From Polyangiaceae bacterium (lineage in GTDB: Bacteria > Myxococcota_A > Polyangia > Polyangiales > Polyangiaceae), in the NCBI GenBank assembly GCA_020848455.1, contig JADLAB010000134.1, forward strand, positions 1-40,700: a DNA stretch of 40,700 nt. Direction: 5' to 3'. The notes beneath the pieces are model-generated. The model did no database searches. It was given only the letters and a program-made list of their open reading frames with translations, and was not told the DNA's origin. Shown here one piece after another: positions 1-40,700 of this stretch. Numbering within the stretch: position 1 is the first letter of the stretch; every line of letters begins with the position of its first letter. The translations under genes were made by a program, and so were the position numbers.

Positions 1-1398
1 CCGGTCCCAGAGCCGGCACGTCACGACGGCATGGCGCTGGTCGAGCGCCTCGCAGTAGTTCGTGTACGCGCAGCGGCGCACCTCCGCGCCGCGCCCGAGG
101 CGCAGCTTGCGGAACCAGTCCGGATCCGCGAGGCTCTGACGCGCGGCCGCGACGAGATCGCCGTCGCCGCGCGCCAGGATGTCCTCGGCCTGATCGAAGT
201 GGTGGATGCCACCGCACACCACGAACGGCACCTCGAGCCCCGCGGCGCGCACGGCCGCGCGGACGCGCGCCTGCTCGGGGACGTTGCGACCGAAGGGACC
301 GCGCGCGTCGGAGCGCACGGTGGGCATGCAGGCGTATCCGCTCGGACCGGTGTACGGGTAGGCGGCCTCGCCCACGCGCGGCTGCGCCGCGTCCTCGAAC
401 TTCCCGCCGGTCGAGAGCGACACGAAGTCGAGGCCCGCCCGCGCGAAGTTCGTGGCGAAGAAGGCGGCGTCCTCGACGCTGGTGCCGCCGGCGATCGCCT
501 CGTGGCACAGCATCCGGCAGCCCACCGTGTAGCGCGCACCGACGGCGTCGCGCACGGCGGCGGCCACCTCGAGCGGCAGCCGCACCCGGCCCGCGAGGTC
601 GCCGCCGTAGCCGTCCCGCCGCACGTTCAGCGCCGACAGGAACGAGGCCATCGTGTACGCGTGCGCGTAGTGCAGCTCCACGCCGTCGAAGCCCGCCTCG
701 CGCGCGCGGCGGGCGGCGCGCGCGAACGCCCCCGGGAGCACGCGCGGCAGCGAGGCCACGGACGGCTCGTGCTCGTCCCACACGCGCTCGCGCGCACCGA
801 AGCGCAGGGCCTCGAGCTCGCGCGGCGCGAGCAGCGCGCCGAGCGCCGCGTCCGGGAGCGCGGCCAGCGCCCGGCGCAGCTCGGGCTCGGGCGCGCTCAG
901 CCACGCGGCCTGCCCGGTCGCGGCGACGAGGCCGCTGCGATGTGCGGCCGTGACCGCCAGGAACTCGGCGAAGAAGCGCTCTCGCACGGGGCGCCGCCGG
1001 ATGCGCAGGAAGTCGATGAGCTGGAGGAACAGGCGCGTGCGACCACCGCTCGCCTCCCGCACCGTGCGCACGAGCTCGCGGAGCCCCGGTACGAAGCCGT
1101 CGTCGTGGATCCGCAGGAGCGGGCCGCTCGGGACGTCGCGCACGCCGGTCGCCTCGACGACCAGCGCCCCGGGCTGTCCGGCGGCGAAGCGCGCGTACCA
1201 GGCGAGCACCTCGGGCGTCACCTCACCGCGCGCGCTCGCGCGCCAGGGCACCATCGCCGGCACCCAGGTGCGCTCCGCGAGCTCGAGCCCGCTCGGCAGC
1301 GTCAGCGCGGTGAAGAGCAGCGAGGCCTGCGCCTCCTCGGCGCGCGGCGCCCGGGCAACCGGCAGCGGGTGTCGGATGCGCTCGGGCGGTCTCCACAT
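1..1398 (-). CDS. NADH:flavin oxidoreductase, Old Yellow Enzyme family (C-terminus beyond window edge)
   Basis: FMN-dependent TIM-barrel oxidoreductase of the Old Yellow Enzyme class, expected to reduce activated C=C bonds with NAD(P)H in the cytoplasm; the substrate is not predictable. The 466 codons in the window hold the family signatures: a substrate-anion-binding type His pair (HYAH, about residues 243-246) followed by FLSALN and a YGG turn near residue 264 (family pattern N-x-R-x-D-x-YGG). Later come VVCGGIHH, in place of the usual phosphate-binding Gly-rich strand, and a GDLVAAARQSLADP stretch typical of the barrel end. Near residues 441-459 there are three Cys, but not the four-Cys pattern of dienoyl-CoA reductase relatives, so no Fe-S cluster is claimed. 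The ATG at 1398 is chosen because the protein then begins just before the barrel; no good Shine-Dalgarno sequence is visible. The stop lies outside the window. Confidence 0.85.
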   Translation of the reverse strand, partial: MWRPPERIRHPLPVARAPRAEEAQASLLFTALTLPSGLELAERTWVPAMVPWRASARGEVTPEVLAWYARFAAGQPGALVVEATGVRDVPSGPLLRIHDDGFVPGLRELVRTVREASGGRTRLFLQLIDFLRIRRRPVRERFFAEFLAVTAAHRSGLVAATGQAAWLSAPEPELRRALAALPDAALGALLAPRELEALRFGARERVWDEHEPSVASLPRVLPGAFARAARRAREAGFDGVELHYAHAYTMASFLSALNVRRDGYGGDLAGRVRLPLEVAAAVRDAVGARYTVGCRMLCHEAIAGGTSVEDAAFFATNFARAGLDFVSLSTGGKFEDAAQPRVGEAAYPYTGPSGYACMPTVRSDARGPFGRNVPEQARVRAAVRAAGLEVPFVVCGGIHHFDQAEDILARGDGDLVAAARQSLADPDWFRKLRLGRGAEVRRCAYTNYCEALDQRHAVVTCRLWDR

Positions 1399-1464
1399 GC
1401 AGGTGCTCGAATAGCATGCGTGCGCCGGCTCGGGGAGCTCGGCCCCGCGCTCCGCCGCGGGCGG

Positions 1465-2001
1465 TCAGGGCGCGCCGGCGTCGGGATCGGTCACGAGCGT
1501 GATCGTGACCTCACTCGGCACCGGGTGCTCGCAGCCGTCGACGAGCTTCGGCAAGAGCGTCTCTTCGTGGGTGACGAACCCGGTTGCGGTCACGTGGACG
1601 AGCGTGGCGCCCGTCGTCCACGCCTCGCACACGAGCTCGGCGAGGTCGAGCGGCGGCCCGGCGTCCGCGGCGACGCGGCACACGAGGTTGGTGCCGTCCT
1701 CGAGCGTCAGCCACGTGGACGGGTCGTCGAGCTTGAACGTGGGCTCCTGTCCCGCGCTCCAGGTCACCGTCACGGCCGTGTCGGCCGGTACGGACCCGTG
1801 GCTCGCCTCGATGCGCATCGTGAACAGCGGGGCGGGGCCGCCACCCGGGCAGCCCCCGCCAGCGCCCCCGACGCCGCTCCCGCCAGCGCCCCCGTTGCCG
1901 GCGTCCTCGCAGCTGGCCGCGCCGAGCCCCGCGAGGACTGCGCCCGCCACGACCCCCAGCACCGAGGCGAGGGCGAGCGAGCGGCGGGCGAGCGATGCCA
2001 T
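1465..2001 (-). CDS. Small secreted lipoprotein of unknown function
   Basis: Predicted 178-residue exported protein. The N-terminus has two Arg, a long Ala/Leu/Val hydrophobic segment and Cys after AAS (residues 27-30), an acceptable lipobox. A Gly/Ser-rich linker (GGAGGSGVGGAGGG) follows, common in Polyangia lipoproteins. The rest is a compact beta-rich region (FTMRIEASHGSVPADTAVTVTW) that resembles an Ig-like fold only in general character; no family was recognised. The frame stays open far upstream, but the signal peptide fixes the ATG at 2001. It is divergent from the PD40 lipoprotein gene across 111 bp. Function unknown; most likely anchored in the outer membrane or periplasm. Confidence 0.7.
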   Translation of the reverse strand: MASLARRSLALASVLGVVAGAVLAGLGAASCEDAGNGGAGGSGVGGAGGGCPGGGPAPLFTMRIEASHGSVPADTAVTVTWSAGQEPTFKLDDPSTWLTLEDGTNLVCRVAADAGPPLDLAELVCEAWTTGATLVHVTATGFVTHEETLLPKLVDGCEHPVPSEVTITLVTDPDAGAP

Positions 2002-2112
2002 GGCGACGCCCAGTTCTAGCGTATTCGGCACGCGGCCGCCGCGAAATGCGGGGTCGGGCACGGCCTCGGCGTCCGCGGTCGCCGTCGCCGGGACTCTGCT
2101 AAGGTAGCGCGC

Positions 2113-3309
2113 GTGCAGAGCAGCAGAACCCCGACGCCGTCGTGCCGGAGCTGGCTCGTGGCGTGGTCGTGCCTCGGGCTTTTGGCGTGCGCCCGCGAGG
2201 CGCGCGAGCCGCAGCCGCTCGGCGCGCTCCCGAGCGCGGTGACGACCGCCGAGCCGCTGTTTCTGCCCTTCGCGATCCGCGCCGGCAAGGCCGTCGCCGC
2301 CGATCCGCGCGAGCGCCACCTCGCGGATCTCCGCCGCCTGACCTTCGACGGGCGCGCCCTGCACGCCGTGTGGTCGCCCGACGGGCGCTCGCTGCTCGTC
2401 GAGAGCGCCGGCGCTGGCGACGCGTGCAGCAGCGTCGCGGAGCTCGACCTCGAGCACGGCGAGCTCCGGCGCGTCTCGCCGGACGGTGCCCCCGCCCACG
2501 GACCAGCCTTCGACCGCGACGGCCACGCGCTCTTCGCCGTCGCGAGCGCGGGTGCGGACTGCCGCGGCGACGTCGCGCGCTCGCTCGCCTTCGAGGCACC
2601 GCGGGCGTCCACCGGCATCCGTTCCGCCGACGCCGCCGCCCCCGCCTTGGGCTCGCTCGGCGCGGACCCGAGCGAGCTCGCGCGGAGCCCCGACGGGCGT
2701 GCCTTCGCCTTCACCAGCACGCGCGACGGCAACCCCGAGCTCTACCTCTTCGCGATCGGGGACGGCGAGCCGCGCCGGCTGACGGACCGCCCGGGCTACG
2801 ACGGGATGGCGGCCTTCTCGCCCGACGGGACGCGCCTCGCCTGGCAGGGCGCGGCGGCCGCGCCGGAGGCGGCGGAGCGCCCGAGCAGCGCCCGGGGTAC
2901 CCCGCCGACGACGGCGGGGACTCGCACGCGCACCCTCGGCATCTTCGTCGCGGGCAGTGCCGGTCAGCATCCGGTCGCCGTCGTGGCCGCCGTGGGCCTC
3001 AACGTCGGACCGGCGTTCTTCCCCGACTCGCGGCGCCTCGTGTTCGCGTCGGACCGCGAGGCCGTCGGGGCGACCACGGGCGCAGCGCGGGACTTCGAGC
3101 TCTTCGCGGTCGATCCCGACGGTCCGGCGACCGCGACGGGGGGCCCCGCGCTCGAGCGCGTCACCTACGCCGCGGGCTTCGACGGCTGGGCGCGCTTCTC
3201 GCCGGACGGCAAGTACCTCGTGTTCACGTCGAGCCGCGACGCGGGCCGGGGGTCCGCCCCGGCGGGCCCGGGCGACACCGACGTCTACGTCGCGCGCTGG
3301 GTGGACTGA
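2113..3309 (+). CDS. PD40/TolB-like beta-propeller lipoprotein
   Basis: 398-residue protein with a lipoprotein signal peptide (LGLLAC, lipobox LLAC around residue 26) followed by a TolB-type beta-propeller. Repeated PD40 signatures are visible: WSPDGRSL, SPDGRAFAFTSTRDGNPELYL, FSPDGTRLAWQG, FFPDSRRLVFASDRE and FSPDGKYLVFTSSRD. Such propellers usually act as periplasmic protein-interaction or scaffold modules; no enzymatic residues are evident. The start is GTG at 2113, with TAAGGT at 2100-2105 that could be read either as a short Shine-Dalgarno or as a -10 box. The gene converges with a small gene ending at 3334, with only 24 bp between them. A specific role cannot be assigned. Confidence 0.82.
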   Translation: MQSSRTPTPSCRSWLVAWSCLGLLACAREAREPQPLGALPSAVTTAEPLFLPFAIRAGKAVAADPRERHLADLRRLTFDGRALHAVWSPDGRSLLVESAGAGDACSSVAELDLEHGELRRVSPDGAPAHGPAFDRDGHALFAVASAGADCRGDVARSLAFEAPRASTGIRSADAAAPALGSLGADPSELARSPDGRAFAFTSTRDGNPELYLFAIGDGEPRRLTDRPGYDGMAAFSPDGTRLAWQGAAAAPEAAERPSSARGTPPTTAGTRTRTLGIFVAGSAGQHPVAVVAAVGLNVGPAFFPDSRRLVFASDREAVGATTGAARDFELFAVDPDGPATATGGPALERVTYAAGFDGWARFSPDGKYLVFTSSRDAGRGSAPAGPGDTDVYVARWVD

Positions 3310-3333
3310 GGCGGGGCCACGCGTGCGGCGCGC

Positions 3334-3654
3334 TCAGCCGCGCCGTCCGGGAGGCTCGCGCGGCGGCGGCGGCTCGCTGCCCGGCGGAGGCGCGCTCCGC
3401 TCGCTCACGGGCCGTGGCGGCGGCGTGCTCCGCGACGGCGGCGTGCTCCGCGGCGGGACGTCGCTCGCGCGATCCGCGAGCCACGCGTCCGGGCCCTCCC
3501 CGCGGGCCATGGCGAGCCAGCGCCCGTCGGGGGCGCGGATGGTGAGCCGCTCCGGGGCCTCGTGGCTGCGCACGAAGCGCACGGCATCGCGGAGCAGGCG
3601 GAACTTCGCCTCCACGCGCCGATCCCCGCCGTCGTTGCACCAGACCTCGAACAT
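3334..3654 (-). CDS. Small hypothetical protein with Pro/Ser-rich tail
   Basis: 106-residue protein, not recognised. Residues 1-55 look like a small folded alpha/beta domain (MFEVWCNDGG, then RLLRDAVRFVRSHEAPERLTI and APDGRWLAMARG). From about residue 65 the sequence is a low-complexity Pro/Ser/Arg tail ending in PPPPREPPGRRG. A GGAGGAA Shine-Dalgarno lies a few nucleotides before the ATG, which supports translation. No signal peptide is seen. It stands alone, convergent with the PD40 gene and divergent from the FAD oxidoreductase gene. It may be a small regulatory or binding protein, but that is only a guess. Confidence 0.6.
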   Translation of the reverse strand: MFEVWCNDGGDRRVEAKFRLLRDAVRFVRSHEAPERLTIRAPDGRWLAMARGEGPDAWLADRASDVPPRSTPPSRSTPPPRPVSERSAPPPGSEPPPPREPPGRRG

Positions 3655-3806
3655 GCCGTTCCTCCGTCCTTAGCGCCAGTCGGACGGCGACGCACGCGTG
3701 CGCGACGAAGCCTGCGGCCCTGACGCCGCCGCGCTTGCGCGGGATCGGCGACGAGCGCCCGCGCTTCGCAGTCGCGCCCAGGTGCCGGGCTCGGTATAGG
3801 GGCCGC

Positions 3807-5156
3807 ATGCCTGCCCACGAGAACGAAGCCCATCGCGCCAGGGTCGAGGCCATCGCGGCCGAGGTGCGCGAGAGGGTGCGCCGCGGCGAGCCCGTCCACA
3901 TCCAGAAGGGCGGCGTCCACCACTTCGTTCCGCTGCCCGGCGACCGGCGCTTCGCGGGACGCGCCGTCGACATCTCCGGGCTCGACCGGGTCCTCGACAT
4001 CGACGTCGCTGCGGCGCGCTGCGTCGTCGAGCCGGGGGTCACCTTCGCGGCGCTCGTCGCGGCGACCCTGCCCCACGGTCTCGTGCCGGCGGTGGTCCCC
4101 GAGCTCGAGGGCATCACCGCGGGCGGGGCGGTGGCAGGCTGCTCGGTCGAGTCGATGTCGTTCCGCCACGGCGGCTTCCACGACACCTGCACCGAGTACG
4201 AGGTGGTCACGGGCGACGGGCGCGTGCTCGTGTGCAGCCCCGAGCAAGACCCCGAGCTCTTCCACATGATCCACGGCTCGTACGGCACGCTCGCGATCCT
4301 GACGCGCATCACGCTCCGGCTCGTCCCCGCCAAGCGCCACGTGCACCTCCGCTACCGCCGCTTCGACGACGCGCCGAGCTTCGACGCAGCCCTGCGGAGC
4401 ATCGTCGCCGAGGGGCGGGAAGACTTCGTCGACGGCATCATCCACGGGGAGGGGCCGGGAGATTTCGTGCTGTGTCTCGGCCGCTTCGTCGACGTCGCGC
4501 CCTACACCTCGAGCTACCGCTGGCTCGACATCTACTACCGAAGCACGCGCAGGCGCGACGAGGACTACCTCACGACGCCCGACTACCTCTTCCGCTACGA
4601 CACCGAGTGCCACTGGCTCACGCGCACGCTGCCGCCCCTCGAGTGGAAGCCCGTGCGCCTGCTGCTCGGCAAGCATGTCCTGGGGTCGGAGAACCTCATC
4701 CGCTGGTCGAAGCGCCTCGAGCCGCTCCTCGGCCTGCAGCGCCGCCCGGACGTGGTCGTCGACGTGTTCGTCCCCGCACGGAATCTCGGCACGTTCCTGC
4801 GCTGGTACGCGGCGGAGTTCCGCTTCTACCCGCTGTGGGTCGTTCCCTACCGCGTGCCGGTGCCCTACCCCTGGGTCGCCCGCGAGCACGCGGCGCGCTT
4901 CCGCGACGAGCTGCTCGTCGACTGCGCGGTGTACGGCAAGCGCAACAACGAGCCCGGGCGCGACTTCTCGCAGCTGCTCGAGGAGAAGACCTACGAGCTC
5001 GACGGGATCAAGACGCTCATCTCGCGCAACCACCACAGCCGCGAGCGCTTCTGGCAGATCTACGACGAGCCGGCGTACCGCGCCGCCAAGGCGCGTCTCG
5101 ATCCGAAGGGCGTCTTCGCGGACCTCTACGACAAGTTCCACCCCGAGCGGCGCTAG
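3807..5156 (+). CDS. FAD-linked oxidoreductase, DHCR24 (sterol delta-24 reductase)-like
   Basis: 449-residue FAD-binding type 4 (PCMH fold) flavoprotein. From memory of the family, it aligns along its length with eukaryotic delta(24)-sterol reductase: PVVPELEGITAGGAVAG-type FAD loop segment (about residues 95-113), CTEYEVVTGDGRVLVCSP, YGTLAILTRITLRLVPAK, FYPLWVVPYRVP and a C-terminal RERFWQIYDEPAY with VFADLYDKFHP. The N-terminal membrane anchor of the animal enzyme is absent, so it is probably soluble or peripheral. Reduction of a sterol or isoprenoid side-chain C=C bond is the natural hypothesis; other substrates are possible, since DHCR24-like proteins are also found in bacteria without sterols. 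ATG 3807 is preferred over an upstream ATG at 3735 because homology begins here. TATAGG lies 6 nt upstream. Confidence 0.8.
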   Translation: MPAHENEAHRARVEAIAAEVRERVRRGEPVHIQKGGVHHFVPLPGDRRFAGRAVDISGLDRVLDIDVAAARCVVEPGVTFAALVAATLPHGLVPAVVPELEGITAGGAVAGCSVESMSFRHGGFHDTCTEYEVVTGDGRVLVCSPEQDPELFHMIHGSYGTLAILTRITLRLVPAKRHVHLRYRRFDDAPSFDAALRSIVAEGREDFVDGIIHGEGPGDFVLCLGRFVDVAPYTSSYRWLDIYYRSTRRRDEDYLTTPDYLFRYDTECHWLTRTLPPLEWKPVRLLLGKHVLGSENLIRWSKRLEPLLGLQRRPDVVVDVFVPARNLGTFLRWYAAEFRFYPLWVVPYRVPVPYPWVAREHAARFRDELLVDCAVYGKRNNEPGRDFSQLLEEKTYELDGIKTLISRNHHSRERFWQIYDEPAYRAAKARLDPKGVFADLYDKFHPERR

Positions 5157-5239
5157 CGTCCCGGGTCCGAACGCGCGCGAGGGGGTGCGGCGCCCTCGCG
5201 TCCGGACGGACGCAGCGCCGCACGGACCGAGCGCCGCAC

Positions 5240-5278
5240 AAACGCAAAGAGCGACCCGGTTCCGAGGAACCGGATCGC
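5240..5278 (-). terminator. Intrinsic terminator of hcp
   Basis: On the minus strand, 25-62 nt after the hcp stop, there is a 12-bp G+C-rich stem (gcgatccggttc pairing with gaaccgggtcgc, one G-U pair) with a four-base loop, followed directly by TCTTTGCGTTT. This is a textbook Rho-independent terminator and one of few T-tailed hairpins in the window. The hairpin could also block transcripts from the FAD oxidoreductase gene on the other strand, but there it lacks a T-tract. Confidence 0.85.
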
Positions 5279-5302
5279 CCTTCGACCGTGCACGCTAGAC
5301 GA

Positions 5303-5806
5303 TCAGACGACGGGCGCCTCCCAGTCGTCGAGCGCCGTGATGCCGCCGTCCATCCACGTCCACTCGATCTTCTGGTACGTGAAGGCGACCTCCTCGTACT
5401 CCGCGTAGCGCGTGAGCTCGGGGTTCTTGTTGTTGAGCATGCGGAAGTCGATCGACGCGATGTTCGCGTTCGTCAGCTTGACCGTGTAGTGCTGCTTCTC
5501 GGCGCCCACACCGCCCGCTGCGGCGAGCTGGGGCGTCCAGAACTGCAGCTCCCACTCCGACACGTTCTCGTTGTTGACGAGCATGTTGTAGAGGAGCGGG
5601 GACGCCTTATCGAGCTCCTTGGTGATGACGTACGGCTTGTGCATGCGCTTGCCGGTGGGCAGGCCGCTCGCGGCGTCGCGCGGGCTCACGATGGAGTGCG
5701 CAACCGCGATCACCATGATCTTGTTCTCGCGGCCCTTCTGGGTCACCGAGCCCTTGATCTCACCGCTCTTCTGGCCCTTGAGCTTCAGATACGCATTGAG
5801 TGCCAT
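5303..5806 (-). CDS. hcp: Type VI secretion system tube protein Hcp (Hcp1 family)
   Basis: 167-residue Hcp1-family protein, the usual size for the ring-forming subunit of the type VI secretion inner tube, which is also secreted and can carry effectors. Visible features are N-terminal ALNAYLKLKGQKSGEIKG, the VITKELDKASPLLYNML segment (the family ITK-x-xDKASP signature), the YTVKLTNANIASIDF strand and the C-terminal FTYQKIEWTW. No signal peptide and no C-terminal effector extension are present. No other T6SS gene (sheath, VgrG, ClpV, baseplate) is in the window, so this is an isolated hcp. It has its own promoter and a strong intrinsic terminator, which indicates a monocistronic, probably highly expressed unit. 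ATG at 5806 with GGGA about 8 nt upstream. Confidence 0.93.
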   Translation of the reverse strand: MALNAYLKLKGQKSGEIKGSVTQKGRENKIMVIAVAHSIVSPRDAASGLPTGKRMHKPYVITKELDKASPLLYNMLVNNENVSEWELQFWTPQLAAAGGVGAEKQHYTVKLTNANIASIDFRMLNNKNPELTRYAEYEEVAFTYQKIEWTWMDGGITALDDWEAPVV

Positions 5807-5944
5807 GTGTCGTTCCCGTCCTCTTCGACGACGCCCCTTGCTGGCCTGGACTCAGTCTACGCACCATGCGCGCTGGCAGAGCAGCTCGAGCCTCGTGATG
5901 AAGTGGCTGGCGAGCTGGGCGGCCCCGAACCCGACAGCGGTCCA

Positions 5945-5972
5945 AGCATAAGTCCGAACGCCCGCTTGTCAA
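5945..5972 (-). promoter_or_regulatory. Near-consensus sigma70-type promoter for hcp
   Basis: Minus strand: perfect -35 TTGACA (5972-5967), 16-bp spacer, then TATGCT (5950-5945), matching 4 of 6 consensus -10 bases. The predicted transcription start is near 5938, giving a leader of about 130 nt before the hcp ATG. Such a good match is rare in this GC-rich window and fits strong or housekeeping-sigma expression of hcp. Confidence 0.72.
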
Positions 5973-6047
5973 GGGGGCGCTGCGAGCCCGAAAGCCGCGC
6001 CACCGAGCCTTGCCCCGAACGGCGTCTGGACGCTAGCGTCGTCCATC

Positions 6048-7475
6048 GTGCGAACCGCGGTCCCGGTCGCCCTCTGTGTGCTGGGGTGCCTCGCTGGCGC
6101 CCTCGCCGTGGCACGCGCCGCGCCTCCGGACGCGGACGGCGCCACCGCCGCCGCGGCGACGGCGGCGGCGAGCAGCGGTCCGACGCACATCGCCGCGCGC
6201 AGCGGGTTCGTCGCGATCCATGCGGCCCCACGGCCCGACGCCGCCCGCATCGGGATGTTCCGCGCCGGCCAGGTGGTCCCGCTGCGCGCGCCCACGCGCG
6301 CCACCGGTCCGGACGTCGGCCCTTGCGCTGAGGGGTGGTACGCGCTCGAGCCGCGCGGCTTCGTCTGCCCGTCGGAGCGCACCACCTTCGCACGCGACGA
6401 CGCCCGCGTGGCCGCCGCGCGCGAGCTCCTGCCGCCGCCGGGCGCGGCCTACCCGTATCACTACGGCCTGTCGCGGGGCGCCGCGCGCTACTACCGCATC
6501 CCCACGGCCGCCGAGCAGCGCGCGACCGAGTGGGGACTCGACGCGCGCCTCGCGGGCTTGCCCGCGCCAAGCGGGCCGCCCCCCACCCCGGCGCTCGCGC
6601 GCTACTTCGCCGAGCGCGCGGCGAGCGAGGCCGCCGAGCACCTGCCCCTCACGGGCCCGCTCGCGCCGCCGGGTGCCAAGCTCGCCTGGTCGACCGAGCT
6701 CGTCGCGGAGGGACGCGTCTTCGTCGTCACCTCGGAGCTCGAGCTCGTGCCCAAGGACGAGGTCGAGGAGCTGCCGCGCGTGAGCGGCGCGGGGACGTCC
6801 AGCCCCGCGCTACCCTTCGCGCTGTCGGTCACGGAGGGCCCCCGCTTCGTCCCCGCCGCGGACGCGGCGCCGGTGCCGGGTGCCATGCGCGAGTCGGGGC
6901 GCTTCGGCCGCCGCGCGCTCCTGCCGCTCGCCGCACCCCCTGCGCTCGTCGGCCCCTACGCCGCGCTCGCGGACGGCGGCTTCGCGCGCGCGAGCGACCT
7001 CGGCATCTTCGTGGCGAGGCCGCGCCCGACCGACGTCGGTCCAGCCGAGCGCTGGCTGCACGTGAGCGTCCACGCCGGCACGCTCGTCGCGTACGAGGGC
7101 GACCGGCCCGTGTACGCGGCCCTCGCGTCGCCCGGCATGAGCGGAGCCGCGCCCGACGCCGAGTACGGCACGCCGCCCGGTCGCTACCGCATCGCCCAGA
7201 AGTGGCTCACGGGCGACATGTCGGGCCGGCTCAACGGCGGGGGCTGGCGCACGCGCGAGGTCCCGTTCGTCGCGTACTACGACGGGAGCTACGCGGTGCA
7301 CGGCGCGTTCTGGCACGACGTGTTCGGGCGGCCGCGCAGCCACGGCTGCATCAACCTGACACCCGCGGATGCGAGCGCCCTCTTCGGCTGGCTCGAGCCG
7401 GCGCTTCCGTCGGAGTGGTACGCCGTGGCGAGCGACGCCAGCCATGCGGGCACGACGCTCCTCGTCACGCGCTGA
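6048..7475 (+). CDS. L,D-transpeptidase (YkuD domain) with N-terminal SH3-like domain
   Basis: 475-residue exported enzyme. It has an N-terminal signal peptide (Ala-rich, ending near ARAAPPDA), a small SH3-like region at about residues 45-110 (GWYALEPRGFVCPSERTT), a long middle part and a C-terminal YkuD catalytic domain at about residues 335-475. The catalytic signature is complete: HGAFWHDVFG followed by SHGCINL, with His432 and nucleophile Cys434. L,D-transpeptidases make 3-3 peptidoglycan cross-links or attach proteins to peptidoglycan in the periplasm; which one applies here cannot be told. GTG start at 6048 with no Shine-Dalgarno; TAGCGT lies 8 nt upstream. It is divergent from hcp. A paralogue with the same layout is encoded at 20497-22245, but with an altered active site. 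Confidence 0.9.
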   Translation: MRTAVPVALCVLGCLAGALAVARAAPPDADGATAAAATAAASSGPTHIAARSGFVAIHAAPRPDAARIGMFRAGQVVPLRAPTRATGPDVGPCAEGWYALEPRGFVCPSERTTFARDDARVAAARELLPPPGAAYPYHYGLSRGAARYYRIPTAAEQRATEWGLDARLAGLPAPSGPPPTPALARYFAERAASEAAEHLPLTGPLAPPGAKLAWSTELVAEGRVFVVTSELELVPKDEVEELPRVSGAGTSSPALPFALSVTEGPRFVPAADAAPVPGAMRESGRFGRRALLPLAAPPALVGPYAALADGGFARASDLGIFVARPRPTDVGPAERWLHVSVHAGTLVAYEGDRPVYAALASPGMSGAAPDAEYGTPPGRYRIAQKWLTGDMSGRLNGGGWRTREVPFVAYYDGSYAVHGAFWHDVFGRPRSHGCINLTPADASALFGWLEPALPSEWYAVASDASHAGTTLLVTR

Positions 7476-7490
7476 GCGCGACCGCGCCGC

Positions 7491-8660
7491 TCAGCCGCCG
7501 GGCGCCGCAGCGCCGAGCCAGTCGAGGCACGCCAGGATGGCCTCGACCAGCGAGGCTCCGAGCTCCATCGAGCGCGCGGGCGACCAGCCGGCCCGCGGGT
7601 CGGGGTCGTTGGCGTTGTCCTTGAATGGCATCTCCAGCGTGAACGACAGGCACCCGAAGCGCTCGCCCACCCAGTTGCCGGCGGTGCGGAGATCCCCGCC
7701 ACCCGGCTCGTCGCGCGGGTAGCCGTACTCGTCCTGGAAGTCGCGGCTCGTGGCGAGCAGCGTCTGCTCGAACAGGTTCTCGAGCAAGCGCTGGCGCTCG
7801 GAGTAGCCCGGGTTGCCCTCGCAGCCCGCGAGGAAGCACCAGGGGTTGCGCTCGTCGCCGTGCACGTCGACGAAGACATCGACGCCCGACGCTTCCATCG
7901 CGCTGCGCACGCACAGCACCTCCGGGCTTTCGCCGGCCGTCGGCGCGAGCCACGCGCGGTTCAGATCCGCGCCCACCGCGTTGGTGCGCTGGTTGCCGAG
8001 CACACCGCCGTCCGGGTTCATGTTCGGCACCACCCGGAAGACCGCGCGACGCCGCGCCGCAAGCGCCACCGGATCGCCCGGGTCGAGCAGGCGCGCCAGC
8101 AGGCCCTGCGCGAGCCACTGCCCCATCGTCTCGCCCGGGTGCTGGCGCGCGATGAGCCACACCCGGAGCGGCGCGCCGCGCCACGCCCTGTCGGGCTCGG
8201 GCCCGGGCGAGTCGACCACGAGAAGGTGCATCGGCCGGCCGAGCACACTGTGCCCGAGCACCTGGAGCGCCACGCCGGGCGCGGCGGAGGCGGCGTCGAC
8301 CAGCGCGCGATGGCGCTGCCACGAGTACGGCGCGAAGTACGCGTAGGTGACGCTCGGCGCCGCGGGCGTGTGCAGGAAGCGCAGCACCGCGCCGTCGAAG
8401 CGCGTCGGAACGCGGAACCAGCGCTCGCCGTCGTAGGACGCGCACACCCGGTAGCCCTCGAAGGCCTCGGCATAGGTCGCCTCGCCCGCGTTCATGAGCG
8501 ACACGGCGAGCGGCTGCCCGGCGACGTCGTCGAAGCGCACGCAGAACCACTGGCGTACGTGGGCGCCCGTGTCGCCGCGCAGCCCGAGCTCGACGGCGAG
8601 CGGATCCGCGCCGCGCAGGACCTCGATGGCCCCGCCGTCGAAGTCGGCCGTGATCTCCAC
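7491..8660 (-). CDS. M14-family zinc carboxypeptidase, cytosolic (CCP/Nna1-like) type
   Basis: 389-residue metallocarboxypeptidase of the M14 subfamily that includes eukaryotic cytosolic carboxypeptidases. An N-terminal beta-sandwich-like domain (about residues 1-130, with the family YAYFAPYSW segment) precedes the catalytic domain. Zinc ligands are His174 and Glu177 in RQHPGETMG and His267 in DVHGDE. Substrate-binding NPDGG and DLNRAW follow the first motif, and the catalytic Glu343 lies in TLEMPFK. All key residues are intact. No signal peptide, so cytoplasmic. Eukaryotic relatives remove glutamates from protein tails; the bacterial substrate is unknown. GTG start at 8660 without a clear Shine-Dalgarno; TAGCGA is 6 nt upstream. 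It lies downstream of the MFS gene on the same strand, 75 bp apart. Confidence 0.88.
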   Translation of the reverse strand: MEITADFDGGAIEVLRGADPLAVELGLRGDTGAHVRQWFCVRFDDVAGQPLAVSLMNAGEATYAEAFEGYRVCASYDGERWFRVPTRFDGAVLRFLHTPAAPSVTYAYFAPYSWQRHRALVDAASAAPGVALQVLGHSVLGRPMHLLVVDSPGPEPDRAWRGAPLRVWLIARQHPGETMGQWLAQGLLARLLDPGDPVALAARRRAVFRVVPNMNPDGGVLGNQRTNAVGADLNRAWLAPTAGESPEVLCVRSAMEASGVDVFVDVHGDERNPWCFLAGCEGNPGYSERQRLLENLFEQTLLATSRDFQDEYGYPRDEPGGGDLRTAGNWVGERFGCLSFTLEMPFKDNANDPDPRAGWSPARSMELGASLVEAILACLDWLGAAAPGG

Positions 8661-8735
8661 GGCACATCGCTAGCCCGGAGCGCGCCCGCGCGGAAGGACG
8701 CCCACGCCGCCAGGCGCCGAGCGCTCGATTCGGGG

Positions 8736-9899
8736 CTAGAGAGGCGGCTTCGGGCGCCCGAGCGTGAGGCCGAGGATGCCGGCGAAGGCCATCACGACGG
8801 CCGCGCCGAGGAACGGCGAGGCCGGCGCGAGCTGGTAGACGAAGGTTCCCGACTCGGGTCCGACGATGCGCCCCATGGCCGAGGCGGACTGCGCCACGCC
8901 GAGCGCGCCACCCTGTACGTTCGCGGCGGCACGCCGCGAGATGAGGGCGGTGACCGAGGGCTGCATGAGCCCGCTGCCTGCCGCGAGCGGCACCATGACG
9001 GCGAGCAGTCCGGGCACGCCCGGCACGACCGGCAGGAGCGCCAGGGCCAGGGCCATGAGGAACAGGCCGGCGACGAGCAGGCGCGTCTCGCCGAAGCGGC
9101 GCGTGAGGGGACCGATGAGGCCGCCCTGCACCACCACGAGCACCACCCCGACGAAGGCGAACACGTAGCCGATCTGCTGATCGTGGAGCCCGAAGCGGTC
9201 GGCGGCCGCGAGCGACAGGGTGTTCTCCATGGCCGCGAAGGCGCCGATGGCGAAGAAGTAGCAGAGCAGCAGGCGGACCATGTGCGAGTCGCCGGCGAGC
9301 TGGCGCAGGAGTGCAAAGCGGCCCGGCGCCCCGGGGGCGCGCGTGTCGCGCCGCGCCGGCTCCGGCAGGATGAAGAAGGCGAGGACGAGGTTCAGGGCCG
9401 CGAGCCCGGCAGCGGCGAAGCCCGGCGCCCCGAGCCCGAGCGCCGTGCCCGCGAGGATGCCGCCGAGCGCCGGTCCGAGCACGAAGCCGAGCCCGAACGC
9501 CGCGCCGATCACGCCCATGCCCTTGGCCCGGTTCTCCTCGGTCGTGACGTCGGCGACGTAGGCATAGGCGATCGGCAGGTTCGCGGTGGCGACGCCGGCG
9601 AACAGCCGCGTCGCGAGCAGGAGCCAGAAGCTCTCGGCAAGGCCGTACGCGAGGAAGGCCGCCGAGGTCATGGCGATCGACACGAGCAGCACCGGTCGGC
9701 GCCCGACGCGGTCCGACAGGCGTCCCCACAGCGGCGCGAACAGGAACTGCGCCGCCGAGTAGCCCGTCGACAGGAGCCCGATGAGCTCGACGGGCGCGCC
9801 GAGCTGCTTCGCGTAGCGCGGCATCAGCGGGATCACCATGCCGAAGCCGAGCAGGTCGACGAACACGACCAGGAACAGGACGAACAGCGGGCGCTTCAC
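8736..9899 (-). CDS. MFS transporter, TetA-like drug:H+ antiporter (DHA1) family
   Basis: About 387 residues with 12 predicted membrane helices. The family motif A is clear between helices 2 and 3 (APLWGRLSDRVGRRPVLL), and the loop after helix 4 has the DVTTEENRAKGMG element typical of TetA-like exporters. Proton-driven efflux of a small molecule across the inner membrane is likely; the substrate is unknown. GTG at 9899 starts right before helix 1 (KRPLFVLFLVVFVDLLGFG) and is preceded 8 nt upstream by TATGGT. A GTG at 9935 in the same frame is an alternative that adds 12 residues. The gene is divergent from the ygfK-like gene and may be co-transcribed with the downstream carboxypeptidase gene. 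Confidence 0.9.
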   Translation of the reverse strand: MKRPLFVLFLVVFVDLLGFGMVIPLMPRYAKQLGAPVELIGLLSTGYSAAQFLFAPLWGRLSDRVGRRPVLLVSIAMTSAAFLAYGLAESFWLLLATRLFAGVATANLPIAYAYVADVTTEENRAKGMGVIGAAFGLGFVLGPALGGILAGTALGLGAPGFAAAGLAALNLVLAFFILPEPARRDTRAPGAPGRFALLRQLAGDSHMVRLLLCYFFAIGAFAAMENTLSLAAADRFGLHDQQIGYVFAFVGVVLVVVQGGLIGPLTRRFGETRLLVAGLFLMALALALLPVVPGVPGLLAVMVPLAAGSGLMQPSVTALISRRAAANVQGGALGVAQSASAMGRIVGPESGTFVYQLAPASPFLGAAVVMAFAGILGLTLGRPKPPL

Positions 9900-10024
9900 C
9901 GTCGGCCACCATAGCCCATCACCTCGGGCCCGCACGCCAGATCGGCGGACGGCGCGGCGGCGCCGCGCGGCGACGCTCGGAGAATCCGGGCCGCTCGACT
10001 AGCATGGGACGCGACGGCGCTCAC

Positions 10025-10033
10025 AGAGGAGGT
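10025..10033 (+). promoter_or_regulatory. Strong Shine-Dalgarno of the ygfK-like gene
   Basis: AGAGGAGGT lies 4 nt before GTG 10038. It decides the start codon in favour of GTG 10038 over the upstream open frame. A lone TAGCAT at 10000-10005 is a possible -10 element, but no -35 match is seen at the expected distance. Confidence 0.75.
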
Positions 10034-10037
10034 CCCC

Positions 10038-13000
10038 GTGTCCGATCGGTTCCAGCCCATCCCGATGTCCGCGCTCGTGGACTGGATCTTCGACGAGCTG
10101 GCGCACAAGAGCCGCATCTTCGGCATCCCGCGCGAGCTGTTCTGGCGTCCCGCCGAGGCCCCCGGGCTCGCGCGCGAGGTGTACGGCGTGCGGCTCGACA
10201 CCCCGTTCGGCGTCGCGGCCGGCCCCCACTCGCAGATGGCGCAGAACATCGTCGTGGCGTGGCTCTGCGGCGCGCGTTTCATCGAGCTGAAGACGGTGCA
10301 GACGCTCGACGAGCTCGAGATCTCGAAGCCGTGCATCGACATGCAGGACGAGGGCTACAACGTCGAGTGGTCGCAGGAGCTGAAGGTCGCCGAGTCCTTC
10401 GACGAGTACCTGCGCGCCTGGATCCTCGTCCACGCCCTGCATGCGGCGCTCGGCTATCCGGGGCGGCCGGGCGTGGTGTTCAACATCTCCGTCGGCTACG
10501 ACCTCGCGGGCATCCAGCAGCCGAACGTGCGCTGGTTCCTCGAGCACATGCGCGAGCCGGGCGAGCTCTTCGACGCACACCTCGAGGCGGTGGCGCGGCG
10601 CTTCCCTGCCGTGCGCTCGCTCGCCGTCCCGCGGCGCATGTCGGACAGCGTGACCCTGTCCACCATGCACGGCTGCCCGCCCGACGAGATCGGGCGCATC
10701 AGCACCCACCTGATGGAGCACTGGGGTCTGCACACGAGCGTGAAGCTGAATCCCACGCTGCTCGGCCCGGAGCGCGTGCGCGCGCTCCTGAACCAGGACC
10801 TCGGCTTCCGGCAGGTCACGGTGCCCGACGCCGCCTTCGGGCACGACCTCAAGTGGACCGACGCCCAGCCGCTGCTCGAGGGACTGCGGAGCACGGCCGC
10901 GCGCCGCGGCGTCACCTTCGGCGTCAAGCTCTCGAACACCCTCGAGGTGGAGAACCACCGCCCGGTCTTCCCGGCCCGCGAGAAGATGATGTACCTCTCG
11001 GGGCGCCCGCTGCACGCGCTCACCGTGAACCTCGCCGACCTGGTGGCACGGCGCTTCGGCGGCGAGCTCTTGATGTCCTTCGCGGGCGGTGCCGACGCCT
11101 TCAACGCGGCCCACCTGCTGCGCGCCGGCATGTCCACCGTGACGACCTGCAGCGATCTCTTGAAGTCGGGGGGCTACCTGCGCCTGCGGCAGTACGTGCA
11201 CAACGCCGCGAGTGCGCTCGCCGTGGTCGGCGCGCGCTCGCTCGACGAGCTCGTCGTCGAGTCGGCCCGGCGCGACGCGTGGCCGGCCGACGCGCACGGC
11301 CGCGCCCTGGCCACCCCGGCCGTGCGCGCGCCCCAGCCGCTCGTGGCGAGTGCGCTCGCGAACCTCGCCCGCTACGCGGAGCTCGTGCGCACCGACCGCG
11401 ACTACCAGCGCGACGGCTTTCACCGCGACAAGAGCAAGACGCGCCGCGAGCTCGGCCCGTTCGACTGCATCGACGCGCCCTGCATGGACGAGTGCAACAT
11501 CCGCCAGCAGGTGCCGCGCTACTTCGAGCTCGTGCGCGAGGGCAACATGCCCGAGGCCGTCGCGGTCACGCGCGCCGACAACGCACTCGCCGCCGTGCTG
11601 GGGCGCGCCTGCGACCACCGCTGCGAGAACACATGCGTCCGCACGCACTACGACGAGCCGCTCGCCATCCGCGAGACGAAGCGCTTCATCATGGACCACG
11701 AAGGCGAGCTGCCCGCGGCGCCCCCGGCCGCGACGCAGGCGGCGCGGGTCGCCGTGGTGGGCGCCGGTCCCTGTGGCCTGTCCGCAGCGTACTTCCTCGC
11801 GCGGGCGGGCTATCCCACCACGGTGCTCGAGGCGCACCCGAAGAGCGGCGGCCAGGTCTCGGGCACCATCCCGAGCTACCGCCTGCCGCTCGTGCCCATC
11901 GAGCGGGACATGCACTTTCTCACGTCGCTCGGCGTGCACGTGGAGCACGGGCGCCGAGTGGGCGTCGACTTCTCCGTCGCCGACCTGCGACGCCAGGGCT
12001 ACCGCTACGTCGTCGTCGCGGCCGGCGCCCAGCGCGGCGTGCGCCTCGGTCTGCCCGGCGACGACGCCGAAGGAGTGCTCGACGGCCTCACCTTCCTGCG
12101 CGCGGTGCGCGACGGTGCGCCACCGGCGCTGGGCGCCAACGTGGTCGTCGTGGGCGGTGGCGACGTGGCGATGGACTGCGCGCGCACCGCCCGCCGCCTG
12201 GGCCGCGGGCGCGTGGTCGTCGCCTACCGCCGCAGCCGCGAAGAGATGCCGGCGCAGCGCGAGGAAGTCGTGGACCTCCTCGCCGAAGGCTGCGAGCTCA
12301 TGGAGCTCGTGGCGCCGGTCGGCCTGGCCGTGGCGGATGGGCGGCTCACCGCCGTGCGCCTCGAGCGCATGACGCTCGGTCCGGCCGATGCCTCGGGACG
12401 GCGGCGCCCGGTGCCGAGCGGCGAGACCGTCGAGCTCCGCGCCGACAACCTGCTCAGCGCGATCGGGCAGCGCACCGACCTCGGCCTCTTCGGCGACGAG
12501 CCGCCGCGCCTCGACGGCTCCGGCTACGTGGCGGTCGATCCGGCGACGCGCGAGACCTCGATCGCCGGGGTGTTCGCCGGCGGCGACGTCATCGGCGAAT
12601 CGCCGCTCAGCATCGTCAAGGCGATGGGGGACGGCAAGCACATCGCCCACGAGATCCGGCGCCGCGAGGAGGGCTTCGTCGAGGGAGCGCTCGCGCCGCG
12701 CACGGTGCCCTTCGTCGATCTCTTGCGCCGGCGCGGCGAGCGCGTGCGCCGCGTGCCCACGCCCCACCGCGAGCCGGCTGGGCGCCTCGACTTCACCGAG
12801 GTGCTGCTCGGCTACTCGCCCGAGGAAGCACGCACCGAGGCCGAGCGCTGCCTCGACTGCGACGTGATGTGCAGCCTGTGCGTGAGCGTGTGCCCGAACC
12901 TCGCGTTCTTCACCTACGAGGCGCGTCCGCTGCGGGCCGGCGGCACGCGACTCGTGCGCCACGGTGCGAGCTACGAGCTCGCCGGCGGGACGCCCTTCGA

Positions 13001-13433
13001 GGTCGCGCAGGGCTACCAGGTCGCCGTGCTCGCCGACTTCTGCAACGAGTGCGGCAATTGCACGACCTTCTGCCCGACGGCCGGCGAGCCCTACCGCCAG
13101 AAGCCGCGCCTCTACGTGCACCGCGGCGAGTTCGACGCGCAACCGGACAATGCCTTCCAGCTGTGGCGCGCCGACGGCGCGCTCGCGATCCGCGGCCGCT
13201 TCGCCGGCGAGACGCACGAGCTCGCGCCCGACTCCCGCGCGAGCGCGACGCTGCGCTACTCGACCCCGCACCTCGACGCGCGGCTCGAGTCGAGCTCGGC
13301 CCGTCTGCTCGAGGCGCGCGCCCGGGGCGAGACCGCACCGGCCGAGCTGTCGCTCACGCCCGCGCTCGTGCTCCATGCACTGCTCGACGGCATCGGGCGC
13401 TCGCTGCCATTCCTGCCGACCGCTGCGAGCTGA
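10038..13433 (+). CDS. ygfK: YgfK-like iron-sulfur flavoprotein (putative selenate reductase subunit family)
   Basis: 1131-residue multi-cofactor oxidoreductase. Residues about 1-430 form a dihydroorotate-dehydrogenase-like FMN barrel (FGVAAGPHSQMAQNIV, GARFIELKTVQ, STMHGCPPDEI). An alpha-helical Fe-S domain follows at about 476-550 (CIDAPCMDECNIR, then CDHRCENTCVR). Next are an FAD motif GAGPCGLSAAYFLARAG (about 575) and an NAD(P) motif GGGDVAMDCARTARRLG (about 705), as in glutamate synthase small subunits. The C-terminus carries two ferredoxin-like clusters (CDVMCSLCVSVCP about 940, CNECGNCTTFCP about 1002). This order matches YgfK, which is about 100 residues shorter in E. coli. YgfK has been linked to selenate reduction and to anaerobic purine breakdown; neither role is established here, and no molybdo-subunit or purine gene is nearby. 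It is probably an electron-transfer or reductase enzyme in the cytoplasm. Confidence 0.88.
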   Translation: MSDRFQPIPMSALVDWIFDELAHKSRIFGIPRELFWRPAEAPGLAREVYGVRLDTPFGVAAGPHSQMAQNIVVAWLCGARFIELKTVQTLDELEISKPCIDMQDEGYNVEWSQELKVAESFDEYLRAWILVHALHAALGYPGRPGVVFNISVGYDLAGIQQPNVRWFLEHMREPGELFDAHLEAVARRFPAVRSLAVPRRMSDSVTLSTMHGCPPDEIGRISTHLMEHWGLHTSVKLNPTLLGPERVRALLNQDLGFRQVTVPDAAFGHDLKWTDAQPLLEGLRSTAARRGVTFGVKLSNTLEVENHRPVFPAREKMMYLSGRPLHALTVNLADLVARRFGGELLMSFAGGADAFNAAHLLRAGMSTVTTCSDLLKSGGYLRLRQYVHNAASALAVVGARSLDELVVESARRDAWPADAHGRALATPAVRAPQPLVASALANLARYAELVRTDRDYQRDGFHRDKSKTRRELGPFDCIDAPCMDECNIRQQVPRYFELVREGNMPEAVAVTRADNALAAVLGRACDHRCENTCVRTHYDEPLAIRETKRFIMDHEGELPAAPPAATQAARVAVVGAGPCGLSAAYFLARAGYPTTVLEAHPKSGGQVSGTIPSYRLPLVPIERDMHFLTSLGVHVEHGRRVGVDFSVADLRRQGYRYVVVAAGAQRGVRLGLPGDDAEGVLDGLTFLRAVRDGAPPALGANVVVVGGGDVAMDCARTARRLGRGRVVVAYRRSREEMPAQREEVVDLLAEGCELMELVAPVGLAVADGRLTAVRLERMTLGPADASGRRRPVPSGETVELRADNLLSAIGQRTDLGLFGDEPPRLDGSGYVAVDPATRETSIAGVFAGGDVIGESPLSIVKAMGDGKHIAHEIRRREEGFVEGALAPRTVPFVDLLRRRGERVRRVPTPHREPAGRLDFTEVLLGYSPEEARTEAERCLDCDVMCSLCVSVCPNLAFFTYEARPLRAGGTRLVRHGASYELAGGTPFEVAQGYQVAVLADFCNECGNCTTFCPTAGEPYRQKPRLYVHRGEFDAQPDNAFQLWRADGALAIRGRFAGETHELAPDSRASATLRYSTPHLDARLESSSARLLEARARGETAPAELSLTPALVLHALLDGIGRSLPFLPTAAS

Positions 13434-13458
13434 CACCGCGCGGTCGCGCTCGCGCCTG

Positions 13459-13477
13459 CGTGTTCGAGGGGAACACG
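13459..13477. other. Short perfect hairpin after the ygfK-like gene
   Basis: Seven-base inverted repeat CGTGTTC / GAACACG around a five-base loop, 26 nt after the ygfK-like stop. There is no T-tract on either side, so it may be a weak terminator, an mRNA 3' end structure or an operator; the sequence does not decide. Confidence 0.4.
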
Positions 13478-13606
13478 AAATGGCCGCGCCACACGCGCAC
13501 GAACCGCCCACGGCGGGTCGGCTCCCCTTACCCTGGCCTCTGACGGCGACTTCCGTGTCCCACGGGGATCGGGAGCGTGACTCTGGCTGGGAAGGAGAAC
13601 GGTGAC

Positions 13607-14695
13607 ATGTTCGCGAGACTTCGACTTGGTTTCTTCGCGGTGACGTCCCTGGCGGCGCTCGGCTGGGCCGTGGCCGGTCCCGCTGCGTGCAGCAAGAACG
13701 TCTGCAGCGACGGCAACTGGGACCCCGACGAGGAGGACTGCGACGACGGCAACTTCGATGACAACGACGCATGCACCAATCAGTGCAAGGTCAACGTCTG
13801 CGGCGACGGCATCCTGCACGTCGGCGTCGAGGAGTGCGACGACGGCAATGCGGTACCCGACGACGGCTGCAGTGCCACCTGCACGGTGGGCGAGTGCGGC
13901 GACGGCGTGCTGCAGGACTCCGAGATGTGCGACGACGGAAACCTGTCCAACACCGACGCGTGCAGCACCGAGTGCCAGGACGCCCGCTGCGGCGACGGAT
14001 ACCTGCAGATCGGCACCGAGGAGTGCGACGACGGCAACGAGATCGACAACGACGGGTGTCGCAACGACTGCACCATCGCGGTCTGCGGTGACGGCCTCGT
14101 GCAGGCCGAGGAGGAGTGTGACGACGGCAACCTCGACGACCTGGACGCCTGCCTCAACAACTGCGTCGCGGCCAGGTGCGGCGACGGCGTGCTCGAGCTC
14201 GGCGTCGAGCAGTGCGACGACGGCAATCTCGTGAATGGCGACGGCTGCAACGCCACCTGCGAGGTCGAGTGCTACGAGGGCGTCTACAATCTCATCGCCA
14301 ACGGCCACTGCTACATGCTGAACGGCAACAACCAGGGCGGCGGCAACCAGCGCAGCTGGTTCGAGGCTCGCCAGCGCTGCGTCGCCATCGGCGCGCACCT
14401 CGTCGAGATCTCGGACGCCGCGGAGCAGGCGACCGTGGCGCCGCTCTTCGTGGGCAACCAGGCGTGGATCGGCCTGAGCGACTGGCTGCAGGAGGGTTCG
14501 TTCTTCTGGGATCTGGGCGCCGCGGGCGCGACACCGCTCGGCGCCTACACCAACTGGGACGTCAACGCGGGCGAGCCGAACAACAACGGCGTCAACGGCA
14601 ACGGCGACTGCGCGTACGCAGCGGGCAACGGCTCCGGCCTGTGGCGCGACGAGTCGTGCGACCAGCAGCTCAACTACATCTGCGAGCGCCCCTGA
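13607..14695 (+). CDS. Secreted DUF4215-repeat protein with C-terminal C-type lectin domain
   Basis: 362-residue exported protein. After a signal peptide ending around GPAAC (residues 26-30, possibly a lipobox) there are six Cys-rich DUF4215 repeats (about residues 33-220), each with a C-G/S-DG ... CDDGN ... D-G/A-C ... C pattern. A C-type lectin domain follows (about 222-362) with WFEARQRCVAIGAHLVEI, WIGLSDW, the EPN sugar-binding motif in NAGEPNNNG, WRDESCDQQLNYIC and the conserved Cys pairs. EPN usually indicates calcium-dependent binding of mannose-type sugars, and WRD stands where WND is usual. A surface carbohydrate-binding or adhesive role is likely. ATG 13607 has AAGGAG about 9 nt upstream; an in-frame GTG at 13577 is less likely because it would precede the signal peptide. 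Confidence 0.9.
   Translation: MFARLRLGFFAVTSLAALGWAVAGPAACSKNVCSDGNWDPDEEDCDDGNFDDNDACTNQCKVNVCGDGILHVGVEECDDGNAVPDDGCSATCTVGECGDGVLQDSEMCDDGNLSNTDACSTECQDARCGDGYLQIGTEECDDGNEIDNDGCRNDCTIAVCGDGLVQAEEECDDGNLDDLDACLNNCVAARCGDGVLELGVEQCDDGNLVNGDGCNATCEVECYEGVYNLIANGHCYMLNGNNQGGGNQRSWFEARQRCVAIGAHLVEISDAAEQATVAPLFVGNQAWIGLSDWLQEGSFFWDLGAAGATPLGAYTNWDVNAGEPNNNGVNGNGDCAYAAGNGSGLWRDESCDQQLNYICERP
13703..14260 (+). repeat. Six tandem DUF4215 Cys-rich repeats (protein level)
   Basis: Six units of about 31-32 codons inside the lectin protein, each starting at CGDG (CSDG in the first) and containing CDDGN. The nucleotide copies have diverged, so this is an old protein repeat array and not a recent DNA duplication. 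DUF4215 repeats are common in surface proteins of Myxococcota. Confidence 0.85.
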
Positions 14696-14791
14696 GCCGA
14701 GCCAGTACCCGCGGCCGGAAGCCCGCATCGGGATCCCTCGTGGGCCGAGGTGGCTCCGGCCCCGAGCGGTCCCTTGCGGCGGGCACGACGT

Positions 14792-14840
14792 GACCGCAAC
14801 GCCCGCGGGCCGGGAGCCGGCTCGCGGGCGTCTCGCGGTC
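14792..14840. terminator. Long GC-rich stem-loop between convergent genes
   Basis: Nested inverted repeats gaccgc/gcggtc, cgcccgcg/cgcgggcg and gccgg/ccggc form a nearly continuous 19-bp stem around a GAG loop. It sits between the 3' ends of the lectin gene and the opposing thioesterase gene (stop at 14853), so it could serve both. No T-tract follows on either strand, so termination may depend on the hairpin alone or on Rho. Confidence 0.5.
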
Positions 14841-14852
14841 GTGGCGACCCGT

Positions 14853-15296
14853 TCAGCCGTCGCCGGGCAGGATCAAGAAGTGTCCGTTCGCGAGCGCTAT
14901 GGGCCGCGTGCGGTCCTCCTGCCACGCCTCGACGCGCACGTTGACGACGCGCCGCCCGTGCTTCGTGATGATGCCACGCGCAAAGGTGTCGAGCGGCCGG
15001 CCGGAGCGGAGGTAGTCGACCGTGATGTTGACGGTCTTCGGCAGCACGATCGTCTCGGCGTCCCAGAGGATCTGGAAGATCGCGGTCGACTCGAGCAGGG
15101 CACCGATGGCCCCGCCGTGCAGGGCCGGGAGCGCGGGGTTGCCGATGAGGTGGTCCGCGTAGCGCATCTTGCCGACGAGCTCGCCTTCGAGGAGCGTCAT
15201 CGAGAAACCGAGGAACGCGGCGTAGGGCACGGCGTCCGTCAGCGCCGCGAGGTCGCGCGTGCGCCGCGCCTCGGCGATGCGCTCGGCGATGTTCAC
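14853..15296 (-). CDS. PaaI-like hot-dog thioesterase (second of a tandem pair)
   Basis: 147-residue hot-dog-fold protein of the PaaI thioesterase family, expected to hydrolyse acyl-CoA thioesters in the cytoplasm. Visible features are HLIGNPALPALHGGAIGALLES, where HGG is the family signature and Glu stands at the usual Asp/Glu catalytic position. The central strand TVNITVDYLRSGRPLDTFARGI and RRVVNVRVEAWQ follow. The GTG start at 15296 overlaps the stop of the upstream thioesterase by 4 nt (GTGA), so translation is probably coupled. The pair may form a heteromer, but that is inference; the substrate is unknown. Confidence 0.85.
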   Translation of the reverse strand: MNIAERIAEARRTRDLAALTDAVPYAAFLGFSMTLLEGELVGKMRYADHLIGNPALPALHGGAIGALLESTAIFQILWDAETIVLPKTVNITVDYLRSGRPLDTFARGIITKHGRRVVNVRVEAWQEDRTRPIALANGHFLILPGDG

Positions 15297-15775
15297 GTGC
15301 CCGCCCCGCGCTGCCAGTGACCGAGCTTGGTCGAGAGCATGAAGGCGCCGACGGCGGAGGCGATGGGGTCGTCCTCGGAGTCGTGGAACGCGACCGAGCG
15401 CACGAAGGCGACGTTGCGCGTGACCTTGTAGCAGCACGCGTGCGCGATGACGTCGCGTCCGGGGGCCGCGGGCTTCAGGTAGTCGATGCGCAGATCGAGG
15501 GTCGCGATCGGCACCGGCTCCGGCAGGGCCATGAACACGGCCGCCCCGCAGCAGGCGTCCATGAGCGAGCTCACGGCGCCGCCGTGGAGCACGCCGGTAT
15601 CGGGGTTGCCGACGAGGTGCGGCGCGTACGGCAGGCGCATCACGGCGTCGGCGTCGTCGAGCGACACGAGCTCCATGCCGAGCGCCCGGTTGTGGGGCAC
15701 CATCTCGGCGAAGCCGCGGTTCAGACGGCGGAGCAGCTCGAGCCGGGCGGTCTGCGCGTCGTCCGCGGCGCTCAT
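15293..15775 (-). CDS. PaaI-like hot-dog thioesterase (first of a tandem pair)
   Basis: 160-residue PaaI-type hot-dog protein. The signature VGNPDTGVLHGGAVSSLMDACCG has HGG and the expected catalytic Asp in LMDA. PIATLDLRIDYLKPAAPGRDV and RNVAFVRSVAFHD are the typical beta-strands, and the C-terminal extension reads AFMLSTKLGHWQ. ATG 15775 overlaps the stop of the upstream Ala/Gln/Pro-rich protein by 4 nt (ATGA), and its own stop overlaps the next thioesterase gene. It differs from its neighbour in the acidic residue (Asp against Glu), so the two are not recent copies. Confidence 0.87.
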   Translation of the reverse strand: MSAADDAQTARLELLRRLNRGFAEMVPHNRALGMELVSLDDADAVMRLPYAPHLVGNPDTGVLHGGAVSSLMDACCGAAVFMALPEPVPIATLDLRIDYLKPAAPGRDVIAHACCYKVTRNVAFVRSVAFHDSEDDPIASAVGAFMLSTKLGHWQRGAGT

Positions 15776-17283
15776 CGCGCGCGCTCCAGCGAGGCGCGGA
15801 ACGAGGCGACGAACTGCTCCCACTTGGCGAGCTGCTGGGGGTCCTCCTCGAAGCGCTCCTGCCACACGTCGTCGAGGGCGGCGTGCGCGGCGTCGTCCGC
15901 GATGCCGTACTCGAGGCGCGCCGACGCGCGTCGCTCGGGAAAGACCGCGAGCGCTGCGCACAGCGCAGCGTAGCGCGCGACACTGTCGTAGACGGACACC
16001 GACCCGCCACCGGGCGGAGCGGCGGGCGCCGGTGCTGCCGGCGGCGCGGCGGCCGCCGGTGCGTGCGCGCCGGCGGTGGGCAGCGGATACGACGGCTGGG
16101 GAGGCCCAGCGCTCGGACCGACGCCCGAGGGGCCGGGCACGGCGTACGCGCCATAGCCGGCCGGCATCCCCGGTTGCTGCGGCGGAGCGAGCGGCGCCTC
16201 CGGTGCGGCGCCCGACCAGCCGGGCTGTGCCGGTCCGCGCCCCCCGGCGCCCGCGCCCGCCGCGCCGCTCGCATCGGGCGGCGCCCAGCCCCAGCCGGGC
16301 GGTACGCCACCCGCGGCCCAAGGTGTCGCGCGCGGTGCGGCCGCCGCCTGGCTCTGCGCCTGCGCCTGCTGCCATTGCGCCTCCGCCTGCGCCTGCGCGG
16401 CCCAGGGCGAAGCGGCCGGCGGCTGGTACTGGAGCAACGGCGGCGGCGTGGCATCCGGCGGCGCACCGGCCACGGGAGGCAGGTCGGCGAACGCCGGGGC
16501 GGCCTGCGGCTGCACGGCTACCTGCGGGGCGACGACCGGGCGCGGGGCGAGCGCCCCCCGGTCCTCGTAGAGCGACTCGCCCGGGGCCACGTCGCCGAGC
16601 GACGGCTTGTGCAGAGGCGTGGGGCGCACCCAGCCGGGCCGGTTCGCCTCGCCGTAGCCCCAGTCCGGCACGGGCTCGGCCGCCAGCGGCGGCGGCGTGG
16701 TGCCCATCGGTGGCGTGAGCGTGTCGGGTGCGGCCGGCACGACCGGCGTTGCAGGTGGCTCGGACCGCGCTCTTGCGGGGTTGCGGGGCGGCTCGGCGCG
16801 ACGCGGAGGAGGAGGTGGCAGCGGTCGCGCCGGGGGCGGCGGAGGCTGCGCAGACCCTGGTGGAGGGCTCGCGCCCGCGGCGGCATGCGCGCGCGCCGCG
16901 TGCGCCTGCGCCTGCGCCGCCTGCGCTGCTTGCGCCGCCTGCGCTGCTTGCGCCGCCTGCGCTGCTTGCGCCGCCTGCGCTGCTTGCGCCGCCTGCGCCG
17001 CACGCACCCGCTCGGCCTCGGCCGCAAGACGGCGCTGGTGCTCCGCCGCGGCGAGCGCGAGCGCGTCGCGGAAGGCACGGTGCGCCGCGGTGACGATCTG
17101 CCAGCGCACGCCGTCGCCGGTCACGAGCGCCGCCGCCACCGCGTCGAGCAGCTCGCGCGCCCGGTCGACGTCACCCGCGTCCGGCGCGGCCGGGAGCCCG
17201 AGCGCGGTGCACACCTTCGCGCGCTCGCCCTCGGGCGCCGCGAGCAGGTCGGCGAAGAGCCGCGCGGCCTCGGCAGGTGTCAT
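15772..17283 (-). CDS. Ala/Gln/Pro-rich protein of unknown function heading the thioesterase operon
   Basis: 503-residue protein without a recognised family. Residues 1-90 look helical and folded (MTPAEAARLFADLLAAPEGE and the following 70). About residues 93-125 are a run of AAQ triplets encoded by an 18-bp DNA repeat, probably a long helix. About 130-420 are Pro/Ala/Gln-rich and likely disordered. The last 70 residues (YDSVARYAALCAALAVFPER to the end) are again helical, with a WQERFEEDPQQLAKWEQF segment. No signal peptide or membrane helix is seen. It is translationally coupled to the two thioesterase genes by ATGA overlap, yet nothing in it looks enzymatic. It resembles modular regulatory or scaffold proteins of Myxococcota. 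Confidence 0.65.
   Translation of the reverse strand: MTPAEAARLFADLLAAPEGERAKVCTALGLPAAPDAGDVDRARELLDAVAAALVTGDGVRWQIVTAAHRAFRDALALAAAEHQRRLAAEAERVRAAQAAQAAQAAQAAQAAQAAQAAQAAQAAQAQAHAARAHAAAGASPPPGSAQPPPPPARPLPPPPPRRAEPPRNPARARSEPPATPVVPAAPDTLTPPMGTTPPPLAAEPVPDWGYGEANRPGWVRPTPLHKPSLGDVAPGESLYEDRGALAPRPVVAPQVAVQPQAAPAFADLPPVAGAPPDATPPPLLQYQPPAASPWAAQAQAEAQWQQAQAQSQAAAAPRATPWAAGGVPPGWGWAPPDASGAAGAGAGGRGPAQPGWSGAAPEAPLAPPQQPGMPAGYGAYAVPGPSGVGPSAGPPQPSYPLPTAGAHAPAAAAPPAAPAPAAPPGGGSVSVYDSVARYAALCAALAVFPERRASARLEYGIADDAAHAALDDVWQERFEEDPQQLAKWEQFVASFRASLERAR
16916..16996 (-). repeat. 18-bp tandem repeat encoding (AAQ)n
   Basis: Four identical 18-bp units (gccgcctgcgctgcttgc on the plus strand) plus a 9-base partial copy, inside the 503-residue gene. 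Each unit encodes two Ala-Ala-Gln triplets in frame. The exact identity of the units suggests recent slippage or expansion, so the copy number may vary between strains without breaking the frame. Confidence 0.9.
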
Positions 17284-17367
17284 GCCCCGGGCTTCGCACG
17301 GATCGGCCCGCGCTTCACGCGCAACCGCACCGCGCTCCCCGCGACCTCTACCGGCCGTCGCCGCCTC

Positions 17368-18606
17368 TCATACGATGTCGGATGCGAGCGCCTCGCGCGT
17401 CCGGATCAGGCGCTTCTCGCCGAGCGCCGCGAGCGCCACGAGCAGCTTGCGGTGGTGCAGGAGCGACCGCAGCACCTCGTGCGGCACCGCCGCGACGACG
17501 CACGGAACCGCGCAGCGCACCGTCGCGGTGGCGGGCTCGCCGGTCAGGAGCGCGATCTCGCCGAAGAAGTCGCCCTCGTGCATGTCGGGCATGGCGCGCT
17601 CGCCCTCGGGCATGTGGTGGAGCACCTCGCAGCGCCCGCGCAGGAGCACGTAGAAGTGCTCGGGCCGCTCGCCCTGGCGCACGATCTCGCTGCCCGCCTC
17701 GCAGGTCCTCACCTCGAGCGCCTCGACGAGTCGGGCCCGGTCGTCGGCCTGGAGCCCCTCGAACATGGGCGCCGCGCGCAGCAGATTGCTGAGCAGGCGC
17801 GCGCGGCAGAAGCGGCGCACGATCGTCCCGGCGTGCGCGTGCCCGCGGACCAGGTCGTCGAACGCCTCGCGCCGCAGGACCAGGAGCTCGCCCTGGGTCG
17901 TGGCGACGACCGTGGCGAAGCGCGGCGCGCGCGTGAGCAGCGACATCTCGCCGAAGAACGCCCCCTCCCCGAGCTCCGCGATGGCGCGCACCGCGCCGCC
18001 CTCGGCGCGCTCCACCCGCACGGAGCCGGCGACGATGGCGTACATCGCGTCCCCGACCTCACCCTCGGCGGCGATGACCTCGCCGGGGACGACCACGCGC
18101 CGTTCGAGGTGCGGCAAGAGGTCGAGGAAGGCGCGCCGCCCGAGCTCCGAGAACAGCGGGATGCGCCGCAGACCGTCGAGGTCCGCCGGCGCCATGAGCG
18201 GCGGCGGAATGATCGACGCGGTGAGCGCGCGCTGCATGGGCGGCGGCAAGGACGTACGGTCGCGCGAGCTGCCGTCGAGCAGGGCGGCGAGCACGCGCTG
18301 CGCCTCGGTGTGTCCGGAGTCGATCTGCAGGATGACGCGCGCGATCGCGATCGCCTGCAGCGGGGCCCCCTCGGTGACGAGACGCCCCACGAGCGCCAGG
18401 TACTGCTCGATGGCCCCCGCGGGGTCGCCGAGCTGCACGCACAGATCGGCGACGCGCCGCCGGGTCGTGACGTCCCCGGGGTCGAGCAGCAGCACCTCCT
18501 GGTAGGCGGCGCGCGCGGCGGCGAGCTTGCTGCGGGCGCAGAGCTCCTCGGCGCGATCCTTCTTTTCCCGGATGCGGTCCGCGAGCTCGGCTGGGCGGGA
18601 CTTCAT
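17368..18606 (-). CDS. TPR-like protein with two cyclic nucleotide-binding domains
   Basis: 412-residue cytoplasmic regulator. Residues about 5-110 are TPR-like helices (AAARAAYQEVLLLDPGDVTTRRRVADLCVQLG, cited as two pieces of the same helix pair). A first cNMP-binding domain spans about 148-265, and a second about 279-395. The first has FFGEMSLL and PRFATVVA, keeping the phosphate-binding Arg. The second has FFGEIALL but PATATVRC, so that Arg is missing and ligand binding is doubtful. No DNA-binding or kinase domain is present, so it probably acts through protein contacts. ATG 18606 is preferred over an in-frame TTG at 18639. It precedes the 503-residue gene by 84 bp on the same strand and may share its transcript. 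Confidence 0.85.
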   Translation of the reverse strand: MKSRPAELADRIREKKDRAEELCARSKLAAARAAYQEVLLLDPGDVTTRRRVADLCVQLGDPAGAIEQYLALVGRLVTEGAPLQAIAIARVILQIDSGHTEAQRVLAALLDGSSRDRTSLPPPMQRALTASIIPPPLMAPADLDGLRRIPLFSELGRRAFLDLLPHLERRVVVPGEVIAAEGEVGDAMYAIVAGSVRVERAEGGAVRAIAELGEGAFFGEMSLLTRAPRFATVVATTQGELLVLRREAFDDLVRGHAHAGTIVRRFCRARLLSNLLRAAPMFEGLQADDRARLVEALEVRTCEAGSEIVRQGERPEHFYVLLRGRCEVLHHMPEGERAMPDMHEGDFFGEIALLTGEPATATVRCAVPCVVAAVPHEVLRSLLHHRKLLVALAALGEKRLIRTREALASDIV

Positions 18607-18752
18607 GGCAGGCTCGGTGGGTCGCCGCTCGACGGGCAAGCCCCATGCAAGCCCGCGCCCGCGTCGCGCGCGCCCCGCAAATCACGGTGTTGCCGGCGCG
18701 GGTCCCGACCTCGGCCATGCGAAGGCCCCCCGCGTCGCGCAGGTCTTGCAGC

Positions 18753-18775
18753 CCCGTGCGCATTCTCCGCACGGG
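18753..18775 (-). terminator. Hairpin downstream of the small gene at 18801-19175
   Basis: Perfect 8-bp stem CCCGTGCG / CGCACGGG with a seven-base loop, 26-48 nt after the stop of the upstream small gene on the minus strand. No T-tract follows, so it is only a candidate terminator. The rest of the 194-bp gap between that gene and the cNMP gene shows nothing else. Confidence 0.4.
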
Positions 18776-18800
18776 CGCCCGCCTCGCGCGCGCCCTCGGC

Positions 18801-19175
18801 TCACGCCGCGGGGATGTCGCCCACCCCGCTCGCGCGCAGGCGCCCGAGCTCCTCGGCCGAGAGCGGCACGGGCGTGGGCTTGCGAGCGAGGTCGGCGCAG
18901 CGCGACGTGAGCCGCGGCCGCAGCACCTTGGGCCACGCGGCCTCGCCCTCGACCGCGATCCACCAGTCCTCGTTGCGCGGCAGCGCGAGCCGGTCGTGCT
19001 GCTTGTTGCCATCCTCGTCGACGCGCGGGCCGAGCGCCGCGAGCTCGGCGTCGGACAGCGGCAGGACGTGGAGGTAGAGCTTCTCGGACCCCTTGTGCTC
19101 GCCGACGACACCGCGACTCGAGCGCCCGCCGTGGTCGACGGAGTAGAGGTAGGACTCGACGAGGTAGTAGGCCAT
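18801..19175 (-). CDS. Small hypothetical protein
   Basis: 124-residue protein, not recognised. It starts MAYYLVESYLYSVDHGGRSS and contains KLYLHVLPLSDAELAALGPR, then NEDWWIAVEGEAAWPKVLRP, giving a mixed alpha/beta look. No signal peptide or membrane segment is present. A good CGGGAGC Shine-Dalgarno lies 6-7 nt before the ATG, and TAGGCT at 19212-19217 is a possible -10 element with no clear -35. It stands between the CapA gene and the cNMP gene on the same strand, with gaps of about 140 and 194 bp, so it is probably its own unit. Function unknown. Confidence 0.65.
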   Translation of the reverse strand: MAYYLVESYLYSVDHGGRSSRGVVGEHKGSEKLYLHVLPLSDAELAALGPRVDEDGNKQHDRLALPRNEDWWIAVEGEAAWPKVLRPRLTSRCADLARKPTPVPLSAEELGRLRASGVGDIPAA

Positions 19176-19316
19176 GCGCGTGCTCCCGGCGGTCGGACCG
19201 CCCGGCTGCCGAGCCTAGTACAATCGGCCGTGGCCCCGCTTCCGGATCGTGCCCGAGCCCTCGGCGCGCCGCCCTCCGGATGTCGCCGCTCGAGCCCCGG
19301 CGCGCGGGCCACCCCG

Positions 19317-20495
19317 TCAACGCTTGGCGCGCAGGGCGGCGCTGCGCTTGGCGACCTTCTGGCGCACGCGCTCCGCCTCGTCGCCCTCGAGCAGCACCGG
19401 CCGGAAGTCGTTCGCGCGCGGGTCGCCCGAGATGCGCACCGGCAAGTGGGAGCTCTCGACCGAGGTGACCTTGCCATCGCGCACGACGAAGCGCTCCTGG
19501 TACACGATCGAGTCGAGGTCCCCGGGCTTGCCGTTGGCGCCGAAGACGAAGTTGCCGAGCGAGTACGCGATGTGCCGGCCCCGGTAGGTCTCGATTCCCT
19601 GCAGCACGTGCGGATGGTGGCCGAGGACGAGGTCGGCGCCCGCGTCGATCGCGGCGCGGCCGAGCCTGATCTGGTCGGGCGCCGCCTGCTCGTAGGTCTC
19701 GATGCCCCAGTGGAAGGACACGATGACGATCCCGCCCTGCTGCTTCTCGCGCTGGATGTCGCGCACCACGGCCTCGCGCGTGCCCTTGGGACCGCCGAGG
19801 TAGCCGATGTTCACCACGTCGACGCCCTTGACGCGGCGCCGATCGACGCGTCCGTTGCCGAAGTGGCCGACGCCGGCCGTCTCGAGCGCCCGCTCGGTCT
19901 CGGCGTAGCCGCTCGGCCCGTAGTCGCCGCTGTGGTTGTTCGCCAGGTTCACGAGCTCCACGCCCCCGAGGCGCAGCATGCCCGCGTACTCCGGCTTGCC
20001 GCGAACCGCGAACACCGGGTTCTGGTGGCGCGTCTCGCGGGTGAGCGTGCCCTCGAGATTCGCGATCGTGAGATCGTCCTCGGCGAAGATCGGAGCGACC
20101 GCCGAGAACGGGTACGCGAGATCCTCGCCGAGCTCGCGGATCTTCGCGCTGAAGGTGCCCGGCGCACCCGAGCCCTGCCGGATGTCCCCGAGCGCGCAGT
20201 CTCCGACGGCGCTCACGCGGATCTCGACCGCAGCGGCGCCGCCGGCCGGCAGCGATGCCGGCGTCACCTGCCCGGTCGCAGCGCGCTCGTCGGGCGCGTG
20301 GCCGAGCGCGCGCGCATCCGGGGGCGCAGGGCCGCGCTCGACCACCGGCAGAGCGCCCGGCGCGCCCTCCGCCGCGGCCCCACCTTCGCGGTCGTGACGG
20401 CTCGAGCACGCCAGCGCCGCGAGCGCCGACAGGGCGGAGAGCTGCAGCACGAGCGCGAGCGCGCCCGGGCGACGCCGTGGGGTCGGGCGCGCCAT
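19317..20495 (-). CDS. CapA-family lipoprotein (poly-gamma-glutamate synthesis-type metallophosphatase fold)
   Basis: 392-residue CapA/PgsA-type protein. The N-terminus is a lipoprotein signal with ALAALAC (Cys about residue 30) and a low-complexity linker to about residue 75. The CapA domain carries the family motifs: SAVGDCALGD, TIANLEGTL, VNLANNHSGDYG, IVSFHWGIETY, GADLVLGHHPHVLQGIE and IAYSLGNFVFG. These His/Asp/Asn positions resemble a binuclear metallophosphoesterase fold. Relatives take part in poly-gamma-glutamate capsule formation or polymer handling, but no capB/capC ligase gene is nearby, so an envelope role is inferred. The ATG begins 1 nt after the TGA of the L,D-transpeptidase-like gene, which indicates co-translation. 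Confidence 0.87.
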   Translation of the reverse strand: MARPTPRRRPGALALVLQLSALSALAALACSSRHDREGGAAAEGAPGALPVVERGPAPPDARALGHAPDERAATGQVTPASLPAGGAAAVEIRVSAVGDCALGDIRQGSGAPGTFSAKIRELGEDLAYPFSAVAPIFAEDDLTIANLEGTLTRETRHQNPVFAVRGKPEYAGMLRLGGVELVNLANNHSGDYGPSGYAETERALETAGVGHFGNGRVDRRRVKGVDVVNIGYLGGPKGTREAVVRDIQREKQQGGIVIVSFHWGIETYEQAAPDQIRLGRAAIDAGADLVLGHHPHVLQGIETYRGRHIAYSLGNFVFGANGKPGDLDSIVYQERFVVRDGKVTSVESSHLPVRISGDPRANDFRPVLLEGDEAERVRQKVAKRSAALRAKR

Positions 20496-20496
20496 C

Positions 20497-22245
20497 TCAG
20501 CGCGCCTCGGTGACGATCGGCGTCGACGGTCCGTTGCCGCCGCCCGGCCGGATGGCGTTCCAGTCCGGGGGCAACACCGGGTCGGTGAAGCCGAACAGCC
20601 AGCGCCCATCGAGCGCCGAGACGTTGACGCACTCGGCGCTCTTCGGGTTCGAGAAGTCCTCGTGCCAGAAGGCGACGTGCATGGCGAGCGGCGCGTGCAG
20701 GTACTGCTGGTGCGGCACGTCGCTGAACCACAGCACCTTCGGGTCGCCCTTCTCGTTCGACATCGTGGCGACGCGCTCCTTCCACTCGACCGGGAAGTGG
20801 CCGATCTCGGTGGTGGCGTCCTTGCTCATGTTGTGGCCCTTGATCGGCAAGCCGCCCTTGCCCGGCGAGAACAGCGTCGCGTACACCGGCTGGAGCCCCA
20901 CGTAGGCGGTCAGCGTGCCCGGCAGGATCTTCGCCTCGACCCACTTCTGATCCGGCTTGATCGAGCCGGGGAGCTTGGTGCGCTGGCGGGTGAAGGTCAT
21001 GAACGACTCCTTCACGAAGAGGCCCGGGCGCTTGCGCAGCGGGTAGTAGCCCTCCTTGCCGTCGACCACGCGCGCGTCCTCGATCTCGAGCGCCTGCTTC
21101 GGCTTCATCTGCTCGCGCGACTCGACGAAGCGGCCGTCGGCCGCGCGCTCGAACAGCGGGCGCTCCGTCTTCGCGCGGTTCCAGGCGAGCGGTAGGGACA
21201 CTCCGCCGTCCTGCCCGAGCGCGCCGTCCTCACCGATGACGACGCCGTGGAACACGCTGCGCCGCATGTACTGCACGCGGTCGGCGGGCACGATCATGAG
21301 GTCGGGCGTCACGAGCCACACGCGCCCGTGCATCTCGAAGGCGCGCGCGTAGGCCAGCATCGAGCCGTTCGGGATGGTCTTCCACGTGAGCCGGCGCGGG
21401 TCGTAGTTGCCGCCCGACACCCGGCGCACGCCGCCCTCGAAGAACCACGGCACCGCGTCGGTCGCCTCGATCTTCCGATCTTCCTCGATGAGCTCCTCGT
21501 GGCCCTCGGCCCAGGGCCCGAGGTCCTTGTAGGTCCCGGGCGGACCGAGGTGTCGCTCCGCCTTCTCCCACTCGGCCGGGGTCGGTACGCGACTGTACAT
21601 CGGGGCACCGCGCGAGTGGGCGTAGGTGTAGGGCCAGACGGTGTCGGGGCGCGGGGACAGCTCCGCGAGGGCGCGGAAGTACGGGTCCGACAGATCCAGC
21701 GTCGTGCGGTCGTTGAGGCACACGTAGCCGCGCGGCTCGACGGGGTACCAGCCGCGCTTGCAGCCCTCCCCCCGCACCGGTCCGTTCCCGCGCAGCTTGA
21801 CGGCCGTGCCGATGCGCAGCTTGCCGAGGGCGAGCCCCTCCCCGCTCGGCTTCGGCTTGATCCACACGTGCGGGCCGATGGCGCCGATGCGGGGCAGCCC
21901 GTCCATGTAAGGGAGGGGCTCCGGGTGGTACTTCACGAGGTCCGGATCGCCCGGCGCCCAGGTGGCCTTCGCGTCGGCGCCTTCCTTGGCCTGACTCGGG
22001 GCCGCGTCGCCGACCGCGGGTGCCGCACCGGCGACCTTGTCGAGCGCCGCCGAGCCCAGGCCCGGGGCGGCTTCGTCCGCGGAGGTCGCGGCGTGGCGCT
22101 GCGCCGCGGGGCTGCACGCCGCGGCGGCTGCGAGCAGCAGCCATGGCACAGAGCCGCGGAGCGCGCTCGCGAGGCACCGCACACGCGGCCCGCGTTGAGA
22201 AGATCGAGTGGCAGGGCTGAGAGGATCGTCGCTCGGTCTCGTCAT
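20497..22245 (-). CDS. L,D-transpeptidase-like (YkuD) lipoprotein with degenerate active-site motif
   Basis: 582-residue lipoprotein (WLLLAAAAACSP, lipobox AAAC) with the same plan as the L,D-transpeptidase at 6048-7475. An SH3-like region at about residues 150-175 (GWYPVEPRGYVCLNDRTT) is followed by a long middle domain and a C-terminal YkuD domain. The nucleophile Cys539 and the first His (MHVAFWHEDF) are kept, but the usual SHGC reads SAEC. Both the second conserved His and the Gly are thus changed; the DNA codons are unambiguous. Activity may be altered or lost. The normal YkuD role is periplasmic peptidoglycan 3-3 cross-linking or protein attachment. ATG 22245 is chosen; GTG 22254 is an alternative. 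It is directly upstream of the CapA gene. Confidence 0.85.
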   Translation of the reverse strand: MTRPSDDPLSPATRSSQRGPRVRCLASALRGSVPWLLLAAAAACSPAAQRHAATSADEAAPGLGSAALDKVAGAAPAVGDAAPSQAKEGADAKATWAPGDPDLVKYHPEPLPYMDGLPRIGAIGPHVWIKPKPSGEGLALGKLRIGTAVKLRGNGPVRGEGCKRGWYPVEPRGYVCLNDRTTLDLSDPYFRALAELSPRPDTVWPYTYAHSRGAPMYSRVPTPAEWEKAERHLGPPGTYKDLGPWAEGHEELIEEDRKIEATDAVPWFFEGGVRRVSGGNYDPRRLTWKTIPNGSMLAYARAFEMHGRVWLVTPDLMIVPADRVQYMRRSVFHGVVIGEDGALGQDGGVSLPLAWNRAKTERPLFERAADGRFVESREQMKPKQALEIEDARVVDGKEGYYPLRKRPGLFVKESFMTFTRQRTKLPGSIKPDQKWVEAKILPGTLTAYVGLQPVYATLFSPGKGGLPIKGHNMSKDATTEIGHFPVEWKERVATMSNEKGDPKVLWFSDVPHQQYLHAPLAMHVAFWHEDFSNPKSAECVNVSALDGRWLFGFTDPVLPPDWNAIRPGGGNGPSTPIVTEAR

Positions 22246-22460
22246 GGCGCGCACCCTGCCGCCGCACGTATCGCAGGGCCAAGTTGTGCGACAATGTAGG
22301 TGTCGGTGTGCTGCCGAGTCGCGACGCGCGCCGCCTTATCGCCCGCCACACGCGTTGTCCAGTCTGCCGCAAAGCCCGCAACAAACTTAGCGAGCCGTGC
22401 CGCCGCTCGTAGCATCCCTGCCGCGACCCGCTCGGTGCGGTCGCCGAACTTGGAAGCTCG

Positions 22461-24902
22461 ATGACACGACTTCGCCTCGTTGCTGCGTCCGATGTGCTCG
22501 GGGGATCCGAAGGGCGTGCGGCCGCGGCCGCCACCGAGCCCGGCGGCTCGGGTGCGCGCCTCGTTCCGGCGCCTGGGGCCCGCGCGACCGTGCGGCCGTC
22601 GCCCCCGGCGCTCGGCGAGCTCGGCGCGCTCCTCGGCGCCCTCGAGCTGCCGCCCGGCGAGACCGGGCGCGCGCTGCTCGGCGAGCTCGCCTTCGCCGTC
22701 GCGGACCTGTGTTTCGCGCGGCGCGAGCGCGCCCTCGTGCTCGCCGGCGAGCGGCGCGAGATCGGGCTCGAGCGCGTGGGCACCGAGCTCGTCGCCTGCG
22801 TGTACCGCGCCGGCGCGGAGCCGGAGATCCTGTGGCGCGAGGGACGGATGCCCGCAGAGCTCGTGCGCACACGCCTCGTCGCGGCCCTGTGCGAGCCCGA
22901 GCTCGGCGACGGCGCGAGCCGCCACCGACTCGCGCCGGCGCGCGCGGCGCTCGAGCGAGCCGCCACGGTACCGGTGGCACTGCGCCCGCCCGTCCGCCTC
23001 GAGGTCGCGAGCCCGCGTGGCCGCAAGCTCACCGTCGCGGCGAGCCTCGAGCACCGGAGCGCGGTCGAGAGCGAGGCGGGCGGCGAAGGACCGCGCACGC
23101 GCCGCACGGGCGCGGTCGCCCGCGCCGATCTGCACGCCCTCCTGTGGCGCGGCACCCTGACCCTCGCCGTGGGCGAGAGCGAGCGCCGCTGCGAGGACGG
23201 CTACCCGTTCCTGCTCGCCGAGGCGCTCGTTCTGCTCGCGAGCGCCGCGCTCGAGGCGCGCGCGGCGCGCCGCCCGCTCGTCAAGCGTGTCGCCGCCGGC
23301 GTGCACCGCGCCGGCCTCACGCTCGACCGCGAGGGTCGAGCCTCGCTGCTCGTGGCCCCCCTCTTCGGCGCTGCGGCATCGCCTGGCGACACGGCACGCG
23401 CGGCGACGGGCGGCAGCGCCATCGGCGGCTACCGCTTGCCCGCGATCGATGCGACCGAGCTCGCGCGCGCGGTGTGCAGCTTCGCGCGCGCATTGTGTCG
23501 CAAGCTCGCAGCGCGCGACCGCTCGCTCTTCGCGAACCTGCGCTTCGTCGCGCTCGGCCGCGAGGCCGCGAGCCTCGGGCGCCACCTCTCGGGCGCGAGC
23601 CCGCGCTCGCATCGCATCAACGCGGCACCCGAGAGCTACCGGGCCTTCGCGAGCGGCGCCCCCGGGCCGGCGACCCCGGCCCCGACCGTGCCGGCCGTGG
23701 GTCGACTGCGCTTCGCCGAGACCTGGCGCGCGGAGGTGCCCGCCATCGATCTCCGCTCCGTGTTCGTGTGCGGCGACCGGCTCGTCGTGGGCTCGGGCCG
23801 CGAGCTCTGCGCCATCGAGCGCACGAGCGGCGCCTTGCTCTGGCGCACCCCGAGCGCGCGCGCGGCCTCGGTGCTCACGGCGGCGGGCCTCGTGCGCATC
23901 GCGGCCGACGGGTCGGTCTCGCTCGTCAGCCTCGCCGACGGCAGCGAGCTCTTCGCTCTCGGCCTCGCGCCCTGCGCGGGCGCCTCGACGTCCGCGGCCG
24001 TCGTGAGCGCGCCCGGCCTGCCGCGACTCCTGCTCGTCAGCGAGGGTACGAGCGATCTCTGCGCGGTGGACCTCGACGGCGGCGAGGTGCGGTGGCGGCG
24101 CCGGGTGCGGCGCGGTCGCTCTCACGCGCCGCTGCGGCTGCGCCGGGCCGGCAAGCTCGTCGTGGTGAGCAGCGGCGAGCCCGAGCTCTGCGCCTTCGAC
24201 GTGGTGACGGGCGACGAGGTGTGGAGCCGCGCCGAGACCGGCGGCCACGTCGTCGCGACGACCTTCGACGGTGGCGAGCTCTTCGCGGTGCGGGCCGGGC
24301 GGGCCCGCGGTCGCGCCGCGGTGGAGCTCGAGCACATCGACGCGTGGTCGGGCGCCGTGCGCTGGTCGGCCACCCTGCCCCGGGCGGTCGACCTGGCCGG
24401 TCCGCCGCTCGTCGCGCGCGATACCGTGCTCTTGCCCACCTACGACGACGGGCGGGTCGGCTTCGTGAGCGTGCGGCGCGACGACGGCGCGCTCGCGTGC
24501 GACGTGCCGGGCGGCGTGTGCGAGGCCCCCGCCGGCTGGCTCGTCGTCGACGATGCCTTCGTCGCCAACAGCGAGCAGGGCGAGCTCGCGGCGCTCGACG
24601 CCGCGGACGGCCGCATCCGGTACCGACACCTGCTCGCCCCTTGCGCACGGCTCGGTCCCGGTGACCGGCCCGAGAACCTGCGGCCGGTGCTGCGCTCGGG
24701 CGCGCTCTTCGTGCCGCAGGCGGAGCTCTACGTCATGCGCCCGCGTGACGGCGCGGTGCTCGGCACCCTCGAGCCCGACCTCGTGCCGGACGTGACCCGC
24801 GTGGACGAGCGCTGCGGGGTCTACGTGGCCGAGCTCTCCGGGCACCTCGCGGCCTTCGCAGCCCTGCCGAGCCTGCAGCTCGTGAGCCCGCTCGGCCCCT
24901 GA
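22461..24902 (+). CDS. Protein with unknown N-terminal half and PQQ-type beta-propeller C-terminal half
   Basis: 813-residue protein. Residues about 410-810 form a quinoprotein-like (PQQ_2) propeller with repeated blade cores such as ELCAIERTSGALLWRT, DLCAVDLDGGEVRWRRR, ELCAFDVVTGDEVWSRAE and ELAALDAADGRIRYRH. Trp is retained in several blades, but no PQQ ligand set can be identified, so it is probably a structural propeller. Residues 1-400 match nothing recognised; they are Ala/Arg/Leu-rich, with AVADLCFARRERALVLAG and AVCSFARALCRKLAARD segments. No signal peptide or lipobox is present, which is unusual for a PQQ-type propeller and suggests a cytoplasmic protein. GGAAG lies 6 nt before ATG 22461. 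It converges with the racemase gene, 9 bp between stops. Confidence 0.75.
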   Translation: MTRLRLVAASDVLGGSEGRAAAAATEPGGSGARLVPAPGARATVRPSPPALGELGALLGALELPPGETGRALLGELAFAVADLCFARRERALVLAGERREIGLERVGTELVACVYRAGAEPEILWREGRMPAELVRTRLVAALCEPELGDGASRHRLAPARAALERAATVPVALRPPVRLEVASPRGRKLTVAASLEHRSAVESEAGGEGPRTRRTGAVARADLHALLWRGTLTLAVGESERRCEDGYPFLLAEALVLLASAALEARAARRPLVKRVAAGVHRAGLTLDREGRASLLVAPLFGAAASPGDTARAATGGSAIGGYRLPAIDATELARAVCSFARALCRKLAARDRSLFANLRFVALGREAASLGRHLSGASPRSHRINAAPESYRAFASGAPGPATPAPTVPAVGRLRFAETWRAEVPAIDLRSVFVCGDRLVVGSGRELCAIERTSGALLWRTPSARAASVLTAAGLVRIAADGSVSLVSLADGSELFALGLAPCAGASTSAAVVSAPGLPRLLLVSEGTSDLCAVDLDGGEVRWRRRVRRGRSHAPLRLRRAGKLVVVSSGEPELCAFDVVTGDEVWSRAETGGHVVATTFDGGELFAVRAGRARGRAAVELEHIDAWSGAVRWSATLPRAVDLAGPPLVARDTVLLPTYDDGRVGFVSVRRDDGALACDVPGGVCEAPAGWLVVDDAFVANSEQGELAALDAADGRIRYRHLLAPCARLGPGDRPENLRPVLRSGALFVPQAELYVMRPRDGAVLGTLEPDLVPDVTRVDERCGVYVAELSGHLAAFAALPSLQLVSPLGP

Positions 24903-24911
24903 GCGGCGCCG

Positions 24912-26105
24912 TCAGCCGACCTTCACGACCCCGGACGCCACGAGCGCGTCGATCTCGGCCGCGTCGAGCCCGCCGTCCGCGAGCACCTCTCGGCTGTGCT
25001 CGCCGGGTCGCGGGGCGAGCGGGAAGGAGGCGTCGCGCGGCGTGACGGGCGTGCGGAAGACGGTGCACGCGTCGCTGCCCTCGCCCACCGTGGCGAGCAA
25101 CCCGCGGGCGCGGGTGTGGGCGTCGGTCGGCAGCTCGTCGGGCCGCAGCGCCACCGTGACGCAGCAGTCGTGCGCGGCCCCGAACGCCGTCCACTCGGCG
25201 GCCGTCCGCGCGGCGAACAGGGCCGCCACGCGCGCCTTGAGCTCCGCCTGGTGCGGCCCCGGCAGGAGCGCGCCCAGATCGGCCTCGAGCCCCACCGCCT
25301 GGCAGAATGCGAGCCAGAATTTCGGCTCGAGCGCGGCGAGCGCAACGACGGCGCCGTCGGAGCTCGCGTACGTGTTGTACGGCGCGACGCCACCCGTCAG
25401 CACGTCCTCGCCACGGGGCGCCGACGGGCCCGCGAGGCCGCCAGCGACGGACAGCGCGGCGAAGCCGTGGACGCCGTCGGCCATGGCGACGTCGATGATC
25501 TGGCCGCGCCCGGTGTGGTCGCGCTCGCGCAGGGCCGCGAGGATCGCGATCGCGCACCACATGCCGCCGCTCGCGTCGGCCACCTGGAAGCCAGGCACCT
25601 GCGGCGTGCGGTCGGCGGGCCCTTGCCCGACGAGCAGGCCGGCGCGCGCCAGGTAGTTGAGATCGTGACCGGCACGGTGCGCCAGGGGTCCGTGCTGCCC
25701 GTAGCCGGTGAGCGCGCACACGACGAGCCGCGGGTGCTCGCGCGCGAGCGCGGCGTGCCCGAGACCGAGCCGGTCCAGCACGCCCGGGCGGAACTGCTCG
25801 ACCAGCACGTCGTAGCGGGGCATGAGGCGCTTCAACAGCGCCACGCCCTCGGGTCGCTTCAGGTCGACGACCGCGCTCCTCTTGCCCCGGTTCAGAGCGT
25901 GGAAGCCCGCGGCCGAGCCCGCACGCTGGGGGCCGAAGTGCCGCAGGTAGTCGCCGGCGCCGGCGTCCTCGATCTTGTCGACGGCGGCCCCCAGGTCGCG
26001 CAGGATGAGCGTGGCGAACGGCCCCGGGATCAGCCGCGACAGGTCGAGGATGCGCACGTCCGCGAGCGGCCCCCGCCGCTCGGGCTCGGGGTGGGAAGGG
26101 CTCAT
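24912..26105 (-). CDS. Alpha-methylacyl-CoA racemase-like CoA-transferase family III (CaiB/BaiF) protein
   Basis: 397-residue CaiB/BaiF-fold enzyme. It starts with GPLADVRILDLSRLIPGPFATLILRDLGA and has the racemase-type catalytic set: His147 in GHDLNYLA, Asp177 in ADASGG and Glu260 in LEPKFW. Their spacing (30 and 83 residues) is close to that of the characterised mycobacterial methylacyl-CoA racemase (His126, Asp156, Glu241). It therefore probably epimerises 2-methyl branched acyl-CoA esters, a step in the breakdown of branched or sterol side chains, rather than moving CoA. It follows the SCP2 gene by 82 bp on the same strand and may be co-transcribed with it. A formal CoA-transferase role is the alternative. 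Confidence 0.87.
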   Translation of the reverse strand: MSPSHPEPERRGPLADVRILDLSRLIPGPFATLILRDLGAAVDKIEDAGAGDYLRHFGPQRAGSAAGFHALNRGKRSAVVDLKRPEGVALLKRLMPRYDVLVEQFRPGVLDRLGLGHAALAREHPRLVVCALTGYGQHGPLAHRAGHDLNYLARAGLLVGQGPADRTPQVPGFQVADASGGMWCAIAILAALRERDHTGRGQIIDVAMADGVHGFAALSVAGGLAGPSAPRGEDVLTGGVAPYNTYASSDGAVVALAALEPKFWLAFCQAVGLEADLGALLPGPHQAELKARVAALFAARTAAEWTAFGAAHDCCVTVALRPDELPTDAHTRARGLLATVGEGSDACTVFRTPVTPRDASFPLAPRPGEHSREVLADGGLDAAEIDALVASGVVKVG

Positions 26106-26187
26106 CCTGGCCTCGCCGGCGTGCGCTGCGGGGCACCGCCACCCGCCCCGGATGGGCGAAGCGCGGTGCCCGCAGGGCCGCGTGTTC

Positions 26188-26523
26188 CTACTTGTTCAGC
26201 GCGAAGAGCGCCTGGAGCTTCATGCCCAGCATCTGGTTGCCGGTCACCTTGAGCTTGCCCGCGAAGAAGAGCTGCATCCCGTTGGCCTGCGGGTTCTCCA
26301 TGAGCTTCTGGAAATCCTCGGTCGTGATCTCCACCGTGCACTCGGCGCCGCCCGGCTCGCCGGCCTCGACCTTGGGGGCCGTGCAGTCGACGAACCACTT
26401 GCCGCCACCTTCGCCCGTGACGTTGATCTGGAACTTGTTGCCGATGGCTTTGGCCTGATCCTGGTTCTTCGCGATGCCAGCGGTCAGGTCCTCGTTGAAC
26501 AGCTTCTGGATGTCGACGGCCAT
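26188..26523 (-). CDS. SCP2 sterol-binding domain protein
   Basis: 111-residue stand-alone SCP2 (sterol carrier protein 2) domain, a typical length for a single-domain member. Visible features are FQINVTGEGGGKWFVDCTAPKV, the VEITTEDFQKLMENPQANGM helix-strand element and the C-terminal LFFAGKLKVTGNQMLGMKLQ with MKLQALFALNK, matching the family lipid-cavity helices. SCP2 domains bind sterols, fatty acyl-CoA or other lipids in the cytoplasm. AGGAG lies 9 nt before ATG 26523. A candidate promoter is at 26563-26592. It stands directly upstream of the methylacyl-CoA racemase gene; the same two activities occur together in peroxisomal branched-chain lipid metabolism. Confidence 0.9.
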   Translation of the reverse strand: MAVDIQKLFNEDLTAGIAKNQDQAKAIGNKFQINVTGEGGGKWFVDCTAPKVEAGEPGGAECTVEITTEDFQKLMENPQANGMQLFFAGKLKVTGNQMLGMKLQALFALNK

Positions 26524-26562
26524 GTTTGCGCTTCTCCTTGCGGTACGCGACGTGAGGCGGGG

Positions 26563-26592
26563 CATGTAGCCTTCGGCGCAACAGCGCGTCAA
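26563..26592 (-). promoter_or_regulatory. Candidate promoter of the SCP2/racemase genes
   Basis: Minus strand: TTGACG (26592-26587, 5 of 6 to the -35 consensus), 18-bp spacer, TACATG (26568-26563, 3 of 6). The predicted start near 26556 gives a leader of about 33 nt containing the AGGAG site. The weak -10 keeps this tentative. Confidence 0.4.
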
Positions 26593-26672
26593 GGCGCGGG
26601 GTGTGCGCCGGGCCCGCCGGCGGCCGAAAATCGCCCCAGGCGCGCCCCGGCGACTGCTATGAAGGCGCCGCC

Positions 26673-27488
26673 ATGACCGACCGAGCCTACGCCGAGAGCC
26701 GCTACCGCCACCCCGAGCTCGATCACGCCTACGGCGAGGGCGTCCACCTGCTCGACGACCCGGTGGCCTGGAGCCTGCTCACGCGCCTGTGCTCGCCCGA
26801 GACGACCCAGCCCGAGTTCGGCCGGCTGCTCGCCGTCCTCTATCAAGGGCTGGCGCACGCGGTCTTCGCGGCCGAGCTGCCGCGCGCCCGGGTCGACGCC
26901 CCCACGCGCATGGCGTCCACGCACCGCGAGGCCGTGTATCGGGGTGTCGCCCTCGCCCGCAGCGCCAAGGCCGTGACGGTGGCGATCGCGCGCGCTGGCA
27001 CGGTGCCCTCGCAGGTCGTGTTCGAGCTTCTGAACGAGCTGCTCGACCCCGTGTGCGTGCGCCAGGATCACCTGTTCATGAGCCGCACGACGAACGCGGC
27101 CGGCGAGGTCACGGGCGTCGCCTGGCACGATGCGAAGATCGGCAAGGACATCGGCGGCCGCTACGTCTTCTTTCCCGACCCCATGGGCGCCACCGGCTCG
27201 TCGATGGCGAGCGCCCTCGACCACTACCACACGGCCCTCGAAGGCAAGCCCTCGCGCTGCGTCGCCATGCACCTCATGGTGACGCCCGAGTACATCCGCA
27301 AGGTCAAGACCAGCCACCCCGCCACGGCGATCTACGCGCTGCGGCTCGACCGCGGCCTCTCGACCGAGGCCGCCCTCGCCTCGCGCCCGGGCGAGCGCTG
27401 GGACGAGGAACGCGGGCTCACCGACACCCAGTACATCGTGCCCGGCGCCGGCGGGGTCGGCGAGCTGCTCAACAACGCCTGGGTCTGA
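26673..27488 (+). CDS. Uracil phosphoribosyltransferase-like PRTase, divergent and enlarged
   Basis: 271-residue protein matching the uracil phosphoribosyltransferase fold in its second half: AVTVAIARAGTVPS (the base-proximal flexible-loop strand), DPMGATGSS (PRPP loop at Asp169, DPMLATGGS in standard enzymes), AIYALRLDRGLS and a C-terminal TQYIVPGAGGVGELLNNAW. The bacterial enzyme is usually about 208 residues. Here there is an N-terminal addition and an insertion of about 20 residues between DRGLS and the YIVPG uracil-binding motif. In that motif GLGDAGD becomes GAGGVGE, so base specificity is uncertain. It is cytoplasmic. A GAAGG sequence precedes ATG 26673. It is divergent from the SCP2 gene. 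Whether it acts in uracil salvage or on another base cannot be told. Confidence 0.75.
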   Translation: MTDRAYAESRYRHPELDHAYGEGVHLLDDPVAWSLLTRLCSPETTQPEFGRLLAVLYQGLAHAVFAAELPRARVDAPTRMASTHREAVYRGVALARSAKAVTVAIARAGTVPSQVVFELLNELLDPVCVRQDHLFMSRTTNAAGEVTGVAWHDAKIGKDIGGRYVFFPDPMGATGSSMASALDHYHTALEGKPSRCVAMHLMVTPEYIRKVKTSHPATAIYALRLDRGLSTEAALASRPGERWDEERGLTDTQYIVPGAGGVGELLNNAWV

Positions 27489-27511
27489 CCGGCGCAAGCG
27501 CGCGGCCGCGC

Positions 27512-28525
27512 TCAGGTCTTCGAGCGGCGCGGGTCGTGGCTGGGCACGAGCGCGAGGTAGTCGATGCGCGGCTCGCGCACCGAGGGCGGCGGCGGCAGCT
27601 CGGTTCGCGCCTGCACGAGCAGCGAGACCATCTCGCCGAGCTCGCTCGCCGCGCGCGCCGGCCCCTGCTGCACCAGCGTCGAGAAGGCCTCGGACAGGGC
27701 CCCGATCCCGGCGCCGGCGGCGTGGCCGCGGCGCGCGAGGTCGAGGTAGCTGCGCGCGAGCGAGCCGCCGTCGAAGTGGTGCGCCCCGGCGAGATCCTGC
27801 GCCACGCGCAGCACCGCCGGCGCGCCGAGGCAGCCGTCCTCCTGCAGCACGAAGGCAGCCTGAAGGTAGTTGTAGAACGGCACGACGCGCGAGCCGTACA
27901 CCGCGAAGTCGCCCGGCAGGCTCTGGCGCTCGAGGTGGATGAGGATGCGGCCGACCACCGGCCCGGGCTCGATGTAGGCCGCCATGCGCTGGGCGTCCGC
28001 GATGTCGTCGTCGTAGGCCCGCGACTGGCGCATGACCGCGGCGAGGAGCTCCGCCCCGACGACGCCGCGGCAGAGGTCCGCGTAGAGCGAGTAGACGAAG
28101 GCGTCGGCCTCCGCGTCGTCGCCGAGCAGGAACTCGCGCACGAGCTCGCCGCGCGCGTCGCGCTGTGCCGGCAGCTCGCAGCGCCCGCGCAGCAGGGCCG
28201 GCAGCTTGTAGCCGAGCTGGCCCCGCAGCGCCCGCAGGCGCAGGCGCAGGAGATTCTGCAGGTTCGGCTTGAGCGTGAGGCTCGCGAAGCGCACGCCGTC
28301 GAGGCGCAGCTTCTCGACCACGCGCCCGCGGAGCTGCTCGGGGCTGCCCGACAGGATGTGCACGGGGATGCGGGCGCGGGCGATCTCGCGCATGAGCGCC
28401 GCGGCGCCGGGCACCGTGCGCTTCTGGTCCGGGCGCTCGACGGCCGTACGCACGAGGTCGCGGAGCGTGTCGAAGTCGGTGCGCAGGTAGGTTTTGTCGA
28501 GGTCCCAGCGGGCGACGTAGCTCAT
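27512..28525 (-). CDS. APP1/DUF2183-type HAD-like phosphatase-domain protein
   Basis: 337-residue protein whose first 150 residues carry HAD-superfamily motifs in the order of the APP1 (DUF2183) domain: WDLDKTY with Asp8 and Asp10, HILSGSPEQL with the motif II Ser, TLKPN with Lys86, and LLGDDAEADAF with Asp136/Asp137. In fungi the APP1 domain dephosphorylates phosphatidate; substrate identity in bacteria is unknown. The last 190 residues are helical and not recognised. No signal peptide is seen. ATG 28525 follows a CGGGAACGG stretch. The gene lies 58 bp downstream of the kinase/ATPase gene on the same strand and could share its transcript. It converges with the PRTase gene, 23 bp apart. Confidence 0.75.
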   Translation of the reverse strand: MSYVARWDLDKTYLRTDFDTLRDLVRTAVERPDQKRTVPGAAALMREIARARIPVHILSGSPEQLRGRVVEKLRLDGVRFASLTLKPNLQNLLRLRLRALRGQLGYKLPALLRGRCELPAQRDARGELVREFLLGDDAEADAFVYSLYADLCRGVVGAELLAAVMRQSRAYDDDIADAQRMAAYIEPGPVVGRILIHLERQSLPGDFAVYGSRVVPFYNYLQAAFVLQEDGCLGAPAVLRVAQDLAGAHHFDGGSLARSYLDLARRGHAAGAGIGALSEAFSTLVQQGPARAASELGEMVSLLVQARTELPPPPSVREPRIDYLALVPSHDPRRSKT

Positions 28526-28583
28526 GGGCGCCGTTCCCGCCGCGCGGTCTGTACTTCCACGTGGGTGGGCTCCGTCATGGTGC

Positions 28584-31295
<2,712 letters not shown>

Positions 31296-31380
31296 GACTC
31301 CGACGGTAGCATAGGCGCCGCGACCGCAGGCGAGCGGCGCGCGCTCGCAGGCAGCGCCGGCGGCCTCGTGGAGACGAGGC

Positions 31381-31409
31381 TTGTCCCGCGGGGACGGTCC
31401 ACGTAGATT
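31381..31409 (+). promoter_or_regulatory. Candidate promoter of the SUKH gene
   Basis: TTGTCC (31381-31386), 17-bp spacer, TAGATT (31404-31409); each hexamer matches 4 of 6 consensus bases. The predicted start near 31416 gives a leader of about 32 nt before GTG 31448. Confidence 0.45.
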
Positions 31410-31447
31410 GTCGCCCAGCTAGGGCCCAAGCTCTTCGAGGCACCCCT

Positions 31448-32041
31448 GTGGACAGCGACCTGGCCGAGTCCGTCTCGGCGCTCCAAGCCATCTTCGAGAA
31501 GCGCAAGATCCCCGCCGTCTTCGGTCACAACGACGAGGCGACCGTCAAGCGCCTGAAGGGCCCGCTCAAGCTGACGCCCCGCTACCAGGCGTTCTTGGTC
31601 GCGGCCGATCCGCTCGACGTCGAGACGGTGACGCCCTCGGAGCGCATCCACTTCGTGCCCGCCAAGGGCCTCGTGGCCGAGCAGCCGGCGCCCGAGGGCG
31701 ACGGGGAGCGCGCGGCTCCCCCCGGCTGGAAGAAGTCCTGGGTGGTCATCGCCCACAGTGCGCTCCTCGGCGACCCGTACTTCCTCGACACCTCGCGCCC
31801 GGACGCCGAGGGCGACTGCCCGGTCATGACGGCGATGAGCGGCACCGACGCGCTGCGGCCGATCCTCTGCGCCTCGAGCTTCGCGAGCTTCGTCCGCATC
31901 CTCGCGACCGCGATGGAGGTCGCCGCCGACTTCGCGGCCGGCAACTTCGACGAGGAAGACGACGCCATCTTCCGCGAGGCGATGTCACCCAAGGTCAAGG
32001 TCATCGACGCAGCGGCGATGCGCGCCGGCCACTGGACCTGA
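31448..32041 (+). CDS. SMI1/KNR4 (SUKH) family protein
   Basis: 197-residue protein of the SUKH superfamily. It shows LKLTPRYQAFLVAADP (the family L-P-x-x-YR-x-FL element), GWKKSWVVIAHSALLGDPYFLDTS (quoted as a recognition segment, the usual W-V-I-A ... GDP-x-F-LD core) and SSFASFVRILATAMEVA, the C-terminal S-F-x-x-FL helix. Bacterial SUKH proteins are often immunity proteins against contact-dependent or type VI toxins; others are housekeeping scaffolds. Here no toxin gene is adjacent: its neighbours are a divergent kinase and a distant metalloprotease. The role is therefore open. GTG start at 31448; no signal peptide. A short acidic stretch (NFDEEDDAIF) precedes the end. Confidence 0.78.
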   Translation: MDSDLAESVSALQAIFEKRKIPAVFGHNDEATVKRLKGPLKLTPRYQAFLVAADPLDVETVTPSERIHFVPAKGLVAEQPAPEGDGERAAPPGWKKSWVVIAHSALLGDPYFLDTSRPDAEGDCPVMTAMSGTDALRPILCASSFASFVRILATAMEVAADFAAGNFDEEDDAIFREAMSPKVKVIDAAAMRAGHWT

Positions 32042-32385
32042 GCCCGCGGGCGCGGCACCGAGCCTCGTGCGAGCCCGGCGGGCCGCGCTCGCGCGGCAGT
32101 TGCACCTTGCGCCGCCGGCACGAGCCGAGTACGAGGGCGCGTCCGTCTCTGCGCGCGCGCACGGCGCGGGCAGGTCTGTCGGAAGGGTGCCCGGGAGCTA
32201 ACACCCGAGGGGTCAGTCTTCTTACGGAAGCAGCGAACGGACGGGGACGCGGCAGCCTAACTCATTGAAACCGAAGCCTTTGCAGATTGGATTCTTTCTT
32301 GCATCGGCGTGGGCCGCTCGAGCTCGGGCGGTAGCCGCAGTGGCTGGCTGCTTGTGACGTGGGCAGCGTTGAAGGAGGTCTTGCG
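32042..32385. other. 344-bp intergenic region before the metalloprotease gene
   Basis: No gene, tRNA or clear terminator is seen after the SUKH stop. The first 170 bases are GC-rich and featureless. A distinctly AT-richer block at about 32256-32304 (with TTGAAA at 32265-32270 and a T-rich run near 32291-32300) is the likely promoter zone of the metalloprotease gene, but no -10 hexamer with good spacing was found. A TGGC-N7-TTG arrangement at 32341 resembles a sigma54 site only partly. Confidence 0.5.
32372..32379 (+). promoter_or_regulatory. Perfect Shine-Dalgarno deciding the metalloprotease start
   Basis: AAGGAGGT ends 6 nt before ATG 32386, an ideal spacing. It shows that ATG 32386 is the start, not the in-frame GTG at 32359, and it places the lipoprotein signal peptide at the very N-terminus. 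Confidence 0.85.
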
Positions 32386-35300
32386 ATGACACGGAATTGG
32401 GTGAGCGCACTGCTCGTGCCGCTGGCATTTGCCGGTGCGGTCGGCTGCGCCGAAGAACGCGATCCCATCAATCGCGTTCAGCCGAACGCACTCGCCAAGT
32501 CGTTCTACGTCGGCGAAGACCTCGTCGGCCCGATGGACGACCCCGAGTTCTGGTACCAGGGCTCGCTCATCGACGTGGGCTACGGCGCCGCGCAGGACGG
32601 CCTCTTCACCTCCACGTGGGCGCAGGCGACCACGCGACTCAAGTGGCAGATCACCGAGGACCTGCTCATCGGCCGCGCCAGCTACGAGCTCATCCCGGGC
32701 AGCGACGGCAAGGGCGACGGTGCGCACAGCACCGACGGCCAGGTCGCGGTGGCGTTCGCCATCCAGTCGCACTTCGACATCCGGCGCGACTACAACCCGT
32801 CGACGGGCGAGGAGCTCAACGTCATCGACGAGAACGCGACCGACCGCCCCTGGTACGAGCGGCAGTACTTCCGCGTCGACTGGTCGCAGAACCTGAACAC
32901 CGACGCGTACGACTTCGACACCCTCGCGCTCATGGGCATCTACGGCGGCGTCGCCTACGAGCCGATGGCGTACTACGTCAACGACCCGAACGACCCCGAC
33001 GCCCCCTACTTCGACGTCGGCACCGGGTACTTCGACCTCACGACCAAGGCCTACGCCACGCCGAAGCTCATCGACCTCAGCGCCTTCGGCTGGGGCATCG
33101 ACAAGTTCCCGGCGTGCTACCTCGACGCCGACTTCATGAACGGCTCGGCGCCGAACGGTAACTGCAACCCGGTCGAGATCACGGTCCGTCACTCCTTCCG
33201 CCGCGTCGTCGACAGCGACTACGAGCCGATGGACTGGGACGGCTACCGCTTCGCCTCCTACGGCGCGTTCTACAAGGACCGCTACGGCTACTCCCGCAAC
33301 TACGGGATGAGCGACGATCTCTGGCACCGCTTCATCCAGCGCTACAACATCTGGGAGCGCAGCCACTACTACCAGGACCCCGCGAACATGGCGGGCCCGG
33401 TGGCGTGCTTCACCCCCGAGACGACGCCCTACGGCGCCGACCCGCACCGCGACACGAACGGCAACGGCACCGACGACGAGTGCCAGGCCGTCGCCGACAT
33501 CACCGGCTTCGGCGGGTCGCGCTGCGACACCTTCAAGCAGAAGTGCACCCTTCCCTACCGCTTGCGCGTTCCGAAGCCGCTCGCCTGGTATTACTCGGCC
33601 GGCAGCGACGCGAACTACTTCGAGGGTACCGAGTGGGCCACGCACGACTGGGACGTCGCGCTCCGCAAGGCGGTCGCCATCGCCCAGTACGCCGAGTGCG
33701 TGTCGACCACGCCGGACGCAGCGGCCTGCGCCGCTCAGTACCCCGCGCCCATGGGCCAGCAGGACGACAACATGGACCTCGTCCAGGTCGCCCGTGAGGT
33801 GGACGACTGCCGTCACGGCCTGAACCCGAACGTCGCCGCGAACGAGGACGCCTGCAAGGCGCTCGCCGACGGCGCGGGCGCCGCGCGCGGGGCTCGGCCG
33901 CAGGTCATCGAGCTCGCCAAGCGGCCCGAGATGATCGTCCTCTGCCACAGCCCGGTCGAGGCCAACGACCCGCCGGCTTGCGGCGGCCCGCGCCTGCCCG
34001 CCGACCTGACGGCCGAGGCCTGCACGGTCGCGCAGGAAAACCACGACATGGCGACGATGGCCACGTGCCGCTCGGCCCTGTTCGTGCGCATGGGCGACCT
34101 CCGCTACCACCTCGTCAACGTCATCACGCGGCCGCAGGATCCCTCGGCCTGGGGCATCATGGTCGACGCGACCGACCCGACCGACGGCGAGAAGATCTCG
34201 GCGTCGATCAACGTGTGGTCGTACGTGAACGATCTCTGGAGCCAGGGCGTCATCGATCGCGTCCGCCTCATGAGCGGCGAGCTCGACGTCGAGGACGTGA
34301 CCGAGGCCGAGTACGTGCACGACTACGCGCAGGCCGTCGAGGCGGCCGAGCGTTCGGGCGTCGCCGGGCACCTCACCCTGGAGCAGAAGGACGCGCGCAT
34401 CGCGGCGTTCAGCAAGGTGACCCCCGAGACGCTCACCCAGCTGCGCCAGAACCCGCAGATGCTCGCCACGGGCCCCGAGGCGACGAAGCTCTTCGCCGAC
34501 CTCACCCAGGTCAAGATGACGCCCGAGATGCCGAGCGTCATGGCGCCGAAGTACCACGCGCGGCAGACCGCGGTCGCGGGCACGGCGACCGAGGCCGAGC
34601 TCATCACGCCCGAGATGCAGCAGTACGCCGGCATCGACAACGGCATGCCGATGGGCGACGGCACCGTCGCCTACGCGTCGCCGCTGCGCGGCATGAACCC
34701 GTCCTTCCAGCGCCAGCTCACGCAGCTCAAGGAGAACGCCATCGCGGCGCGCGGCGCGTGCGTGCTGAACGAGGCCCCCGCCCCGATGTCGATGACCGGG
34801 CTCAGCGCGGCGCTGAAGGCGAAGTTCACCGACGCGAACAGCGTGTACTACGGCAAGCGCTGCAACGACTCGCAGGCGGTCCCGGCCGACCAGGCGCAGG
34901 CGTGCCGTGACGAGCAGGCGACCCGCGCCGAGCGCATGCGCAAGTACCTGGCGCAGCGCGCCCAGTACGCGGTCATCGTGCACGAGATGGGCCACTCGAT
35001 CGGCCTGCGTCACAACTTCATCAGCTCGTCGGACGCGTTCAACTACCAGCCCCAGTACTGGCAGCTGCGCACGGACAACGGCACCAACAACACCCTCTGC
35101 ACGAGCTACGACTCCGAGGGCTCGTGCGTCGGCCCGCGCTACTTCGATCCGGTCACGGACAACGAGCGCGACAACCTCATCTGGATGTGGATGCAGTCGT
35201 CCGTCATGGACTACGCGGGCGAGACCACGCAGGACATGATCGGCCTCGGCGCCTACGACTTCGCCGCTGCGGCGATGTTCTACGGCGAGGCCGTCGCGGT

Positions 35301-37362
35301 GAGCAACGATCCGTCGGCCAAGGTCGGGTCGAACCGCGCCGCGGGCCTGCTCTGGAAGATGGACAACTTCGGCGGCATCACCGGCATCCGTCCGCTCGTG
35401 AAGGACAACGGCGATCCCTGGGGCTACCGCTTCCTCAACTACTCGGCGCTCCAGAAGGAGTTCAAGCTCATCGACCCGGCGAGCTGCGCGCAGGTCGACC
35501 CGAACATCTTCCGGCCCGCCTCCTGGGACGACGCCACGCTCGGCGCCTACCACCCGGTCATCGACGGCCTCGTCGTCTCGACCGACGGCGGCACCAGCTA
35601 CAGCCGCTGCCGCCAGGTGCCGGTCGACTACCAGCAGTGGCAGCGCCTGCACGTGCCGACGACCAGCGAGCAGGGCATCGTCGGCCAGAGCCTCTACTAC
35701 GCGGGCGGTGCCTCCGTCGACGCGACGCAGCGCATCCGCTGGCCGTACGGCTTCGCGACGGACAGCTGGGCCGACCTCGGCAACGCCAGCGTGTACCGCC
35801 ACGACAACGGCGCGGACGTGTACGAGATCTTCAACTTCCTCGCGACCCAGCAGGAAGTGAACCACATCTTCGACTCGTACCGCCGCGGCAAGCAGAGCTT
35901 CAGCGTGCGCCGGGCCTCGAGCCGCATCCGCGGTCGCTACAACGAGAAGATCCGCGACGGCGCCAAGGGCCTCACGCTCTTCTCCAACGTGTACAAGGAC
36001 TTCGCGGCGCAGATCGGCTTCGTCTTCGACGGCGGCTACTGGCCGTTCATCGCCGACAAGTTCTACGACGAGAACGTCCTCGCCTCGACGTACGCGTTCG
36101 ACTTCTTCACGCGTCTGCAGGCACGCCCCGAGGCCGGCCGGCACTCGATGGCGCTCGGCGTGTTCTCCGAGCAGTGCGCCCCGGGTCAGGCGACCTGTGA
36201 CAGCCTGCTCACCTACGACGAGGGCGCCAGCGCCCAGACGCTGCGCGTGATCGTCCCGAACGGTGCCGGTGGATCGCCCTTCGGCGACATCTCGATCGGC
36301 GGCAAGCCGCTCGAGAACCAGCTCTCCAGCAACCACGGCGAGTACGACCGCGACTACACGCTGAATGCCGGCTCGTATTACGACAAGGCCTTCAACGCCA
36401 TGATGCTGACGGAGTCGGTCGACAACTTCATCAGCTCCTCGCGCGACGACTTCTACGACCCGCGCTACCGCGCGACGTCGATCGCCGACCTGTTCCCCGA
36501 CGGGTATCGCCGCTGGCTGGGCAACAACCTCACGGGCGACGAGATCACCAAGGCGCCGGTCGTGGCTGCCAACACCGACGGCGGCATGCCGATCACCGAC
36601 GCGCAGAAGTACCCGACCTACCCGATCGGCTGGCCGCAGTACTGGGGCGCGACCATCGACCACTGCTTCCCGGCGGCCGGCACCAACATGTGCGGCTACC
36701 TCGACGCCAACAACGTGCCCTTCGGCGCCCAGCAGCCGCCGGGCGTGACCCCGCTCGACCCGCAGGTCGGCTGGGCACAGCAGGTGTTCCTCATCAACTG
36801 GACCCTCATGTACCTGCCCGAGAACCAGAAGCAGAACTGGATCAACCAGATCTCGCTGTGGATGGTCGGCCACGACTCGGATCCGGGCTTCCAGAACCGC
36901 ATCGAGTTCCACGATCCCTTCGGCAAGGTGTTCGTCGCGAAGACCTTCGGCAAGGAGACCTACTTCGCGGGCTCCCAGTACGAGCGCACGGTCCAGAAGG
37001 GCGTCGCGGCGCGCGTCCTCGAGTACGCCAACCGGCTGCTCGAGGCCGCGTACGAGGTCTCCGACGGTCCGGACCTCGACAACGATGGAACCCCCGACTG
37101 GTTCGTGGCCGACATCGACCAGGCGACCGGCGAGCCCCACGTGAAGTGGAGCGCGAACATGCAGTTCATCGATGCCAACGGCAACACGACCGCCGGTATC
37201 CCGGGCTGCAACTCGGGTGACAACACGAGCTGCACCTGCGCGGCGAACGCCGCGTGCGTGGCGCTCCAGAAGTACCTGACCGTCCCGTACTACCTCCGCC
37301 AGGCCATCGCGGACTACTCGATGGGCGACCCGGACCTCAAGGGCATCTACGACGCTCCCTGA
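32386..37362 (+). CDS. Very large zinc metalloprotease lipoprotein (metzincin)
   Basis: 1658-residue exported protease. A lipoprotein signal with PLAFAGAVGC (lipobox AVGC, Cys about 20) precedes a long N-terminal part (about 840 residues). The metzincin zinc motif is complete: HEMGHSIGLRH (first His is residue 866, Glu867 catalytic, then His870 and His876). The Met-turn SSVMDY follows about 75 residues later (about 939-944). The C-terminal 700 residues contain YCys-poor, Tyr/Asp/Asn-rich segments and a final DLDNDGTPDW calcium-binding-like stretch plus a four-Cys cluster near CNSGDNTSCTC. Such proteins probably degrade extracellular or prey protein at the outer surface; the substrate is unknown. 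Codon use is regular and the gene is uninterrupted. It has a strong Shine-Dalgarno and tandem 3' hairpins. Confidence 0.9.
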   Translation: MTRNWVSALLVPLAFAGAVGCAEERDPINRVQPNALAKSFYVGEDLVGPMDDPEFWYQGSLIDVGYGAAQDGLFTSTWAQATTRLKWQITEDLLIGRASYELIPGSDGKGDGAHSTDGQVAVAFAIQSHFDIRRDYNPSTGEELNVIDENATDRPWYERQYFRVDWSQNLNTDAYDFDTLALMGIYGGVAYEPMAYYVNDPNDPDAPYFDVGTGYFDLTTKAYATPKLIDLSAFGWGIDKFPACYLDADFMNGSAPNGNCNPVEITVRHSFRRVVDSDYEPMDWDGYRFASYGAFYKDRYGYSRNYGMSDDLWHRFIQRYNIWERSHYYQDPANMAGPVACFTPETTPYGADPHRDTNGNGTDDECQAVADITGFGGSRCDTFKQKCTLPYRLRVPKPLAWYYSAGSDANYFEGTEWATHDWDVALRKAVAIAQYAECVSTTPDAAACAAQYPAPMGQQDDNMDLVQVAREVDDCRHGLNPNVAANEDACKALADGAGAARGARPQVIELAKRPEMIVLCHSPVEANDPPACGGPRLPADLTAEACTVAQENHDMATMATCRSALFVRMGDLRYHLVNVITRPQDPSAWGIMVDATDPTDGEKISASINVWSYVNDLWSQGVIDRVRLMSGELDVEDVTEAEYVHDYAQAVEAAERSGVAGHLTLEQKDARIAAFSKVTPETLTQLRQNPQMLATGPEATKLFADLTQVKMTPEMPSVMAPKYHARQTAVAGTATEAELITPEMQQYAGIDNGMPMGDGTVAYASPLRGMNPSFQRQLTQLKENAIAARGACVLNEAPAPMSMTGLSAALKAKFTDANSVYYGKRCNDSQAVPADQAQACRDEQATRAERMRKYLAQRAQYAVIVHEMGHSIGLRHNFISSSDAFNYQPQYWQLRTDNGTNNTLCTSYDSEGSCVGPRYFDPVTDNERDNLIWMWMQSSVMDYAGETTQDMIGLGAYDFAAAAMFYGEAVAVSNDPSAKVGSNRAAGLLWKMDNFGGITGIRPLVKDNGDPWGYRFLNYSALQKEFKLIDPASCAQVDPNIFRPASWDDATLGAYHPVIDGLVVSTDGGTSYSRCRQVPVDYQQWQRLHVPTTSEQGIVGQSLYYAGGASVDATQRIRWPYGFATDSWADLGNASVYRHDNGADVYEIFNFLATQQEVNHIFDSYRRGKQSFSVRRASSRIRGRYNEKIRDGAKGLTLFSNVYKDFAAQIGFVFDGGYWPFIADKFYDENVLASTYAFDFFTRLQARPEAGRHSMALGVFSEQCAPGQATCDSLLTYDEGASAQTLRVIVPNGAGGSPFGDISIGGKPLENQLSSNHGEYDRDYTLNAGSYYDKAFNAMMLTESVDNFISSSRDDFYDPRYRATSIADLFPDGYRRWLGNNLTGDEITKAPVVAANTDGGMPITDAQKYPTYPIGWPQYWGATIDHCFPAAGTNMCGYLDANNVPFGAQQPPGVTPLDPQVGWAQQVFLINWTLMYLPENQKQNWINQISLWMVGHDSDPGFQNRIEFHDPFGKVFVAKTFGKETYFAGSQYERTVQKGVAARVLEYANRLLEAAYEVSDGPDLDNDGTPDWFVADIDQATGEPHVKWSANMQFIDANGNTTAGIPGCNSGDNTSCTCAANAACVALQKYLTVPYYLRQAIADYSMGDPDLKGIYDAP

Positions 37363-37377
37363 GGCAGTCTGACCGGT

Positions 37378-37401
37378 GCGGTCGGGCGCGAGCCCGACCG
37401 C
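37378..37401. terminator. Perfect hairpin just after the metalloprotease stop
   Basis: Ten-base perfect inverted repeat GCGGTCGGGC / GCCCGACCGC with a four-base loop, starting 16 nt after the stop. It has no T-tract itself, so it probably works with the T-tailed hairpin that follows, or protects the mRNA 3' end. Confidence 0.6.
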
Positions 37402-37415
37402 GCGGTCCGTGGGCA

Positions 37416-37457
37416 GCGGCCCGCCTTCCCGCAAGGGGCGGCGGGCCGCGGTCTTTT
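37416..37457 (+). terminator. Intrinsic terminator of the metalloprotease gene
   Basis: Ten-base perfect stem GCGGCCCGCC / GGCGGGCCGC with a 14-base loop that can itself pair further, followed by GGTCTTTT. With the hairpin just before, this gives a tandem terminator on the plus strand. The opposing FHA gene ends at 37507, 50 bp away. Confidence 0.8.
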
Positions 37458-37506
37458 GTGCGCCGCTCGCGACGCGCCGCCTGCCTCCGGGTACCCAGCG
37501 TGACGC

Positions 37507-38484
37507 TCAGGGCAGAGACGAGATGCGCAGGTAGCCCGCGTCGATCAGGTTCAGCACGCGCCGGCTGGCGTCGACGTCCGTCTCGGGCGACTGGTCGAGC
37601 ACGCCGCGCAGCGAGCCCGAGTTGTGCGCCAGCTGCACCACCTCGAGATCGGCCGGCTCGAGCCGGGCCAGCTTCGGCCCGAGTGGGCGCGCGAGCGCGA
37701 GTCGCGCGGCAGGGCCGGGCAACTTGGCGCGCAGCACGCTGAGCTCGTCGAGCAGGTGCGTGCCCTCGAGCAGGACCTCTGCGACGCGCACCGCAAGGGG
37801 TGTGGGCGGGGCGCGGTAGGCGTCGATCATGTAGGCGCCGTCCGGGAAGGCCAGCACGCGGTGGATCGCCTTGCGCGGCGGCGCGCCGGGCAGGTTGGGC
37901 AGATGCGCCGCCTCGATGAAGCCACCACGAAACACGAGCTCGCCCACCTCGCCCGCGTGGATGAGGACGAGCTGGCAGGCGCTCTCGGGCGCGACGAAGC
38001 GCTCGAAGAGCTCGGGCACGGACACGTCGTCGATGCGACCCGTGATGCGGCCGCCGGCCGTGGTCGAGGCGTCGTCCTCGATCTCGCTCGCGAGCCGCCG
38101 CTCGGACGGTGCGCTCGGCACCCCGCGCGACCACACCACCTTGAGGATGCTCGTGCCGATGAGCACGCGGTCGCCCTCCGAGAGCACGCGCTCGCCCACG
38201 CGCTCGCCGTTGACGAGCGTGCCGTTGGTCGAGCCCAGGTCCTCGACCGCCAGCCCCGCCTCGGTCACGCGGAAGCGCGCGTGGTGGCGCGACACCATGC
38301 CCTCGAGCAGCACGATGTCGCACTCGTTTGCGCGCCCCACGAGCACGGCTGCGGTGTCCTGCAGCACGTATTCACTGCCCTGACAGCGGCCCGACAAGAA
38401 CCGCAGGGCAAGCCTCGCGCCGCCTTGGGGTGGCGTACGGACCATCGGTTCGTCCAAGGTGCGACGTGCCTCCGCGCGGGTCAA
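37507..38484 (-). CDS. FHA-domain protein with DUF4388 (PATAN-like) domain
   Basis: 325-residue cytoplasmic signalling protein. The FHA domain (about residues 25-115) has the phosphothreonine-binding residues: GR at 50-51, SRHH at 65-68 and STNGT at 85-89. Residues about 145-235 resemble DUF4388/PATAN (DDVSVPELFERFVAPESACQ with LVFRGGFIEAAH), a domain common in Myxococcota response-regulator-type proteins. The last 90 residues are helical (winged-helix-like end LNLIDAGYLRI). It probably reads Ser/Thr kinase output. TTG 38484 overlaps the histidine-kinase stop as TTGA, which suggests translational coupling; ATG 38445 is the alternative and would still keep the FHA domain. Confidence 0.85.
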   Translation of the reverse strand: MTRAEARRTLDEPMVRTPPQGGARLALRFLSGRCQGSEYVLQDTAAVLVGRANECDIVLLEGMVSRHHARFRVTEAGLAVEDLGSTNGTLVNGERVGERVLSEGDRVLIGTSILKVVWSRGVPSAPSERRLASEIEDDASTTAGGRITGRIDDVSVPELFERFVAPESACQLVLIHAGEVGELVFRGGFIEAAHLPNLPGAPPRKAIHRVLAFPDGAYMIDAYRAPPTPLAVRVAEVLLEGTHLLDELSVLRAKLPGPAARLALARPLGPKLARLEPADLEVVQLAHNSGSLRGVLDQSPETDVDASRRVLNLIDAGYLRISSLP

Positions 38485-40676
38485 GCCTCGTGAGCGCCCG
38501 GCGGCACGAGCCCGGCCGCCCCGGCAGGTGCCGGGGCCTCGCTCGCTGCGGGCTGCGGGGCCGAGGGGCGCTCCGCAGCGCCCGACCCCGCTCCGCGCGC
38601 GGCGAGCCCGACCGTGCCCGGAGTCGGCGTTCCGAGCGCCTCCATCACCGCCGGCAGGATGACCGTGAAGGTGGTGCCCGCTCCCTCGCGCGTCCGCACC
38701 TCGATGCGCCCGCCCGCCACCTGCACGATGCGCTGGCTGATCGCCAGGCCGAGCCCGGTGCCCTCGCTCTTCGTGGTGAAGAACGGCAAGAAGATGCTCT
38801 GCAGCGCCTTGCGCGAGATGCCGGGCCCGGTGTCGCTCACCGCGATCTCGATGAACGTCCCCGAGGGCGACTCGCGCAGCCGCGTGCCGATACCGATGCG
38901 CCCCTTGCCGCGCATCGCCTGCGCCGCGTTGCGCACGAGGTTCATCAAGACCTGCTGCAGCTGCTCGGCCGCGATGGCCGTGCGCGGCAGGCTGTCGCCC
39001 AGCGTGACCGCCACCTCGACGTCGTCACCGTGCCACTCGGCGCTCATGACCTGCACGGTGCGTCGCACCACCGGGTTCACGTCGATGGGCGCCACGGCAT
39101 CGGTGTTCTGGCGTGCGAGATCGAGCACCGAGCCCACGACACGGTTCAACCGGTCGACCTCCTCGATGATGATGCTCACGAACTCCTGGGAGCTCGGGTC
39201 CACGCCCGCCCCGCCCCCCGGCTCGGCGAGGAGCTGCGCCGCGCCCTTGATGGCACCGAGCGGATTGCGGATCTCGTGGGCGAGCCCCGCCGCCATCTGG
39301 CCGAGTACCGCGAGCCGGTCGCGCTCCTGCATCTTGGCGTAGACGCGCGAGTTGACGACCACGACGCCGATCTGGGCCGCGAGCATCTCGAGCACCCCGA
39401 CGTCCTCGGGCGTGAACGCGTCGCGAATGCGCTCGTCGCTCACCACGCAGAGGCCGAGGAGATCGGAGCCCTCGGCGCGGATGGCGAGCAGGACGCCGCC
39501 GCTCATCGGTCCGAGCACGGCCTCGGCCGCCAGCAGCGCCTCCGACGGGGACGGAGCGCCGCCTCCGGGTAGCTCGCCGCGAGCCTGGCGCCGCAGCTCG
39601 TCGAGCAGCACCGTCCCGCGCTCGAGCCGCTCGAGCAGGGCGCGCGCCGGTGCGTACTCGACGTACTCGGGCGCCTTGCGACCGAAGCCGGCGAGCTTCT
39701 CGAAGCCCGCGCCGGCCTCGTCGCGCAGGTAGAGCGCCGCGCTCGTGATGCTGCGCGAGCGCTCGAGCACGGCCATCACCGCCGTCGCCATCTCCTCGAC
39801 CTTGAGGGTGTGGGCGAGCTTGCGGCGCGCCTCGGCCACGGCCGCGTGCAGGCTGCCGCGCTCGCGGAAGAAGAGGCGCTGCACGTACTGCTCCACCTTG
39901 TCGCTCAGCGGGTTGAACAGCACCTGGACCACGATCGCCACGAGCACGGCGTTCAGGTACATGGTCTGAAAGGGGCCGATCACGTTGAGCAGGAGGTAGA
40001 AGAGCCCGGCGATGACGAACGCCACCACCGTGGCGACGGCGAGGCGCCCCACCATCTCGTAGAGGTCGAGCAGACGCTCGTGGCGCAGCGCCTGGGCGAG
40101 CGCGAACAGGAACACCACGCTCACCACGAGGCCGACGGGCGGGGGGTCGTAGCCCTCGATCCACGGGAAATCGCCGACGCTGAACATGGCGGCGATGGCA
40201 CCGATGACGACGAGGAAGCGCACGCGCCGCTGGGTCGCGCGCGAGCCCGAGAGCACGCCGCGCCGGTAGAGCTCGTGCAGGCCCGCGGCCACGAGCCCGA
40301 AGACGTACACGAAGATCGCCACCCGCACGGGGTCCTCGGTGACGTAGGGGCTCAACGCCAGGACCAGCATCGGCACCGCCAGGACGAGGGCCACCCGCCC
40401 GAGCCGCGAACGGCGCCCCTCGATGGGCACCAGCGCCTCGAACAGGCTCACCGCGAAGACCGGCAAGAGCACGGCGAGCACCATGCGCAGCCGTTCCCAG
40501 ACGGATGCCTGGAAGAAGCCGAACAACGACTGGGACAGGTACCAGAGGGCCATGTCGGCCGCGAAGCCGACGAACAGCACGTGCTGCTTGCGGAACTTGC
40601 CGCCGAGCACCGTGCTGAGCGCGATCGCGAGCGCCAGGGCGCCGCAGACGAGCGTCGTCTGGGCGCGGAGGTTCAC
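38481..40676 (-). CDS. Membrane-bound sensor histidine kinase with GAF domain
   Basis: 731-residue kinase. Residues about 1-265 hold around eight hydrophobic helices in two blocks, forming the membrane sensor part. A GAF domain (about 290-440) follows, then the HisKA dimerisation domain with phospho-accepting His in GLAHEIRNPLGAIKGAA (about 465). The HATPase domain has N-box VRNAAQAM, G1 DTGPGIS and the F-box plus G2 FLPFFTTKSEGTGLGLA (about 640). The C-terminal 50 residues are a Pro/Ala tail. No receiver domain is present, and no response regulator is in the window, so its partner is elsewhere. GTG 40676 has AGGAG about 8 nt upstream; the frame stays open to the window edge, so a longer protein is possible but not favoured. 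Confidence 0.9.
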   Translation of the reverse strand: MNLRAQTTLVCGALALAIALSTVLGGKFRKQHVLFVGFAADMALWYLSQSLFGFFQASVWERLRMVLAVLLPVFAVSLFEALVPIEGRRSRLGRVALVLAVPMLVLALSPYVTEDPVRVAIFVYVFGLVAAGLHELYRRGVLSGSRATQRRVRFLVVIGAIAAMFSVGDFPWIEGYDPPPVGLVVSVVFLFALAQALRHERLLDLYEMVGRLAVATVVAFVIAGLFYLLLNVIGPFQTMYLNAVLVAIVVQVLFNPLSDKVEQYVQRLFFRERGSLHAAVAEARRKLAHTLKVEEMATAVMAVLERSRSITSAALYLRDEAGAGFEKLAGFGRKAPEYVEYAPARALLERLERGTVLLDELRRQARGELPGGGAPSPSEALLAAEAVLGPMSGGVLLAIRAEGSDLLGLCVVSDERIRDAFTPEDVGVLEMLAAQIGVVVVNSRVYAKMQERDRLAVLGQMAAGLAHEIRNPLGAIKGAAQLLAEPGGGAGVDPSSQEFVSIIIEEVDRLNRVVGSVLDLARQNTDAVAPIDVNPVVRRTVQVMSAEWHGDDVEVAVTLGDSLPRTAIAAEQLQQVLMNLVRNAAQAMRGKGRIGIGTRLRESPSGTFIEIAVSDTGPGISRKALQSIFLPFFTTKSEGTGLGLAISQRIVQVAGGRIEVRTREGAGTTFTVILPAVMEALGTPTPGTVGLAARGAGSGAAERPSAPQPAASEAPAPAGAAGLVPPGAHEA

Positions 40677-40700
40677 GGCCCGGCTCCTCGGCGCGCGGGC

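Follow-up and report, generated by a model that had tools for sequence, protein, structure and literature searches.

The gene at positions 26673..27488 (+) of the window, the 40,700-nucleotide stretch of Polyangiaceae DNA analysed here, encodes an enlarged protein of the uracil phosphoribosyltransferase (UPRT) family with an altered base-binding motif. Does this protein still do the work of a UPRT, does it serve another base, or has it lost its activity? The gene is a single open frame of 271 amino acids plus stop. We placed the start codon at ATG 26673, which alignment A1 shows to be shared by L002-L006, its close relatives, and preferred it to GTG 26601, from which a longer frame also appears in the ORF list. 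The protein scored 53.8 bits against the Pfam UPRTase profile PF14681 (cut-off 27), and it has the PRPP-binding features of the family, the DPMxATG loop and the RAG arginine. Its scores against the two NCBIfam equivalog models for upp were below the cut-offs (56.9 for TIGR01091, cut-off 208.35; 59.4 for NF001097, cut-off 114). These two models were its sole NCBIfam matches at E up to 1, and no PyrR model matched at that limit. A PDB sequence search, also with E up to 1, returned 13 matches, 12 of them UPRTs and the remaining one an ABC-transporter chain with an E of 0.75. In searches of open-licence papers, none of the listed titles and abstract openings described this long-form subfamily.

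The earlier note had described a protein about 60 residues longer than a standard UPRT, with DPMGATGSS as its PRPP loop, GAGGVGE in place of GLGDAGD, and about 20 extra residues before that motif, and alignment with the UPRT of B. caldolyticus bears out this description. The window protein is about 62 residues longer than the B. caldolyticus chain (271 against 209 amino acids). The distance from D226, the Asp of DERLN, to the YIVPG Tyr is 28 residues in the window protein and 8 in B. caldolyticus UPRT, so an insertion of 20 residues lies ahead of the uracil-binding hood. We measured conservation over 105 collected long-form members (103 distinct over the last 240 residues), a set in which all 22 A1 genes are represented, either directly or through a second handle for their contig. 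The PRPP side is almost unchanging: in the RAG arginine motif R107-A-G109 (26991..26999, +) R107 and G109 are present in 105/105 members and A108 in 102/105, K155 is invariant (105/105), and in the PRPP loop at residues 169-177 (27177..27203, +) P170, M171 and A173 are found in 105/105 and D169, T174 and G175 in 104/105. The family-specific insertion region, residues 231-253 (27363..27431, +), has G240, E246, G248 and L249 in all 105. It is followed by the rebuilt hood YIVPGAGGVGE, residues 254-264 (27432..27464, +), in which the Y, I, P and G of the YIVPG stretch are kept by 105/105 members and G261 and E264 by 104/105 each, and then by a C-terminal Asn pair, N267-N268 (27471..27476, +; 102/105 and 103/105). 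Residues 191-201 of the B. caldolyticus enzyme read HGYIVPGLGDA, and the shared YIVPG lines up its Asp200 with G261 of the window protein. The proposed catalytic Asp of GLGD is therefore Gly in 104 of the 105 members, the window protein included; the sole Asp at position 261 belongs to the genome G342, which reads YIVPGAGDVG. The altered motif layout is a conserved trait of the family, not a damaged oddity.

A structure model built from alignment A1 (22 sequences) had a mean pLDDT of 87 and a pTM of 0.86. In a structural search with this model, 14 UPRT entries were listed on top with Z of 21.3-22.9, the next entry having 13.1, and Foldseek likewise ranked UPRTs first among the listed matches. 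The predicted model thus gives the window protein a UPRT fold, the outcome of the structure prediction that the earlier note had put forward as a check. The pLDDT falls below 50 at residues 257-261, in the hood, and at 268-271, and with this low confidence the geometry of the hood is unreadable from the model. The canonical upp products of known structure (B. caldolyticus 1i5e, Thermotoga 1o5o, Thermus 1v9s) share with the long form the fold (Z about 22), RAG, DPMxATG, the PE motif and YIVPG. The long form differs from them in its extra length of about 62 residues, the 20-residue insertion before the hood, a different C-terminal tail, and the replacement of Asp200 by Gly and of Asp203 by Glu. 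PyrR, named in NCBIfam as a bifunctional regulator/uracil phosphoribosyltransferase, also has a PRT fold, but its Z with the window protein is only about 13 and its gene lies elsewhere in the same genome.

Compared with the two sequences nearest to it, the window gene has dN and dS of 0.013 and 0.160 (L002) and of 0.172 and 0.983 (L003); the substitutions are under purifying selection. A frameshifted or decayed gene is ruled out by the single open frame together with this selection. In tblastn searches, the plasmid and phage collections yielded a single weak match apiece (26.5% and 25.3% identity), and nothing supports an origin from a mobile element.

A single genome-contig scan yielded 24 related loci with the long form, which by record title come from Myxococcota, Planctomycetota, Opitutia/Verrucomicrobia, one Lysobacteraceae and some records titled just Proteobacteria. 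We built a quick tree of 95 rows, for which the Myxococcota long forms were thinned to every other one; several long branches were flagged, including that of G342. In this quick tree the long forms make one clade of 65 rows with an SH-aLRT of 97 and a long stem (branch 2.11). The rows from Planctomycetota, Opitutia and Lysobacteraceae are interspersed among those of Myxococcota, which suggests, as far as a quick sequence tree can tell, that the long form was transferred between phyla. The G342 protein (locus L208, Planctomycetota), which has Asp where the others have G261 and reads YIVPGAGDVGN, branches first among the long forms. It is a possible intermediate, and the change from Asp to Gly probably took place early inside the family, since the sole Asp sits in this first-branching protein, though its branch is one of those flagged as long.

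The earlier note had advised looking for a second, canonical upp in the genome. We rejected this possibility: in a PF14681 search of the genome (a draft, 96.5% complete, 742 contigs) the window gene was the only match, while a PyrR gene is present. The sister genome G001 (86% complete) also has the long form alone. The same pattern extends over the phylum. Counting as canonical the full-length PF14681 matches above 200 bits and as long the A1 matches of at least 180 bits, we found the long form in 113 of 284 Myxococcota genomes, a full-length canonical upp in 57, and both in 0. The two sets were drawn by hand from the match lists, both of which stop short at the weak end, and lie above that point; not counted among the 57 were the canonical fragments of G180, G272 and G228, the tail of 37 residues in G059, and the proteins of the 359-aa type in G268 and G207. 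Among the matches listed, no long form reached 71 bits in PF14681 and no canonical form 57 in A1, so the two classes are clearly separated. Both forms are present in seven families, and within them 10.84 overlaps were expected and 0 seen (P about 1e-9, assuming independence within families and ignoring kinship; family totals may be short by up to three genomes, match-less and unnamed in the list). In the window's own family, f1, 11 of the 27 genomes have the canonical form and 9 the long one. Neither form was found in 114 of the 284 genomes, 83 of which have PyrR, so the enzyme class is dispensable there. A possible exception to the alternation is the long-form genome G059, whose canonical UPRT tail of 37 residues (G059:C263:5131-5241) lies at the edge of a 5244-base contig. 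This tail may be contamination or a real second gene.

Outside Myxococcota the counts are smaller. Among 147 Planctomycetota genomes, 22 have the long form, 15 the canonical form and 9 a third type, with no overlap; taken alone, the alternation is weak in this phylum (P 0.077 against canonical, 0.014 against both). We also checked 13 genomes of named related loci, among them 3 from Planctomycetota, 3 from Opitutia/Verrucomicrobia and 1 from a Lysobacteraceae record, some of which recur in the two samples above; in all of them (13/13) the long form was present and a full-length canonical upp was not. The samples overlap in that the places of G090 are those of G292 and the places of G127 those of G295. 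In 96 Verrucomicrobiota genomes, searched with a limit of E 1e-8 that may miss weak long forms, 45 genomes had canonical matches of at least 189 bits and one had the long form, the chosen centre G286, so this sample does not bear on overlap. The best reading of these counts is that the long form displaces canonical upp across genomes as an alternating gene.

The searches also brought up other UPRT types. The third subfamily, in 9/147 Planctomycetota genomes, scored 96-122 bits against PF14681 and never occurred with the long or canonical form in those 147 genomes; the seven loci that were read, L197-L203 (genomes G435, G331, G423, G409, G364, G379 and G394), keep GLGDAGD. In Myxococcota, L204 and L205 (G268 and G207) are UPRT-like open frames, each 359 residues long, which read GVGDAGDR or GIGDAGDR and are extended at the C-terminus.

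An alternation of two genes can arise from poor assemblies, and we used PyrR as a control in the same Myxococcota genomes. PyrR was found in 69/113 long-form genomes, 21/57 canonical genomes and 83/114 others. It is independent of the long form (69/113 with it, 104/171 without; odds ratio 1.01), which disfavours an explanation of the alternation by poor assemblies. Genomes with canonical upp carry PyrR less often than the rest (21/57 against 152/227, odds ratio 0.29, p 6e-5 uncorrected for kinship), so the control is clean for the long form only. The 21 genomes carry PyrR and canonical upp together, so genes of this phylum can be unevenly distributed and yet not exclude each other completely.

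The neighbourhood of the long form points to nucleobase salvage in many members. We read the best-scoring 80 of 112 listed long-form places and 20 of 57 canonical ones, with hpt and tdk probes for tblastn taken from long-form loci. An hpt gene was near 62 of these best-scoring 80 long forms and near 0/20 canonical upp genes (Fisher 6e-11, relatedness ignored); many contigs end within 4.5 kb, and 62/80 is possibly an undercount. The neighbouring hpt genes were 49-67% identical to the probe, the probe's own locus excepted. In 47/79 long-form loci hpt was the next same-strand gene downstream, and 42 of these 47 had a gap below 100 bases; the next gene upstream was thymidine kinase in 10/78. By tblastn, tdk was nearby in 12/80 long-form and 1/20 canonical loci. 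One representative of each was confirmed in NCBIfam (HGPRT 211.7 bits, cut-off 150; thymidine kinase 265.1, cut-off 183). HGPRT, a frequent neighbour outside the window's family, belongs to a different PRT family and has a purine substrate by annotation. Among the 24 related loci, 7 have hpt and 3 tdk, and in the Lysobacteraceae locus L015 tdk, the long form and hpt are consecutive. An hpt-like match was near 5/8 fetched Planctomycetota long forms (one just 37% identical to the probe), and tblastn found none near three named Planctomycetota loci. The recurrent neighbours that were annotated or read, a part of all, included no uracil-specific gene such as a permease or cytosine deaminase. Near the canonical genes of Myxococcota the neighbours are of another kind, with a GTP-cyclohydrolase-II-like gene in 5/20 loci and a 444-residue unnamed protein in 4/20 (e.g. 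L161:1856-4449); these loci may resemble those of the URC uracil-degradation genes.

Neither hpt nor tdk was found near the long form in the 8 fetched loci of the window's own family, so the operon evidence stems from more distant members. The window gene itself is surrounded by genes for an SCP2 protein, a CoA transferase, a 337-residue protein and a protein kinase. In its genome hpt is on another contig, and apt, pyrE, prs and pyrR are separate genes, all confirmed by NCBIfam; among eight PF00156 matches, purF was recognised by eye and two look spurious. The 337-residue protein (27515-28525, -) has no Pfam match, is present in 51/60 genomes of the window's family and adjoins the long UPRT in 18/30 fetched loci. 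A DLDKT stretch in it resembles a HAD motif by our own reading.

We consider the window gene to be a putative functional UPRT of a separate long-form subfamily that stands in place of canonical upp, with a probability of about 0.73. This reading rests on the predicted UPRT fold, the kept PRPP motifs, the hood altered family-wide, the way the gene alternates with upp, and the salvage genes found near many other members. The alternation and these neighbours also favour uracil over another base. Among the findings against this reading, the proposed catalytic Asp is absent, and the genome carries PyrR, which may have UPRT activity of its own. We lowered our estimate from 0.75, and raised those for another base and for an inactive protein by 0.01 each, because operon evidence is missing from the own family and PyrR is unevenly spread. 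The reaction would be uracil + PRPP -> UMP + PPi, with uracil as the presumed substrate. PRPP would bind first, as in the ordered mechanism reported for M. tuberculosis UPRT (PMC3570474).

The hood and insertion differ from canonical UPRTs exactly at the base-binding place and are near invariant in the family, as they might be if the rebuilt hood set the specificity for another base, e.g. xanthine or a modified pyrimidine. In many members hypoxanthine and guanine are, by annotation, already served by the neighbouring hpt, and a partner with another specificity is conceivable. Still, we regard a different base as unlikely; the alternation is with canonical upp and not with PyrR, which suggests the same job as upp, the Y, I, P and G of YIVPG are retained throughout, and the closest folds listed are UPRTs.

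The earlier note had proposed that changes in the base-recognition region might have altered the substrate or left a protein without activity in a regulatory role. That this region is specifically rebuilt holds; the lost activity does not fit well with the PRPP motifs, the purifying selection and the upp alternation. A UPRT relative that is catalytically dead and retained for regulation or structure would account for the missing Asp, and purified human UPRT, whose uracil site is altered, is described as inactive in vitro (PMC4536494). This is improbable, more so than a change of base, given PRPP residues that hardly vary over the 105 members, the way the gene alternates with upp, and the presence of hpt and tdk beside many members. 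The same source describes the Drosophila homologue Kri: two conserved residues are missing from its uracil site, yet it converts 4-thiouracil in cells, so a changed uracil site need not mean lost activity (PMC4536494). Human UPRT and Kri resemble the long form in a kept PRPP site and an altered uracil site, but the two residues they are without are termed glycines in PMC4536494, whereas the long form keeps the motif glycines, loses the Asp and gains the insertion. An ordinary, fast-evolving upp whose motif drifted neutrally is very improbable: the protein does belong to PF14681 and the Asp of the outlier G342 offers a gradual path, but Gly261 and Glu264 in 104/105 members each and the single clade on its long stem look like fixation.

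Should the putative UPRTs of this family be active, they would have to activate the base by other means, as the Asp is replaced by Gly and the PRPP part is kept. Asp200 of B. caldolyticus, and perhaps Asp198 in M. tuberculosis, has been proposed to accept a hydrogen bond from the enol form of uracil (PMC3570474). In the long form this task would fall to one of the invariant acids, E246 in the insertion or E264 in the hood, or by main-chain groups of the reshaped loop. E246 and E264, the latter three residues past G261, are natural candidates as near-invariant acids at this place. Our tentative proposal, to which we give somewhat less than even odds, is that the clade works without the base-activating Asp through an invariant Glu (E246 or E264), perhaps with widened or moved base specificity, and has taken over the role of upp. 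If this is true, the residue proposed as base activator of UPRT would be dispensable in a large natural clade, and the proposed mechanism would become a testable question. Many Myxococcota and some Planctomycetota would also gain a gene for uracil salvage that scores too low for the upp equivalog models, as the window protein does. The presence of such a gene would further predict whether 5-fluorouracil counter-selection works in those bacteria.
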